From Pseudomonadota bacterium (lineage in GTDB: Bacteria > Pseudomonadota > Gammaproteobacteria > Burkholderiales > Burkholderiaceae_C), in contig CAUJIM010000098.1 in assembly GCA_963205335.1 (NCBI GenBank), forward strand, positions 19,521 to 83,520: 64,000 nt of DNA. Direction: 5' to 3'. Below are positions 1 to 64,000 of the stretch, one piece after another. Position 1 is the first letter of the stretch, and every line of letters begins with the position of its first letter. The notes beneath the pieces were generated by a model. That model saw nothing but the letters and a program-made list of their open reading frames with translations, searched no databases and was not told where the DNA came from. A program made the position numbers and the translations under genes.

Positions 1-200
1 TCGATGGCCGCGTCCGCCAGGCGCTGCAGGCCGCTGTTGCACGGCGTGATGGTGCTGTGGCCGTTGGCCACGCCGACCATGGGTTTCTTGAAGTCGCCCT
101 CCTTGTAGCCCATGCCGTAGAACATGGAACGGTTGGGGGCGCGCGCCTTGCCTTCGGTAATATGGGCGGAGCGGTGGTTGATGGCTTTGGGATCGGTCAT
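1..200 (-). CDS. ilvD: Dihydroxy-acid dehydratase, N-terminal part (gene runs off the window)
   Basis: Reverse strand from ATG at 200 reads [55 protein letters not shown], typical IlvD N-terminus. Confidence 0.88.
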
Positions 201-300
201 GACGGGTTCGGGCGGCGCGGCGGCCACGGGTTGCAACGGACTGCGGCAAGTGTAGTGCGCGCCGCCTTGCCCCGTGCCGCAGCCGGGATTTTCCAAGAAG

Positions 301-357
301 AAAAATGGCTGTAGCGCTTTCCAGCAAAGCGCTGGCAGCTATTTCATCGGTAGCAAA
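301..357 (+). repeat. Dispersed ~50-bp palindromic repeat, copy R1
   Basis: AAAAATGGCTGTAGCGCTTTCCAGCAAAGCGCTGGCAGCTATTTCATCGGTAGCAAA. Confidence 0.8.
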
Positions 358-370
358 GAGGGAGCGGCGG

Positions 371-793
371 ATGAGTGATTTGCACGAGCGCGTGAGCGGC
401 AGTTTTCAAGCCCAGGGCCTGATGAAGACGCTGGGCGCGCGGCTGGCGCACGTGGCCGAGGGCGAGGTGCACATCGAGATGCCGTTCAGCCCCGCGCTGT
501 CGCAGCAGCGCGGCCACGCGCATGCGGGGTCGATCACCAGCATCGTCGACAGCGCCTGCGGCTACGCCGCGCTCACGCGCGCGCCCGCCGGGTGCGACGT
601 GGTGACGGCCGAGTTCAAGGTCAATTTCATGCGCCCGGCGATGGGCCGGCGCTTCCTGGCCGTGGGCCGCGTGGCCAGCGCCGGCAAGACCCTGGGCGTG
701 TGCACCGGCGAGGTGCGCGCGTTCGGCGGCGAGGGCGAGGACTACAAGGTGGTGGCGCTGATGCAGGCGACGATGGTGTTCGTGCGGCCCTGA
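371..793 (+). CDS. PaaI-family (hotdog) thioesterase
   Basis: [25 protein letters not shown] and [14 protein letters not shown] hotdog motifs. Confidence 0.8.
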
Positions 794-839
794 AACCGCC
801 CGGGCAGGGCGCCGCCGGCCCTGCTGCACAATCGCCGCC

Positions 840-1661
840 ATGCTGATGTACCCCCACATCGATCCGGTGGCGCTGCAGGTCGGGCCGCTGGCGATCCACT
901 GGTACGGCCTGACCTACCTGGCCGGCTTCGCGCTCTTCATGTGGCTGGGTACGCTGCGCCTGGCGCACGAGCCCTACGCGTCGCTCCGGGGCGGGCAGGC
1001 CTGGTCGCGCAAGGACGTGGAGGACATCCTCTTCCTCGGCGTGCTCGGGGTCATCGTGGGCGGGCGCCTGGGCTACTGCCTGTTCTACAAGCCGGAGTAC
1101 TACGCCGCGCACCCGCTGGAGGTCTTCGCCGTCTGGCAGGGCGGCATGAGCTTTCATGGCGGCATGCTGGGCGTGGCGGCGGCGATGCTCTGGTACGCGC
1201 ATTCGCGCCATCGCCCGTGGCTGCAGGTCGTCGACTTCGTCGCCCCCTGCGTGCCCACGGGGCTGGCGGCGGGGCGCATCGGCAACTTCATCAACGGCGA
1301 GCTGTGGGGGCGTTTCGCCTCGCCCGACCTGCCCTGGGCCATGGTGTTCCCGCAAAGCGGCTCGATGCAGCCGCGCCATCCGTCGCAGATCTACCAGTTT
1401 CTGCTCGAAGGCCTGCTGCTCTTCGTGCTGCTGTGGCTGTACGCGCGCCGCCCGCGCAAGCGCGGCGAGGTGGCGGCGGCCTTCCTCGTGGGCTACGGCG
1501 TGCTGCGCTTCACGGCGGAATACTTCCGCGAGCCCGACAGCTACCTCGGGCTGCTGTCCCTGGGCCTGAGCATGGGCCAGTGGCTCTGCCTGCCGATGAT
1601 CGCGGCGGGCGCCGCCCTGTGGCTGTGGGCGCAACGCGCGGGGGCCGCCCATGGCCGGTGA
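840..1661 (+). CDS. lgt: Prolipoprotein diacylglyceryl transferase
   Basis: Integral membrane [12 protein letters not shown] and [14 protein letters not shown] signatures. Confidence 0.95.
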
Positions 1662-2457
1662 GATCGCGCTGCGGGCGGCGGACGAGGCCGGCGTGGTGCG
1701 CGTGACGCTGCGCCACGACGGGCGGCTCAATGCCATGACGCGCGCCATGTGGCGCGAGCTGCGCACCGTCTTCGAGCGCATCCAGCGCAGCGCGGACGCG
1801 CGCTGCGTGCTGGTCGAGGGCGCGGGCGAGGCCTTCTGCGCCGGCGGCGACATCTCCGAGTACCCGGCGTTCCGCTTCGACGCGGCGCGGCTGCGCGCGT
1901 TCCACGAGGTCGAGGTCTGGGGCGGCCTCTCGGCGATGCTGGCGTGCGACGCGCCCATCGTCGTGGCGATCCGCGGCGCCTGCATGGGCGCGGGCGTGGA
2001 GATCGCGTGCTGCGGCGACATCCGCCTGGCCGAGGAGGGCGCGCGCTTCGGCGCGCCGATCGCGCGCCTGGGTTTCCCGATGGCGCCGCGCGAGGCGGCG
2101 CTGGTGGCCAGCCGGGTGGGTGATGCAACGGCGCGGCAGATGCTGCTGGCCGCCGCCACGTTCGATGCCCGCGCGCTGCATGCCGGCGGCTTCCTGAGCG
2201 AGGTGCTGGCGCCGCAGGCGCTGGGCGAGCGCGCGGAGAAAACCGCCCGCCACATCGCCGCGCTGGCGCCGCAGGCCGCGCGCATGAACAAGCGCACGCT
2301 GCGCGCAATTTCTGAACAAAATACGGCTCCAGCGCTTGCTGGACAAGCGCAAGCAGCTATGGTTTCAGGGATGGAAGACGCCTACGCCTATGCCGACAGC
2401 AGCGAGCACCGCGAGGGCATAGAGGCGTTCCTGGCCAAACGCAGGCCACGGTTCTGA
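1651..2457 (+). CDS. Enoyl-CoA hydratase/isomerase family protein
   Basis: Crotonase fold motifs ([30 protein letters not shown]); overlaps lgt 3' end. Confidence 0.88.
2316..2364 (+). repeat. Dispersed palindromic repeat, copy R2 (in-frame inside the enoyl-CoA hydratase gene)
   Basis: CAAAATACGGCTCCAGCGCTTGCTGGACAAGCGCAAGCAGCTATGGTTT. Confidence 0.8.
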
Positions 2458-2526
2458 GCACGGCGCATCCATTGGAAATTGCAGGGGTCGCGCGGTTGCC
2501 GCCGGGCGGTGGAAGGGCTGGTAAGA

Positions 2527-3432
2527 ATGCTGGGCACCGATGAACTGTTCAAGCTTGCCCGGATCGTGGATACGGGCAGCTTCATACGCGCGGCGAGCGA
2601 ATTGGGCGTGACGCAGCCGGCGCTGAGCAAGAGTGTCGCGCGATTGGAGCGCACGCTGGGCGTGCGTCTGCTGGAGCGGCGTGCGCGTGGCGTGATCGCG
2701 ACGCCGTATGCCGTGGCCTTGCTGCATCGGGCCCTGCCGGCATTGGCCGAGCTGCGCGCGGCCGAGCAGGAAATCGAGGCCATGCGCGGCGGAGTCGGCA
2801 GCTCCGTGGTCGTGGGTTTGGCGCCTGCCGCGGCGCATGGGCTGCTGCCGCGCGTGATCGAGGCGCTGCGCCGAGCCGAGCGAGCCATCAGCCTGCGAGT
2901 GGCCGAAGGACTGGCCGAGGAGCTGACCCAGGGCGTGCGCACCGGCAAGCTCGACTTCGCCATCACGACGCAATCGACGGGTCTGCATGCGCCGGAGCTG
3001 TCGGTCCAGGGTCTGCACGAAGACCGTTTCGTGGTGTGTGGACCGGTCGACCACCCGTTGACCCAGGGCAGCCAGCCAGCCAGCGCCCAGGCGCTGGCCA
3101 CGGTCGATTGGGTGCTGGCGCCCATGGGTGGGCTGCTGCGCGCCGAATTCGACAGCTGCTTTCTGAACCAGAACGCCACGCCCCCGAGGGCGCTGGTGGA
3201 GACCTGGTCGGTGTCGATCAGCAAGGGGCTGGTCAAGGAGCAGGGGTTCTTCAGCTTCCTGCCGACGAGCGTGGCGGCGGCGGAGCAGCGCCGCGGCGAG
3301 CTGGCCTTCCTGAAGCTGGACTGGCTGCAGTGGCGCCGCAAGGTGTCGCTGGTGCAGCGGCGGGGGCAGACGCTCTCCGCATCGCAGCGCTTCGTGCGGG
3401 GCCTGTTCTGGGATGCGGCCCGGCAGCCTTGA
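2527..3432 (+). CDS. LysR-family transcriptional regulator
   Basis: N-terminal HTH FKLARIVDTGSFIRAASELGVTQPALSKSVARLERTLGVRLLER. Confidence 0.93.
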   Translation: MLGTDELFKLARIVDTGSFIRAASELGVTQPALSKSVARLERTLGVRLLERRARGVIATPYAVALLHRALPALAELRAAEQEIEAMRGGVGSSVVVGLAPAAAHGLLPRVIEALRRAERAISLRVAEGLAEELTQGVRTGKLDFAITTQSTGLHAPELSVQGLHEDRFVVCGPVDHPLTQGSQPASAQALATVDWVLAPMGGLLRAEFDSCFLNQNATPPRALVETWSVSISKGLVKEQGFFSFLPTSVAAAEQRRGELAFLKLDWLQWRRKVSLVQRRGQTLSASQRFVRGLFWDAARQP

Positions 3433-3467
3433 CACGTGCAGGAAAACCCCTAAGAAGATATTCCATT

Positions 3468-3487
3468 TGGTTATTGAAAATTAACCA
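3468..3487. promoter_or_regulatory. Candidate LysR-type operator (inverted repeat TGGTTA-N8-TAACCA)
   Basis: TGGTTATTGAAAATTAACCA in an AT-rich gap between lysR and the catabolic operon. Confidence 0.5.
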
Positions 3488-3596
3488 TCATGGTATTTCT
3501 GATGCCATCCCCGGGTGAAAGAATCGGTCGCAAGTGAGGGGTCGGCATCCCGAGTCGGCCGCTTCATGACAGGACGTTTGACGAAGGGGCGCGCAG

Positions 3597-4427
3597 GTGG
3601 TTTCTGCTTCTCGCATTGGCCGGACCCACGGCAAGCCGATGATCGCCTACGAGGTCCAGGGCGATGGACCGGCGGTGGTGTTTCTTCACGGCATCGGTGG
3701 CCATCGAGGCAACTGGGCCGATCAGCTCGGCTGTTTTTCCCGGCACTACCGTGCGGTGGCCTGGGACGCGCGCGGCTATGGCGACTCTGATGATTACGAC
3801 GGACCATGCCGGTTCGAGGATTTCAGCGACGACCTTGCCGGCCTGCTTGACCATCTGGACGTCGAACGCGCCCATTTGGTGGGCCTGTCGATGGGCGGGC
3901 GCATCCTGATGGACTTCGCCGTGCGCCATGCGGGGCGGGTGCGCTCGCTGGTCGTTGCGGGCTCGTTTCCCAGCTTTGGCAGCGCGCTGACCCCCGAACA
4001 ACAGCAGGAATACATGCGGCTGCGGCGCGAACCGCTGCAGCGCGGGCTGTCGTTCGCGCAACTGGCGCCCCAGCTTGTCGCTTCGCTGGTAGGGCCCCAG
4101 GCGAGCGCCCGGGTACGCGAGCGCATGGCAGCAAGCATTGCCAAGCTGCGCCCCGACGCTTACCTGAAAACACTGGAGGCTACCTTGCACTTCGATCGCA
4201 CGGCGACCCTGGGAGAGATCGAGGCGCCGACTTTGCTGATGTACGGCCAGTTCGATTCCCTGGTGACTCCTGAAGCCGGCCGCCAGGTGCAACAGGCCAT
4301 GCGCCATGCGGAGTACCGCGTGGTCGAAGGTGTGGGGCATTTGATCAACCTGGAAGCCCCCGATGTCTTTAACGCCCTGGTGCTGGACTTCCTGGCCCGC
4401 CATGGTGATGACAGGCAGGGGGCGTAA
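3597..4427 (+). CDS. Alpha/beta hydrolase (candidate deformylase/hydrolase of a catabolic pathway)
   Basis: VVFLHGIGGHRGNW, nucleophile elbow GLSMGG, GHLINLEAP; GTG start. Confidence 0.85.
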   Translation: MVSASRIGRTHGKPMIAYEVQGDGPAVVFLHGIGGHRGNWADQLGCFSRHYRAVAWDARGYGDSDDYDGPCRFEDFSDDLAGLLDHLDVERAHLVGLSMGGRILMDFAVRHAGRVRSLVVAGSFPSFGSALTPEQQQEYMRLRREPLQRGLSFAQLAPQLVASLVGPQASARVRERMAASIAKLRPDAYLKTLEATLHFDRTATLGEIEAPTLLMYGQFDSLVTPEAGRQVQQAMRHAEYRVVEGVGHLINLEAPDVFNALVLDFLARHGDDRQGA

Positions 4428-4729
4428 TGCTGTTTGCGATCCATTGCCTGGACAAACCCGGTGCCGAGGCGCTGCGCCAGGCTGCGCGAGATGCGCACTC
4501 CGCTTATATGCGGGCGCAGGTTGGCCGCATTGTCTTTGGCGGCCCGCTGCTGGCGAGCGATGGCGTCACGCGCATAGGCACTTTGATGGTGGTTGATCTT
4601 CCTTCGCGCGCCGAACTGGAAGCCTTTCTCGATTCAGAGCCCTACCGTCGTGCTGGCCTCTTCGGCCGATGCGAGGTGCATCCCTATCAACTGGTTGTGC
4701 AAAGCGGTCATTTCGCTTCTATGTGCTGA
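4427..4729 (+). CDS. YciI-like (muconolactone-isomerase-fold) protein
   Basis: Small ORF MLFAIHCLDKPGAEALRQAARDAHSAYM...GGPLLASDG...; ATG overlaps upstream stop. Confidence 0.75.
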   Translation: MLFAIHCLDKPGAEALRQAARDAHSAYMRAQVGRIVFGGPLLASDGVTRIGTLMVVDLPSRAELEAFLDSEPYRRAGLFGRCEVHPYQLVVQSGHFASMC

Positions 4730-4740
4730 AAGGAAGATCC

Positions 4741-5805
4741 ATGCTGGAACGCATCGAGGGCAAATGGATTGCCATGTTCGCGAGAACCTTCCGACTGTGC
4801 GGCATAGGGCAGGGTGACGCGGTGGCCATCCTGTCGGAAACGCAGTCGCGCGACGTCAACGTGCAGCTGGCGGAGCTGGCGCTGCATGAGCTTGGCGCGC
4901 GCGCCTTTCACGTGCGTTTGCCGACGCCGGCCCTGGTCGACAACATCCCGGTGCGTTCGACGGGTGCGTCGACAGCCATTGGAGGGCTGGAGCCCGTGCT
5001 CAAGGCGCTGGCCGCGGCGCACACGGTGATCGACTGCACCGTGGAGGGGCTTTTGCACAGCCCGGAACTGCCGCACATCCTTCGGGGCGGCGCGCGCCTG
5101 TTCATGATCAGCAACGAACACCCCGAGGTGCTGGAGCGCCTGCAGCCCACGACGGCGCTGCGGCCGCGGGTGGATGAGGCCAGGCGCCGCCTCAGCGCCG
5201 CATCGCGCATGACGGTGACTTCCGAAGCCGGCACGGCACTGGAGATCGATGTCCGTGGAGCGCCCGTGCGCGGCGCGGTCGGCTACGTGGACCAGCCTGG
5301 CCAGGTGGCCTATTGGCCGGCTGGGCTGTGCCTGTGCTTTCCCCGGCAGGGTTGCGTCAACGGCCGCGTGGTGCTGGACGAGGGCGACGTCAACCTCACC
5401 TTCAAGCGCTACATCGCCCGTCCTGTGGAGCTGGTGTTCGAGAACGACCACGTGGTGCAGATCGTCGGCCAGGGGCTCGATGCCGACCTGCTGCGCAGTT
5501 ACTACGCGGCCTGGGAAGATACGGCGGCCTATGGCGTCTCGCACGTGGGCTGGGGTCTGAACCCGCTGGCGCGCTGGGATGCGCTGGCCATGTACGACAA
5601 GAGCCAGGTCAACGGGACGGAGCTGCGCGCGTTTGCCGGCAGCTTCCTGTTTTCCACCGGGGCCAACGAACACGCCGGGCGATTCACGCGCGGCCACTTC
5701 GACTTCCCGATGCGCCATTGCACGGTGATGCTCGACGGCGTGGCGGTGGTCGAGCAGGGACGGCTGGTTGACCCAGAGCCCATCGGGGAAGCTGGCAATG
5801 AGTGA
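4741..5805 (+). CDS. 2,5-dihydroxypyridine 5,6-dioxygenase-like protein (NicX/PicD family)
   Basis: Remembered NicX-family similarity: LLHSPELPHILRGGARLFMISNEHPEVLERLQPT, VLDEGDVNLTFKRY, YGVSHVGWGLNPLARWDALAMYDK, FAGSFLFSTGANEHAG. Confidence 0.75.
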   Translation: MLERIEGKWIAMFARTFRLCGIGQGDAVAILSETQSRDVNVQLAELALHELGARAFHVRLPTPALVDNIPVRSTGASTAIGGLEPVLKALAAAHTVIDCTVEGLLHSPELPHILRGGARLFMISNEHPEVLERLQPTTALRPRVDEARRRLSAASRMTVTSEAGTALEIDVRGAPVRGAVGYVDQPGQVAYWPAGLCLCFPRQGCVNGRVVLDEGDVNLTFKRYIARPVELVFENDHVVQIVGQGLDADLLRSYYAAWEDTAAYGVSHVGWGLNPLARWDALAMYDKSQVNGTELRAFAGSFLFSTGANEHAGRFTRGHFDFPMRHCTVMLDGVAVVEQGRLVDPEPIGEAGNE

Positions 5806-7453
5806 CGCCGCCATCGTCGAGGTGCCCATCCTCATCGCCGGAGGCGGCTCGACCGGGCTCAGCCTGGCGGCCGAGCTGGGCTGGCGCGGCACGCCGTGCA
5901 TGCTGCTGGAGCCCGGGTTGCAGCCCAATCCGCACCCTCGGGCCAATGCACTCGGCAATCGCAGCATGGAGTATTACCGGCGCTGGGGCATCGACAGACG
6001 GTTGACGGGCGCTGGGGTGCCGGCCGACTATCCGGCCAACTACTTCTGGGTGTCCAGGCTCGACGGGCGCGAGATCCATGCGCTGCGCCTGCCAGGCCAG
6101 GCCGAGCTGGAGGCCATCCGGGCGCGCACGGCCGTCGATCCGTCCCACGAGCTGCACTGGTCGCCCTACCTCAAGACCATCGTCGGCCAGCATGTCGTGG
6201 AGCGGGTGCTGCGCGAGTATGTGGCCGAACGCGCCAGCGTAGAGGCGCGCTATGGCTGGGTGCTCGACGATTTCGCGGAGCACGGCGACCACGTGCTGGC
6301 CACCGTGCGGCAGGTCGACAGCGGCCGGCGCCAGCAAGTGCGTTGCCGGTGGCTCGTGGGCTGCGATGGTGGACGCTCGCGGGTGCGGGAGCGTCTGGGC
6401 TATGAACTGCGCGGCAGGGGTGGGTTGGCGCACTTCGTCTCGATCTACTTTCACGCCCCTCAACTCATGTCCTGCCACTCGTTCGGGCCGGCCAACATCT
6501 ACTTTCCCATCCATCGCAAGCACCGTGGGTTCCTGCTGAACTGGAATACCGGGACGACGTGGACCTACCACCTGATCCTGGAGCCGGGCACGGACTGGCG
6601 CGACATCGCTCCGGAGCACGCCATCCGGTCGCTGGTGGGGCGGGATACGCCCGTCGAGGTGATCTCGGTCCAGCCCTGGACGGCGCACGCGCTCACGGCC
6701 GAGCATTACCGCAGTCCGGGGGGGCGCGTGTTTCTGGCTGGCGACGCGGCCCATTTGTTCACGCCCACGGGAGGGCTGGGCATGAACACCGGGGTGTCGG
6801 ATGCCATCGATCTGGCGTGGAAGCTGGGTGCCTGCCTGGAGGGCTGGGGCGGCGAGCGCCTGCTGGCGAGCTACGAGACCGAGCGCCACCCCATCGGCGT
6901 GCGCAATACGGCCGAGGCGGCAGACAACTTCGATCGCTTGTTCGGCGTCATGCAGCATGGCGATGAACTGGAAGCCGAGGGTGCACAGGCCGATGCGTTG
7001 CGTGCCGATCTCAGGGCGGAGCTGGCACGGCAGGAGAAGCTGCTCAAGTCGTCCGGCGTCTTGCTGGGCTACCGCTACGAAGGCTCGCCCATCTGCGTGG
7101 CCGACGGCACGCCCGAGCCGCCCGACCACCCGCAGCAATACGTGCCTGTGGCCCGCCCGGGGCATCGCGCGCCCCATGCGTGGCTGGCCAATGGCCGTTC
7201 GGTGCTGGATTTGCTGGGCTCCGGGTTCACCCTGCTGTGCTTCGACGGCGTGAACGCTTGCGCACAAGCGTTCGAGAGTGCCTGCGCCCGGCAGGGCGTG
7301 CCCCTGAAACTGGTGCCGATCGACGCGCCGGAGATCCGCCGGCTGTACGGCGAGCGCGCGTGCGTGCTGGTGCGGCCCGATCTGATGGTGGCCTGGCGTG
7401 GCGACACGGTGGCCGACGCGCAGGCCGCCGTGCGAACCATACGGGGTGCGTGA
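5798..7453 (+). CDS. FAD-dependent aromatic monooxygenase (PheA/TfdB/MhpA-like)
   Basis: PILIAGGGSTGLSLAAELGWRG, GCDGGRSRVRERLG, RVFLAGDAAHLFTPTGGLGMNTGVSDAIDLAWKL; overlaps the NicX-like stop by 8 nt. Confidence 0.9.
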   Translation: MSDAAIVEVPILIAGGGSTGLSLAAELGWRGTPCMLLEPGLQPNPHPRANALGNRSMEYYRRWGIDRRLTGAGVPADYPANYFWVSRLDGREIHALRLPGQAELEAIRARTAVDPSHELHWSPYLKTIVGQHVVERVLREYVAERASVEARYGWVLDDFAEHGDHVLATVRQVDSGRRQQVRCRWLVGCDGGRSRVRERLGYELRGRGGLAHFVSIYFHAPQLMSCHSFGPANIYFPIHRKHRGFLLNWNTGTTWTYHLILEPGTDWRDIAPEHAIRSLVGRDTPVEVISVQPWTAHALTAEHYRSPGGRVFLAGDAAHLFTPTGGLGMNTGVSDAIDLAWKLGACLEGWGGERLLASYETERHPIGVRNTAEAADNFDRLFGVMQHGDELEAEGAQADALRADLRAELARQEKLLKSSGVLLGYRYEGSPICVADGTPEPPDHPQQYVPVARPGHRAPHAWLANGRSVLDLLGSGFTLLCFDGVNACAQAFESACARQGVPLKLVPIDAPEIRRLYGERACVLVRPDLMVAWRGDTVADAQAAVRTIRGA

Positions 7454-7515
7454 TGCCTCGCCCAACGCGGCCCCATGCGCCGCGCCGGATTTTTTACAAC
7501 GTGGAGACTGAAGCG

Positions 7516-8640
7516 ATGAAAAAATGGATGTTCCTGCTGCTGGGCTGCCTGTCCATGCAATTGCATGCCGAAATCGTGGTGGGTGTGACGGTGAGTGCCA
7601 CGGGGCCGGGCAGTTCCTTGGGCACTCCGATTGCCAATGCGGCAAAAATCCTGCCCAAGACGGTAGGGGGAGAGCCCGTGCGCTATATCGTGCTGGACGA
7701 TGCCAGCGATCCCACGGCGGGCACCAAGGCGGCACGCAAGCTGGCCGTCGAGGACAAGGTGGATGTGTTGATTGGCTCCAGCACCCTTCCTTCGGCCATT
7801 GCACAAGCGACCGTGGCGAGCGAGGAGCGTTTGCCGATGATCGCGATCGCCCCGATGGCGATCGACCCCGCGAAGCAGCCCTTCGTGTTTTCAATTCCGC
7901 AACCGATCTCGCTGATGGTGGATGCGCTGACCGAGCACATGGTCGCGAACCGCGTCAGGAACCTGGGCTTCGTTGGTTTCTCGGATGCCTGGGGTGATCT
8001 GACGTACAGCAGCATGAAAGCCAGCGCTGGGGCCGCAGGGGTCAATATCACGGGCAATGAGCGGTATGCGCGGCCCGATGTCGCGGTGACGGGGCAGATG
8101 CTGAAATTAATGGCGCAGAATCCGGACGCGGTTTTCGTCGGAGGGTCCGGGGCGCCTTCAGCCTTGCCGCAGATCACCGCCGCCGCTCGCGGATTCAACA
8201 AGACCTTCTACCACACCCACGGTGTCGTCAATCGCGACTTTATCTGCGTCGGGGGCAAGAGCGTGGAAGGGGCGATCGCACCCACCGGGCCGGTGGTGGT
8301 GGCCGAGCAGTTGCCAGCCGACCATCCGCTCAAGGCGACGGGCCTGGCGTTTCTGAAGCGCTATGAAGAAGAGTACGGCGCGGGCTCGAGGAACGCCTTC
8401 GCCGCCTATGCGTGGGATGTCGCGACGATCATCGAGGCTGCGGTGCCCACCGCCCTGAAGGCGGCAAAGCCGGGAACCCCTGCCTTCCGGCAAGCCTTGC
8501 GCGATGCCATCGAAAATACCCACGAAGTCAAAGGCACCCACGCCGTCTACACCATGAGCGCGACGGACCACCACGGGGTGGACAAGCGTGCCCGGGTGCT
8601 TGTCCGGGTCGAAAATGGCGAATGGAAGTTGATCAGGTAA
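7516..8640 (+). CDS. ABC transporter periplasmic substrate-binding protein (LivK-like)
   Basis: Signal peptide MKKWMFLLLGCLSMQLHA followed by type-I periplasmic binding fold (DDASDPTAGTKAARKLAVEDKVDVLIGSS). Confidence 0.85.
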   Translation: MKKWMFLLLGCLSMQLHAEIVVGVTVSATGPGSSLGTPIANAAKILPKTVGGEPVRYIVLDDASDPTAGTKAARKLAVEDKVDVLIGSSTLPSAIAQATVASEERLPMIAIAPMAIDPAKQPFVFSIPQPISLMVDALTEHMVANRVRNLGFVGFSDAWGDLTYSSMKASAGAAGVNITGNERYARPDVAVTGQMLKLMAQNPDAVFVGGSGAPSALPQITAAARGFNKTFYHTHGVVNRDFICVGGKSVEGAIAPTGPVVVAEQLPADHPLKATGLAFLKRYEEEYGAGSRNAFAAYAWDVATIIEAAVPTALKAAKPGTPAFRQALRDAIENTHEVKGTHAVYTMSATDHHGVDKRARVLVRVENGEWKLIR

Positions 8641-8652
8641 AGGCAGTCGTCC

Positions 8653-10032
8653 GTGGATAAACCCTCGGCCTCCAAAGAGAGCGGGAACAGTACGGTGCGC
8701 CAGCGCCTGGGCGCGATGTTTAGCCGTGGGGTGGATGCCGTGGGTGGCTGGAGTTCGCGTCGCCTGTTGCATGAGTTGCAGCAGGTGCTGAATTCGGCGC
8801 TCAGCGATGTCGAAGGCGGGCGTCACGCGGCTGCCGTGGCCGACTGGTACGCTCAAGCGCGCCCGGCGCAGCGACGCGAATGCTGGTTGCTGATGAGCGA
8901 GCGGTTTCCGCTGGACGATTCGGCCATCGGCGCCGCGCACCACGTCTATCGGCAAGCCCGTGGTACGGGCGAGCAGGCGCAAGCAGAGGTAAACCTGCGC
9001 CAAGCCTTCTCCGCCCCGCGCACCCGCTTGTTGCAGCGCTTTTCGGCCTTTTCCGGCGGCGTGCGGTTTCTGGTGGACATGCGTGCCGAGCTTTTGCCTG
9101 AGCTGCGCCGCGACAAGCGGCTGGCGGCGCTGGATAGCGAGTTGCAGGAACTGTTTTCGACCTGGTTCGATGTGGGCTTCCTGGAGTTGCGGCGGATCAA
9201 CTGGGACTCTTCCGCCTCGCTGATTGAAAAGCTCATCAAATACGAGGCCGTGCATGACGTGCGCAGCTGGGAGGATGCAAAGAACCGGCTTGATGACGAT
9301 CGGCGCTGCTACGGCTTTTTCCATCCGCGGCTGCCGGGCGAGCCGCTGATTTTTGTCGAGGTAGCCCTGTTGCGCGAGATGGCCGCAGGCATCGAACCGC
9401 TGCTGGACGTGGAGGCCGCGCCGGCCGACTCGAACAAGGCCAGCACCGCGATCTTCTATTCCATCAGCAATACCCAGGCTGGCTTGCGAGGCGTGAGTTT
9501 TGGCAACGACTTGATCAAGCGCGTGGTCGAGCAATTGCAGTCCGAGTTCCCGCGCCTCAAACTGTTTGCGACGCTTTCACCCATCCCGCGCTTGCGCTCC
9601 TGGCTCGAAAGCAACATCGAATCCCTGCTCAAGAGCGCTCCGGCCCGCACGCGCCAGGCGCTGGGCCGTGAGCTGGGCCTGGCCACGGCACCTGCGGCCG
9701 CCGACATGCTGGCCGCACTTGATGGCGTAGCCGGTTGGCCCGAAGGCAGCGCCTGCGCGCGCTGGCTGCTGGGCGCGGCGGCGCAATACCTGGGGCGCGG
9801 CCTGACTCCCGAGGGGCGGCCACTCGACCCGGTGGCGCGCTTTCATCTGGGCAACGGCGCACGCATCGAACGCATCAATTGGCTGGGCGACCCGTCACCC
9901 AAGGGCTTGCGCCAGTCCTGCGGCCTGATGGTCAATTACCTGTACGACCTGAAGCGGGTGGAGCGCCACCGCGCACAATTGGCCCAGGGCAAGCCGCCGC
10001 TGTCCGGCGCGGTGGAAGGCCTGTTATCGTGA
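8653..10032 (+). CDS. Malonyl-CoA decarboxylase
   Basis: MLYCD-like: INWDSSASLIEKLIKYEAVHDVRSWEDAKNRLD, AIFYSISNTQAGLRGVSFGNDLIKRVV, FATLSPIPRLRSWL. Confidence 0.9.
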   Translation: MDKPSASKESGNSTVRQRLGAMFSRGVDAVGGWSSRRLLHELQQVLNSALSDVEGGRHAAAVADWYAQARPAQRRECWLLMSERFPLDDSAIGAAHHVYRQARGTGEQAQAEVNLRQAFSAPRTRLLQRFSAFSGGVRFLVDMRAELLPELRRDKRLAALDSELQELFSTWFDVGFLELRRINWDSSASLIEKLIKYEAVHDVRSWEDAKNRLDDDRRCYGFFHPRLPGEPLIFVEVALLREMAAGIEPLLDVEAAPADSNKASTAIFYSISNTQAGLRGVSFGNDLIKRVVEQLQSEFPRLKLFATLSPIPRLRSWLESNIESLLKSAPARTRQALGRELGLATAPAAADMLAALDGVAGWPEGSACARWLLGAAAQYLGRGLTPEGRPLDPVARFHLGNGARIERINWLGDPSPKGLRQSCGLMVNYLYDLKRVERHRAQLAQGKPPLSGAVEGLLS

Positions 10033-10048
10033 TTGCCGGAGATGCCCC

Positions 10049-11608
10049 ATGAATTCATCCAACCTGTTCAGCGCCCTGCGCGCCGCCTTTCCCCAGGACC
10101 TGGACGCCACCGCCGTCTTCGCCACCGCGCCCGACGGCGCGCCGCTCAACTACTCCTGGCGCGACCTCGACCGCGCCAGCGCCTGCATCGCCAACCTGCT
10201 GGCGTCCCTTGACCTGCCCGCGTCCAGCCGCATCGCGGTGCAGGTGGAGAAGTCGGTCGAGGCCATGCTGCTGTACCTCGCGGTGCTGCGCGCGGGCCAT
10301 GTCTTTCTGCCGCTGAACACCGCCTACCAGAAGGCCGAGATCGAGTACTTCATCGGCAACGCCGAGCCCGCGGTGGTGGTCTGCTCGCCGGAGAACTTCG
10401 GCTGGGTCTCCAAGATCGCCTTCCAGGCCGGCACCAAGAGCGTCTTCACGCTCGGCACCGAGCGCGACGGCAGCCTGCTGGAGCGCGCCGCGCACTGCAG
10501 CGACGTGCACGCGCCGGTGGCGCGCGGCAGGGACGACATGGCCGCCATCCTCTACACCAGCGGCACCACGGGGCGCAGCAAGGGCGCGATGCTCACGCAC
10601 GGCAACCTGCTCTCCAACGCGCTGGTGCTCAAGGACTACTGGGGCTGGCAGGCGGACGACGTGCTGATCCATGCGCTGCCGATCTACCACGCGCACGGCC
10701 TGTTCGTCGGCGTGCACGGCGCGCTGATCAACGGCAGCCCCATGGTCTGGTTCAACAAGTTCAACCCCAGGGCCGCGATCGCCGCCTTCCCGCGCGCCAC
10801 GGTCTTCATGGGCGTGCCCACGCTGTACGTGCGCATGCTGGCCGAACCCGCGCTCACGCGCCAGGCGGCGGCGCACATGCGCCTGTTCATCTCGGGCTCG
10901 GCGCCGCTGCTGGTCGATACCTTCGCCGCCTGGCAGGAGCGCACCGGCCACACCATCCTGGAGCGCTACGGCATGAGCGAGACGGTGATGCTCTGCTCCA
11001 ACCCCTACCGCGCCGACGCGCGCTACCAGGGGCAGAGCGAGCGCCGCGGCGGCACCGTCGGCTTTCCGCTGCCCGGCACCGGGCTGCGCGTAGTGGACGA
11101 CGCGGGCGCGGTCTTGCCCGCGGGCGAGATCGGCCACATCCAGGTGCGCGGGCCCAGCGTGTTCAAGGGCTATTGGCGCATGCCCGAGAAGACCGCGCAG
11201 GAGTTCGCCGAAGGCGGCTGGTTCAAGACCGGCGACGTAGGGCAGCAGGACGCGCGCGGCTACGTCACCATCGTCGGGCGCAGCAAGGACCTGATCATCA
11301 GCGGCGGCTTCAACGTCTACCCGGCCGAGATCGAGAGCTTCATCAACGAACTGCCCGGCGTGGCCGAGAGCGCGGTGGTCGGCGTGCCGCACGCCGATTT
11401 CGGCGAGGTCGGCGTGGCCGTGGTCGTGCCGCGCGCCGGCGCCCGGCCCGATGCCGCGGCCATCGTCGCCCGGCTCAGGGACACGCTGGCGCACTTCAAG
11501 GTGCCCAGGCGCTGCTTCGTCGCGGATGCGCTGCCGCGCAACACCATGGGCAAGGTGCAGAAGAACCTGCTGCGCGAGCAGTACCGCGATCTGTTCCTGA
11601 AAGCATAG
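10049..11608 (+). CDS. Malonyl-CoA synthetase (MatB-like acyl-CoA ligase)
   Basis: AMP-binding motif ILYTSGTTGRSKGAMLTHGNL; GRSKDLIISGGFNVYPAEIE; adjacent malonyl-CoA decarboxylase. Confidence 0.88.
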   Translation: MNSSNLFSALRAAFPQDLDATAVFATAPDGAPLNYSWRDLDRASACIANLLASLDLPASSRIAVQVEKSVEAMLLYLAVLRAGHVFLPLNTAYQKAEIEYFIGNAEPAVVVCSPENFGWVSKIAFQAGTKSVFTLGTERDGSLLERAAHCSDVHAPVARGRDDMAAILYTSGTTGRSKGAMLTHGNLLSNALVLKDYWGWQADDVLIHALPIYHAHGLFVGVHGALINGSPMVWFNKFNPRAAIAAFPRATVFMGVPTLYVRMLAEPALTRQAAAHMRLFISGSAPLLVDTFAAWQERTGHTILERYGMSETVMLCSNPYRADARYQGQSERRGGTVGFPLPGTGLRVVDDAGAVLPAGEIGHIQVRGPSVFKGYWRMPEKTAQEFAEGGWFKTGDVGQQDARGYVTIVGRSKDLIISGGFNVYPAEIESFINELPGVAESAVVGVPHADFGEVGVAVVVPRAGARPDAAAIVARLRDTLAHFKVPRRCFVADALPRNTMGKVQKNLLREQYRDLFLKA

Positions 11609-11648
11609 CTGCCAGCGCTTGCCAGGAAAGCGCTGGAGCCGGTTTTGA
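11601..11648 (-). repeat. Dispersed palindromic repeat, copy R3 (supplies the TAG stop of the ligase gene)
   Basis: Minus strand: CAAAACCGGCTCCAGCGCTTTCCTGGCAAGCGCTGGCAGCTATGCTTT. Confidence 0.85.
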
Positions 11649-11656
11649 CCTGGATT

Positions 11657-12100
11657 TCAGCGCAGCACCAGCACCGGGATTTCCGAGTGCGTGAGCACGT
11701 TGAGCGTCTCGCTGCCGAGCAGCAGGCGCTTGACGCCGCGGCGGCCGTGCGAGGCCATCACGATCAGGTCGCAGCCGTGCTTGTCGGCGGCGGCGATCAC
11801 GGCCTCGGCGACCAGGTCGGACTTGACCACCACGGTCTTGACCATCACGCCCTCGTCGGTGCCGCGGTCCCTGATCTTCGCCAGCACGGCGTGCGCGTTC
11901 TCGGTCCATTCCTTTTCGATGCGCGTGATGCTCGTCCGGTCGATGGGCAGGCCGCCGTCGAAGTAGTTGCGCGGGTAGCGCGGCACCACCTTGAGCGCCA
12001 CCACCTTGGCGCCGCAGAGCGCGGCGAGCGACAGGCCGCTGGCCACGGCCTTGTCCGACAGGCGGGAACCGTCGGACGCGATGAGGATGTTTTTGTACAT
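11657..12100 (-). CDS. Universal stress protein (UspA family)
   Basis: MYKNILIASDGSRLSDKAV...GCDLIVMASHGRRGVKRLLLGSETLNVLTHSEIPVLVLR. Confidence 0.93.
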   Translation of the reverse strand: MYKNILIASDGSRLSDKAVASGLSLAALCGAKVVALKVVPRYPRNYFDGGLPIDRTSITRIEKEWTENAHAVLAKIRDRGTDEGVMVKTVVVKSDLVAEAVIAAADKHGCDLIVMASHGRRGVKRLLLGSETLNVLTHSEIPVLVLR

Positions 12101-12233
12101 GAGAGGATTTCCTTGCAAAAGGGTTGAACTCCGTGCCCGGGGCGGGCTCTGTCAGAACCGTCGGGCATTGTGGCCGATGATCGGGTGCCTGGCATGCTCC
12201 TGCCGGCCCGCGGCCAGGCCGCTTTGCGAGAGG

Positions 12234-12758
12234 ATGGATGTGCTGTTGAACGAAATCGATCATGCCCCGCGCCGGGTGCTGGCGCTGGTGAGCGCCGCCT
12301 GCGTGGCGCTGCTGGCCTTCGGGCTGTACCTGCAGTACGGCCAGGGGCTGGAGCCGTGCCCCATGTGCATCGTGCAGCGCTACGCGCTGATCGGCGTGGC
12401 CGTCTTCGCCGGCCTTGCCGCCAGCTGCCGGGGCAACGCCTGGCGCGTCGCCTGGAGCCTGCCGGCGCTGGCGATGGCCGGGTTCGGCGCCTTCGTCGCG
12501 GCGCGCCAGAGCTGGCTGCAGTGGTACCCGCCCCAGGTCGCCACCTGCGGGCGCGACTTCTACGGCATGATCGAAAACTACCCGATCAGCCGCGCCATCC
12601 CCATGATCTTCCGCGGGTCGGGCGACTGCACCGCGGTGGACTGGCGCTTCCTCGGCGGCTCGATCGCCAACTGGTCCTTCGTCTGCTTCGCGCTGATCGC
12701 GCTCGTGCTGGCCGCGCTGCTGGCGCGCGCGGCCGCCGCGCGGCGCTCCGTGAATTGA
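12234..12758 (+). CDS. dsbB: Disulfide bond formation protein B
   Basis: Four-TM protein with EPCPMCIVQRYA and downstream Cys residues. Confidence 0.9.
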   Translation: MDVLLNEIDHAPRRVLALVSAACVALLAFGLYLQYGQGLEPCPMCIVQRYALIGVAVFAGLAASCRGNAWRVAWSLPALAMAGFGAFVAARQSWLQWYPPQVATCGRDFYGMIENYPISRAIPMIFRGSGDCTAVDWRFLGGSIANWSFVCFALIALVLAALLARAAAARRSVN

Positions 12759-12786
12759 AGCGCCGAACTGTGCTACATTGCGCGCC

Positions 12787-12840
12787 ATGAACGCTGTTGC
12801 GCTGCTGCTACTGTCATCCCCCGACGGGCGGAGAAGCTAG
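12787..12840 (+). CDS. leuA leader peptide MNAVALLLLSSPDGRRS
   Basis: 18-codon ORF with four consecutive Leu codons (ctg ctg cta ctg) directly upstream of a terminator hairpin and leuA. Confidence 0.85.
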   Translation: MNAVALLLLSSPDGRRS

Positions 12841-12862
12841 AGCGCACGCACGCTTTCTTTCA

Positions 12863-12894
12863 AGGGCCCGCATGCAACCGCAGCGGGCCTTTTG
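12863..12894 (+). terminator. leuA attenuator terminator
   Basis: GGCCCGC-ATGCAACCGCA-GCGGGCC followed by TTTT. Confidence 0.8.
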
Positions 12895-12947
12895 CATTGG
12901 GCGTTGCGGCGGCAGGCGGACAGACATGACCACCAGGAGTGCATTCC

Positions 12948-14486
12948 ATGACCGATCGTCTCATCGTTTTCGACACCACCTTGCGCGACGGCGAGCAATC
13001 GCCCGGCGCCAGCATGACGCGCGACGAGAAGCTGCGCATCGCGCGCCAGCTCGAACGCCTGAAGGTGGACGTGATCGAGGCCGGCTTCGCCGCCAGTTCC
13101 AACGGTGACTTCGAGTGCGTCCAGGCCATCGCCCGCACGATCAAGGACTCCACGATCTGCTCGCTGGCGCGCGCCAACGACCGCGACATCGCCCGCGCCG
13201 CCGAGGCGCTCAAGGACAGCGCCAACGCGCGCATCCACCTGTTCATCGCGACCAGCCCGCTGCACATGGAAAAGAAGCTGCGCATGACGCCCGACGAGGT
13301 GTTCGAGCAGGCTCGCCTGGCCACGCGCTTCGCGCGCAACCTGCAGGGCGACGTGGAGTTCAGCGCCGAGGACGGCTACCGCAGCGAGATCGACTTCCTG
13401 GCGCGCGTGTGCGAGGCGGTGATCAAGGAAGGCGCCACCACCATCAACATCCCCGACACCGTGGGCTACGGCATTCCCGAGCTCTACGGCAACTTCATCA
13501 AGACCCTGCGCGAGAAGGTGCCCAACAGCGACAAGGCCGTCTGGAGCGTGCACTGCCACAACGACCTGGGCATGGCCGTGGCCAACAGCCTGGCGGGCGT
13601 GAAGATCGGCGGCGCGCGCCAGGTGGAGTGCACCATCAACGGCCTGGGCGAGCGCGCGGGCAACTGCTCGCTCGAGGAGGTGGTGATGGCGGTGAAGACG
13701 CGCAAGGACTACTTCGGCCTGCAGGTGGGCATAGACACCTCGCAAATCCTCGCGGCCAGCAAGCTGGTCAGCAGCACGACCGGTTTCGTGGTGCAGCCGA
13801 ACAAGGCGGTGGTCGGCGCCAACGCCTTCGCCCATGCCAGCGGCATCCACCAGGACGGCGTGCTCAAGGCGCGCGACACCTACGAGATCATGCGTGCCGA
13901 GGACGTGGGCTGGAGCGCCAACAAGATCGTGCTGGGCAAGCTCAGCGGGCGCAACGCCTTCAAGCAGCGCCTGCAGGAGCTCGGCGTCGAACTCGATTCC
14001 GAGGCCGAAATCCTCGCCGCCTTCGCGCGCTTCAAGGAGCTGGCCGATCGCAAGAGCGAGATCTTCGACGAGGACATCCTGGCGCTGGTCAACGACAGCG
14101 CGCGCGTGGCCGATCACGAGCACTACGGCTTCGTCTCGCTGGCGCAGCACAGCGAGACCGGCGAGCGGCCGAAGGCGGACATCGTCTTCACCATCGGCGG
14201 CAAGGAGGTGCGCAGCCAGGCCGAGGGCAACGGCCCGGTCGACGCCTCGCTCAAGGCGATCGAGGCGCACGTCAGGAGCGGCGCGGAGATGACGCTGTAC
14301 TCGGTCAACGCGATCAACGGCTCGACCGATGCCCAGGGCGAGGTGACGGTACGGCTGCAAAGCGGCGGCCACGTGGTCAACGGCACGGGGGCCGATCCGG
14401 ACATCATCGTCGCCTCGGCCAAGGCCTACCTGAGCGCGCTCAACCGCCTGCACCACGGCAGCGGCCGGATCGCCGCGCAAGGCTGA
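12948..14486 (+). CDS. leuA: 2-isopropylmalate synthase
   Basis: [52 protein letters not shown]. Confidence 0.97.
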
Positions 14487-14640
14487 CCGCCGGCTCCAAC
14501 CGTGTTTCGGGGCGACGCTTGCCTGGGGATTTCCATGCAAGCGTCGTCTCAAGTATGCTGTGCAACATATTGTTCTTGCGCAGTTTTTTTTGAATCTGTA
14601 CACTCGCGCCCAGTTTTCCCCCGTAGTTCTGGAGTCTTGG

Positions 14641-15732
14641 ATGCGCGTTCGCTCTCACGCCGCTTCGCGTTGGTTGCGATGGATGTTGCCGCTGATGGTG
14701 GCGCTGGCCCTGGCGGTCCCCGGGGCGCAGGCCGCGGGCAAGAAGGCGCCGGCCAAGAAGACGACGGCCGCGAGCCAGGCGCACCGGCCGGTGGCGCGCA
14801 CGGTGGCCAAGGCGCCGCGCAAGAGCGCCCCCCGGCGCAAGGCGGGCAAGGCCGCGGCGCAGAGTGGTGCTGCACGGGCCCACGTGGCCGCCGTTCCGGC
14901 GGTGCTGTCGGTGGGCCAGAAGATGGGGCTGCACGCTGCGTCCGATCCGCTCGAGCTGGCCTCCAGCGTCGCGCTCGTCGTCGACCAGGATACGCACGAG
15001 GTGCTGCTCAGCAAGAACGACGAGGCGGTGCTGCCCATCGCCTCGCTCACCAAGCTGATGACGGGCCTGCTGGTCTCCGAGGCCCAGTTGCCCATGGAGA
15101 CGCCGATCACCATCACGCAGGACGACGTCGATACCGAGAAGGGCAGCCGTTCGCGCCTGGTCGTGGGCGCGACGCTCACGCGCGGCGAGCTGCTGCACCT
15201 GGCGCTGATGTCCAGCGAGAACCGCGCGGCGCACGCGCTCGGGCGCACCTACCCGGGCGGCCTGCAGGCTTTCGTGCAGCGCATGAACGCCAAGGCGCAG
15301 CTCCTGGGCATGCACGACACGCGCTACGTGGAGCCGACCGGCCTGTCGAGCCAGAACCGCTCCAGCGCGCGTGACCTGGCCCGGCTGGTCGGCGTGGCCT
15401 ACCACGACCCGCTGCTGCGCGAGCTCACCACCTCGCCCGGCTACGAAGTGGAGGTGGGCCACCGCACGCTGCAGTACAACAACACCAATCGCCTGGTGAA
15501 GAGCCCGTCGTGGGACATCGGCCTGCAGAAGACCGGCTACATCTCCGAGGCTGGGCGCTGCCTGGTGATGCAGGCGGAGATCGCCGGGCGCAAGCTCATC
15601 ATGGTGTTCCTCGACTCGGCCGGCAAATTCAGCCGCCTGGCCGATGCCGAGCGCGTGCGCACCTGGGTGCAGAAGCTGCCGCGGGTGAGCAGCGTGTCCG
15701 CCCCCGAATCGGCGCCGGCCAGCCGCGGCTGA
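14641..15732 (+). CDS. D-alanyl-D-alanine endopeptidase/carboxypeptidase (PBP7-like)
   Basis: SLTKLM (SxxK), SSENRAAHALG, KTGYISEAGRC (KTG); basic Ala/Lys-rich N-terminal linker. Confidence 0.88.
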   Translation: MRVRSHAASRWLRWMLPLMVALALAVPGAQAAGKKAPAKKTTAASQAHRPVARTVAKAPRKSAPRRKAGKAAAQSGAARAHVAAVPAVLSVGQKMGLHAASDPLELASSVALVVDQDTHEVLLSKNDEAVLPIASLTKLMTGLLVSEAQLPMETPITITQDDVDTEKGSRSRLVVGATLTRGELLHLALMSSENRAAHALGRTYPGGLQAFVQRMNAKAQLLGMHDTRYVEPTGLSSQNRSSARDLARLVGVAYHDPLLRELTTSPGYEVEVGHRTLQYNNTNRLVKSPSWDIGLQKTGYISEAGRCLVMQAEIAGRKLIMVFLDSAGKFSRLADAERVRTWVQKLPRVSSVSAPESAPASRG

Positions 15733-15753
15733 CCCTGCGGCGCCGCGACGGCG

Positions 15754-16512
15754 CTATCGCGGCGCCATACGGATCGCGCCGTCCAGGCGGATCACTTCGC
15801 CGTTGAGCATGTCATTCTCGAAAATGTGGCGCACCAGCTTGGCGTAGTCCTGCGGCGTGCCCAGGCGGCTGGGGAAGGGCACGCTCGCGGCGAGCGCGTC
15901 CTGCACCTCCTGCGGCATGCCGAACAGCATCGGCGTGCCGAAGATGCCCGGGGCGATCGTCATGTTGCGGATGCCGCTCTTGGCCAGGTCGCGCGCGATC
16001 GGCAGCGTCATGCCGACCACGCCGCCCTTGGAGGCCGCGTACGCCGCCTGCCCGATCTGTCCGTCGTAGGCGGCCACGCTCGCAGTGGAGACGATGGCGC
16101 CGCGCTCGCCGGTGGCCTCGGGCTCGTTTTGGGCCATCGCCTCGGCGGCGAGGCGGATCATGTTGAAGGTGCCGATCAGGTTCACCGTGATGGTCTTGCC
16201 GAAGGTCGCCAGCGGATGCGCCCCCTTCTTGCCCACCGTTCTTTCCGCCGGGGCGATGCCGGCGCAGTTGACCAGGCCCATCAGCTTGCCCAGCGACGTG
16301 GCCCTGGCCACGACGGCCTGGGCGTCGGCCTCGCTGCTGACGTCGCAGCGCACGAATGCGCCGCCGATGTCGCGGGCCACCGCCTCGCCTTTGTCGGCCT
16401 GCATGTCGGCGACCACCACCATGCCGCCGGCGGCGGCCAGCATGCGCGCCGTGCCTTCGCCCAGCCCGGAGGCGCCGCCGGTGACGATGAATACCTTGCC
16501 CTTGATGTCCAT
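15754..16512 (-). CDS. Short-chain dehydrogenase (3-hydroxyacyl-CoA dehydrogenase type II-like)
   Basis: [61 protein letters not shown]. Confidence 0.88.
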
Positions 16513-16556
16513 GGAATACCTCGTTGGGATTGACGTGAACGGCAATTATGCGGGCA

Positions 16557-16580
16557 TGAAAAAGCCCGGCGATGCCGGGC
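16557..16580 (-). terminator. Intrinsic terminator of the iron-binding protein gene
   Basis: + strand aaaaaGCCCGGCgatGCCGGGC; minus-strand hairpin followed by T-run. Confidence 0.65.
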
Positions 16581-16616
16581 CGAAGCCTGCCCTGGAGAAG
16601 CGCCGGGCGCGCCCGG

Positions 16617-17666
16617 TCAGCGGAAGCCCGCGCGGTCGAGCATCTGCTGCACCTTGACCATGTTGGCGCCGACGGCCGAGATGTGGATGGTCTCGCTCTT
16701 GAACGGCTGGCCGCCGGTCATGGTGTTGAGCGCCGGGTTGTCGAACTTCACGCCCCTGGCGGCCGGCCACTCGTTGTTGCCGTTGGCGAAGTAGTTCTGC
16801 GCCTCGGGGCTGGCGAGGTATTCGAGGAACCGGATGGCGTTGTCCACGTGCTTGGCGTGGCGCGCCACGGCGCCGCCGGCGATGTTCACGTGCGTGCCCC
16901 ACGAATTCTGGTTGGGAAACACCACGGCAACCTTTTCGGCCACCGCCCTGTCGGCGGGCTTGTCCGAACGCATCAGGCGCGCGAGGTAGTAGCTGTTGCT
17001 CACCGCGATCTCGCATTCGCCCGCGGCGACGGCCTTGATCTGGTCGGTGTCGCCGCCCTTGGGCGCGCGTGCCATGTTGGCCACCACGCCCTTGAGCCAG
17101 GTTTCGGCCTGGGGCTCGCCCATGTGCTCGGTGATGGCGCCGAACAGGCTCAGGTTGTAGGGGTGCGAGCCCGAGCGGATGCAGACCTTGCCCTTGTTTT
17201 TCGGGTCGGCCAGCTTCTCGTAGGTATCGACGTCTTCCCTGGCGACCTTGTCTTTGGCATAGACGATGACGCGCGCGCGCGTGGACAGGCCGAACCATTC
17301 GATGCCGCCGTTGGCGTCCGGCTTGGCGCGCAGGTTGGCGGGAATGGCTTCTTCGAGCACCTTCGAGCGGACCGGCAGGAACAGCCCGTCCTTCTCGCCG
17401 CGATAGAAGCGCGCGGCGTCGACCAGCAGGATCACGTCGGCCGGCGAGGCGCTGCCCTCGGCCTTCAGGCGGGCCATGATGCCCGCATCATCCGCATCGA
17501 CGCGGTTGATCTTGATGCCGGTGGCCTTGGTGAAGCCGTTGTAGAGGATTTCGTCGGACGCGTAGTGGCGCGCGGAGTACAGGTTCACCACCTGTTCCTC
17601 GGCGGCCGCGGCTCCTGCCATGGCGATCAGACAAACGGCGAACAATGCCTTGAGGGAAGAAATCAT
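16617..17666 (-). CDS. Fe(3+) ABC transporter periplasmic binding protein (FbpA/FutA-like)
   Basis: VVNLYSARHYASDEILYNGFTKATGIKIN; GSHPYNLSLFGAITEHMGE. Confidence 0.9.
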   Translation of the reverse strand: MISSLKALFAVCLIAMAGAAAAEEQVVNLYSARHYASDEILYNGFTKATGIKINRVDADDAGIMARLKAEGSASPADVILLVDAARFYRGEKDGLFLPVRSKVLEEAIPANLRAKPDANGGIEWFGLSTRARVIVYAKDKVAREDVDTYEKLADPKNKGKVCIRSGSHPYNLSLFGAITEHMGEPQAETWLKGVVANMARAPKGGDTDQIKAVAAGECEIAVSNSYYLARLMRSDKPADRAVAEKVAVVFPNQNSWGTHVNIAGGAVARHAKHVDNAIRFLEYLASPEAQNYFANGNNEWPAARGVKFDNPALNTMTGGQPFKSETIHISAVGANMVKVQQMLDRAGFR

Positions 17667-17707
17667 GCGGGTGCGCGGAAGGGAGTTGGGAAAGCGCGCA
17701 TAGTAAA

Positions 17708-17728
17708 TGAAATGCGAATCGTTATCAA
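17708..17728 (-). promoter_or_regulatory. Candidate Fur box
   Basis: Minus strand TTGATAACGATTCGCATTTCA, about 40 nt upstream of the iron-binding protein start. Confidence 0.55.
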
Positions 17729-17771
17729 CTACGTGCCGCGGGCGCCGGGCGGTGCGTGGCCGGCACCGGAG

Positions 17772-17802
17772 CAAAAAAAAGCCCGGTCGGAGACCGGGCT
17801 TG
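17772..17802 (-). terminator. Intrinsic terminator of the phasin gene
   Basis: aaaaaaaaGCCCGGTCggaGACCGGGCtt. Confidence 0.7.
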
Positions 17803-17914
17803 AAAGGATCCAGAAATTGACATTTCGTGAGGATCCAAGGAGACAACCGAAACGTTGGCGCTATTCTAAGGGTAAACCCTTTATCTTTTCAAGCGCCGTG
17901 TTGTATTCCTGCAA

Positions 17915-18457
17915 TTAACGCTTGCGGCCGGCGGCGGCCACCTTGGTGGCGCTGGTGGTCACGGCGTTGAAGTTGGCTTCGGCCATGTCGGTGGCTTGCT
18001 TGACGGCCTTTTGCACCGATTCGAAAGCGTTGTTGGCGGCGGAGACGGCGCTCTTGAACACGGCGACGGTGGTTTCGGTACCGGCCGGGGCGTTCTTGGA
18101 GGTGCTGTCCACGAAGTTCGCGAACGTGCGCTGCACTTCGGCGGTCTGGGCTTCGAAGGCCTTGCCGAACTCGGCGCCGGTGCCCGAAGCGATTTCGTAC
18201 AGGTGGCGGCTGTAGGCCAGGGTCTTCTCGGCCAGGGGCTGGAACAGGCTGGCTTGCAGCGTCAGCAGCTCTTGCGCGTCCTTGGCGGACAGCACGGCCT
18301 GGGCGTGGGCGTTGGCTTCGGACAGCGCGGCGCGCGAGGCGGTCACGTTGAGTTCGACGAGCTTTTCAACGCCTTCGAAGGCCTTGTTGGTCAGACCGAA
18401 CAGGGTTTCGAGGTTGGCCTTGTGGGCGGCCAGCATTTGTTCCTGGGGCAGCGACAT
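17915..18457 (-). CDS. Phasin family protein (PHA granule-associated)
   Basis: [64 protein letters not shown]; Ala-rich C-terminus. Confidence 0.9.
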
Positions 18458-18523
18458 GGGATAACTCCTGATCAAAGGTTTCGCCTTGTGGGCGGGGTTC
18501 ATGGAACTGCCCTGATCAACTTA

Positions 18524-18538
18524 TGTTGCAGTGCAGCA
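18524..18538. promoter_or_regulatory. Candidate PhaR-type site upstream of phasin
   Basis: TGTTGC-AGT-GCAGCA. Confidence 0.55.
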
Positions 18539-18582
18539 TGAATCGAATTATAGGAGCGTTTTGGGGGATTGCAAGCGTTTTT

Positions 18583-18597
18583 TGTTGCGATGCAACA
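18583..18597. promoter_or_regulatory. Second candidate PhaR-type palindrome upstream of phasin
   Basis: TGTTGC-GAT-GCAACA, perfect inverted repeat with 3-nt centre. Confidence 0.5.
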
Positions 18598-18677
18598 TTT
18601 TTTGTTGCGGTGTGTTTTCCGCGCCGCGCCGGGAGCCTGCGCCGGCGCCGGGGAGGCGCTGGCACAATGACCGCCTC

Positions 18678-19157
18678 ATGAGCGCTTCTCCTGCCGCCCC
18701 CGCGCCTCTGGCCGCCGCCGCGCGCGCCGCCCCGCAGACCCGCGATGCCTACCGCGTCTTCCGCCAGATCGGCACGCGCTGGATGGACAACGACGTCTAC
18801 GGCCACGTGAACAACGTCGTCTATTACAGCTGGTTCGACACGGCGGTCAACGCCTGGCTGATCGAGCGGGGGGTGCTCGACATCCACCACGGGCAGACCA
18901 TAGGGCTGGTCGTCGAGACGCAGTGCCACTACTTCGCGCCGCTGGCGTTTCCGCAGACGATAGACGCCGGCCTGCGGGTCGCGCGCCTGGGGCAGAGCAG
19001 CGTGCGCTACGAGGTCGGGCTGTTCGCGCGGGACGAACCGCTGTGCGCCGCCTGCGGGCATTTCGTCCATGTGTATGTGGGGCGCGAGGATCGCCGCCCA
19101 AGGCCCCTGCCGGAAAAATTGCGCCAGGCCCTCGAGAGCCTGTGCCTGCCAGACTGA
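18678..19157 (+). CDS. Acyl-CoA thioesterase (4-hydroxybenzoyl-CoA thioesterase family)
   Basis: [32 protein letters not shown]. Confidence 0.87.
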
Positions 19158-19167
19158 AGTCCACGCG

Positions 19168-20352
19168 ATGATCATCCACAGCCTGCTCGATACCGACCTG
19201 TACAAGTTCACCATGATGCAGGTGGTGCTGCACCACTTTCCCGGCGCCCAGGTGGAGTACCGCTTCAAGTGCCGCACGCCGGGCGTGGCGCTGGCGCCCT
19301 ACGTGCAGGAGATCCGCGAGGAGATCCGCGGCCTGTGCCAGCTGTCGTTCCCGGACGAGGAACTGGCCTACCTGCGCTCGCTGCGTTTCATCAAGAGCGA
19401 CTTCGTCGATTTTCTCGGGCTGTTCCGGCTCAACGAGAAGTACATCCGCGTCTCGCCGCTGCCCACGGGCGAGATCGAGATCGTCATCGTCGGCCCGTGG
19501 CTGCACACCATCCTGTTCGAGATACCGGTGCTGGCCATCGTCAACGAGGTGTACTTCCGCAACCGGTACCCGCAGCCCGACTACGCCGAAGGGCGCAGGC
19601 GGCTGGACACCAAGGTCGGGCAGCTGCACGCCGAGGGCCTGCCGGACCTGAAGATCGCCGACTACGGCACGCGCCGGCGGTTCTCGCGCGCCTGGCACGA
19701 GGAGTTGCTGCGCGCGCTCTGCGCCCGGCTGGGCGCTGGCCCGCGGGGACAGCTCGCCGGCACGAGCAATGTGCTGTACGCGATGCGTCTGGGCCTGACG
19801 CCGCTGGGCACCATGGCGCACGAGTACCTGCAGGCCTGCCAGGCGCTGGGCCCGCGCCTGCGCGACACGCAGGTCTACGGTTTCGAGGTCTGGGCCAAGG
19901 AGTACCGGGGCGACCTGGGCATCGCGCTGTCGGACGTGTACGGCATGAACGCCTTCCTGCGCGACTTCGACCTGTACTTCTGCAAGCTCTTCGACGGCGC
20001 GCGCCACGACAGCGGCGATCCGTTCGCCTGGGGCGAGCGCATGCTGCAGCACTACCGCGACAACCGGGTCGATCCGCGCACCAAGATCCTGATCTTCAGC
20101 GACAGCCTGACGGTGCCGCGCATCATCGAGCTGTACCGGCGCTTTCACGGGCGCTGCCAGCTCGCGTTCGGCATCGGCACCAACCTGACGAACGACCTCG
20201 GACCCGAGCCGCTGCAGATCGTGATCAAGATGACGCGCTGCAACGGCCAGCCGGTGGCCAAGCTGTCGGACGCACCGGCCAAGAACATGTGCGACGACGA
20301 GAAGTACCTGGCCTATCTGCGCCAGGTGTTCGATATTCCGAGCCCGGCGTGA
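19168..20352 (+). CDS. pncB: Nicotinate phosphoribosyltransferase
   Basis: [51 protein letters not shown]. Confidence 0.95.
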
Positions 20353-20394
20353 GGGCGGCGCTGCCGAAGAGGGCGGTTTGATGGGGGGCGATCC

Positions 20395-21810
20395 ATGAGA
20401 GCGTGGCGAGGCGTGGCCTTGGCGTTGTTGGCACTGGCGCCGCTGGCGGCGCTGGCTTCCGAGGTGGATGGCCACCGGTTCAGCGTGTGGTGGGGCGTGC
20501 CGTTCGCCGGCGTGCTGCTGTCGATCGCAGTGCTGCCGATGCTCGCGCCCGCGCTCTGGCATCACCACTACGGCAAGATCACGGCGGCGTGGGCGCTGGC
20601 CTTCTTCGTTCCCTTCGGGCTGGTCTTCGGCTGGGCCAGCGCCGGCCAGGGCCTGGTGCATGCGCTGCTGGCCGAGTACCTGCCGTTCGTCATCCTGCTC
20701 ACGGCCCTCTTCACGGTGGCCGGCGGCATCTACATCCGCGGCAACCTGCGCGGCAGCCCGGCGTTGAACGCGGGCATCCTGGCGGTGGGCGCGGTGCTCG
20801 CGAGCTTCATGGGCACGACCGGGGCCTCGATGCTGCTGATCCGCCCGCTGATCCGCGCCAACGACAACCGCAGGCACGTGGCGCACGTGGTGGTCTTCTT
20901 CATCTTCATCGTCTCCAACGCCGGCGGCTCGCTCACGCCGCTGGGCGACCCGCCGCTGTTCCTCGGCTTCCTCAAGGGCGTGACCTTCTTCTGGACCGTG
21001 GGCCACATCTTCCCCGAGACGCTGTTCCTCGTGGGCGTGCTGCTGGTACTGTTCTTCGCGCTCGACAGCTGGTACTTCCGCCAGCCGGGGGAGCTCGGCC
21101 GCACCGATCCGACACCCGATTCGCCGGCGCCGGCGCTGGGCTTCGACGGCAAGATCAACTTCGTCCTGCTGCTCGCCATCGTCGGCCTGGTGCTGCTCAG
21201 CGGCGTGTGGCGCTCGCCGGTGCAGTGGGACGTCGCGGGCACGCCGGTCGAGCTGCCCGGCCTGGTGCGCGACGCAGGGCTGGTCGCCGTCACGCTGGTC
21301 TCGCTGGCCGTCACGCCGCGCCGGGTGCACCAGGACAACCAGTTCGGCTGGGGCCCGATGCAGGAGGTGGCCAAGCTGTTCGCCGGCATCTTCCTGACCA
21401 TCATCCCCGTCATCGCGATGCTGCGCGCCGGGGTGGACGGCCCGTTCGGCCCGATCGTCGCGGCGGTCACCGGCGCCGATGGCCAGCCGATACCGGCGAT
21501 GTACTTCTGGGCCTCGGGGGCGCTGTCCTCGGTGCTGGACAACGCGCCCACCTATCTCGTGTTCTTCAACACCGCGGGCGGCGACGCGGCCACCCTGATG
21601 ACCACGCACGCGGCCACGCTCGCGGCGATCTCGGCCGGCTCGGTCTTCATGGGCGCCAATACCTACATCGGCAACGCGCCCAACCTGATGGTCAAGGCCA
21701 TCGCCGAGGACCGCGGCGTGAAGATGCCGGGTTTCTTCGGCTACATGGCGTGGTCCTGCGGCATCCTGCTGCCGCTGTTCGCCGTGATCACTTTCCTGTG
21801 GCTGCGCTAG
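20395..21810 (+). CDS. Sodium:proton antiporter/citrate-transporter family membrane protein (NhaD-like)
   Basis: Multi-TM ORF; HVVVFFIFIVSNAGGSLTPLGDPPLFLGFLKGV. Confidence 0.82.
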   Translation: MRAWRGVALALLALAPLAALASEVDGHRFSVWWGVPFAGVLLSIAVLPMLAPALWHHHYGKITAAWALAFFVPFGLVFGWASAGQGLVHALLAEYLPFVILLTALFTVAGGIYIRGNLRGSPALNAGILAVGAVLASFMGTTGASMLLIRPLIRANDNRRHVAHVVVFFIFIVSNAGGSLTPLGDPPLFLGFLKGVTFFWTVGHIFPETLFLVGVLLVLFFALDSWYFRQPGELGRTDPTPDSPAPALGFDGKINFVLLLAIVGLVLLSGVWRSPVQWDVAGTPVELPGLVRDAGLVAVTLVSLAVTPRRVHQDNQFGWGPMQEVAKLFAGIFLTIIPVIAMLRAGVDGPFGPIVAAVTGADGQPIPAMYFWASGALSSVLDNAPTYLVFFNTAGGDAATLMTTHAATLAAISAGSVFMGANTYIGNAPNLMVKAIAEDRGVKMPGFFGYMAWSCGILLPLFAVITFLWLR

Positions 21811-21833
21811 GGTCCGTCCCGAAGGAGGTTCGC

Positions 21834-22832
21834 GTGTCCAAGCCCCGCATCCTGGTTGCCTCGCTGGTGTTTCCCGAGGTGGTGCAGCGCCTGGCGCAGC
21901 ATTTCGAGGTGGAGGCCATCGCCGAAGGCGAGCAGTGGCCGCAGGAGGAGTTCGCGCGGCGCCTGGCGGACAAGGACGGGGCCTACATCACCGGCGGGCA
22001 CCGCATCGACGCGGCGCTGCTGGCGGCGTGTCCGCGGCTCAGGATCGTCTCCAACATGGCGGTGGGCCACAACAACTTCGACGTGGCGGCGATGACGGCG
22101 GCGGGCGTGCAGGGCACGAACACGCCCGACGTGCTCACCGAGACCACGGCCGACTTCGGCTTCGCGCTGCTGATGGCGGCGGCGCGGCGCATGGCCGAGG
22201 CCGAGGCCTGGCTGCGCGCCGGGCGCTGGCAGCGCTGGCGCTACGACATGTTCGCCGGCAGCGAGGTGCACGGCAGCACGCTTGCCATCCTCGGGATGGG
22301 CCGCATCGGCCAGGCGATCGCCCAGCGCGGCGCCTGGGGCTTCGGCATGCAGGTGATCTACCACAACCGCTCGCGTCTGGATGCCACCGCCGAGGCCGCC
22401 TGCCAGGCGCGCTACGTCGGCATGGACGAGCTGCTGGCCCAGGCCGACCACCTAGTGCTGGTGCTGCCCTACACCAGCGAGGCGCACCACATCATCGGCA
22501 CGCGGGAGCTGGCGCGCATGAAGCCGACGGCCACGCTGGTGAACATCGGGCGCGGGGGACTGGTGGACGAGCTGGCGCTGGCCGACGCGCTGCGCGGCGG
22601 GCGGCTCGCGGCGGCGGGCCTCGACGTGTTCGAGGGCGAGCCCGAGGTCAATCCGGCGCTGCTGGATCTGCCCAACGTGGTGCTCACGCCGCACATCGCC
22701 AGCGCCACCGTGCCCACGCGCCTGGCCATGGCCAACCTGGCGGCGGACAACCTGATCGCGTTCTTCGACGGCCGGGGGGCGCTCACCCCGGTCAATGCGC
22801 CGGTGCGTTTTTCTCAAGGAAAAAATGGCTGA
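21834..22832 (+). CDS. D-2-hydroxyacid dehydrogenase (D-glycerate dehydrogenase-like)
   Basis: GTG start; LAILGMGRIGQAIAQRGAWGFGMQVIYHNRS; VNIGRGGLVDELAL; LDVFEGEPEVNPALL. Confidence 0.9.
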   Translation: MSKPRILVASLVFPEVVQRLAQHFEVEAIAEGEQWPQEEFARRLADKDGAYITGGHRIDAALLAACPRLRIVSNMAVGHNNFDVAAMTAAGVQGTNTPDVLTETTADFGFALLMAAARRMAEAEAWLRAGRWQRWRYDMFAGSEVHGSTLAILGMGRIGQAIAQRGAWGFGMQVIYHNRSRLDATAEAACQARYVGMDELLAQADHLVLVLPYTSEAHHIIGTRELARMKPTATLVNIGRGGLVDELALADALRGGRLAAAGLDVFEGEPEVNPALLDLPNVVLTPHIASATVPTRLAMANLAADNLIAFFDGRGALTPVNAPVRFSQGKNG

Positions 22833-22866
22833 AGCGCTTGCCAGGCAAGCGCCAGCAGCTATGGAT
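22815..22866 (+). repeat. Dispersed palindromic repeat, copy R4 (supplies the TGA stop of the upstream gene)
   Basis: AAGGAAAAAATGGCTGAAGCGCTTGCCAGGCAAGCGCCAGCAGCTATGGATT. Confidence 0.88.
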
Positions 22867-22878
22867 TGAGTAGTCCCC

Positions 22879-24531
22879 ATGCCGATCGAGTCGATGGTTG
22901 CGCTGGCCTTGCTGGTGCTCGTGCTGGCCTTGCTCGCGGTGCTGCTGCTGCGCCGCCCGCGCGTGCAGCTGCCGCCCGAGTGGCTGGAGCAGCTCAGGGC
23001 GCTCGAGACCGCGGTGCAGGCCACGCAGCTGGCGGTGGCCAAGAACGACGGTGTGCTCGCGGGCATGGGCGAGCAGCTGCGCGCGTTCACGCAGACCACG
23101 CAGGGCCTGCTCGACGAGCGCCTGGCGCAGGCCGGGCAGGAGGCCCGCGCCAGCCGCATCGAGCTGCAGACCGCGTTCGCCGCGCTGCGCACGCACCTGG
23201 AGCAGCTGCCGGCGCAGGCGCGCGCCGATGCGCTGGCCGCGCGCGCCGAGCAGGCGCAGGCGCTGGCGGCGTTCCGCGCGGAACTCGGCGCCACCGTGCA
23301 GCAGCTGGCCAGCGACGGCGTGCAGTCGCGCGAGGCCATGGCCGAGGGCACGCACGCCCTGGGCCAGCGCGTGCAGGAGCGCTTCGACGCCCTGGGCGCC
23401 GCCACGCGCGGCACGCTTGATTCGCTCAAGAGCGACATCCACGGCCAGCTGGGCGCGATGTCCGCCGCGCTCAAGGACCAGCTCGGCGTGACCACGCAGG
23501 AGCTCGCGCGCCAGCTTTCCGGCCTGGTCGCCAGCCACCAGCGGGGCGGCGAGGCGCTGCGGAACGCACTCAACGAACGCCTGGCGGCGATCCAGAGCGA
23601 CAACGCGGCCAGGCTCGAGGAGATGCGCCGCACCGTCGACGAGAAGCTGCACGCCACGCTGGAGCAGCGCCTGGGCGAATCCTTCAAGCTGGTGAGCGAG
23701 CGCCTGGAGCAGGTGCACAAGGGCCTGGGCGAGATGCAGACGCTGGCCGGCAGCGTGGGCGACCTGAAGCGTGTGATGACCAACGTCAAGACGCGCGGCA
23801 CCTGGGGCGAGGTACAGCTCGCCGCGCTGATCGACAACGTGCTCACCGGCGAGCAGTACGCGAGAAACGTCAAGACCGTGCCGGGCAGCGACGAGCTGGT
23901 CGAGTTCGCCATCCGCCTGCCGGGCAGGAGCGACGACGCGCCGGTGTGGCTGCCGGTCGACTCCAAGTACCCGGTGGAGCACTACCAGCGCCTGGTCGAC
24001 GCGCAGGAGGCGGCCGACAAGGCGGCCATGCAGGCGGCGGGCAACGCGTTCGAGGCCTCGATCCGCGGCGAGGCGAAGAAGATCCACGCCAAGTACGTCG
24101 CGCCGCCGCACACCACCGACTTCGCCGTGCTCTACCTGCCCACCGAGGGCCTGTTCGCCGAGGTGATGCGCCGCCCGGGCCTGGTGGAGGCGGTGCAGAA
24201 CGAGGCGCGCGTGATGATCACCGGCCCGGCCAACTTCGCCGCCATGCTCTCCAGCCTGCAGATGGGCTTCAAGACGCTGGCGATCGAGAAGCGCTCGTCC
24301 GAGGTCTGGGGCGTGCTCGGCCAGGTCAAGACCGAGTTCGCCAAGTTCGGCGATGTCGTCGAGGCCACGCGCAAGTCCATCGACGCGGCGGCCAAGCGGT
24401 TCGAGCAGGTGGACGTGCGCACCCGGGCGATCCAGCGCAAGCTGCGCGGCGTGCAGGAGCTGCCCGCGCCCGAGCCGCCGCCGGCGCTGCAGCCGGGCGC
24501 CGAGGCGGCCGATCAGGACGGCGCGGCCTGA
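22879..24531 (+). CDS. rmuC: DNA recombination protein RmuC
   Basis: VKTRGTWGEVQLAALIDNVLTGEQY; LPVDSKYPVEHYQRLV; FAVLYLPTEGLFAEV. Confidence 0.94.
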   Translation: MPIESMVALALLVLVLALLAVLLLRRPRVQLPPEWLEQLRALETAVQATQLAVAKNDGVLAGMGEQLRAFTQTTQGLLDERLAQAGQEARASRIELQTAFAALRTHLEQLPAQARADALAARAEQAQALAAFRAELGATVQQLASDGVQSREAMAEGTHALGQRVQERFDALGAATRGTLDSLKSDIHGQLGAMSAALKDQLGVTTQELARQLSGLVASHQRGGEALRNALNERLAAIQSDNAARLEEMRRTVDEKLHATLEQRLGESFKLVSERLEQVHKGLGEMQTLAGSVGDLKRVMTNVKTRGTWGEVQLAALIDNVLTGEQYARNVKTVPGSDELVEFAIRLPGRSDDAPVWLPVDSKYPVEHYQRLVDAQEAADKAAMQAAGNAFEASIRGEAKKIHAKYVAPPHTTDFAVLYLPTEGLFAEVMRRPGLVEAVQNEARVMITGPANFAAMLSSLQMGFKTLAIEKRSSEVWGVLGQVKTEFAKFGDVVEATRKSIDAAAKRFEQVDVRTRAIQRKLRGVQELPAPEPPPALQPGAEAADQDGAA

Positions 24532-24542
24532 CCCGCAGGCGA

Positions 24543-24572
24543 AAAAAAGGGGCGCCCGGCGCCCCTTTTGCC
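24543..24572. terminator. Bidirectional intrinsic terminator between convergent genes
   Basis: aaaaaaaGGGGCGCCcggCGCCCCtttt. Confidence 0.75.
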
Positions 24573-24587
24573 GTGCCGCGGCTCGGC

Positions 24588-25871
24588 TCAAGCCAGCGTA
24601 TCGGCCCAGATGTTGCGCGCCCAGGCCATGGCGAAGCGGCCTTCGAGCTCGCTGGCGGCGGGAGACACCCCGCCCGAGCCCTGCACCGTCACCATGGTCT
24701 TCTTCTCGGCGTCGTAGCGGTGCACGCTGGCCACGTGCACCACGTCGCTGCTGCTGACGAAGCTGTAGCAGGTGTTGTTGTAGATCGGCAGGGCGCCCGG
24801 CTGCTTGCCCGAGAGCAGCGCGACCACGGCCGCGGCGGCCACCTTGCCGTGCTGGTTGGCCATGTGGCCGGACTTGGGCATCAGCGGCGCGCTCTGCGTG
24901 CAGTCGCCCAGGACGTGCACGCCCTTGGCCACCGAGTGCTCCATGGTGAGCCAGTCGACGTCGCACCAGCGCTTGTTGGCGGTGGCCAGGCCCGCGTTCA
25001 CCACCACGTCGCCCGAGCGCATCGGCGGGATCACGTTGAGCACGGCGGCCTTCACGTCGTCGTTGAACTCGAACTTGAGCGTGTTGCTGGCCGCGTCCAC
25101 GTCCGTCGCCTGGTGCTTGGGGCGGTACTCGATGATGCCCTTGTAGCGGTCGGCCCAGGCCTTCTTGAACAGCGCCCCCTTGGAGGTCACGTCGTCGTTG
25201 GCGTCCAGGACCAGCACCTTGGATTTGGGCTTGGCCTGCTGCAGGTAGCTGGCCACCTGGCAGGCGCGCTCGTAGGGCCCGGGGGGGCAGCGGTAGGGCG
25301 CCAGCGGAATGCTCATGGCGAACACGCCGCCGTCGGGCATGGCCTCGAGCTGCTTGCGCAGTGCCACGGTCTGCGGCCCGGCCTTCCAGGCGTGCAGCAC
25401 CTTGTCCTGCGCGCCGGGCTTTTTCATGCCGGGCAGGCTGTCCCACATGAAGTCGACGCCGGGCGAGAGGATGAGCCGGTCGTACGCCAGCGTGCCCCCG
25501 CCCGCGAGCCTGACCTGGCGCTTGTCCATGTCGATGCCGCTCACGCGGTCGCGCACGATCTTCACGCCGTGGCGGCCGCTCAGGTTGTCGTAGGGCGTGG
25601 TGATGTCGGCCATCTGCTTGCTGCCGCCCAGCACCAGGTTGGAGATGGGGCAGGAGACGAAGGCGGCATTGGGCTCGACCAGCGTGACCTCGATGCGCCC
25701 TTCGGACCACATGCGGATGTACTTGGCCGCGGTGGCACCGCCGTAGCCGCCGCCCACGACGACGACCTTGCCGCCGGCGGCACCGCCGATGGAGGCGCAG
25801 CCTGCCGCGAGGCCCAGGGCGGTGGCGGCGGATGCGGCCGAGCCGGCACGGATGAATTGACGACGATCCAT
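24588..25871 (-). CDS. Flavocytochrome c sulfide dehydrogenase, flavoprotein subunit
   Basis: Tat-like leader MDRRQFIRAGSAASAATALGLAAGCA; VVVVGGGYGGATAAKYIR; VEPNAAFVSCPISNLVLGG. Confidence 0.88.
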   Translation of the reverse strand: MDRRQFIRAGSAASAATALGLAAGCASIGGAAGGKVVVVGGGYGGATAAKYIRMWSEGRIEVTLVEPNAAFVSCPISNLVLGGSKQMADITTPYDNLSGRHGVKIVRDRVSGIDMDKRQVRLAGGGTLAYDRLILSPGVDFMWDSLPGMKKPGAQDKVLHAWKAGPQTVALRKQLEAMPDGGVFAMSIPLAPYRCPPGPYERACQVASYLQQAKPKSKVLVLDANDDVTSKGALFKKAWADRYKGIIEYRPKHQATDVDAASNTLKFEFNDDVKAAVLNVIPPMRSGDVVVNAGLATANKRWCDVDWLTMEHSVAKGVHVLGDCTQSAPLMPKSGHMANQHGKVAAAAVVALLSGKQPGALPIYNNTCYSFVSSSDVVHVASVHRYDAEKKTMVTVQGSGGVSPAASELEGRFAMAWARNIWADTLA

Positions 25872-25882
25872 GGTGTGCCCCC

Positions 25883-26191
25883 TCATTTCTTCTGTTGCGC
25901 GAACCAGCCGACGATCGCGGCCAGTTGCTCGTCCGAGTAGCCCTTGGCGAGCTGCTGCATGATGGTCGAGGGCGTGGCACCGCTCTTGTAGCCGAGCAGC
26001 TTGCTCAGCATGTCTTCCTTGTTCTTGCCGGCCAGCGGCGTCATGCCGGGCTGGGCCATGCCGTTGGTGCCGTGGCAGTTGGCGCAGCCAGCGGCCCAGC
26101 TGCGCACCTGCAGCGGATCGGTTTGCGCATGGGAGGCACTGGCGGCAGCCAGCAGGCCGGCAGCCAGCAAGGTAGAGAGCACTCTGTTCAT
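25883..26191 (-). CDS. Class I c-type cytochrome (partner of the sulfide dehydrogenase flavoprotein)
   Basis: Signal peptide; single haem motif CANCH; GMTPLAGK; 11-nt gap to the flavoprotein gene. Confidence 0.88.
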   Translation of the reverse strand: MNRVLSTLLAAGLLAAASASHAQTDPLQVRSWAAGCANCHGTNGMAQPGMTPLAGKNKEDMLSKLLGYKSGATPSTIMQQLAKGYSDEQLAAIVGWFAQQKK

Positions 26192-26335
26192 GGTTTGGCG
26201 TCCTCCTTTGGACAGTGGGGGGCGGAAAATCGGTGAATGCTTATAAAGCCTGGTCGATGGTAAGCGGGTGCAAGCCGCCGTGGCTTGAGGGTTTACCCGG
26301 TTTGGTCGTGCGCGCGGCCTGGGGCCGGGGTCGTT

Positions 26336-27199
26336 TCACAAGCCGTAGAACGTCCGGATCAGCTCCCAGGCCTCGGCCGGGTCGTCGGTGGTGTGGAACA
26401 GCCCGAGGTCTTCGGTGGTGATCGTCCCTTCCTCGACCATCACGTCCAGGTGCAGCACGCGCCGCCAGAACGCGCTGCCGAAGAGCACGATGGGCACGGG
26501 CTTGGCCTTGTGCGTCTGTACCAGGGTGAGGACTTCGAACAGCTCGTCCATCGTGCCGAAGCCGCCGGGGAAGACCACCAGCGCCTTGGCGCGCATCATG
26601 AAGTGCATCTTGCGCAGCGCGAAGTAGTGGAACTTGAACATCAGCGACGGCGTGATGTACGGGTTGCAGTGCTGCTCGTGCGGCAGCGTGATGTTCAGGC
26701 CGATGCTCGGCGCTCCCACATCGTGCGCGCCGCGGTTGGCCGCCTCCATGATGCCGGGGCCGCCGCCGGTGCAGATGGTCAGGCGCTCGGCGGGCGCCCG
26801 GCCCATGCTGTACTCGGCCACGTGGCGCGCGAACGCCCGGGCCTGCGCGTAGTAGTGCGCGTTCTTCACCGCGCGTTCGGCCAGCGCGATCTGCCTGGCG
26901 TCGCCGCCGGCGCGCGCCGCCTCCAGCTGCCTGGCCGCCTCGTCGGGGGCGATGACGCGCGCGCTGCCGTAGACGACCACCGTCTGCTCTATCCCCTGCT
27001 CCGCCAGGTTCAGGTCGGGCTTGAGCAGTTCGAGCTGGAAGCGTATGCCGCGCGTCTCGCGCCGCTGCAGGAACTCCGGGTCGACGAACGCCAGGCGGTA
27101 GGCATTGGGTTTGAACGGATCGCCGTTGGTGGTGTTGCGGTGCAGTTCTCCCCATATTTCCGCGAGGCGGGTGTCTTGCGAGTCCGGGTTGGCTTCCAT
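26336..27199 (-). CDS. LOG family protein (TIGR00730-like)
   Basis: TICTGGGPGIMEAANRGAHDVGAPSIGLNI; VVFPGGFGTMDELFEVLTLVQT. Confidence 0.9.
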   Translation of the reverse strand: MEANPDSQDTRLAEIWGELHRNTTNGDPFKPNAYRLAFVDPEFLQRRETRGIRFQLELLKPDLNLAEQGIEQTVVVYGSARVIAPDEAARQLEAARAGGDARQIALAERAVKNAHYYAQARAFARHVAEYSMGRAPAERLTICTGGGPGIMEAANRGAHDVGAPSIGLNITLPHEQHCNPYITPSLMFKFHYFALRKMHFMMRAKALVVFPGGFGTMDELFEVLTLVQTHKAKPVPIVLFGSAFWRRVLHLDVMVEEGTITTEDLGLFHTTDDPAEAWELIRTFYGL

Positions 27200-27210
27200 G
27201 AAAAATACCA

Positions 27211-27267
27211 GTAAAAGTGCATTTTGCGCAAGCAGGGCAAGCGCAAGCAGCTATTGAAACAATAGAA
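27211..27267 (+). repeat. Dispersed palindromic repeat, copy R5
   Basis: GTAAAAGTGCATTTTGCGCAAGCAGGGCAAGCGCAAGCAGCTATTGAAACAATAGAA. Confidence 0.65.
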
Positions 27268-27657
27268 TCAGTGCGACGGGCTGCCCATCAGCGCCGCGAG
27301 GCTGTGCAGCCCCAGCCAGGTCATCGTCAGCGATCCGGCCAGATGCAGGGTGCAGACCACGAGGGCGTGGCCCAGGCGCCCCTGCGTGAGCAGCGCCACG
27401 ACTTCGGCCGAGAAGGTGGAAAACGTCGTCAGCGCACCGAGAAAGCCCGTCACCAGCGCCAGGCGCCAGACCGGGTCGAGCTGGGGCATCAGCTCCAGCA
27501 GCGCGACCGCCAGGCCGACCAGATAGCCGCCGATCAGGTTGGCCGCGAGCGTGCCCCAGGGCAGGAAGGCGCCGGGGGTGTTGAACCACAGGCTGAGCCG
27601 CCAGCGCGCGAGCGCGCCGGCGCAGGCACCCAGGCAGATGGCGAGGACGGAGGGCAT
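27268..27657 (-). CDS. crcB: Fluoride ion channel CrcB
   Basis: GACAGALARWRLS; GTLAANLIGGYLVGL; TGFLGALTTFSTFSAEV. Confidence 0.93.
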   Translation of the reverse strand: MPSVLAICLGACAGALARWRLSLWFNTPGAFLPWGTLAANLIGGYLVGLAVALLELMPQLDPVWRLALVTGFLGALTTFSTFSAEVVALLTQGRLGHALVVCTLHLAGSLTMTWLGLHSLAALMGSPSH

Positions 27658-27799
27658 GGCAGGATGGTGAGGGCCGCGAAAGACGCCGCGCTCCCGGATG
27701 GCGGGCCGCGCAGGCGGTGTGGCGCATTGTGCCAGCGCCTCGTGCGAAGCCGGGGCTCGCGCCTCGGCCGCGCCCAAGTTGCCTCGGCTTGGCGCGGCT

Positions 27800-28999
27800 T
27801 CAGTGCGCCGCGGCCGGGGCGAGCCCGGGTGTGGCGACGGTAGCCATCCAGGCAAGGCGCTCCTGGTGCATCGCTTTGAGCGTGTGGCGCCTGACCAGCG
27901 GCAGCAGACCGGCGCGCAGGCTTTGCCTCAGTTGCGCATCGGCGAGGCATCTGACGCGGTCGGCTAAGGCTGCCGCGTCGCCCTGGCGGTAGCGCAGGCG
28001 TGTGTCCAGGCCAAGTTCGGCGTAGGCTGGGGCGTCGGGACAGACGGGAATCGCGCCTCGGCAGATCGCGTCGAAGATGAGCCGGGGCTGCTCGTCATTC
28101 AAGTTGGTCAGCAGCACGAGATCCTGCGCGTCGAGCAGGTCGAAAAATGGCCCAGGGTAGGCCACCGGCTGCAGGAAGCGCAACTGCGGCAGCGCTTTCT
28201 GTGCCTGCGCTCTCAGGTGCGCTTCTTCCGGACCGCTGCCGATCAGCGTCATCTCCATCGGCACGGTGTCCTTGAGCGGGGACAGCGCCGCGATCCCGAT
28301 GTGGAACCCCTTCATCGCCTCCAGCCTGCCGGCCATGCACACGCGCAGCCGTGGCGTGGCTTCATCGTTTCTGGCGCGGATGTCGGCTTCGGAAATCCAG
28401 CTCGCGATGCCCACGTGGACCTGCGCGTTGGCGCCGCGCACCAGGGGTACCAGGCCTGCGCCGACGACGAAGACGCCGCTGGCACGGCGCGCCAGCCAGC
28501 GCTGGGTGAAGCGGATGTCGGCGTAGCGCCATAGTGCCCGCGCGCGCCGCAGCAGGTTCTGGTTGCGGCTGTTGAGCACCGCCGTGCGGGCGCGGTTGCT
28601 CGAGATGCCGAGGAAGACCGGTTTTCGGTAGCGCAAGGCGAGTGCCAGCACCCGGCGCGCCGCGCGCGAGCCGCGCCAGCCGCTGTTGCCGGGCAACTGG
28701 ACGTAGCGCGCCGCGCGGACCGCGTCCTCGAGCGCGCCGGGCTCGGGGCCGACCACGCCGATGCGGGCGTCCAGCGCGGCGGTCGTACCGCTCGGCGCGG
28801 CGGCGACCGGGCAGGCCAGCGTGACCGGGATCAAGGCAGCCTGCGTGTTCACGTCTCTGGCCCACAGATCGAGCGTCAGCCATGCTTGCCCCGCCGAGCG
28901 TGCGACGGGGATGGGCGAGACGATCAGTATCCCGGGGTCACTGGCGTGCCCGGGTCGTGGCGTCTCTGGCGTTGCAGGCGCGGGGGCGGTAAGCGCCAT
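27800..28999 (-). CDS. Glycosyltransferase family protein (GT4-like)
   Basis: RVCMAGRLEAMKGFHIGIAAL...LIGSGPEEAHLRAQA...DAQDLVLLTNLNDEQPRLIFDAICRGAIPV. Confidence 0.75.
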   Translation of the reverse strand: MALTAPAPATPETPRPGHASDPGILIVSPIPVARSAGQAWLTLDLWARDVNTQAALIPVTLACPVAAAPSGTTAALDARIGVVGPEPGALEDAVRAARYVQLPGNSGWRGSRAARRVLALALRYRKPVFLGISSNRARTAVLNSRNQNLLRRARALWRYADIRFTQRWLARRASGVFVVGAGLVPLVRGANAQVHVGIASWISEADIRARNDEATPRLRVCMAGRLEAMKGFHIGIAALSPLKDTVPMEMTLIGSGPEEAHLRAQAQKALPQLRFLQPVAYPGPFFDLLDAQDLVLLTNLNDEQPRLIFDAICRGAIPVCPDAPAYAELGLDTRLRYRQGDAAALADRVRCLADAQLRQSLRAGLLPLVRRHTLKAMHQERLAWMATVATPGLAPAAAH

Positions 29000-29015
29000 G
29001 GAAAGGTGGGGGTAG

Positions 29016-29936
29016 TCAAACGGACTGCAGGATGCGATGGCAGCTGGCCGCCAGTTCGATGAAGCGCGGCAAGGGAAATTCCCCGAGGTGGCGCGCGTAG
29101 TAGCCGAGTGCACCGAGCAGATGCAGCGATGGTATGCCTTCCACATCGCCCAGCGCTCGACTGTGCCAGGCGATCTCGCGGGCGAGCCTGCGGCGCGGGA
29201 CGCCGAACGAACTGGCGGCGCGCACCAGATCGTAAATGCCGTAACCTTTGGCAGTGCTGCCGCCCCAGTCGATGACGGCGAGGCTCCCGTCGCGGCGGCG
29301 CATGGCGTTGGCGACCCACAGGTCGCCGTGCATCGGCACGTGGCGCGCCGGCAATTGCCGGTCGCGCAGCGCGGCGGCGAGCCGTTCGGCTTCGCGCCGG
29401 ATGTGGTCGGGCAGGGCGTGAAGGGCTTGCAGCGCCGCGAGCGACGCGAGGAACTCCTCGCGCGCCGCATCGTCCGGCGTGTCGGCCGATGTGGCGAGCT
29501 GGCGCAGCCATGGCAGCAGCTCGGTACTGGCGCGCCAGCGCGCAATGCGGCCGAGCAGGCGTCCCTGTGCCAACGGCTCGCAGCGGGGTACGAGCACGAA
29601 GGAGCGGCCGTCGATCACCCCTTGGCCGCTTACGTCGAGGACGACCTGGGCCGCCGCGCCCAGGCGCTGCCGCATGGCCTGCATCTGGCGCGCCTGCTCC
29701 GCGCTGGCTTGCGGGAACTGCTCTGGGGAAACGAAGAGCACGTGGTCATCGTCTACCTGGTAGATTGCCTGCGCGTCGGCCACGCTGCCCTTGTCGCGCA
29801 CCAGCGTGCAGCGCGCCTTGCGTGGCGCAGCGGCGCCGTACAGCATCGCGCTGACCTGGGCGCACAGCCGTGCTTCAAACGTGCCGGTGGCTGGCGCTGG
29901 CAAGCAAAGGCTCCTTCGGCTGCGTCGGGAGGACAC
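29016..29936 (-). CDS. Phosphotransferase (aminoglycoside phosphotransferase/kinase fold)
   Basis: VPMHGDLWVANAMRRRDGSLAVIDWGGS matches the HGDxxxxN...IDW pattern; start codon uncertain. Confidence 0.7.
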   Translation of the reverse strand: MSSRRSRRSLCLPAPATGTFEARLCAQVSAMLYGAAAPRKARCTLVRDKGSVADAQAIYQVDDDHVLFVSPEQFPQASAEQARQMQAMRQRLGAAAQVVLDVSGQGVIDGRSFVLVPRCEPLAQGRLLGRIARWRASTELLPWLRQLATSADTPDDAAREEFLASLAALQALHALPDHIRREAERLAAALRDRQLPARHVPMHGDLWVANAMRRRDGSLAVIDWGGSTAKGYGIYDLVRAASSFGVPRRRLAREIAWHSRALGDVEGIPSLHLLGALGYYARHLGEFPLPRFIELAASCHRILQSV

Positions 29937-29954
29937 TGGCCAAGGCCGGCGCCA

Positions 29955-30683
29955 TCAGCGCAGCACCTCGAGCAGCCGGTCGAGCCCGCCCTGGTCGATC
30001 GCCACGTGCGCCTGCGCCCGCACCTTGGGCTTAGCGTGGTAGGCCACGGACAGGCCGGCGGCGGCCATCATCGGCAGGTCGTTGGCGCCGTCGCCCATGG
30101 CGATGGCCTGGCACGGCTCTATGCCCATGAGCGAGGCGAGCTCGAGCAGCGCGCGGCGCTTTTCCGCGCCGTCGCAGATGTCGCCCCAGACCTGGTCGAC
30201 CATGCGGCCGGTCAGCCGCCCGTGGGCGATCTCCAGCACGTTGGAGCGGGCGAAGCGGATGCCCAGGCGCGCCTTCACGCGGTCGGAGAAGAAGGTGAAG
30301 CCGCCCGAGACCAGCAGCGTCTGCAGGCCCGCGGCGTGCGCGGCGTCCATCAGCCGCTGCGCGCCGGGGTTGATGCGCAGGCGCTCGGCGTACACCGCTT
30401 CGAGCTGCTCCACGCTCACGCCTTCGAGCAGGGCGACGCGCTGGCGCAGGCTTTCCTTGTAGTCGGCGATGCGGCCCTGCATCGCGGCCTCGGTGATCGC
30501 CGCGACCTCGGCCTTGCGGCCGACGACGGCGGCGATCTCGTCCACGCACTCGATGCTGATCAGGGTGGAGTCCATGTCGCAGGCGAGCAGCTTGAAGTCC
30601 GCGAGCGCCGGCGCGGTGGCGATGCCTTGCACGACGAGGCCGGGGGCGAGTTCCCGGGGGGGCAGCGGGGGGGAGGTCGTCAT
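29955..30683 (-). CDS. serB: Phosphoserine phosphatase
   Basis: LLACDMDSTLISIECVDEIA; LVSGGFTFFSDRVKARLG; AIAMGDGANDLPMMAAAGLSVAYHAKPKV. Confidence 0.95.
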   Translation of the reverse strand: MTTSPPLPPRELAPGLVVQGIATAPALADFKLLACDMDSTLISIECVDEIAAVVGRKAEVAAITEAAMQGRIADYKESLRQRVALLEGVSVEQLEAVYAERLRINPGAQRLMDAAHAAGLQTLLVSGGFTFFSDRVKARLGIRFARSNVLEIAHGRLTGRMVDQVWGDICDGAEKRRALLELASLMGIEPCQAIAMGDGANDLPMMAAAGLSVAYHAKPKVRAQAHVAIDQGGLDRLLEVLR

Positions 30684-30691
30684 GCGGGCGA

Positions 30692-31798
<1,107 letters not shown>

Positions 31799-31800
31799 TC

Positions 31801-31816
31801 ACGCCGCCACGGCTTC
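31801..31816. repeat. 16-bp direct repeat flanking the TA locus (left)
   Basis: ACGCCGCCACGGCTTC, identical to 32492..32507. Confidence 0.7.
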
Positions 31817-31820
31817 ATGG

Positions 31821-32135
31821 TCACCGCCCGGCCACTTCCAGCAGCGCCTTGGGATTGCGCTGGGCGATCGCCATGAGCGTGCGTGCGGCGCCGCTGGGCT
31901 GCTTTCGCCCTTGTTCCCAGCCCTGCAGCGTACGCACCGACACCCCCAGCAAGGTGGCGAACTGCGATTGCGAGAGGCCGGTCTTGCGGCGTGCCTCGAC
32001 GACCGTGGAAGTGACCCACGCGGTTTGTCCGGCATTCATCTCGTGCACGGCTTGCAGCAGGTCGGCGGCCAGATCGCGCTGGCTTTCGTACGCCGCGAGT
32101 TCGGCGTCACTGAGTGGTCTGGTTTTCGAGGGCAT
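31821..32135 (-). CDS. XRE-family antitoxin (HigA/NadS-like)
   Basis: VEARRKTGLSQSQFATLLGVSVRTLQGWEQGRKQPSGAARTLM. Confidence 0.88.
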   Translation of the reverse strand: MPSKTRPLSDAELAAYESQRDLAADLLQAVHEMNAGQTAWVTSTVVEARRKTGLSQSQFATLLGVSVRTLQGWEQGRKQPSGAARTLMAIAQRNPKALLEVAGR

Positions 32136-32429
32136 GGCGAATTTCCTTCAGTTGGGCACCTGCGAGGTTGTCGGTTTTCGATTTGGCGTACAGGGTCAGC
32201 AGGACGATTTCACCACGGGGCAGGCGGGTGAAATAAATCACCCGGACGCCACCGGACTTGCGGAGCCGGCCCGGGTCCAGCGTACTTTTCTGATGCCGCC
32301 GGATTCTGGAACGACATCTCCCGCGGTTGGGTGGGCGGCGATGTATGCGGCGAAGGTTCCACGCTCTTCTTCCGTCCAGTACAGCGGCCACTGTTTCTGG
32401 AAGAGGTGCGTCTCGACCACTGTAAGCAT
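32107..32429 (-). pseudogene. RelE/HigB-type toxin with an apparent -1 frameshift
   Basis: MLTVVETHLFQKQWPLYWTEEERGTFAAYIAAHPTAGDVVPESGGIRKVRWTRAGS then, in the next frame, KSGGVRVIYFTRLPRGEIVLLTLYAKSKTDNLAGAQLKEIRHALENQTTQ; span 323 nt (3n-1). Confidence 0.8.
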
Positions 32430-32438
32430 GGATCGACT

Positions 32439-32455
32439 ATACGCCCTAGGCGTAT
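32439..32455. promoter_or_regulatory. Candidate TA operator palindrome
   Basis: ATACGCC-CTA-GGCGTAT, 10 nt upstream of the toxin ATG. Confidence 0.6.
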
Positions 32456-32489
32456 GAAAATCAACGGTGTCCGAGGCAGCTTGCCACTT

Positions 32490-35400
32490 CTACGCCGCCA
32501 CGGCTTCGGCCACCGGCTGCCCCAGGCTGCGCAGCACGTCGCGCACCATCTGCGCGCGCGCCGCGGGCTCGGGCAGCGCGCGCTCGATGCGCAGCTTCTC
32601 GTTGCCCGCGAGCTTGATGTCGCGGTTCTTCTGGATCAGCCGCACGATGGCCATGGGGTCGATCGGCGGCTGCGGCACGAAGCCGATGTGGATCACGCCG
32701 GGCGCGGCATCGACCTTGGTGATGCCGTAGGGCTCGCACAGCACGCGCAGGCGGTGCACGTCGATCAGGGTCTGCGCCTGGGCCGGGAGCTTGCCGAAGC
32801 GGTCGACGATTTCTTCCAGCAGCGTGTCGATCTGGCCGCTGGTGCGCGCGGTGGCCAGTTTCTTGTAGAGCGACAGGCGCGTCTGCACGTCGGCGCAGTA
32901 GTCGCCGGGCAGCAGCGCCGGGGCGTGCAGGTTGATGTCGGTGGCGGCTTGCAGGGGCGCGAGCAGGTCGGGCTCCTTGCCGGCCTTCAGGCTGCGCACG
33001 GCCTCGGCCAGCATCTCGTTGTAGAGCTGGAAGCCCACCTCGACCATGTTGCCCGACTGGTTCTCGCCCAGCACCTCGCCGGCGCCGCGGATCTCCAGGT
33101 CGTGCATCGCGAGGTAGAAGCCGCTGCCCAGCTCCTCCATCTGCTGGATGGCCTCCAGGCGCTGCGCCGCGTGGCCCCTGAGGCCGTGCACGTCGGGCAC
33201 CATGAGGTAGGCGTAGGCCTGGTGGTGGCTGCGGCCCACCCTGCCGCGCAGCTGGTGCAGCTGCGCCAGGCCGAACTTGTCGGCGCGCGAGATGACGATG
33301 GTGTTGGCCGTGGGCACGTCGATGCCGGTCTCGATGATGGTCGAGCACAGCAGCACGTTGCTGCGCTGGGCGACGAAGTCGCGCATCACGCGCTCCAGCT
33401 GCCGTTCGGGCATCTGGCCGTGGGCCACGGCGATGCGCGCCTCGGGCAGCAGCTCCTGCAGGCGCTCGCGCCGGTTCTCTATGGTCTCCACCTCGTTGTG
33501 CAGGAAGTAGACCTGCCCGCCGCGCTTGAGCTCGCGCAGCACGGCCTCGCGGATCACGCCGTTGTTCTCGTCGCGCACGAAGGTCTTGATGGCCAGGCGC
33601 CGCTGCGGCGCGGTGGCGATCACGGAGAGGTCGCGCAGGCCTTCCAGCGCCATGCCCATGGTGCGCGGGATCGGCGTGGCGGTGAGGGTGAGCACGTCGA
33701 CCTCGGCGCGTAGCTGCTTCATCGCCTCCTTGTGGCGCACGCCGAAGCGGTGCTCCTCGTCGATGATGAGCAGGCCCAGGTTCTTGAACTTCGTCGAGGC
33801 CGAGAGCAGCTTGTGCGTGCCGACGACGATGTCCACCGTGCCCTCGGCCAGGCCCTTGAGCGCGGCCGCGGCTTCCTTGCCCGAGGCGAAGCGGCTGACC
33901 TGCGCCACCTTCACCGGCCAGCGCGCGAAGCGGTCCGCCAGCGTCTGGTAGTGCTGCTCGGCCAGCAGCGTGGTGGGCGCGAGCAGCGCCACCTGCTTGC
34001 CGCCGGTCACCGCGATGAAGGCGGCGCGCAGCGCCACCTCGGTCTTGCCGAAGCCGACGTCGCCGCAGACCAGCCGGTCCATCGGGCGCGGGCTGATCAT
34101 GTCCTGGATCACGGCGTGGATGGCGGCGTTCTGGTCGGCGGTTTCCTCGAAGCCGAAGTCGCTCACGAACTGCTCGTAGTCCTGCGGCGAGAAGCGGAAG
34201 GCGAAGCCCTCGCGCGCGGCGCGGCGGGCGTAGATGTTGAGCAGCTCGGCGGCGGTGTCGCGCACCTGCTCGGCCGCCTTGCGCCTGGCCTTTTCCCACT
34301 GGTGGCCGCCGAGCTTGTGCAGCGGCGCCTCCTCGGCGGCGATGCCGCTGTAGCGGCTGATCTGGTGCAGCTGGCTCACCGGCACGTAGAGCACCGCCTG
34401 GTCGGCGTACTCCAGGTGCAGGAACTCCTGCAGGGCCGGGCTGCCGTCCGGGCCGGCCTGCCCCATGTCCATGTGCACCAGGCCCCGGTAGCGGCCGATG
34501 CCGTGCTGGGCGTGCACCACCGGGTCGCCGAGCTGCAGTTCCGACAGGTCCTTGATCAGCGCCTCGACGTCGCTCACCTGCTCCTGCTTCTTGCGCCGGC
34601 GCACGCTGGCGCCCGCGGCGAAGAGCTCGGTCTCGGTGACGAAGTCGATGGCCTCGTCCATCCAGGCGAAGCCCGTGGCGAGCGGCGCGGTGGCGATGCC
34701 CACGCGCTCGCCCGCGCTGCCGAGGAACTCCTCCAGCGAATCGAAGGCCGGCGGGCTCAGGTGGCAGGCGCGCAGAAAGTCCAGCAGGCTCTCGCGCCGC
34801 CCGTCGCTTTCGGCCAGCAGCAGGAGCCGGTGCGGCGTGCGCGCGATGTGCGCCTGCAGCCGGGCCAGCGGGTCCTCGGCGCCGCGCTGGGCGGTGAGGT
34901 CGGGCAGCGGCTGGAACTGCACGTCCCGGGGGTCGGGCTCGGCCGGGCGCAGCGACAGCTGCGCATGCGCGTTGGCGCGGCCGTAGAACTGCTCGCCGGT
35001 GAGGAACAGCGATTCGGGCGGCAGCGCCGGGTGCTCGGGGTCGCCCGAGAGCAGGCGGTGGCGCTCGCGCGTGTCCTGCCAGAAGCGCTGGAACGTCGCC
35101 TCCAGGTCGCCGTGCAGCACCAGCGTGCTCTGCGTGCCCAGGTAGTCGAAGACCGTGGCGGTCTCCTCGAAGAACAGCGGCAGGTAGTACTCGATGCCGG
35201 CGGTGGCCAGGCCCGCGCCCATGTCCTTGTAGATGCGGCTCTTGGTCGGGTCGCCCTCCAGCAGCTCGCGCCAGCGGTTCCTGAAGCGCGTGCGCGCGGC
35301 CTCGTCCATGGGGAACTCGCGCCCCGGCAGCAGGCGCACCTCGGGCACGGGGTAGAGGCTGCGCTGGGTGTCGGGGTCGAAGGTGCGGATGGAGTCGATC

Positions 35401-35960
35401 TCGTCGTCGAACAGGTCCACGCGCAGCGGCTGCGGCGAGCCCATGGGGAACAGGTCGATCAGGCCGCCGCGCACCGCGTACTCGCCGTGCGCCACCACCT
35501 GCGCCACGTGCTGGTAGCCGGCCAGGGCGAGCTGCGCCCGCAGTTTCGCTTCGTCCAGCTTCTGCCCGGTCTTGAAGTGGAAGGTGTAGCCCGCGAGGAA
35601 GCCGGGCGGCGCCAGGCGGTACAGCGCGGTGGTGGCGGGCACCAGCACCACGTCGGCCTCGCCCTCGCTGATGCGCCAGAGCGTGGACAGGCGCTCGCTG
35701 ATCAGGTCCTGGTGCGGCGAGAAATGGTCGTAGGGCAGCGTCTCCCAGTCCGGGAACAGGGCGCAGCGCAGATCGGGCGCGAAGAAGGCGATCTCGTCCA
35801 TCAGGCGCCGCGCGTCCGACGCGTCGGCGCAGACGATGGCGGTGCAGCGGCCCTCGCCGCGCGTGCCTTGCGCCAGCCGCGCGAGCAGCAGCGCGTCGCT
35901 GGAGCCGGCGGGTCGGGGCAGGGTGTGGCGCTTGCCGGGGGTGAGGCGGGGCAGTTGCAT
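32490..35960 (-). CDS. mfd: Transcription-repair coupling factor
   Basis: LVCGDVGFGKTEVALRAAFIA; DEEHRFGVRHKEAMK; TLTATPIPRTMGMAL; QLRGRVGRSHHQAYAYL. Confidence 0.97.
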   Translation of the reverse strand: MQLPRLTPGKRHTLPRPAGSSDALLLARLAQGTRGEGRCTAIVCADASDARRLMDEIAFFAPDLRCALFPDWETLPYDHFSPHQDLISERLSTLWRISEGEADVVLVPATTALYRLAPPGFLAGYTFHFKTGQKLDEAKLRAQLALAGYQHVAQVVAHGEYAVRGGLIDLFPMGSPQPLRVDLFDDEIDSIRTFDPDTQRSLYPVPEVRLLPGREFPMDEAARTRFRNRWRELLEGDPTKSRIYKDMGAGLATAGIEYYLPLFFEETATVFDYLGTQSTLVLHGDLEATFQRFWQDTRERHRLLSGDPEHPALPPESLFLTGEQFYGRANAHAQLSLRPAEPDPRDVQFQPLPDLTAQRGAEDPLARLQAHIARTPHRLLLLAESDGRRESLLDFLRACHLSPPAFDSLEEFLGSAGERVGIATAPLATGFAWMDEAIDFVTETELFAAGASVRRRKKQEQVSDVEALIKDLSELQLGDPVVHAQHGIGRYRGLVHMDMGQAGPDGSPALQEFLHLEYADQAVLYVPVSQLHQISRYSGIAAEEAPLHKLGGHQWEKARRKAAEQVRDTAAELLNIYARRAAREGFAFRFSPQDYEQFVSDFGFEETADQNAAIHAVIQDMISPRPMDRLVCGDVGFGKTEVALRAAFIAVTGGKQVALLAPTTLLAEQHYQTLADRFARWPVKVAQVSRFASGKEAAAALKGLAEGTVDIVVGTHKLLSASTKFKNLGLLIIDEEHRFGVRHKEAMKQLRAEVDVLTLTATPIPRTMGMALEGLRDLSVIATAPQRRLAIKTFVRDENNGVIREAVLRELKRGGQVYFLHNEVETIENRRERLQELLPEARIAVAHGQMPERQLERVMRDFVAQRSNVLLCSTIIETGIDVPTANTIVISRADKFGLAQLHQLRGRVGRSHHQAYAYLMVPDVHGLRGHAAQRLEAIQQMEELGSGFYLAMHDLEIRGAGEVLGENQSGNMVEVGFQLYNEMLAEAVRSLKAGKEPDLLAPLQAATDINLHAPALLPGDYCADVQTRLSLYKKLATARTSGQIDTLLEEIVDRFGKLPAQAQTLIDVHRLRVLCEPYGITKVDAAPGVIHIGFVPQPPIDPMAIVRLIQKNRDIKLAGNEKLRIERALPEPAARAQMVRDVLRSLGQPVAEAVAA
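32492..32507. repeat. 16-bp direct repeat flanking the TA locus (right; 3' end of mfd)
   Basis: ACGCCGCCACGGCTTC. Confidence 0.7.
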
Positions 35961-35983
35961 GGTGTTCGGGACGGACAACGACG

Positions 35984-36012
35984 AAAACCCCCCGCTCGTG
36001 TGCGGCGGGGGG
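35984..36012 (-). terminator. Terminator-like hairpin in the mfd 5' leader
   Basis: + strand aaaaCCCCCCGCtcgtgtgcgGCGGGGGG. Confidence 0.5.
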
Positions 36013-36059
36013 TGCGGCCCCGATTCTAGGTCCGGCGCCGGAGCCCGGTATACAAGTGG

Positions 36060-36110
36060 AAAAAAGGGGTTTTACGCTTGTCTGGCAAGCGCGAGCAGCT
36101 ATGAAAAATC
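36060..36110 (+). repeat. Dispersed palindromic repeat, copy R6
   Basis: AAAAAAGGGGTTTTACGCTTGTCTGGCAAGCGCGAGCAGCTATGAAAAAT. Confidence 0.75.
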
Positions 36111-36217
36111 AACTTCTCCTGCGGTGCGCAGCGCTTCGGGCGGCTGCGGTCGCCGCGTTATGCCCCGTTCCCCTATAGTTGCAGGCCTTGCCGCTTCCTG
36201 CTCTTGCTCTTGTTCCC

Positions 36218-38548
36218 ATGAATGATGTTTCTGCTCCGTTCGCCACGCGCTTCGGCAGTGGGCGCGCCGTCGAGCGCCTGGAAGACGCCGCGCTGCTGCA
36301 GGGCCGGGGCCGCTACGTCGACGACCTGGGCGAGCCGGGCGATGGCTGGGCGGTGTTCGTGCGCTCGCCGCATGCGCACGCGGCGATCCGCGGCGTGGAC
36401 GGCGCCGCCGCGCGCGCCATGCCGGGGGTGCGCGGCGTGTTCTCGGGCTCCGATCTGCTGGCGGCCGGCGTGCCGCCGCTGGAGATCGGTGCGCCGTTCA
36501 GGCGTGCCGACGGCAGCGCCTGCGCCACGCCGGCGCGCTACCCGCTGGCGGTGGGCGCGGCGCGCTTCGTCGGCGACGCGGTGGCGCTGGTGGTGGCCGA
36601 TACGCTGCAGCAGGCGCAGGACGCGGCCGAGGCGGTGTGGGTGGATTACGAGGAGCTGCCCGCGGTGCCTACGCTGGAAGCCGCGCTGCGCGCCGAGGCG
36701 GCCGTGACGCCCGAGGCGCCGGACAACGTCGCCTGCGAGGCGCGCCACGGCGACGCCCAGGCCGCCGCCGCGGCCTTCGCGCGGGCGGCGCACGTGGTCC
36801 GGCTCGACATCACGCACCAGCGCGTGGCCGCGCTCACGCTGGAGCCGCGCAGCGTGCGCGCCGCCTGGGACGGGGCGGGCCAGCGGCTGGACATGTTCAT
36901 CTCTTCGCAGATGCCGACGGCGGTGCGCGAGAACGTCGCGCGCACGCTCGGCCTGGCGCCGGAGGCGGTGCGCGTGCGCGTGGGCGACGTGGGCGGCGGC
37001 TTCGGCATGAAGACCAGCTCCTACCCCGAGGACGCCGCGATCGGCTGGGCCGCGCGGGCCACGGGAGGCGTGGTGCGCTGGGCCGGCGAGCGTGGCGAGG
37101 AGTTCCTCTCCACCCTGCACGGGCGCGACGTGCAGGCGCACGTGGAGCTGGCGCTCGACGCCGAGGGCCGCATCCTGGCGCTGCGCGTGCATTCGCACGC
37201 CAACGTCGGCGCCTACGCGCTCACCACGGGCGTGGTCATCCAGCTCCTGATCGGCCCCTGGGTGCAGACCAGCGTCTACCACGTGCCGGTGATCGACTTC
37301 CACTTCCGCGCGATGCTCACCCACCAGGCGCCGACCAGCGCCTACCGCGGCGCGGGCAGGCCCGAGGCGATCTTCAACATGGAGCGCGTGCTGGACGAGG
37401 CGGCGCGCCAGAGCGGCATCGACCGCGTCGAGCTGCGCCGGCGCAACTTCATCCGTCCCGAGCAGATGCCCTACACCAACCCCATGGGCCAGACCTACGA
37501 CGTGGGCCGCTTCGGGCACGTGCTCGACCAGGCGCTGGCGCTGGCCGACTGGGCCGGGTTCGGCGCGCGCGCGGCCGAATCGAAGGCGCGCGGTCTCTGG
37601 CGCGGCCTGGGGCTGGCCACCTTTCTTGAATGGACCGGCGGCAACGCCTTCGAGGAGCGCGTCACCGTCGACGTGCAGGCGGGCGGCGTGATCGAGGTCT
37701 ATTCGGCCGTCAACCAGATGGGGCAGGGCATCGCCACGTCGCTCGCGCAGCTCGTGGTCGACGCGTTCGGCGTGCCGATCGAGCAGGTGCGCGTGGTGCT
37801 GGGCGACACCGAGCGCGGCAACGGCTTCGGCTCGGCCGGCTCGCGCTCGCTCTTCACCGGCGGCTCGGCCATGGCCACGGGCGCGCGCGAGACCGTCGAC
37901 CGCGCACGGCACCTGGCGGCCGCCGAGCTGGAGGTGGCCGAGCCCGACATCCGCTACGAGGCCGGGCGCTTCACCGTGGCCGGCACCGACCGCAGCATCG
38001 GCCTGTTCGCGCTCGCGGGCAGGCAGCCGGACGGCCGCATCTTCGTCGAGCACACGCACACCGTGGCCGGGCCCACCTGGCCCAACGGCGCGCACGTCTG
38101 CGAGGTCGAGATCGACCCCGAGACCGGCGTGGTGGCGCTGGCGGCCTACGCCGGCGTGAACGACGTCGGCCGCGTGGTCAACCCGCTGATCGTGCGCGGC
38201 CAGCTCGTCGGCGGCGCGGTGCAGGGCATCGGCCAGGCGCTGATGGAGCGCGTGGTCTACGACGAGGACACCGGCCAGCTGCTCACCGGCAGCCTGATGG
38301 ACTACACCGCGCCGCGCGCGCGGGATTTCGCCGCCGACTTCCGCATGGAGATGGACGAATCGACGCCGAGCAGCAACAACCTGCTGGGCGTCAAGGGCGT
38401 GGGCGAGCTCGGCACCATCGGCGCCGCGCCCTGCGTGGTCAACGCCATCGCCGACGCACTCGCGCGCGCCGGGCATGGCGGCGCGGCGCCGCTCCTGCAG
38501 ATGCCGGTGACGCCCGCGCGCCTGTGGTCGCTGCTCCATGAGCGCTGA
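36218..38548 (+). CDS. Xanthine dehydrogenase-family molybdopterin-binding (large/CoxL-like) subunit
   Basis: [60 protein letters not shown]. Confidence 0.9.
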
Positions 38549-39239
38549 TGCCGCGCGCCTGACCGCCCTCGTGCCCTGTGCCGGCAGCGGTGCGCGCGCG
38601 GGCGGCGGCGAGGCCAAGCAATACCGGCGCGTGGCCGGCCGGCGGCTGGTGGAGCACACGCTCGCGGCGCTCGCCGCCGTGCCGCGCATCGGCCGCGTGC
38701 TGGTCGTGGTGGCGCCGGGCGACGCTACGCTGGCACCGCGCCAGGCCGCCTGGGAGGTGGCCGATTGCGGCGGCGCGACGCGCGCGCACAGCGTCTTCAA
38801 CGGCCTGGCGCACCTGCGCGCCGGCGGCGCCCCGGACAGCGACTGGGTGCTGGTGCACGACGCGGCGCGCTGCCTCGTCACGCCCGGCCTGGTCGACGCC
38901 CTGATCGACGCCTGCCTGGACGATGCGGTGGGCGGCCTGCTGGCGCTGCCGCTGCCCGATACGCTCAAGCGCGCGCAGGACGGGCGTTCGGCGCAGACGC
39001 TGGCGCGCGAGGGCCTGTGGCTCGCGCAGACGCCGCAGATGTTTCGCCTCGGCGCGCTGCACGCGGCCCTGCAGGCGCGTGCGGCCGACGGCTTCGCCGG
39101 CCTGACCGACGAGGCCAGCGCGATGGAAGCGGCGGGCCATCGCCCGCTGCTGGTGCGGGGCAGCGCGCACAACCTCAAGGTGACCTGGCCCGAGGACTTC
39201 GCTCTGGCCGAAGGCGTGTTCAGGAGCCGCTTACCATGA
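38538..39239 (+). CDS. ispD: 2-C-methyl-D-erythritol 4-phosphate cytidylyltransferase
   Basis: [44 protein letters not shown]; overlaps ispF by 4 nt. Confidence 0.95.
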
Positions 39240-39739
39240 AGACCACCCCGGGTTGGCGCATCGGGGAGGGCTGGGACATCCACGCGCTCGTTCCGGGCAG
39301 GCGCCTGGTGATCGGCGGCGTGGAGATAGCCCACCCGCTCGGGCTGCTGGGCCATTCCGACGCCGACGTGCTGCTGCACGCCGTCACCGACGCGCTGCTC
39401 GGCGCCGCCGCGCTGGGCGACATCGGCAGCCACTTCCCCGATACCGACGCACGCTGGCGCGGCGCCGATTCGCGCGTGCTGCTGCGCGCCGCGATGGACG
39501 CGGTGCGCGCCCGCGGCTGGGCCGTGGCCAACATCGACAGCACCGTGATCGCGCAGGCGCCGCGCCTGTCGGGGCACATCGCGGCGATGCGCGAGTGCAT
39601 CGCGCAGGTGCTGGGCCTCGACCCCGCCCAGGTCAGCGTCAAGGCCAAGACCGCCGAGCGCCTGGGCCCGGTGGGGCAGGGCCAGGCGATCGAGGCGCGC
39701 GCGGTGGCGCTGCTGGTGGCCGCCGGCGGCGCCTGTTAA
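39236..39739 (+). CDS. ispF: 2-C-methyl-D-erythritol 2,4-cyclodiphosphate synthase
   Basis: [65 protein letters not shown]. Confidence 0.96.
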
Positions 39740-39749
39740 ATTCCCCGGC

Positions 39750-40253
39750 ATGCGGACCCCCTTCACGACCCGGCGCCTCGCGCTCTCGCTGCCGCTGTGC
39801 GGCGCCCTGCTGACCGCCTGCGCGCAGCAGCCCGCGGCCCCCGACCCCGCCGCCGCGCGCGAGCTCAAGGCCTTTCCCGCCACCCTCGCGGGCCACCAGC
39901 GCCACGTGATCGATGTGCCGGTGCTTGCCCGCGAGGACGAGCACAAGCTGGAGCTGATCGGCGGCAAGGCGATGACCGTGGATTGCAACGCCCGCGGCCT
40001 GGATGGGCGCTTCGCGGCGCGCGACGTCCCGGGCTGGGGCTACACCTACTGGGTGCTGGAAAGCCGCGGCCAGGTGCGCTCGACCATGATGATGTGCCCG
40101 CCCGGCAGCGAGAAGCCCGGCTTCGTGCAGGCCGAGCCGCTGCTGCTGCGCTACAACAGCAGGCTGCCGGTGGTGGTCTTCGTGCCCGAGGGCATGCAGC
40201 TGCGCTGGCGCGTGTGGAACGCCGGGCCGGTGCAGGAGGCCGCGCCGCGCTGA
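39750..40253 (+). CDS. Ecotin-family serine protease inhibitor, predicted lipoprotein
   Basis: Lipobox LLTAC; ELIGGKAMTVDCNARGLDGRFAARDVPGWGYTYWVLE; STMMMCPPGSEK; RYNSRLPVVVFVPEG; LRWRVWNA. Confidence 0.85.
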   Translation: MRTPFTTRRLALSLPLCGALLTACAQQPAAPDPAAARELKAFPATLAGHQRHVIDVPVLAREDEHKLELIGGKAMTVDCNARGLDGRFAARDVPGWGYTYWVLESRGQVRSTMMMCPPGSEKPGFVQAEPLLLRYNSRLPVVVFVPEGMQLRWRVWNAGPVQEAAPR

Positions 40254-40305
40254 CGCAGGGGCGCGCGACGCGCCGTCCGATCGATCATTTCACGGGAGAA
40301 GCTTC

Positions 40306-40914
40306 ATGACCTTTCGCATCGCTTCATGGCTCGGCGCCCTGCTGCTGGCGCTGTCGCTCGCGGGCTGCGGCTACAACGACTTTCAAAGGCTGGACGAATC
40401 GACGCAGTCGGCCTGGAGCGAGGTCGTCAACCAGTACCAGCGGCGCGCCGACCTGATCGACAACCTCGTGGCCACTGTCAAGGGCGAGGCGAATTTCGAG
40501 CAGGAGACGCTCACCAAGGTGATCGAGGCCCGCGCCAAGGCCAGCAGCATCCAGGTGACGCCCGAGACGCTGAACGACCCACAGGCGTTCCAGCAGTTCC
40601 AGGCGGCGCAGGGCGAGCTCTCCAGCGCGCTGAGCCGCCTGATGGTCACGGTGGAGCGCTACCCCGACCTGAAGGCCAACAAGGCCTTCGCCGACCTGCG
40701 CGTGGCGCTCGAGGGCACCGAGAACCGCATCGCCGTGGCGCGCGGGCGCTACATCGAGGCGGTCAGGCAGTACAACGTGCTGACGCGGGAATTCCCGACC
40801 AACCTGACGGCCAAGGCCTTCGGCTACGCGCCGAAGGAGAATTTCAGCGTGGCCAACGAGGCGGAGATCGCCCGCCCGCCCAAGGTGGATTTCGGCACCG
40901 GGCCGGCGCGCTGA
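40306..40914 (+). CDS. LemA family protein
   Basis: LAGCGYNDFQRLDESTQSAWSEVVNQYQRRADLIDNLVATVKG; EGTENRIAVARGRYIEAVRQYN. Confidence 0.93.
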   Translation: MTFRIASWLGALLLALSLAGCGYNDFQRLDESTQSAWSEVVNQYQRRADLIDNLVATVKGEANFEQETLTKVIEARAKASSIQVTPETLNDPQAFQQFQAAQGELSSALSRLMVTVERYPDLKANKAFADLRVALEGTENRIAVARGRYIEAVRQYNVLTREFPTNLTAKAFGYAPKENFSVANEAEIARPPKVDFGTGPAR

Positions 40915-40956
40915 GGGCGTGCGACAGGAAACGGGTGCGGCTGGCCATGGGAGTCG

Positions 40957-41014
40957 AAAAATGTCGCTGGCGCTTTTTGGCCGGGCGCTGCTAGCTGCGT
41001 TTTTGATAGTAGCA
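40957..41014 (+). repeat. Dispersed palindromic repeat, copy R7 (overlaps start codon/signal peptide of a TPM protein)
   Basis: AAAAATGTCGCTGGCGCTTTTTGGCCGGGCGCTGCTAGCTGCGTTTTTGATAGTAGCA. Confidence 0.65.
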
Positions 41015-41851
41015 TCGGTGTGCGGCGCCGGCGCGCAGCCGCTGCAGCCGGTGCCCGCGCTCACGGGCCACGTGATCGACCGGACGGACACGCTCGATGC
41101 CGCCGCGCGTGCATCGCTCGAGGCCACGCTCGCGGCGCTGGAGCGCGACCAGGGCGCGCAGGTAGTGGTGCTGTTCGTGCCGAGCACGGCGCCCGAGGAC
41201 ATCGTCGCCTATGCCAACCGGGTGGGCAACGCGTGGAAGATCGGCCGCGCGGGTATCGGCGACGGGCTGATCCTGCTGGTGGCCAAGGACGACCGGCGCG
41301 TGCGCATCGAGGTCACCAAGACCCTCGAAGGGGCGGTGCCGGACATCGCCGCCAGCCGCCTCATCGACGAGGTGATCACGCCAGCGTTCCGGCGCGGCGA
41401 CTATGCCGCGGGGGTGGGCGCGGCCGTCGACCAGATCGCGGCGCGCATTCGCGGCGAGCCCCTGCCGCCGGTGCCGGCGCATGGCGGTGGTTTCGAGCCC
41501 GATGCGCTCCAGCTGCTCATCCTCGCGTTCTTCCTGGCGCCGGTCGCCAGCGCGGTGCTGCGCTCCCTGTTCGGGCGCAGGCTGGGGGCGCTCGCGACGG
41601 GCGCCGGCGCCGGGGGGCTGGCGCTGTGGCTGGGCGTGGGCCTGGCGATGGCGGTGCTCGTCGGCCTGGGCGTCTTTGTGTTCGCTCTCATGGGCCATGC
41701 CATGGGCCCGATCGGCAGGGGCTCGCGCGGCGGCGGCTGGGGTGGTGGCGGCGGGTTCGGCTCGGGTGGCGGGTTCGGTTCCGGCGGCGGTGGCTTCCGT
41801 TCGGGCGGCGGCGGGGATTTCGGCGGCGGCGGCGCCAGCGGGAGTTGGTGA
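40961..41851 (+). CDS. TPM-domain (YgcG-family) protein with Gly-rich C-terminus
   Basis: Signal peptide; VIDRTDTLDAAARASLEATLAALERDQGAQVVVLFVPST; C-terminal GGGWGGGGGFGSGGGFGSGGGG. Confidence 0.88.
   Translation: MSLALFGRALLAAFLIVASVCGAGAQPLQPVPALTGHVIDRTDTLDAAARASLEATLAALERDQGAQVVVLFVPSTAPEDIVAYANRVGNAWKIGRAGIGDGLILLVAKDDRRVRIEVTKTLEGAVPDIAASRLIDEVITPAFRRGDYAAGVGAAVDQIAARIRGEPLPPVPAHGGGFEPDALQLLILAFFLAPVASAVLRSLFGRRLGALATGAGAGGLALWLGVGLAMAVLVGLGVFVFALMGHAMGPIGRGSRGGGWGGGGGFGSGGGFGSGGGGFRSGGGGDFGGGGASGSW
41723..41845 (+). repeat. Low-complexity Gly-rich coding repeat
   Basis: Tandem GGCGGCGGGTTCGGCTCGGGTGGC-type units. Confidence 0.75.
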
Positions 41852-41853
41852 CG

Positions 41854-42390
41854 ATGATCGATGGCCTCGTGCGCCTGCTGCGCCACCGCTGGTTCGACGA
41901 GCACGCCGCGCGCCGCGCCCTGCCGCCGCAGATGCTGGAGCGCCTGCGTGGCCGCGTGGCCGCCAGCGAACGGCGCCACACCGGGCAGATCCGCCTGTGC
42001 GTCGAGGGCGGCCTGCCCACGAGCTACCTCTGGCGCCACCTGCGCCGGCAGGTGCCGATCGGCCGGATCGTGCGCCAGCGCGCGCTGATGATGTTTTCCA
42101 AGCTCGGCGTCTGGGACACCGAGCGCAACAACGGCGTGCTGATCTACCTGCTGCTCGCCGAGCGCGCGATCGAGCTGGTGGCCGACCGCGGCCTGGCCCG
42201 CTGCGTCGACCAGGCCGCCTGGAGCGCGATGGTCGACCGCCTGGGCAGCGCGCTGCACGAGGGGCGGTTCGAGGAGGGACTGACGCAGGCGCTCGAAGAA
42301 GTCTCCGGCGTGCTGGTCGAGCACTTCCCGGGCGGCCCGGCGGCGGATGCCGCCGGCAACGAACTGCCCGACGACCCTGTCGTTCTCTGA
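41854..42390 (+). CDS. TPM-domain protein
   Basis: Follows LemA and YgcG-like genes; HTGQIRLCVEGGLP...RQRALMMFSKLGVWDTERNNGVLIYLLLAERAIELVADRGL. Confidence 0.85.
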   Translation: MIDGLVRLLRHRWFDEHAARRALPPQMLERLRGRVAASERRHTGQIRLCVEGGLPTSYLWRHLRRQVPIGRIVRQRALMMFSKLGVWDTERNNGVLIYLLLAERAIELVADRGLARCVDQAAWSAMVDRLGSALHEGRFEEGLTQALEEVSGVLVEHFPGGPAADAAGNELPDDPVVL

Positions 42391-42397
42391 GCCGCGC

Positions 42398-43477
42398 TCA
42401 GGCCCGCGCCTGCGCGGCGATGCGCCGCGCCAGCCGCAGGCGCTCCTCGTGCCGCTCCAGGCCCTGGATGAAGCGCTCCGGGATGCCGCCGACGCCGACC
42501 ATCGCGCCCACCAGCGCACCGGTCAGGATGGCGCGGGCCTGGTTCTGCCCGCCGCCGTTGACGGCGTGGAGCACGGCGGCCTCGAAGTCGTCGGCGAAGC
42601 GCGCGGCCAGGTGGTAGGCCGCCGGGAACTGGTGGTAGACCGCGCAGGGCATCCCGTAGACCAGCGAGACCTTCCAGGCCGGCTCGATGCGCACGCCGGG
42701 GTCGAGCGCGGCGCCGGCGATGTAGCCCATGCCGATCAACGCGTCGGGCGAGCAGAACTGGCCGGCCTTGCGCGGCTTCTCGGGGCCGTCGGGCACGGCG
42801 TCCTGGTCCTGCAGGGTGACGCTGTGAAACGGCAGACGGCCCTCTCGCACCAGCTTCATGAGCCTGGCGGTGATCTGGCCGTCGAAGCGCTCGCCCTGCA
42901 CCAGCTGGCCCAGCGCCAGCGCGTAGGCCGTGGTCATCGCGCCGACGGTGGGGTCGATCTGCGTGAGCGCGGTGTTGCCGCTCACGCTTTCGGCGAGCGC
43001 CTGCGGGTCGTTCGCGTAGCGCACCGCGATAGCGAGCACGCGCTCGGCCGCTTCCGTGGTGTCGGCGTAGCCCGCCACCCGGCCCCAGGGCTGGCCGCGG
43101 AGCACGCGCTGGCGCCAGGCCTCGCGCATCGACTGGCTGGTGTAGCCGCCGGGGCCGTTGTTCGGCGTGCCGTCGATCAGCGGGAAGAAGTCCTGGTCGA
43201 TGCGGCGGCAGAAGTCCGCCTCGTCGTAGCGGCCCTGCCCGGCCAGCGAGCGCATGGTCAGTTCGAGCAGCCAGCCGGCCTGCGACGAATCGCCGGCCTT
43301 GAGCCCGTCGTGGTAGCGCCCCGGCCTGGGCGTGGTGTAGCCGCTGATCCACGGTCCGTAGGCGGCGCGCAGCTCGTCCAGGTCGTAGTACCAGTGCGGG
43401 CCGACGGCGAGCGCGTCGCCGATCAGTGCGCCCATCAGTGCGCCGCAGGCGCGGTCTTCAAACGAGGTGGCAGGCAT
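42398..43477 (-). CDS. ADP-ribosylglycohydrolase family protein
   Basis: DRACGALMGALIGDALAVGPHWYYD; GAMTTAYALALGQL; GGGQNQARAILTGALVGAMVG. Confidence 0.88.
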   Translation of the reverse strand: MPATSFEDRACGALMGALIGDALAVGPHWYYDLDELRAAYGPWISGYTTPRPGRYHDGLKAGDSSQAGWLLELTMRSLAGQGRYDEADFCRRIDQDFFPLIDGTPNNGPGGYTSQSMREAWRQRVLRGQPWGRVAGYADTTEAAERVLAIAVRYANDPQALAESVSGNTALTQIDPTVGAMTTAYALALGQLVQGERFDGQITARLMKLVREGRLPFHSVTLQDQDAVPDGPEKPRKAGQFCSPDALIGMGYIAGAALDPGVRIEPAWKVSLVYGMPCAVYHQFPAAYHLAARFADDFEAAVLHAVNGGGQNQARAILTGALVGAMVGVGGIPERFIQGLERHEERLRLARRIAAQARA

Positions 43478-43583
43478 GGCGGTTCTCCGGTGCGGTGTGC
43501 CCACGATAGCCGGATTGCCGGGCCGATGCCACCAGCGAAGGCGATGCCTGCGCCAGGGGTGTCGGTACTTCACCCGGCTCCCG

Positions 43584-43919
43584 TCACTCTTGATCGAGCA
43601 AGCGTTTGAAAAGGTGGGCCCTGAAGTTTCTCCTGGTGTGGACGAACATGTGGATCAGAGCCATGTGCTCATCGAATTCGTACACGATCCGTGTCTGCCG
43701 GACCAGCGTGCAGCGGACATTCGTGATGCCCAGGTCCTTCAGTTCATCGATACAGCTGCCGATTTCCGGTTGGCGCTCGATGAGCCGGAAGGCTTTTTTG
43801 TATTCGGCGTTGACGGCATTGCAGGTGAGGTCGCCGAACTCCTTTTTGACGTACTCCCTGACGTCCCTGAATTCCCGCTGGGCGCTGCGCAGAATGAGAA
43901 GCCGGCGCGGCACGGTCAA
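43584..43919 (-). CDS. RelE/ParE-superfamily toxin
   Basis: RLLILRSAQREFRDVREYVKKEFG...FRLIERQPEIGSCIDELKDLGITNVRCTLVRQTRIVYEFDEHMALIHMFVHTRRNF. Confidence 0.85.
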   Translation of the reverse strand: MTVPRRLLILRSAQREFRDVREYVKKEFGDLTCNAVNAEYKKAFRLIERQPEIGSCIDELKDLGITNVRCTLVRQTRIVYEFDEHMALIHMFVHTRRNFRAHLFKRLLDQE

Positions 43920-44176
43920 TCATCCATCGGATCGAGAAAGGCGTGCGCATCGCTGAATTTGCCTTCGGCGAATTCCTTTTTTCCCAAGGCCAGCAGTTTC
44001 AGCAAGGCCAATGCCTCCTGCTGCTTTTCATACTCGGCGATGTCCATGACGACCATCTTGGCTTCACCGTTCTGGGTGATGATGATGGGGTCGGGGTTGA
44101 CGGCAAATTCCTTGACGATTTCTGCCGCACTGGATTTCAGGTAGGTGATGGGCCTGATCTGCTTTGCGAGGGACAT
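43916..44176 (-). CDS. Phd/YefM-family antitoxin
   Basis: ITYLKSSAAEIVKEFAVNPDPIIITQNGEAKMVVMDIAEYEKQQEALALLKLL; overlaps toxin start by 4 nt. Confidence 0.9.
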   Translation of the reverse strand: MSLAKQIRPITYLKSSAAEIVKEFAVNPDPIIITQNGEAKMVVMDIAEYEKQQEALALLKLLALGKKEFAEGKFSDAHAFLDPMDD

Positions 44177-44209
44177 GGCGGTTCTTGGAGGGTCTGACAG
44201 CCAAAATAC

Positions 44210-44225
44210 AGACCGAATTCGGTCT
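44210..44225. promoter_or_regulatory. Candidate Phd-type operator
   Basis: Perfect 16-bp palindrome AGACCGAATTCGGTCT upstream of the antitoxin. Confidence 0.6.
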
Positions 44226-44245
44226 TGTCAAGGAGGCCGTGCCTG

Positions 44246-45298
44246 TCACTCGTACACCACCACCCGGTCCCCCACCTTCACCTGCTCGTACAGCCACTTG
44301 GCGACCTGGTAGTCGCGCAGCTGGCTGCAGCCGTGCGAGCCGCTGGCGTAGCCGTTCTCGGCGAAGTCGTCGGAGAAGTGGATGGCCACGTTGCCGTGGT
44401 AGAAGAGGGCGTAGGGCATGGGCGTGCGCTCGCCGAAGATCTTGGACACCGTGTCGCTGTTCTTGTACCAGACGCGGAACTCGCCCAGCGGGCTGTCCCA
44501 GCCGGGGCGCGAAAACCGCGCCTCGCGCGTGAACTTGATCTTCCCGTCCACCACGTACGACATCACCTTCTGCGCCTTGGAGATGCACACCACCCGGCCG
44601 GTGGTGCAGCGCGCGTCGAGCGCCTGCGCGAGCGTGCTGGCGGGCGGCGCGCTGAACAGCCGCGCGTAGCGCGGGTTGCGCGTGGCGGCGATCAGCCGGG
44701 CCCAGGCGCGCTCGTCCATTACCTCGCCGGCGGCCAGGCCGTGCCGGGCGCGCCAGGCGGACACGGCCTGCCGGGTGGCCGGGCTCAGCACGCCATCGGT
44801 GGGGCCGGCGTATGCGCCCGCCTGCCGCAGGCGGTCCTGCAGCTCCATGATGTAGCCCGCGTGCTGCGGGCCGGTGAACCAGGGGCCGATGTCGCTGTTG
44901 CTCAGCTCGGCGGCGGTGGGGTCGAAGGACTTGGCGCGCAGCGCGTCCCAGGTTTTCTGGTCGACCACGCCGGTCGCGGGCAGGCCGCTTTCGCGCTGGA
45001 ATTTTTCAACCGCCGTGCGGGTGGCCGCGCCGAACTGGTCGTTGGCGTCGTAGGTGGCCAGGTATCTGGCGTGCCGCAGGCGGATCTGCAGCTCGCGCAC
45101 CTGGGGCGACTGCATCTTGAAGCGCAGCGCCTGCGCCAGCGGCGCGGGGGCACTGAAGGGGCGCGGCGGGATGTGGGCTTCGCGCGGACTGACTGCCTGG
45201 GGCGGGGCGGTTGGCGGACTGGTCTGGGCCAGCCCCATCGAGCAGGCCAGGCCGCAGGCGGCGAGCAGGCCGGGTGAGAAAAGGCGTGACGGGTTCAT
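44246..45298 (-). CDS. L,D-transpeptidase with peptidoglycan-binding domains (YkuD family)
   Basis: Two PG-binding-like segments; AIHFSDDFAENGYASGSHGCSQLRDYQVAKWLY active-site region. Confidence 0.9.
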   Translation of the reverse strand: MNPSRLFSPGLLAACGLACSMGLAQTSPPTAPPQAVSPREAHIPPRPFSAPAPLAQALRFKMQSPQVRELQIRLRHARYLATYDANDQFGAATRTAVEKFQRESGLPATGVVDQKTWDALRAKSFDPTAAELSNSDIGPWFTGPQHAGYIMELQDRLRQAGAYAGPTDGVLSPATRQAVSAWRARHGLAAGEVMDERAWARLIAATRNPRYARLFSAPPASTLAQALDARCTTGRVVCISKAQKVMSYVVDGKIKFTREARFSRPGWDSPLGEFRVWYKNSDTVSKIFGERTPMPYALFYHGNVAIHFSDDFAENGYASGSHGCSQLRDYQVAKWLYEQVKVGDRVVVYE

Positions 45299-45422
45299 CG
45301 GGTGTGAAAGCGGTTCTGCGGTGCGGATGGGTGCATCGTCTGTTTTCGCCCCTACGGGCAGTCGGGCAGGCTCTGAAGCGTGGAACGCGGCCGCCGCCCC
45401 GCCATTGACATCGATCCAGCCT

Positions 45423-47567
45423 CTATCGCGTGCGCCGCCACAGCGTGACCTCGGACAGCGTGTGCTGGAACTTGCGCTTGGTTTCGCGGATGACGAAGGG
45501 CACGCTGCGCGGCCCGCCCACCATGTCGAAGTGCGGGCCCAGCAAGGCCTTGAGCGCATCGAGCGTGCGCCAGCTCTCGCCGTCCTTCTTGAAACCGCCC
45601 AGCCACTTCTCGCGCGGCGTGTGCTCGGCCAGCCAGGTGTAGGGCGAGGTGAGCATCAGCACGCCGCCCAGGTTCAGGCGCTCGTGGATGGTGGTGACGA
45701 ACTGGGCCGGGTCGTACAGCCGGTCGATCAGGTTGGCGGCCAGGATCAGGTCGTAGCCGGCAAATTGCGGTTTGAGGTTGCAGGCATCCCCCTGCCAGAA
45801 GGCCACGCGCGTCGCCGTGTCCTGCAGGCCCAGGCCGGCCAGGTTGGCGGCCTTGTACTCGACCAGCTCGCCTTCCTCCACCGCCGTGTAGCGCACCGTG
45901 TCGCCGCGCGCCAGCGCCACGCCCTGGTCGATGAAGCGCGCGGAGAAGTCCACGCCCACCACTTCGTCGAAGTGGCGCGCCAGCTCGAACACGGCGCGCC
46001 CCACGGCGCAGCCCAGGTCCATCGCGCGCCGGTGCGGGCCGCTGCCCACGGCCTCGATGGCGATCCGTGCCAGCGCCTGGGGGAAGTTGGGCACGCCGTG
46101 GTACTCGGCGCCGTAGTGGAACTCCATGTACTGCGTGATCAGGTCGTCGGTCTCGTAGCGCGAGGCGGGTGTGGCCACCGGCGTTTCGGCCGCCACGTAG
46201 CGAAAGCCCGCGTGCTGGAAGAAGTGGCGCCGGAAGGCGTAGCGCGACTCGGGTTCGGCTTCGTTGCCGGTGGCGATCCACGAGCCGCCCTTGATCAGGT
46301 TGTGCCGGTCGTCGAAGGTCGGCGTGGTGAAGTCGTCGTAGATCGGGTGGGTCTTGAAGCCTTCGAACGGGTAGGTGGGCGTCTCGGTCCATTGCCAGAC
46401 GTTGCCCACCGCGTCGCAGAACGGCCCGTGCGCGAAGTGGTCCACCGGGCATGGCGAGGCCCAGTGCTCCAGGTAGAGGTTGGCGCCGGCCGGGCGATCG
46501 TCCGCCAGCTGCCAGCCGCTCGCGGCCAGCACGCGGTGCCATTCGTCCTCGGTCGGCAGGCGCACGTTCCGGCCGGTCTGCTGCGTCTTCCAGCGGCAAA
46601 AGGCCCGGGCTTCGAGGCAGTTGACCTCCACCGGCCAGTTCCAGGGCATCGCCACCACCTGCGTCATCAGGCGCAGGCGCCAGCCGTCACGGCCCTGCAC
46701 CCAGAAGGTGGGATGCATGGCCTTGGCGAAGTCGCGCCAGCGGCGGCCCTCGTCGTCCCAGAAGGCGTCGTGCGCGTAGCCGCCGGCCGTGACGAATTCC
46801 AGGAATTCGCCGTTGCTCACCAGCAGGCGGCCGGCCTGGAAGGCGGGCACGTCGGCGGCGTGGCGGCCGTATTCGTTGTCCCAGCCATAGCGCTCGCAGT
46901 CGAACGGCTTGCCCAGCCCGACGTGGCCCGCGGGCACGTCGACCAGCGTGTTCACCGGGGCTGCGCCCGTCAGCGCGCACACCGGCCACTCGGGCCTGGT
47001 CTGCACGTAGTCGAGGCGGTGCTGGCGGATCAGCACGGACGAGGTCTCTAGATGGATGCGCTCGTGCTCCACCCCCATCACGATGGCCCACCAGGGGTTT
47101 TCCCAATTCACCGGCAAGGTCAGTGGCGCCGTGTCGATCAGGTCCGTCACCAGCTTGCGCACCTGGTCGCGGTAGGCCTGCACCCTGGCGACGCCGGGCC
47201 AGTCGTAGTGCGCATCGTCCAGGTCGTCCCAGCTCATTTCATCGACGCCGACGGCGAAGATCGACTCCAGGTGCGGGTCGATGCGCGCACCGATCAGGCG
47301 CGTGAGCAGCAGCTTGTTGACGAAGAAAGTGGCGGTGTGGCCGTAATAGAAGATCAGCGGGTGGCGCAGCGTGATCGGCCGTTCGACCCAGGCAGCCTCG
47401 CACGCGAGCGTGCGAAACAGCGTTTCGTAGGCATCGAAGGTTTCCAGGAAGTAGGCGCGCAGGTGCCGGCGAAACCGCTGCGGGTCACCCGCGTGCAGGG
47501 ACAGGCGTCGGGGCAGCGAACAGGGGGGCTGCGGCGTGTTGAGCACGGCGGGGTCGACTCGGTTCAT
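45423..47567 (-). CDS. ovoA: 5-histidylcysteine sulfoxide synthase/4-mercaptohistidine N-methyltransferase (OvoA, ovothiol biosynthesis)
   Basis: 714 aa: DinB-like HERIHLE (Hx3HxE), FGE-sulfatase domain (NVRLPTEDEWHRVL; GNVWQWTETPTYPFEGFK), C-terminal SAM methyltransferase (AMDLGCAVGRAVFELARHFDEVVGVDFS). Confidence 0.85.
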   Translation of the reverse strand: MNRVDPAVLNTPQPPCSLPRRLSLHAGDPQRFRRHLRAYFLETFDAYETLFRTLACEAAWVERPITLRHPLIFYYGHTATFFVNKLLLTRLIGARIDPHLESIFAVGVDEMSWDDLDDAHYDWPGVARVQAYRDQVRKLVTDLIDTAPLTLPVNWENPWWAIVMGVEHERIHLETSSVLIRQHRLDYVQTRPEWPVCALTGAAPVNTLVDVPAGHVGLGKPFDCERYGWDNEYGRHAADVPAFQAGRLLVSNGEFLEFVTAGGYAHDAFWDDEGRRWRDFAKAMHPTFWVQGRDGWRLRLMTQVVAMPWNWPVEVNCLEARAFCRWKTQQTGRNVRLPTEDEWHRVLAASGWQLADDRPAGANLYLEHWASPCPVDHFAHGPFCDAVGNVWQWTETPTYPFEGFKTHPIYDDFTTPTFDDRHNLIKGGSWIATGNEAEPESRYAFRRHFFQHAGFRYVAAETPVATPASRYETDDLITQYMEFHYGAEYHGVPNFPQALARIAIEAVGSGPHRRAMDLGCAVGRAVFELARHFDEVVGVDFSARFIDQGVALARGDTVRYTAVEEGELVEYKAANLAGLGLQDTATRVAFWQGDACNLKPQFAGYDLILAANLIDRLYDPAQFVTTIHERLNLGGVLMLTSPYTWLAEHTPREKWLGGFKKDGESWRTLDALKALLGPHFDMVGGPRSVPFVIRETKRKFQHTLSEVTLWRRTR

Positions 47568-47721
47568 CGTGGTGGGATGCGCGGTGGCGAAGTTTCCGGA
47601 CGCAAAAAGGGTATCACCATCGCGTTTGCGCGGCTGGCAGCCGCCTTTTGTCCGCGGCAGGGCAGGGGTGTCGCGGTGCGGGGGACGGTCCGCGCGCGCC
47701 CGGGTGCTTTCTCCCCGTCTT

Positions 47722-49113
47722 TCAGGCCGGCTGGCCGATCAGGTCGTGCCCTTGCGTGCCGACGATGCGGGCCTTGACGAAGTCGCCCGTCTTGTAGGTC
47801 TTGCTGGCTTTCTCCGCGGGCAGCAGGTGCACGACGCCGTCGATGTCGGGCGCGTCGGCGTAGCTGCGGCCGGTGCCGCCCTTCTTGCCCTGGCTCGCCG
47901 CCTTGTCCACCAGCACCTGCAGCGTCTGGCCCACGCGCCGCTGCAGCCTGATGGTGGAAACCTCCTCGGCCACGGCCATGAAGCGCGCGCGGCGTTCCTC
48001 GCGCAGCTCGGGCGCCAGCATGCCGGGCAGGTCGTTGGCCGCCGCGCCCTGCACGTTGCTGTAGGCGAAGCAGCCGGCGCGGTCGATCTGCGCTTCGCGC
48101 ATGAAGTCGAGCAGGTGCCGGAATTCGTCTTCGGTCTCGCCGGGAAAGCCGGCGATGAAGGTGGAGCGGATCACGAGTTCGGGGCAGGCGGCGCGCCAGC
48201 GCTGGATGCGCTCGAGGTTTTTCTCGCCGCTGGCCGGGCGTTTCATGCGCTTCAGGACGTCGGGGTGGCTGTGCTGGAAGGGCACGTCCAGGTAGGGCAG
48301 CACCAGGCCCTGCGCCATCAGCGGGATCAACTCGTCCACGCTCGGGTAGGGGTAGACGTAGTGCAGCCGCACCCAGGCGCCAAAGGGCCTGGCCAGTTCA
48401 CCGAGCTCCTGCACCAGTTCGAGCGTGCGCGTGGCGATGCCGCGGCCCATGAAGGAGCCCGCTTCGTAGCGCTTGTCCACGCCGTAGGCCGAGGTGTCCT
48501 GGCTGATCACCAGCAGCTCCTTGACGCCGCCGTTGAACAGCGCCCGGGCCTCGCGCAGGATGGCCCCGATGGGGCGCGAGACCAGCGTGCCGCGCATCGA
48601 CGGAATGATGCAGAAGGTGCAGTGGTGGTTGCAGCCCTCGGAAATCTTGAGGTAGGCGTAATGGCGCGGCGTGAGCTTGAGACCGGCCTCGCCGAAGGCA
48701 TTGGGCACGAGGTCGAGAAACGGGTCGTGCGGCTTGGGCAGGTGCCGGTGCACCGCGTCCATCACCTCCTGCGTGGCCTGCGGGCCGGTGACCGCGAGCA
48801 CGCTGGGGTGCACCTCCTGCACCAGCGTGCCGCCGTCCTTACCGGGCGTGGCGCCCAGGCAGCCGGTGACGATGACCTTGCCGTTTTCCGTCAGCGCCTC
48901 GCCGATCGTGTCCAGGCTTTCCCTGATCGCGTCGTCGATGAAGCCGCAGGTGTTGACGATGACCAGATCGGCGCCGTCGAAGGTCTTGGAGGTCTCGTAG
49001 CCCTCGGCGCTCAGCTGCGTGAGGATGAGTTCGGAGTCGGTCAGCGCCTTGGGGCAGCCGAGGCTGACGAAGCCGATTTTCGGGGTCTTGGCGGGAGCGA
49101 GCGTGGTGGTCAT
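47722..49113 (-). CDS. rimO: Ribosomal protein S12 methylthiotransferase
   Basis: [41 protein letters not shown] (CxxxCxxC). Confidence 0.96.
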
Positions 49114-49123
49114 GGCGGCGGGG

Positions 49124-49663
49124 TCAGCGCTGCTTGATGCCGAAGGCGCCGAGCATCTGCTCGGTCTGCTTGTTCATCTGCTCCTGCATGTGCTGGAACA
49201 CCGTTTGCGACTGCTCGATGTAGCTGCCCATCAGGCTTTGCATCATGGGCGATTGCAGGCTCATGAAGTGGTTCCACATCTCCGGCGTGATGGTCTTGGC
49301 CTGCTCGGCGAGCTTGGCCTGGACTTCGGTGAACATCTGCACGTTCTTTTCCAGGTAGGCGCCCATGAAGCCCTGCATCGCATGGCCGTAGAAGCGGATG
49401 ATGTTGGCCAGCGCTGCCTCGCTGAACATCGGCGCGCCGCCGGCCTCTTCTTCCAGGATGATCTGCAGCAGGATGGAACGCGTGAGATCGTCGCCGGTCT
49501 TGGCGTCGCGCACTGCCACGTCCACGCCGTCGATCACGAGCTGGCGCACCTCGGCCAGCGTGATGTAGGTGGAGGTGGAGGTGTCGTACAGGCGCCGGTT
49601 GGGGTATTTCTTGATGACGCGCTGCGCCGCTTGCGGTTCGGGGGTGGGGGTCTTGTCTGGCAC
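49124..49663 (-). CDS. phaR: PHB synthesis transcriptional repressor PhaR
   Basis: [61 protein letters not shown] start with upstream AGGAGA. Confidence 0.93.
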
Positions 49664-49708
49664 CAGCGTCTCCTGGGAGCTGTGGATCGGTCGGTCTGCA
49701 ACTGCCGA

Positions 49709-49723
49709 TTTTGCAGTGCAGCA
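49709..49723. promoter_or_regulatory. Candidate PhaR-type site upstream of phaR
   Basis: TTTTGCAGTGCAGCA; TTGCAGTGCAGCA is identical over 13 bp to the phasin upstream site. Confidence 0.6.
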
Positions 49724-49821
49724 GATTTTAGGCAAGGCCAATGGTGCGCGGGGTTGCCCGTGGCGCGGCGCTCTCGCCCTGGCCCGATTCTCGCTGTTTC
49801 GCTTGTTGGCGCGCTGCCAAG

Positions 49822-49852
49822 AAAAAGGCACTTGGCATTTGTGCCAAGTGCC
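49822..49852 (-). terminator. Intrinsic terminator downstream of tRNA-Val
   Basis: aaaaaGGCACTTGGCAtttgTGCCAAGTGCC. Confidence 0.75.
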
Positions 49853-49861
49853 TGATTGCAT

Positions 49862-49938
49862 TGGTAGGCGCGATTGGACTCGAACCAACGACCCCCACCA
49901 TGTCAAGGTGGTGCTCTAACCAGCTGAGCTACGCGCCT
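49862..49938 (-). tRNA. tRNA-Val (anticodon GAC)
   Basis: AGGCGCGTAGCTCAGCTGGTTAGAGCACCACCTTGACATGGTGGGGGTCGTTGGTTCGAGTCCAATCGCGCCTACCA, full cloverleaf. Confidence 0.95.
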
Positions 49939-49991
49939 GTTCTACCGAAGAGCGCGATTCTAGCAACAAATCGGCACCCGCCGCTCCAGGC

Positions 49992-52238
49992 TCAGCGCCT
50001 GCGCGCCGACCGTACGCCCGGGACGGCGGCGACGATGGCAAGGATCTTGTTCAGGCGTTCGGCATCGGCGATTTCGACGGTGAAGGTCATCCACGCCGTG
50101 CCCCTGACCGACTGGGTCTGCACGCCGATGACGTTGGTCTTCTCGCGCGTGAACACGTCGGAGATGTCGCGCAGCAGGCCCTGGCGGTCGGCGGCTTCGA
50201 TGGCGACGTCCATCGGATAGACCTCGCCCGCGGGGTGCGTGTCGCTGCCCCAGGCGACGTCGATCACGCGCTCCTCGTGGCGTGCCGCGAGTTCGCGGAA
50301 GTTGCTGCAGTCGGCGCGGTGCACGCTCACACCCTTGCCGCGCGTGACGAAGCCGCGGATCTCGTCGGGTGGCGCGGGCTTGCAGCACTTGGCCAGTTGC
50401 GTCATGAGCGAGCCCAGGCCGACGACCAGCACCGCGCCCTGGGAGGCGGCATCGCTGCGCGGCTTCCTGGGGGCAGGCACCTCCTGCGCGGCGACGGCGG
50501 GCTGCGCGGGGTGCAGGAGCTGCTCGATGCTGCGCAGCGACAGCTCGTCCTTGCCGACGACCTCGAACAGGGCGTCCGCGCTCTTGTAGCCGAGCTGCGC
50601 GGCCAGGTCGTCGTGCTTGGTCGCGGTCTTGCCTTCGCGCTGCAGCAGTTTCTCGACCAGCTCGCGCCCGCGCGCGATCGTGGTTTGCATCGCCTGGGCA
50701 TTGAACCAGGCGCGGACCTTGGCCTTGGCCCGGTTGCCGGTGATGTAGCCGAGCTCCGGGTTGAGCCAGTCGCGCGAAGGCCGGCCTTCCTTGGCGGTGG
50801 TGATTTCCACCGTCTGGCCGTTCTGCAGCGCGGTATTGAGGGGCACCATGACGCCGTCGACCTTGGCGCCGCGGCAGCGGTGGCCCACGCTGGTGTGCAC
50901 CGCGTAGGCGAAATCCACCGGGGTGGCGCCCTGCGGCAGCTCGATCACCGCCGCGTCGGGGGTGAGCACGTAGATGCGGTCCTCGAACAGGTCGCTGTAG
51001 CTGGCGCTGCCCGCCAGGTCGCGCTCCCAGGCCAGGAGCTGGCGCAGCACGGCGATCTTGGCGTCGTAATCGCTGCTGGCGCTCACCCCGGCGTAGCCCT
51101 TGGTGCCCGCCTCCTTGTAAGCCCAGTGCGCGGCGACGCCGCTTTCGGCATGGTCGTGCATGGCCTGCGTGCGGATCTGGATCTCGATCGCGCGCCCGGC
51201 CTCGTCGCGCACCACGGTGTGCAGCGACTGGTAGCCGTTGGGCTTGGGCCTGGCGATGTAGTCGTCGAATTCGGCTTCTATCGACTGGTAGTGGCTGTGC
51301 ACCCAGCTGAGCGCGGTGTAGCAGTCCTTCACGCTCGCGACGATGACGCGCAGCGCGTACAGGTCGTACACCTGATCGAAGGGCAGCGACTTGCCGCGCA
51401 TCTTCTTGACGATGCTGTAGATGTGCTTGGGGCGGCCCGAAACCGTGGCGCTGATGCTGTGGGCGCGCAGCTGCGTTTCGAGCCGCTGGCGCAGCTGTTC
51501 CACGTACTGCTCGCGCTCGACGCGCTTTTCGTCGAGCAACCGGGCGACGTCGCGGTAGGTGTCGGGCTCCAGCGCGCGAAAGGCCAGGTCCTCCAGCTCC
51601 CACTTGAACTGCCAGATGCCCAGGCGGTTGGCCAGCGGCGCGAAGACCTGCAGGGTTTCGCTGGCCATCGCGGGCGAGGCGGGCTTTTTGATCGACGCCA
51701 GGTAGCGCATGGTCTGCAGGCGCGATGCCAGCCGCAGCAGTACCACGCGCAGGTCGCGCGAGAACGCCAGCAGCATCTTGCGCACGTTCTCGGTTTGCAG
51801 CGCCACGGCGTCCAGCGGCATGCGCGTGGCGTGCGCCTCGCGGGCCTGGCGCTGCACGCGCATCAGCTTGGTGGTCTCGACTGCCAGCTGCGCGAAGTTG
51901 GGGCTGAAGGCCTTGGCGAGGATTTCCTCGGGCCGCGTCAGGTGCGTGCAGGTGTGCACCAGGTAGATCGCGGCCTGCATGGTTTCGGAGCTGCCCAGGC
52001 CCTGGAGGATCCGTGCCACCGCGTCGGCGTGCGCCAGCGTGTTCTCGCCGGTGTCGAGGTGCTCGCCGGCCAGCAGTGGTTCGGCGAATGCGCGAGCGCG
52101 CGCGAGCGCTTCCTGCGGGTGCAGGTCCAGGTCGGCCGGGACCTCGGCGGTGGCGGCGATCAGGTGCGGCAAGGGGTCGCGCCGTTGCGCCTGGCCCTCG
52201 TGGGCCGCGAGCGGCTGGGTGAGCGTGCTGCTCTTCAT
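49992..52238 (-). CDS. relA: (p)ppGpp synthetase RelA (hydrolase HD motif appears degenerate)
   Basis: RPKHIYSIVKKMRGKSLPFDQVYDLYALRVIV; TGS (VDFAYAVHTSVGHRCRGAKVDG) and ACT domains; HD position reads AAIYLVHTCTHLTRPEE. Confidence 0.93.
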   Translation of the reverse strand: MKSSTLTQPLAAHEGQAQRRDPLPHLIAATAEVPADLDLHPQEALARARAFAEPLLAGEHLDTGENTLAHADAVARILQGLGSSETMQAAIYLVHTCTHLTRPEEILAKAFSPNFAQLAVETTKLMRVQRQAREAHATRMPLDAVALQTENVRKMLLAFSRDLRVVLLRLASRLQTMRYLASIKKPASPAMASETLQVFAPLANRLGIWQFKWELEDLAFRALEPDTYRDVARLLDEKRVEREQYVEQLRQRLETQLRAHSISATVSGRPKHIYSIVKKMRGKSLPFDQVYDLYALRVIVASVKDCYTALSWVHSHYQSIEAEFDDYIARPKPNGYQSLHTVVRDEAGRAIEIQIRTQAMHDHAESGVAAHWAYKEAGTKGYAGVSASSDYDAKIAVLRQLLAWERDLAGSASYSDLFEDRIYVLTPDAAVIELPQGATPVDFAYAVHTSVGHRCRGAKVDGVMVPLNTALQNGQTVEITTAKEGRPSRDWLNPELGYITGNRAKAKVRAWFNAQAMQTTIARGRELVEKLLQREGKTATKHDDLAAQLGYKSADALFEVVGKDELSLRSIEQLLHPAQPAVAAQEVPAPRKPRSDAASQGAVLVVGLGSLMTQLAKCCKPAPPDEIRGFVTRGKGVSVHRADCSNFRELAARHEERVIDVAWGSDTHPAGEVYPMDVAIEAADRQGLLRDISDVFTREKTNVIGVQTQSVRGTAWMTFTVEIADAERLNKILAIVAAVPGVRSARRR

Positions 52239-53179
52239 GCGCTGCGCGCGGCCCCCGGCGCGAGGAGAAAGCGGGTGACCGCCGCCACCTGGTCGTCTGC
52301 GATCAACGTGGGCGCGTGGCCCACGCCGTCGAACTCGACCATGCGCGGGCGCGGGCCGCGTTGCTGCATGAGCGCGGCGGTGTCGGCGCTGAGCAGGTCG
52401 GATGCCTTGCCGCGCAGTAGCAGGGTTGCGGCGTGGATCCGGTCGTAGTGCTGCCACATCGTCGCTTCGCCTTCCTCGGCCATTTGCGGCGTGAGCGCCT
52501 TGAAGGGCACGGCGATCGCCGGGTCGTAGTGCAGCCGGAACCCTCCCTGCGGCGCGGGGCGCAGCATGGGGCGGCTCAGCGCGAGCCACTGCGCCGGGGT
52601 GTGCGGGCCGAAGGTGGCGGAGACGGCCCAGAGCGCGTCGGCCGCCTGCTGCTCGGTGGCGAAGTGCGCGGGTTCGCCCAGGTATTGGCCGATGCGCTGC
52701 AGCGCCTGCCACTGCAGGACCGGGCCGACGTCGTTGAGTACCAGCCGGTGCACCGGCAAGGGCAGCGGCAGTTCGGGCTGGCCCGCGAGCACCATGCCGA
52801 TCAGTCCGCCCATGCTGGTGCCCACCCAGTCCAGCGTCGTGACCGGGGCCTGTCGGTGCAGCTGCGCGAGCAGCGCCAGCATGTCGGCGGCGTACAGCGG
52901 GATCTGGTAGCCCTGCGGGTCGGCCAGCCAATCGCTCCGGCCGCGCCCGACCACGTCCGGGCAGACGACGCGCGCGTGCGGCGCCAGGGCGCGCGCCAGC
53001 GTGTCGAAGTCGCGCCCCTGGCGCGAGAGACCGTGCGCGCAGACGATCACATGCGGGTGCGCCGGGTTGCCGGTGGCGTTCCATTCCCAATACGCCATGC
53101 GGTGTCCGTCGCTGGCGTCCCGGGCGGCGGCGCCGGGACAGAAGACGTGTTCGAGCGTGGGTTGTACGGTGGGAACCAT
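52235..53179 (-). CDS. Alpha/beta hydrolase
   Basis: VIVCAHGLSRQGRDFD; DWVGTSMGGLIG; VEFDGVGHAP; overlaps relA start by 4 nt. Confidence 0.88.
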   Translation of the reverse strand: MVPTVQPTLEHVFCPGAAARDASDGHRMAYWEWNATGNPAHPHVIVCAHGLSRQGRDFDTLARALAPHARVVCPDVVGRGRSDWLADPQGYQIPLYAADMLALLAQLHRQAPVTTLDWVGTSMGGLIGMVLAGQPELPLPLPVHRLVLNDVGPVLQWQALQRIGQYLGEPAHFATEQQAADALWAVSATFGPHTPAQWLALSRPMLRPAPQGGFRLHYDPAIAVPFKALTPQMAEEGEATMWQHYDRIHAATLLLRGKASDLLSADTAALMQQRGPRPRMVEFDGVGHAPTLIADDQVAAVTRFLLAPGAARSA

Positions 53180-53193
53180 GTTGCAGCGCAGCG
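53179..53193. promoter_or_regulatory. Candidate PhaR-type site upstream of bdhA
   Basis: TGTTGCAGCGCAGCG (13/15 match to the phasin site), 47 bp upstream of bdhA. Confidence 0.45.
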
Positions 53194-53239
53194 TCAGATA
53201 ATGTCCGAGTTGCATCCTAATTGATTCGGAGAATTTGTC

Positions 53240-54022
53240 ATGCTGAAAGGTAAAACGGCACTCGTCACCGGCTCCACCAGCGGCATCGGCCTGGGCATTG
53301 CCCAGGCGCTCGCGCGCGAGGGCGCGAACATCGTGCTGAACGGTTTCGGGGACGTGGACGGGCCGCGCGAGCTGGTCGCGCAGGCGGGCAGGGCCGCGGG
53401 GATCAGGACTGGCTACCACGGCGCGGACATGAGCCGCCCGGCGGAAATCGAGGCCATGATGCAGTACGCCGCCCAGGAGTTCGGCCGCGTGGACATCCTG
53501 GTGAACAACGCCGGCATCCAGCACGTGGCAAACATCCAGGACTTCCCGGTGGAGCGCTGGGACGCGATCATCGCCATCAACCTGTCGAGCGCGTTTCATG
53601 CCACGCGGCTCGCGCTGCCCGCGATGCTCGCGGCCGATTGGGGGCGCATCATCAACATCGCCTCGGTGCACGGGCTGGTGGCGTCGGCGCAGAAGTCGGC
53701 CTACGTGGCGGCCAAGCACGGCATCGTCGGTCTCACCAAGGTGACGGCGCTGGAGACTGCGCCGACGGGCGTGACCTGCAATGCGATCTGTCCCGGCTGG
53801 GTGCTCACGCCGCTGGTGCAGAAACAGGTGGATGCCAAGGCCAGGGAGCACGGTATCTCCAACGAGGACGCCAAGAAACTGCTGCTGGGCGAGAAGGAGC
53901 CCTCGATGCACTTCACCACGCCCGAGCAGCTGGGCGAGCTGGCGGTGTTCTTCTGCTCCCCGGCGGGCGACAACGTGCGCGGCGTGGCCTGGAACATGGA
54001 CGGCGGCTGGGCCGCGCAGTAG
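53240..54022 (+). CDS. bdhA: 3-hydroxybutyrate dehydrogenase
   Basis: SDR: ALVTGSTSGIGLGIAQALAREGANIVLNGFG; NNAGIQHVANIQDFPVERWDAIIAINLSSAFHATR; SAYVAAKHGIVGLTKVTALE. Confidence 0.93.
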   Translation: MLKGKTALVTGSTSGIGLGIAQALAREGANIVLNGFGDVDGPRELVAQAGRAAGIRTGYHGADMSRPAEIEAMMQYAAQEFGRVDILVNNAGIQHVANIQDFPVERWDAIIAINLSSAFHATRLALPAMLAADWGRIINIASVHGLVASAQKSAYVAAKHGIVGLTKVTALETAPTGVTCNAICPGWVLTPLVQKQVDAKAREHGISNEDAKKLLLGEKEPSMHFTTPEQLGELAVFFCSPAGDNVRGVAWNMDGGWAAQ

Positions 54023-54048
54023 TTCGATTCGGCCAGCGCAGGCAAAAC

Positions 54049-54124
54049 TTGTAACAGAGGGTCAGGCTGGTGCCGCGGCGCCGAAAATTTGCCGTTCTCC
54101 GGTCCAGAATCGCCGTTGTTACAA
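54049..54124. promoter_or_regulatory. Inverted repeat TTGTAACA...TGTTACAA upstream of the OmpR-type regulator
   Basis: 8-bp perfect arms at 54049..54056 and 54117..54124. Confidence 0.4.
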
Positions 54125-54140
54125 ATGGCCGGAGCACTTC

Positions 54141-54872
54141 ATGGCAACAGGAACCCACCGTACAGACAAGATCCTCGTGGTCGATGACGATGCGCGCATC
54201 CGCGATCTGCTGCGCCGCTACCTCACGCAGGAGGGTTTCGAGGTCATGGTGGCCGAGGACGGCAAGGCGCTCAATCGGCTGCTGCTGCGCGAGACGGTGG
54301 ATCTGATCGTGCTCGACCTGATGATGCCGGGAGAGGACGGCCTGTCGATCTGCCGGCGCTTGCGCGCGGCGCACGACCGCACGCCGATCATCATGCTGAC
54401 GGCCAAGGGCGAGGACGTGGACCGCATCGTCGGACTGGAGGTCGGGGCCGACGACTACCTGGGCAAGCCGTTCAATCCGCGCGAACTGCTGGCGCGCATC
54501 CACGCGGTGCTGCGCCGCCGTCCGCCGCAGGAGGCGCCGGGCGCGCCCTCGGGCGAGAACGAGGTGGTCAATTTCGGGCCGTTCACTTTCGACCTGGGCA
54601 CGCGCGCGCTGCAGAAGAACGGCGAGGAGCTGCCGCTCACCACCGGCGAGTTCGCGATGCTCAAGGCGCTGGTGCGCCACCCGCGCCAGCCGCTGTCGCG
54701 GGAGAAGCTGGCGCTGCTGGCGCGGGGCCGCGAATTCGAGCCGTTCGACCGCAGCCTGGACGTGCAGATTTCACGCCTGCGCAAGCTGGTCGAGCTCGAC
54801 GCTGCCTCGCCGCGCTTCATACAGACGGTGTGGGGCGTGGGCTACGTGTTCGTGCCCGATGGCGCCAGCTGA
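54141..54872 (+). CDS. ompR: OmpR-family response regulator
   Basis: ILVVDDDARIRDLLRRYLTQEGFEV; VLDLMMPGEDGLSICRRLR; winged-helix SLDVQISRLRKLVE. Confidence 0.9.
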   Translation: MATGTHRTDKILVVDDDARIRDLLRRYLTQEGFEVMVAEDGKALNRLLLRETVDLIVLDLMMPGEDGLSICRRLRAAHDRTPIIMLTAKGEDVDRIVGLEVGADDYLGKPFNPRELLARIHAVLRRRPPQEAPGAPSGENEVVNFGPFTFDLGTRALQKNGEELPLTTGEFAMLKALVRHPRQPLSREKLALLARGREFEPFDRSLDVQISRLRKLVELDAASPRFIQTVWGVGYVFVPDGAS

Positions 54873-54893
54873 CGCGTGCTGCCTGGTGCATGA

Positions 54894-56390
54894 ATGAATA
54901 CCGTTTCCGATTCCGCCGCCGAGGCGTTCACCGAACCGGCGCCGCTGAGTGGCGAGGAGCGCCGGCGCGCGCCGGGCAGGCGCATGGGGCTGAGCCTGTT
55001 CTGGCGCACGTTCTTCCTGCTGCTGCTGCTGCTGGTCTGCAGCATCCTGGCGTGGCTGCAGACGCTGCGGGCGCTCGAGCTGGAGCCGCGCACGGTGCAG
55101 ACGGCGCAGCAGATCGCCTCGCTGGTGAACCTGAGCCGCGCGGCGCTGACGCACTCGGACGCGATCGCGCGGGTGGCGCTGATCAAGGCCATGGCCGAGC
55201 AGGAAGGGGTGCGGCTGGTACCGCGCGAGCCGGGCGACCATTTTGAGATGCTGCCGCCGTCGGCGCTCGGCCAGAGGCTGTCGTACGAGCTGGTGCAGCG
55301 TCTCGGGCCGGGCACCATCGTGGCGAGCAGCGTCAACGGGACACCGGGCCTGTGGGTGGGCTTCACCATCAATGGCGATCCGAACTGGCTGCTCATGGAC
55401 AGCTCGCGCCTGGCCGTGGCGAGCGAGCAGACCTGGCTCATCTGGCTGGTGACGGCCGTGCTGCTGTCCCTGGTCGGGGCGGCGATGATCGCGCGGCTGA
55501 TCAACCGGCCGCTCAAGCAGCTCTCGCAGGCGACGAACCGCGTGCGCCGTGGCGATTTCTCCGCCAGTGCTCTCGGCACGCTCGACGAGAAGGTGGCCAC
55601 CAGCGAGGTGCGGGAGGTGAACATCGGCTTCAACCGCATGGCCCAGATGCTCGCCAAGCTCGATCAGGACCGCGCGGTGATGCTGGCCGGCATCTCCCAC
55701 GACCTGCGCACGCCCCTGGCGCGCTTGCGGCTGGAGACGGAAATGAGCGTCGCCGACGCGATCGCGCGCGAGCACATGGTGGCCGACATCGTGCAGCTGG
55801 ATGCGACGATCGACAAATTCCTCGACTACGCGCGCCCCGACGCGGTGGCGCTCAACGCGGTGAACCTGTACGCCGTGGTGGCCGCCTGCGTCTACGCGGT
55901 GCGCGACGACGGGCAGATGCAGATCCGCATGGACATGCCGCGCGATCTCCACGTGATGGCCGACGAGGTGGAGCTGGCGCGGGTCATCTCCAACCTGCTG
56001 GAAAACGCGCGCCGCTATGGCAAGACCGCGGGCACGGACGTGACGCACGTCACGATCGCCGCAAGGGTGCGCGGGCCGTGGGTGCGGCTCAAGCTGCGCG
56101 ACCATGGCGTGGGCGTGTCGCCGGAGCAGATCGCCCAGTTGACGCAGCCGTTCTACCGCGGCGACGCGGCGCGCACGGCGGCGGCCGGGGCTGGGCTGGG
56201 CCTGTCCATCGTCGACAAGACGGTGCAGCGCATGGGCGGGATCTTCTCGCTCTCCAACGCCAGCCCGGCGAGCGGCGGCGGGTTGGTGGCGAGCGTGGAA
56301 CTGCGCCACGCCAGCGACGTGCCCCGGGGCGACGACGTGCACCAGCGGCTGCAGCGGCCGCTCGTCAAGCGCCAGGTCCAGGGTGGGTGA
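54894..56390 (+). CDS. EnvZ-like sensor histidine kinase
   Basis: TM + HAMP; AGISHDLRTPLARLRLETEMS (H box); NLLENARRYGK; GLGLSIVDKTV. Confidence 0.92.
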   Translation: MNTVSDSAAEAFTEPAPLSGEERRRAPGRRMGLSLFWRTFFLLLLLLVCSILAWLQTLRALELEPRTVQTAQQIASLVNLSRAALTHSDAIARVALIKAMAEQEGVRLVPREPGDHFEMLPPSALGQRLSYELVQRLGPGTIVASSVNGTPGLWVGFTINGDPNWLLMDSSRLAVASEQTWLIWLVTAVLLSLVGAAMIARLINRPLKQLSQATNRVRRGDFSASALGTLDEKVATSEVREVNIGFNRMAQMLAKLDQDRAVMLAGISHDLRTPLARLRLETEMSVADAIAREHMVADIVQLDATIDKFLDYARPDAVALNAVNLYAVVAACVYAVRDDGQMQIRMDMPRDLHVMADEVELARVISNLLENARRYGKTAGTDVTHVTIAARVRGPWVRLKLRDHGVGVSPEQIAQLTQPFYRGDAARTAAAGAGLGLSIVDKTVQRMGGIFSLSNASPASGGGLVASVELRHASDVPRGDDVHQRLQRPLVKRQVQGG

Positions 56391-56411
56391 CGCTCCGCGT
56401 CGTACCGCCCA

Positions 56412-56439
56412 AGAAAAAGGCTTCCGTGGGAGGAAGCCT
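56412..56439 (-). terminator. Intrinsic terminator of efp
   Basis: agaaaaaGGCTTCCgtgggaGGAAGCC. Confidence 0.7.
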
Positions 56440-56464
56440 CGTTGCGCTGGCGGGCCGGCTGCGG

Positions 56465-57019
56465 TCAGACGCGCTTGCGGTATTCCCCGGTGCGCGTGTC
56501 GATCTCGATGCGGTCGCCCTGGCCGACGAACAGCGGCACGGCGACCTCGAAGCCGGTGGCGATCTTGGCGGGCTTGAGCACCTTGCCCGAGGTATCGCCC
56601 TTGACGGCCGGCTCGGTCCAGGTGATCTCGCGCTCGACGCTGGTGGGCAGCTCGACCGAGATGGCCTTGCCGTCGTAGAACACCACCTCGGCGGCCATGC
56701 CGTCTTCGAGATAGCTGATGGCGTCGCCCATGTTGTCGGCCTCGACCTCGTACTGGTTGTACTCGGTGTCCATCCAGACGTACATCGGGTCGGCGAAGTA
56801 GGAGTAGGTGCAGTCCTTCTTGTCGAGGATCACGTTGTCCATCTTGTCGTCGGCCTTGAAGACGAGCTCGGTGCCCATGTTGTTGAGCAGGCCCTTGAGC
56901 TTCATGCGGACGGTGGCGGCGCCGCGGCCGCCGCGCGAGTATTCGGTCTTGAGCACGATCATGGGGTCTTTGCCGTTCATGATCACGTTGCCGGCGCGGA
57001 TTTCTTGAGCGAGTTTCAT
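56465..57019 (-). CDS. efp: Elongation factor P
   Basis: [46 protein letters not shown]; Arg in the modification loop. Confidence 0.95.
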
Positions 57020-57159
57020 GGCTTGTCTGGGTTCAGGGTAGTGCCGCTCCTGGGTTCGGGGCGGGTTGGCTTCCCAGGAGAGCCTTCCGACCCCGGCGCG
57101 CGTTGCGGCGGGGCGCATTCAAGGCACGCGGCGGCGCCCAATGCACAAAAGCTGCAATT

Positions 57160-58251
57160 CTAGCTTTTCTCTGCCACGAACCGCAAAAGCCGGGTGACGA
57201 GATCGTCCTGCGCCAGCAGCCGGGCCCGAGCCTCCTGCGCGCAGGCGCGCCACTCGGCGAGCAGCGCGGCGTCGGGCGCCGGCAGCGCCGCCGGCGCCCC
57301 GATGCCGTTCCAGATGCGGTGGAAACGCCGCAGCGAGGATGGCGCGGCGAGCCAGTCGAGAAAGGCCTCGAGCTTGGCGTGGTGCGCGTCGTCTTGCTGG
57401 GGATATATGTGCCAGACGAAGGGCCGGCCGGCCCAGAGCGCGCGTACCAGCGAGTCTTCGCCGCGCACGCAGTTCAGGTCCGCCGCCCAGAGCAGTTCGT
57501 CGAACGCAGGCTGCGGCATCGGCGGCATGAACGCAATGGGCAGCGGCCGGCCGCCTCCGGCATTTCGGGCTTGCCATCGGCGTACGGCCGCGGCGGACCG
57601 TCCTGCCGTGGCGAGCAGGTGCACGCCGCCGTGCGCCGCCAGCCGGTCGAGCCAGGCGTGCAGCGCCGGCGGTTCGTAGCAGAAGAGGGTGGTGGCGCAG
57701 GCATCCGGTGCGATGCCGTGGCGTGCGCGCCAGGCTTCGCGGTCGAAGCGCGCCTGGCGCAGCGCCAGGTCGGGCTCGCGCTGCAGGCCGCCGGTGCGCT
57801 CGGTGAAGCCGGGGTAGAAGAACCAGCGCGTGAGCCCCGCGCCCGGTCCGCTCAGCAGGGGCGAAGGCAGCAGGTGGCTGCGTTGCACGTAGCTTTCGGC
57901 GCTCAGGTATTCGAGATTGATCCAAAGGTGTTTTTGCACTCCATCCCTTGCTGCGTCCGCGCAGGCAGCTATGAAAGATGGAGGAATATCGCCGCCGAAG
58001 GTTTCGACGATCACCTCGCCCGGGCCGTCGGCGGGCACGGCGTGCGGCCACGGCAGGACCTGCACGCCCGGATGGCCGTGGGGCGCCATCCAGGCGAGCG
58101 CGCTCGCGTCGTCAAGCCACAGCCGTACCCGCATGCCGCGAGACGCGAGCTGGCGGGCCAGGCGCCAGCACACGCCGACATCGCCCCAGTTGTCGATGAC
58201 GCGGCAAAAAATGTCCCAGCGCGAGCCCATGGGCGCGATGGTAAGGTGCAT
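57160..58251 (-). CDS. earP: EF-P arginine rhamnosyltransferase EarP
   Basis: WDIFCRVIDNWGDVGVCWRLARQLA; WINLEYLSAE; DLNCVRGEDSLVRALWAGRPFVWHIYPQ; next to efp. Confidence 0.94.
   Translation of the reverse strand: MHLTIAPMGSRWDIFCRVIDNWGDVGVCWRLARQLASRGMRVRLWLDDASALAWMAPHGHPGVQVLPWPHAVPADGPGEVIVETFGGDIPPSFIAACADAARDGVQKHLWINLEYLSAESYVQRSHLLPSPLLSGPGAGLTRWFFYPGFTERTGGLQREPDLALRQARFDREAWRARHGIAPDACATTLFCYEPPALHAWLDRLAAHGGVHLLATAGRSAAAVRRWQARNAGGGRPLPIAFMPPMPQPAFDELLWAADLNCVRGEDSLVRALWAGRPFVWHIYPQQDDAHHAKLEAFLDWLAAPSSLRRFHRIWNGIGAPAALPAPDAALLAEWRACAQEARARLLAQDDLVTRLLRFVAEKS
57930..57977 (+). repeat. Degenerate dispersed palindromic repeat, copy R8 (in-frame within earP)
   Basis: GTTTTTGCACTCCATCCCTTGCTGCGTCCGCGCAGGCAGCTATGAAAG. 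Confidence 0.5.
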
Positions 58252-58268
58252 GCCATCGTGGAGCGGAC

Positions 58269-59489
58269 ATGACAGCGATGCAGGACGGCGAGCGGCAGAC
58301 ACCCATGCCTCTGGATGGCGTGCGCGTGGTGGAGATGGGCCAGTTGATTGCCGGGCCGTTCTGCGGCAAGACGCTGGGGGACTTCGGCGCCGAGGTGATC
58401 AAGATCGAGGCCACGGGCGCGGGCGACCCGCTGCGCAACTGGCGCCTGCTCAAGGAGGGCACCTCGGTCTGGTGGCAGGTGCAGTCGCGCAACAAGAAGT
58501 CGGTGGCGCTCGACCTGCGCCAGGAGGAGGCGCAAACGATAGCCCGCAGGCTGATCGCCGAGGCCGACGTGCTGGTCGAGAATTTCCGCCCCGGCACGCT
58601 GGAGGGCTGGGGCATGGCGCCCGGGCAACTGCACGCGCTCAACCCCGGCCTCGTCATCCTGCGCATTTCCGGCTATGGCCAGAGCGGGCCGTACCGCGAT
58701 CTGCCGGGCTTCGGCCTGATCGGCGAGGCCATGGGCGGCCTGCGGCACCTGAGCGCCGAGCCCGGCCGCGTGCCGGTGCGCGTCGGCGTCTCGATCGGCG
58801 ACACGCTGGCCGCGCTGCACGGCACCATCGGCGTGCTGATGGCGCTCTACCACCGCAAGGCGCACGGCGGACCGGGGCAGGTGATCGACGTGGCGCTCTA
58901 CGAGGCAGTGTTCAACTGCATGGAGAGCCTGGTCCCGGAGTACGACGCCTTCGGCGTGGTGCGCCAGCCCGGCGGCAGCGCGCTGCCGGGCATCGCGCCG
59001 AGCAATGCCTATCCGTGCAGCGACGGCTGGGTGCTGGTGGCGGGCAATGGCGACAGCATCTTCAAGCGCCTGATGGCCGCCATCGGGCGGCAGGATCTGG
59101 CCGACGCGCCCGACCTGGCGCACAACGCCGGGCGGGTGGCGCGCGTGGCCGAGATCGACGGCGCGATCGCCGACTGGACGCGCCCGCGCAGCGTGGACGC
59201 GGTGGTGCGCGCCATGACGCAGGCGCGCGTGCCCGCGGGCAAGGTCTACACCGCCAGGGACATCGCCGAAGACCCGCACTACCGGGCGCGCGACATGCTG
59301 CTCACGCAGCGCACGCGCGACGGCTACAGCGTCACGGTGCCGGGCGTCGTGCCCAAGCTCTCGGCCACGCCGGGGCGCCTGCGCTCGAGCGCGCCGCACC
59401 TGGGCGAGGACACCGACGCGGTGCTTGCCGCGATGGGCCTGACCCGCGAGCAGATCGACGGCTTGCGTGCCCGGGGTATTGTCCAGTAG
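58269..59489 (+). CDS. CaiB/BaiF family CoA-transferase
   Basis: LDGVRVVEMGQLIAGPFCGKTLGDFGAEVIKIEATGAGDPLRNW; NKKSVALDLR. Confidence 0.93.
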   Translation: MTAMQDGERQTPMPLDGVRVVEMGQLIAGPFCGKTLGDFGAEVIKIEATGAGDPLRNWRLLKEGTSVWWQVQSRNKKSVALDLRQEEAQTIARRLIAEADVLVENFRPGTLEGWGMAPGQLHALNPGLVILRISGYGQSGPYRDLPGFGLIGEAMGGLRHLSAEPGRVPVRVGVSIGDTLAALHGTIGVLMALYHRKAHGGPGQVIDVALYEAVFNCMESLVPEYDAFGVVRQPGGSALPGIAPSNAYPCSDGWVLVAGNGDSIFKRLMAAIGRQDLADAPDLAHNAGRVARVAEIDGAIADWTRPRSVDAVVRAMTQARVPAGKVYTARDIAEDPHYRARDMLLTQRTRDGYSVTVPGVVPKLSATPGRLRSSAPHLGEDTDAVLAAMGLTREQIDGLRARGIVQ

Positions 59490-59516
59490 CGTGCCGCCGG
59501 CGGTGCGGGCCGGCCA

Positions 59517-59554
59517 GAAAAAAACCGCGCTGCCTTTGGGGCCGCGCGGTCTTG
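59517..59554 (-). terminator. Intrinsic terminator downstream of tRNA-Thr
   Basis: aaaaaaACCGCGC...GCGCGGT. Confidence 0.6.
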
Positions 59555-59563
59555 GCTGGTTTC

Positions 59564-59639
59564 TGGTGCCGGAGAGAGGAATCGAACCCCCGACCTTCTC
59601 ATTACGAATGAGCTGCTCTACCGACTGAGCTACTCCGGC
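59564..59639 (-). tRNA. tRNA-Thr (anticodon CGT)
   Basis: GCCGGAGTAGCTCAGTCGGTAGAGCAGCTCATTCGTAATGAGAAGGTCGGGGGTTCGATTCCTCTCTCCGGCACCA. Confidence 0.95.
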
Positions 59640-59649
59640 GAACCCGTAA

Positions 59650-60660
59650 TTATAGGGGGCTGTGGTAGCCGGTGACGCGTTCGACCTCGTTTTTCGAGCC
59701 CAGGATTACGCTCACGCGCTCGTGCAGCCGGGTGGGCTGGATGTCGAGGATGCGCTGCTTGCCGTTGGTGGCGGCGCCGCCGGCCTGCTCGACGATCCAG
59801 CCCATGGGGTTGGCCTCGTACATCAGGCGCAGCTTGCCGGGCTTGTTCGGCTCGCGCTTGTCCCAGGGGTACATGACGATGCCGCCGCGGCTCAGGATGC
59901 GGTGCACGTCGGCCACCATGCTGGCGATCCAGCGCATGTTGAAGTCCTTGCCGCGCGGGCCCTCGGCCCCGGCCAGGCACTCGTCCACGTAGCGCCTGAC
60001 GGGTGCGTCCCAGTGGCGCATGTTGCTCATGTTGATGGCGAATTCCCTGGTGTCCTCGGGGATGCGCACGTTCTCGCGCGTGAGGATGAAGGAGCCCTGC
60101 TCGCGGTCGAGCGTGAACATGGCCACGCCGCCGCCGACGGTGAGCACCAGCGTGGTCTGCGGACCGTAGACGCAGTAGCCCGCGGCCACCTGGCGGTTGC
60201 CCGGCTGCAGGAAGTCGTCGTCGTGCACGCCGGGGTGGCCCTCGGGCTTCTTCAGCACGCTGAAGATGGTGCCGATGCTGACGTTGACGTCGATGTTGGA
60301 GGAGCCGTCGAGCGGGTCGAACATCAGCAGGTATTCGCCCTGGGGGTAGCGGTTGGGCACGACGTAGATGCCTTCCATCTCCTCGCTGGCCATGGCCGCG
60401 AGGTGCCCGCCCCATTCGTTGGCCTCGATCAGGGTCTCGTTGGCGATGATGTCGAGCTTCTTCTGCACCTCGCCCTGCACGTTTTCGGTGCCCGCCGTGC
60501 CCATCACGTCGCCCAGCTCGCCCTTGTTGACGGCGAAGCTGATGCGCTTGCAGGCGCGCGCCACCACCTCGAGCAGCAGGCGCAGCTGCGGCGGGATGCG
60601 GTTGTTGATGCGCTGCTGCTCGACCAGGTAGCGCGTGAAGCTGATGCGGTGGTCCACCAT
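59650..60660 (-). CDS. fbp: Fructose-1,6-bisphosphatase class 1
   Basis: [50 protein letters not shown]. Confidence 0.95.
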
Positions 60661-60675
60661 GGTGCGGCTCCTTTC

Positions 60676-63381
60676 TCAGTCTGCCAGCGCGTGCGTGACC
60701 AGTTCGCGCACGTCGTTCGATAGCTTGGGCGCCGCGGCGACGCGCTCGATGGCCGCGCGGGCGCTGCCGCGGTAGGGCTCGGCCAGCTTCTTCCAGCGGT
60801 CGAGCGCGCGCACCAGGCTCGCGGCCACCTGCGGGTTGAAGGCGTCAAGCGCCAGCACCTGGTCGGCCCAGAAGGCGTAGCCCGCGCCGTCCGCGCGATG
60901 GAAGCCCCCGGGGTTGGCGCTGCAGTAGCTGAAGACCAGGCTGCGCGCGCGGTTGGGGTTTTTGAGCGAGAAGTCGGGATGTTTGAGCAGCTCCTGCACC
61001 TTGCCCAGCACGTTGCCGCCGCGGTCGGGCGCGCCGGCCTGCAGCGCGAACCATTTGTCGAGCACCAGCGCATCGTCCTTGAAGCGCTCGTGGAAGCGCG
61101 CGAGCGCCGGCGCGGCGAGTTCATGGCCGCTCACGACCAGGGCGCCTAGCGCGTTCAGGCGGTCGGTCATGTTGCCCGCATCCTTGAAGCGCTGGTAGGC
61201 CTTGCCGGGCCAGACGGCGTCGCCGCCGTGCGCCGCCGCCAGGCACAGCATGGACAGGGCCAGGCCGGCGAGCGCGCGGCGCCCGCTGCTCGCGGCGTCG
61301 GGCCGGTAGGCGCCGGTGTCATGGTGGTCTTCCCAGGCCCGCAGCCAGTCCTCGCGCAGCGCGGTGGCGAGCTGCAGGCGCAGTGCCTCGCGCACGGCGT
61401 GCACCTTTTGCGGATCGACCACGTCGAGCTGCTCGGCGATGTAGGCCTCGGAGGGCAGGGTGAGCACGAGTTCCTTGAACGCCGCGTCCAGCCCGGGGTG
61501 GCGCAGCACGTCGCGCAGCGCGGTGACGACGGTCTCCGGCATCGAGGCATTCTGGCCTGCAGCGCTTTCCTGGCCTGCGCCACCAACTATGGATTGAATA
61601 GCAAAGCGCAGCATCAGGCGCTGGCCCGCCTCCCAGCGGTTGAACGGGTCGCCGTCGTGCGCCAGCAGGGTGAGCAGCTCGGCGTCGGTGTAGTCGTACT
61701 CGAGGATGACCGGCGCGCTGAAGCCGCGCAGGATGGACGGCACCGGCTGGCCGTCCACGCCCTCGAAGGTGAAGACCTGGCTGGTCTCGGTCAGCACCAG
61801 CGTGCGCTCGGTGCCGCCGGGGGCTGCCTCGCCCGCCAGTTGCAGCGGCAGGGCGCTGCCGTCGGCGCCGACCAGGCCGAGCGCCACCGGGATCACGAAG
61901 GGCAGCTTGCCCGGCTGGCCCGGCGTGGGCGGGCAGCTCTGGCTCAGGGTCAGGGTGTAGCGGCGGCCTTCGGTGTCGTAGTGGCCGGCGGCGTGCACGC
62001 GCGGCGTGCCGGCCTGGCTGTACCAGCGCTTGAACTGCTCCAGGTGCCGGGCCAGGGGGCTGTCGGGGTTGGCGTCGGCGATGGCCTGGGCGAAGTCGTC
62101 GCAGGTGACGGCGTGGCCGTCGTGGCGCTCGAAGTACAGCCGCATGCCGCTGGCGAAGCCGTCCCGCCCGACGAGGTTGTGCTGCATGCGCACCACCTCG
62201 GCGCCTTTTTCGTAGACCGTGACGGTGTAGAAGTTGTTGATCTCGACGTAGCTGTCGGGGCGCACCGGGTGCGCCATGGGGCCGGCGTCCTCGGGGAACT
62301 GGGCGGTGCGCAGCACGCGGATGTCCTCGATGCGGCGCACGGCGCGGGCCGACGCGCCGCCCGCCATGTCCATCGAGAATTCCTGGTCGCGGAACACCGT
62401 CAGGCCCTCCTTGAGCGAGAGCTGGAACCAGTCGCGGCAGGTGACGCGGTCGCCCGTCCAGTTGTGGAAGTACTCGTGGCCGACCACGCCCTCGATGCCG
62501 GCGTAGTCCAGGTCGGTCGCGGTGGACTGGCTCGCCAGCACGTACTTGGTGTTGAAGATGTTCAGGCCCTTGTTCTCCATCGCGCCCATGTTGAAGTCGC
62601 TGGTGGCGACGATCATGAAGCGGTCCAGGTCGAGCGACAGGCCGAAGCGCGTCTCGTCCCAGGCGATCGCCGCCATCAGCGAGTTCATGGCGTGCTCGGT
62701 CTTGCCCAGGTCGCCCGGGCGCACCCAGACCTGCAGCAGGTGCTGCCTGCCGGCGCGGCTGGTGATCTGCTGCTCGCGCGCCACCAGCTTGCCGGCCACC
62801 AGCGCGAACAGGTAGCAGGGCTTCTTGTGCGGATCGACCCAGCGGGCGTAGTGGCGCCCGCCCTCCAGGTCACCCGATTCGACCAGGTTGCCGTTGGACA
62901 GCAGCACCGGGCAGGCGGCCTTGTCGGCGCGCAGCGTCACGGTGAAGCTCGCCATCACGTCGGGGCGGTCGAGGAAATAGGTGATGCGGCGAAAGCCCTG
63001 CGCCTCGCACTGCGTGAAGAAGGTGTCGTTGCTGACGTACAGGCCCGAGAGCTGCGTGTTCCTGACCGGCTGGCAGGTGGTGAAGATCTCCAGCTCGAAG
63101 GGGTCGTTGCCTTCGGGCAGGTTCTCCAGCACCAGTTCGTCGCCCTCGATCTTGAAGCTGGTGCCCGCGCCGTTGACCAGCACGCGCGAGAGGTTGAGCT
63201 CCTCGCCGTTGAGGCGCAGCGCCTGCGGGGCCGCGTCGGGGTTGCGGCGCAGGCGCATCTTGTTGAGCACCCGGGTCTTGGCCGGGTCCAGGTCGAAGCC
63301 GAGGTCCACCGTCTCGATCCAGAACGCGGGGGGCGCGTACTGCAGGCGATGGACCGCGGCTGCGTTGCCTTCTCTCATCAT
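60676..63381 (-). CDS. pepN: Aminopeptidase N
   Basis: GAMENKGLNIFNTKYVLA; VVGHEYFHNWTGDRVTCRDWFQLSLKEGLTVFRDQEF. Confidence 0.96.
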   Translation of the reverse strand: MMREGNAAAVHRLQYAPPAFWIETVDLGFDLDPAKTRVLNKMRLRRNPDAAPQALRLNGEELNLSRVLVNGAGTSFKIEGDELVLENLPEGNDPFELEIFTTCQPVRNTQLSGLYVSNDTFFTQCEAQGFRRITYFLDRPDVMASFTVTLRADKAACPVLLSNGNLVESGDLEGGRHYARWVDPHKKPCYLFALVAGKLVAREQQITSRAGRQHLLQVWVRPGDLGKTEHAMNSLMAAIAWDETRFGLSLDLDRFMIVATSDFNMGAMENKGLNIFNTKYVLASQSTATDLDYAGIEGVVGHEYFHNWTGDRVTCRDWFQLSLKEGLTVFRDQEFSMDMAGGASARAVRRIEDIRVLRTAQFPEDAGPMAHPVRPDSYVEINNFYTVTVYEKGAEVVRMQHNLVGRDGFASGMRLYFERHDGHAVTCDDFAQAIADANPDSPLARHLEQFKRWYSQAGTPRVHAAGHYDTEGRRYTLTLSQSCPPTPGQPGKLPFVIPVALGLVGADGSALPLQLAGEAAPGGTERTLVLTETSQVFTFEGVDGQPVPSILRGFSAPVILEYDYTDAELLTLLAHDGDPFNRWEAGQRLMLRFAIQSIVGGAGQESAAGQNASMPETVVTALRDVLRHPGLDAAFKELVLTLPSEAYIAEQLDVVDPQKVHAVREALRLQLATALREDWLRAWEDHHDTGAYRPDAASSGRRALAGLALSMLCLAAAHGGDAVWPGKAYQRFKDAGNMTDRLNALGALVVSGHELAAPALARFHERFKDDALVLDKWFALQAGAPDRGGNVLGKVQELLKHPDFSLKNPNRARSLVFSYCSANPGGFHRADGAGYAFWADQVLALDAFNPQVAASLVRALDRWKKLAEPYRGSARAAIERVAAAPKLSNDVRELVTHALAD
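61549..61605 (+). repeat. Dispersed palindromic repeat, copy R9 (in-frame within pepN)
   Basis: ATTCTGGCCTGCAGCGCTTTCCTGGCCTGCGCCACCAACTATGGATTGAATAGCAAA. Confidence 0.7.
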
Positions 63382-63396
63382 GGGGTCGTCCTTTCC

Positions 63397-64000
63397 TTAA
63401 ACACCTTGCTTGAGCGAGGCTTCGATGAACACGTCGAGGTCGCCGTCCAGCACCTTCTGCGTGGCCGAGACCTCGACGTTGGTGCGCAAATCCTTGATGC
63501 GGCTGTTGTCCAGCACGTACGAGCGTATCTGATGGCCCCAGCCGACGTCGCTCTTGGTGTCTTCCAGCGCCTGCTGCTCGGCCATGCGCTTGCTCATCTC
63601 GAGCTCGTAGAGCTTGGAGCGCAGGCGCTGCCAGGCGACGTCGCGGTTGGAGTGCTGGCTGCGCCCATCCTGGCAGATCACGACGGTGTTGGTCGGGATG
63701 TGCGTCAGGCGCACGGCCGAGTCGGTCTTGTTGATGTGCTGCCCGCCCGCGCCGGAGGCGCGGAAGGTGTCCACCCGCACGTCCGCCGGGTTGATGTCGA
63801 TCTGGATCGAGTCGTCGATCTCGGGATAGACGAAGAGGCTGGCGAAGCTGGTGTGGCGCCCGCCCGAGCTGTCGAACGGGCTCTTGCGCACCAGGCGGTG
63901 CACGCCGGTCTCGGTGCGCAGCAGGCCGTAGGCGTATTCGCCCTCGATGTGGATGGTGGCACCCTTGATGCCGGCCACGTCGCCCGGCGTTTCCTCGTCC
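63397..64000 (-). CDS. prfB: Peptide chain release factor 2, C-terminal part (runs off the window)
   Basis: [17 protein letters not shown] and [21 protein letters not shown] (GGQ motif). Confidence 0.96.

Follow-up and report, generated by a model that had tools for sequence, protein, structure and literature searches.

Operons of the hbpCAD and mhpABC type bring together an FAD hydroxylase, a ring-cleavage dioxygenase and an alpha/beta hydrolase. The hcdABC genes are a further operon of this phenol hydroxylase, ring-cleavage dioxygenase and hydrolase type (PMC6222606). NicX of P. putida KT2440 (PDB 7cn3/7cup) holds 2,5-dihydroxypyridine with Glu177 and His189, which bind N1/O1, Glu177 holding the pyridine N-H and O; according to the structure paper, activity on any other substrate has never been reported (PMC7910607). 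The locus described here shares the three-enzyme logic of the hbpCAD, mhpABC and hcdABC operons, but its dioxygenase has the NicX fold instead of being a classical extradiol enzyme, and its hydrolase is nearer to PcaD than to BphD/MhpC. With NicX it also has an alpha/beta hydrolase partner in common; it differs from the nic and pic clusters in its flavin enzyme partners and in having neither the amidase nor the maleate isomerase.

The locus and its borders

Coordinates are those of the window, the whole 64,000-nt stretch that was analysed (Pseudomonadota bacterium GCA_963205335.1, contig CAUJIM010000098.1). Its features are:

~2458..10048, genomic island (extra block) between ech (end 2457) and matB (start 10049), placed by congener junctions and GC3 shift
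2527..3432, +, LysR-type regulator (PcaQ/CynR-like at superfamily level; Pfam HTH_1 and LysR_substrate)
3468..3487, +, candidate LysR operator TGGTTA-N8-TAACCA in the lysR-abh gap
3597..4427, +, alpha/beta hydrolase (Pfam Abhydrolase_1); nearest solved relative PcaD (3-oxoadipate enol-lactonase)
4427..4729, +, YciI-like protein (Pfam YCII); TftG (4lbh, E=1.7e-8) its only solved relative
4741..5805, +, NicX-fold non-heme Fe(II) dioxygenase of a separate clade (7cn3, E=1.3e-57)
5798..7453, +, predicted FAD-dependent aromatic hydroxylase (PRK06126 subfamily, RebC-like; Pfam FAD_binding_3 and Rng_hyd_C)
7516..8640, +, predicted LivK-like periplasmic aromatic-acid-binding protein (Pfam Peripla_BP_6)
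8653..10032, +, malonyl-CoA decarboxylase (MCD; Pfam MCD and MCD_N), in the block, not a conserved partner
10049..11608, +, malonyl-CoA synthetase MatB (PRK07514, 831 bits), right border, outside the island

All eight open reading frames from LysR to MatB (2527-11608) are intact and run on the + strand. The hydrolase and YciI-like genes overlap by 1 bp at 4427 and those of the dioxygenase and FAD monooxygenase by 8 bp (5798-5805), and the gaps from the LivK-like gene to MCD (8640/8653) and from MCD to MatB measure 12 and 16 bp. From LysR to MCD the genes have a GC3 of 0.62-0.86, whereas it reaches 0.88-0.95 in those upstream and 0.96 in matB. The gene content, order, common direction, tight spacing and lower GC than the flanks that the first-pass annotation had described are all borne out, and its family calls are correct at the level of superfamily.

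In six of eight congeners ech and matB are adjacent, the position corresponding to window 2457 being joined straight to that at ~10061 with short spacers, and the dioxygenase is missing from all eight. By these comparisons the block is a horizontally acquired insertion between ech and matB. Inspection of the junctions by eye and of the gene-call list revealed no direct repeats or integrase at its borders.

The dioxygenase and its constant company

The AlphaFold2 model of the dioxygenase (pLDDT 87) has 7cn3 as its best Foldseek match, with a TM score of 0.89. The Fe ligands His265, Ser302, His318 and Asp320 are invariant in all 82 aligned proteins, the window protein included, and Leu104-His105 of NicX is also kept. 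In contrast, identity with NicX is only ~36%, Glu177 is replaced by Ala and His189 by Tyr (NicX numbering), and the replacement of the glutamate is a property of the whole clade: Glu177 is present in 11/11 proteins of the NicX clade and in none of the 71 of the window's clade. Within the window's group the position of NicX Val175 is occupied by Arg or Lys and position 189 by Tyr. A quick tree, built with no PicD or Hpo sequences themselves, separates the NicX rows by a branch whose SH-aLRT support is 100% and places the window protein outside them. On the model and the alignment, then, this is a NicX-fold enzyme that is neither an M29 peptidase nor NicX/PicD. Its clade, represented here in Burkholderiales, Alphaproteobacteria and Actinomycetota, is widespread, apparently uncharacterised and misnamed in databases; nothing was found in the literature on the sister module, or on NicX-like enzymes with other substrates, that names it. 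Members of the clade occur in freshwater bacteria.

In all 46 loci with enough flank (fragmentary MAG loci left out; 44 distinct places, since L033/L130 and L018/L137 are duplicate pairs) exactly one of three flavin enzymes lies beside the dioxygenase, and in 42 of the 46 so does a PcaD-like hydrolase. The flavin enzyme is a RebC-like FAD monooxygenase, a small FAD monooxygenase or an acyl-CoA-dehydrogenase-like protein; the last often has an adjacent flavin reductase and lacks the usual YEG glutamate, as would be expected of a two-component monooxygenase. Burkholderiales with small genomes retain the bare set of dioxygenase, hydrolase and FAD enzyme, followed at three loci by a periplasmic binding protein of a different family. 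This constant company fits a pathway of hydroxylase, ring-cleavage dioxygenase and hydrolase, in which, judging from their families, the three flavin enzymes would be the hydroxylases. A sister module on rhizobial plasmids bears a glutamine-synthetase-like gene and an APC permease, so that substrates probably differ among the branches.

The window's own FAD enzyme had been called MhpA-like, which proves too specific: its score against the best MhpA-type model (PRK06183) is 161 bits, below the cut-off of 390, whereas it matches PRK06126 over the whole length with 577.9 bits (cut-off 445). It shares with the PRK06126/RebC-RdmE monooxygenases both this match and the GxGxxG, DG and GD motifs of FAD binding, and its relatives include RebC (E=8e-87) and 2,4-dichlorophenol 6-monooxygenase (2e-55). 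RebC and RdmE are enzymes of natural-product biosynthesis; the context of the window enzyme, in contrast, is catabolic. Relatives at E<=1e-150 were confined to its own genome in a phylum-wide count that scored just three candidates per genome, and from which rarity is therefore not to be inferred. The hydrolase carries a GLSMG nucleophile motif and a C-terminal GH motif, and its structure matches are headed by 2xua (E=8e-28), with esterases and BphD/MhpC following. The YciI-like gene is found in the window and in L001, L002, L003, L011, L014 and L015, and alignment of eight such proteins shows one His and a GGP motif common to all. TftG, the 5-chloro-2-hydroxyhydroquinone dehydrochlorinase, shares both; its substrate is chlorinated, but a chlorinated substrate is not implied for the window protein.

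Uptake, regulation and a proposed pathway

The LivK-like protein belongs, by its sequence, to the B-III aromatic-acid solute-binding proteins. It matches CouP and IadK2 relatives at E~1e-99 to 1e-102, with 43% identity to CouP (PDB 4jb0) and 47% to IadK2 (PDB 7ylt), and it keeps the carboxylate-binding Arg (CouP R197/IadK2 R199), Ser222 and the IadK2 pocket residues F168, W172, R199, F308 and Y311. CouP Gln305/His309 and IadK2 Ser104/Asn126 are replaced, which makes coumarate itself or indole-3-acetate itself an improbable ligand. The indole-3-acetate iad operon, which the binding protein brings to mind, was considered and set aside: it starts with a Rieske oxygenase, not a NicX-type enzyme, and of the residues that set the specificity of IadK2 two (S104, N126) are missing here. 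Identity to LivK of the L002/L128 cluster is 69-71%, and in L128 the homologue is adjoined by an HcaE/HcaF-like Rieske dioxygenase and an HcaB-like dehydrogenase.

The TGGTTA-N8-TAACCA dyad has a single match in the window (0.00 expected), and the corresponding lysR-abh gap of locus L003, from the cultured Polaromonas sp. OV174, holds identical half-sites at the same spacing (8749-8768). A LysR homologue with 50% identity adjoins the same genes, in divergent orientation, in L001 and L003. Regulation of the operon by LysR, acting through the dyad, would be consistent with these observations.

With moderate confidence we favour a horizontally acquired operon under LysR control, whose products would take up a hydroxyaromatic carboxylic acid, one different from 2,5-dihydroxypyridine, and open its ring oxidatively. 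The LivK-like protein would bind an aryl or arylalkanoic acid and the FAD monooxygenase would hydroxylate the ring; O2 would then be inserted by the NicX-fold Fe(II) enzyme, with ring opening beside a hydroxylated carbon, and the PcaD-like hydrolase would cleave a lactone, C-C or acyl bond of the ring-opened product. The TftG-like YciI protein, present in only part of the family, may tautomerise an intermediate or eliminate from it. Both this order of steps and the acid nature of the substrate we infer. It speaks for the scheme that TftG, to which the YciI-like protein is nearest among solved structures, processes a hydroxyhydroquinone. Against it stand the absence of YciI from several related loci, the lack of any permease gene next to the LivK-like gene at the window locus, the fact that TctC-type proteins take the place of the LivK-like protein in L001 and L003, and the HcaE-type Rieske dioxygenase of L128, to which none of the four ring-hydroxylating alpha subunits in the window's genome is close.

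A wider proposal can be put forward tentatively, at somewhat less than an even chance: the NicX fold would stand for a broad class of dioxygenases that open aromatic rings, and a large clade within it would act on hydroxyaromatic acids that are not pyridines but benzenoid or bicyclic, in company with interchangeable flavin hydroxylases and a PcaD-like hydrolase. If true, a clade in which the iron site is kept while the glutamate that binds pyridine is absent throughout would mean that a route taken by dissolved aromatic carbon has been overlooked, and the swapping of hydroxylases predicts that the dioxygenase acts on what the flavin enzyme has hydroxylated. Through the binding protein the ligand could be identified quickly.

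Alternative substrates and the malonyl-CoA genes

A narrower form of the favoured explanation, that the substrate is another N-heteroaromatic acid (a hydroxylated picolinate, or one of quinoline or indole type) opened in NicX-like manner by a pocket rebuilt around the carboxylate, we consider rather unlikely. Pyridine is the only known type of NicX substrate, Arg/Lys175 and Tyr189 could hold a carboxylate, and the binding protein shares the five pocket residues listed above with the indole-3-acetate binder IadK2. However, it lacks S104 and N126 of that protein, none of the window-group loci examined has a recognisable hydroxylase for N-heterocycles beside it, and TftG works on a carbocyclic hydroquinone.

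Kinship with nicotinate and picolinate catabolism, as suggested in the first-pass annotation, fares worse. Here the FAD enzyme would make 2,5-dihydroxypyridine or a compound close to it, which the dioxygenase would convert to N-formylmaleamate; the hydrolase would deformylate the latter, and the amidase and isomerase genes would lie elsewhere in the genome. The retained fold, Fe ligands and Leu104-His105 and the hydrolase partner, as in nic clusters, speak for this scheme, but the loss of Glu177 and His189 and the fully supported separation from the NicX clade make it improbable. Maleamate amidase, maleate isomerase and 6-hydroxynicotinate monooxygenase are absent from the island, in agreement with the earlier remark on the first two; in the 86.6%-complete genome no NicE-type maleate isomerase was found, and the best NicF-like match is weak (35% over 139 residues, in the amidase superfamily). 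What stands of the pathway originally proposed is an oxidative catabolic unit for aromatic rings whose dioxygenase is of NicX type, whose composition is foreign and whose gene order is conserved; closeness to nicotinate and picolinate catabolism is not supported. The 4-hydroxypyridine (kpi) pathway was also rejected, its dioxygenase KpiC being an unrelated protein of the amidohydrolase family.

The malonyl-CoA genes had been counted as part of the operon, and ring cleavage might yield malonate or malonyl-CoA, with MCD and MatB as the lower pathway; we regard this as quite improbable. MCD does lie inside the block: the gaps on either side of it are narrow, its GC3 of 0.79 is island-like, and its closest relative is in another genus (G024, 70%) against 59% in congener G002, a horizontal signature. 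Nevertheless, MCD adjoins none of the dioxygenase homologues at 64 loci checked, and independently of the module it also lies close to ech/matB (G002) and to lgt/ech (G024). MatB, with 86-88% identity in six congeners and 78% in G002, and with a sequence that is native over its whole length, is by these comparisons a resident chromosomal gene that predates arrival of the block. In the mat operon test the two did not behave as conserved partners of the catabolic module. With MatB resident and MCD beside none of the 64 dioxygenases, the malonyl-CoA link is probably incidental.

Database labels, and the M29-related nature of the NicX fold itself, might suggest that the protein is no oxygenase at all but, for instance, an aminopeptidase of M29 type. 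This is very improbable in view of TM scores of 0.54-0.61 with M29 peptidase structures as against 0.89 with NicX, the lack of a match to the M29 Pfam models, the invariant Fe ligands and the constant presence of flavin enzymes and hydrolase. The first-pass annotation had named clustering with M29 aminopeptidases as an outcome that would overturn its reading, and the structural and Pfam comparisons go against such a clustering. The relatives on rhizobial plasmids carry the label 'peptidase M29', a name that conceals enzymes of the clade from pathway searches.

The dioxygenase and its clade

The window's dioxygenase is a member of the NicX fold family but, by residue, tree and partner tests, is not a 2,5-dihydroxypyridine dioxygenase. 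It lies in a run of eight genes, all proposed by the first-pass annotation, which are present, intact and in the same direction:

2527-3432, LysR regulator (lysR)
3597-4427, alpha/beta hydrolase (abh)
4427-4729, YciI-like protein
4741-5805, dioxygenase
5798-7453, FAD monooxygenase
7516-8640, LivK-like binding protein
8653-10032, malonyl-CoA decarboxylase (MCD)
10049-11608, malonyl-CoA synthetase (MatB)

Sequence search with the dioxygenase gives NicX (7cn3; E=1.3e-57) and no other match of weight, and neither Pfam nor NCBIfam yields a family match. Database records name members of its clade 'peptidase M29', but an affinity with M29 aminopeptidases can be set aside: the predicted structure (pLDDT 87) is nearer to NicX (TM 0.89) than to these enzymes (TM 0.54-0.61). 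A literature search found no paper describing the clade.

The iron ligands of NicX are His265, Ser302, His318 and Asp320; Glu177 contacts N1 and O1 of 2,5-dihydroxypyridine, and His189 contacts O1 (PMC7910607). All four ligands are invariant in 82 of 82 mapped sequences. In contrast, every one of the 11 NicX-clade proteins has Glu177, and all 71 of the window's clade lack it, having Val, Gly, Ser, Asn or Ala there. At position 189, 50 proteins retain His and 21 have Tyr; Tyr189 is also the residue of the window's own group, with Arg or Lys at 175. A tree made by a quick method separates the two clades at 100% SH-aLRT and groups the window's dioxygenase with those of L001, L002 and Polaromonas L003 at 99%. 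Nic-type partner genes, identified by eye from the sequences, adjoin NicX-clade members; none was found beside the window's dioxygenase. The proposed NicX/PicD likeness holds for fold and iron ligands, and fails for Glu177, clade and partners.

The window's genome is a draft, 86.6% complete. Its best NicF-type match (35% over 139 residues) is an isochorismatase-like gene ~0.8 kb from a Rieske ring-hydroxylating alpha subunit (G000:C69:27040-28860). Another genome, G251 (loci L129 and L130), has three NicX-fold genes, one NicX-like and two from different branches of the window's clade.

An insertion between ech and matB

From hydrolase to MatB the genes are tightly joined, as first described, with overlaps of 1 bp (4427) and 8 bp (5798-5805) and gaps of 11 bp (4729/4741), 62 bp (7453/7516), 12 bp (8640/8653) and 16 bp (10032/10049). 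The lower GC noted at first pass is borne out: the genes LysR to MCD have a third-position GC of 0.62-0.86, compared with 0.88-0.95 for upstream genes and 0.95-0.96 for matB and leuA. The lysR-abh gap holds a perfect dyad, TGGTTA-N8-TAACCA (3468-3487), a candidate regulatory site that is unique in the window (0.00 expected). In L003 lysR is inverted relative to the window; nonetheless, identical half-sites at identical spacing recur in its lysR-abh gap, where they are lengthened to TTTGGTTA-N8-TAACCAAA. A degenerate form is seen by eye in L001. Two minus-strand tRNA genes, tRNA-Val(gac) at 49862-49938 and tRNA-Thr(cgt) at 59564-59639, have no link to the island.

The catabolic block is an insertion: six of the eight congeners have lgt, ech and matB side by side, the equivalents of window positions 2457 and ~10061 being joined through a short spacer. 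The dioxygenase was found in none of the eight; 11 of 121 relatives, the window's own genome counted, carry it.

The malonyl-CoA genes had been read as part of the operon. MatB shares 86-88% identity with its counterparts in six congeners (78% with that of G002) and looks native throughout, which makes it a resident gene that marks the right border. The MCD gene, inside the block, is 70% identical to a gene of another genus (G024) and only 59% to that of congener G002; ech and matB, in contrast, look vertical. Since MCD occurs without the catabolic genes in both G024 (close to lgt/ech) and G002 (close to ech/matB), and near none of 64 dioxygenase homologues, and since MatB is resident, we treat the malonyl-CoA link as incidental; recent functional recruitment is possible. 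Gene order here is fluid (window 840-10032 compared with L046 and L053): lgt-mcd-ech in G024, mcd-ech-matB in G002, lgt-ech-matB in six congeners and lgt-ech-island-mcd-matB in the window.

The flavin enzyme and the hydrolase

The module appears to work like a hydroxylase, ring-cleavage and hydrolase unit for an aromatic acid, with the flavin enzyme as presumptive hydroxylase. Of 64 dioxygenase loci surveyed, 46 extend 2.5 kb or more in each direction (L033/L130 and L018/L137 among them being duplicate pairs). In every one of the 46, one and only one of three kinds of flavin enzyme lies no more than 6 kb from the dioxygenase: the window-type FAD monooxygenase, a smaller one, or an acyl-CoA-dehydrogenase-like protein. 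Two types never occur together. The alpha/beta hydrolase is present in 42 of the 46. A swapped flavin enzyme beside a constant dioxygenase and hydrolase is as expected if this slot hydroxylates the ring before it is opened. The acyl-CoA-dehydrogenase-like type often comes with a flavin reductase and lacks the usual YEG-motif glutamate, which would suit a two-component monooxygenase. In small-genome Burkholderiales (family f19, mostly 1.7-2.1 Mb) the operon is pared down to dioxygenase, hydrolase and FAD enzyme; in L156-L158 a periplasmic binding protein of a different family than the window's LivK-like protein follows this minimal operon. Among the five f19 loci (L156-L160), GC is 38-45% in the four from genomes of 1.7-2.1 Mb.

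Substrate clues and sister modules

The LivK-like protein is, by its sequence, of the aromatic-acid binding type, with 43% identity to CouP, which binds hydroxycinnamates (PMC3610893), and 47% to IadK2, which binds indole-3-acetate (PMC10374108). The carboxylate-binding Arg and Ser are kept. F168, W172, F308 and Y311 of IadK2 are also kept, but its S104 and N126, and Q305 and H309 of CouP, are changed. Aligned homologues in L002/L128 (69% identical) and L006 (48%) have the same residue pattern; L001 and L003 have a TctC-type protein instead. At L128 a complete Liv transporter adjoins the module, and genes for an HcaE/HcaF-like Rieske dioxygenase and an HcaB-like dehydrogenase diverge from livK. 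The single solved relative of the YciI-like protein is TftG, which acts on chlorinated hydroxyhydroquinone. Together, the LivK-like family and its residues, the L128 neighbours and the TftG relation suggest that the substrate is an aryl or arylalkanoic acid, without singling out one compound.

Sister modules occur elsewhere. On rhizobial plasmids (L165, 8998-16726; L166, 8245-17373) a dioxygenase labelled 'peptidase M29' accompanies an acyl-CoA-dehydrogenase-like protein, hydrolase, TetR regulator, glutamine-synthetase-like protein, flavin reductase and APC permease; the Aminobacter version has a gene annotated as tyramine oxidase subunit B a few kb off. This gene content and the nearby annotation suggest an aromatic amine as substrate of that branch. 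A dioxygenase-hydrolase-flavin enzyme-CoA ligase module (L025, L026, L028-L031, L037, L131, L134 and L135) adjoins a salicylyl-CoA/anthraniloyl-CoA-type hydroxylase gene (PRK08255), and in Limnohabitans sits inside a longer CoA-dependent aromatic gene cluster. A third version (L033/L130 and L024) combines the small FAD monooxygenase with an unnamed protein of ~106 residues; at L130, BenA-like and VanA-like Rieske oxygenase genes lie nearby.
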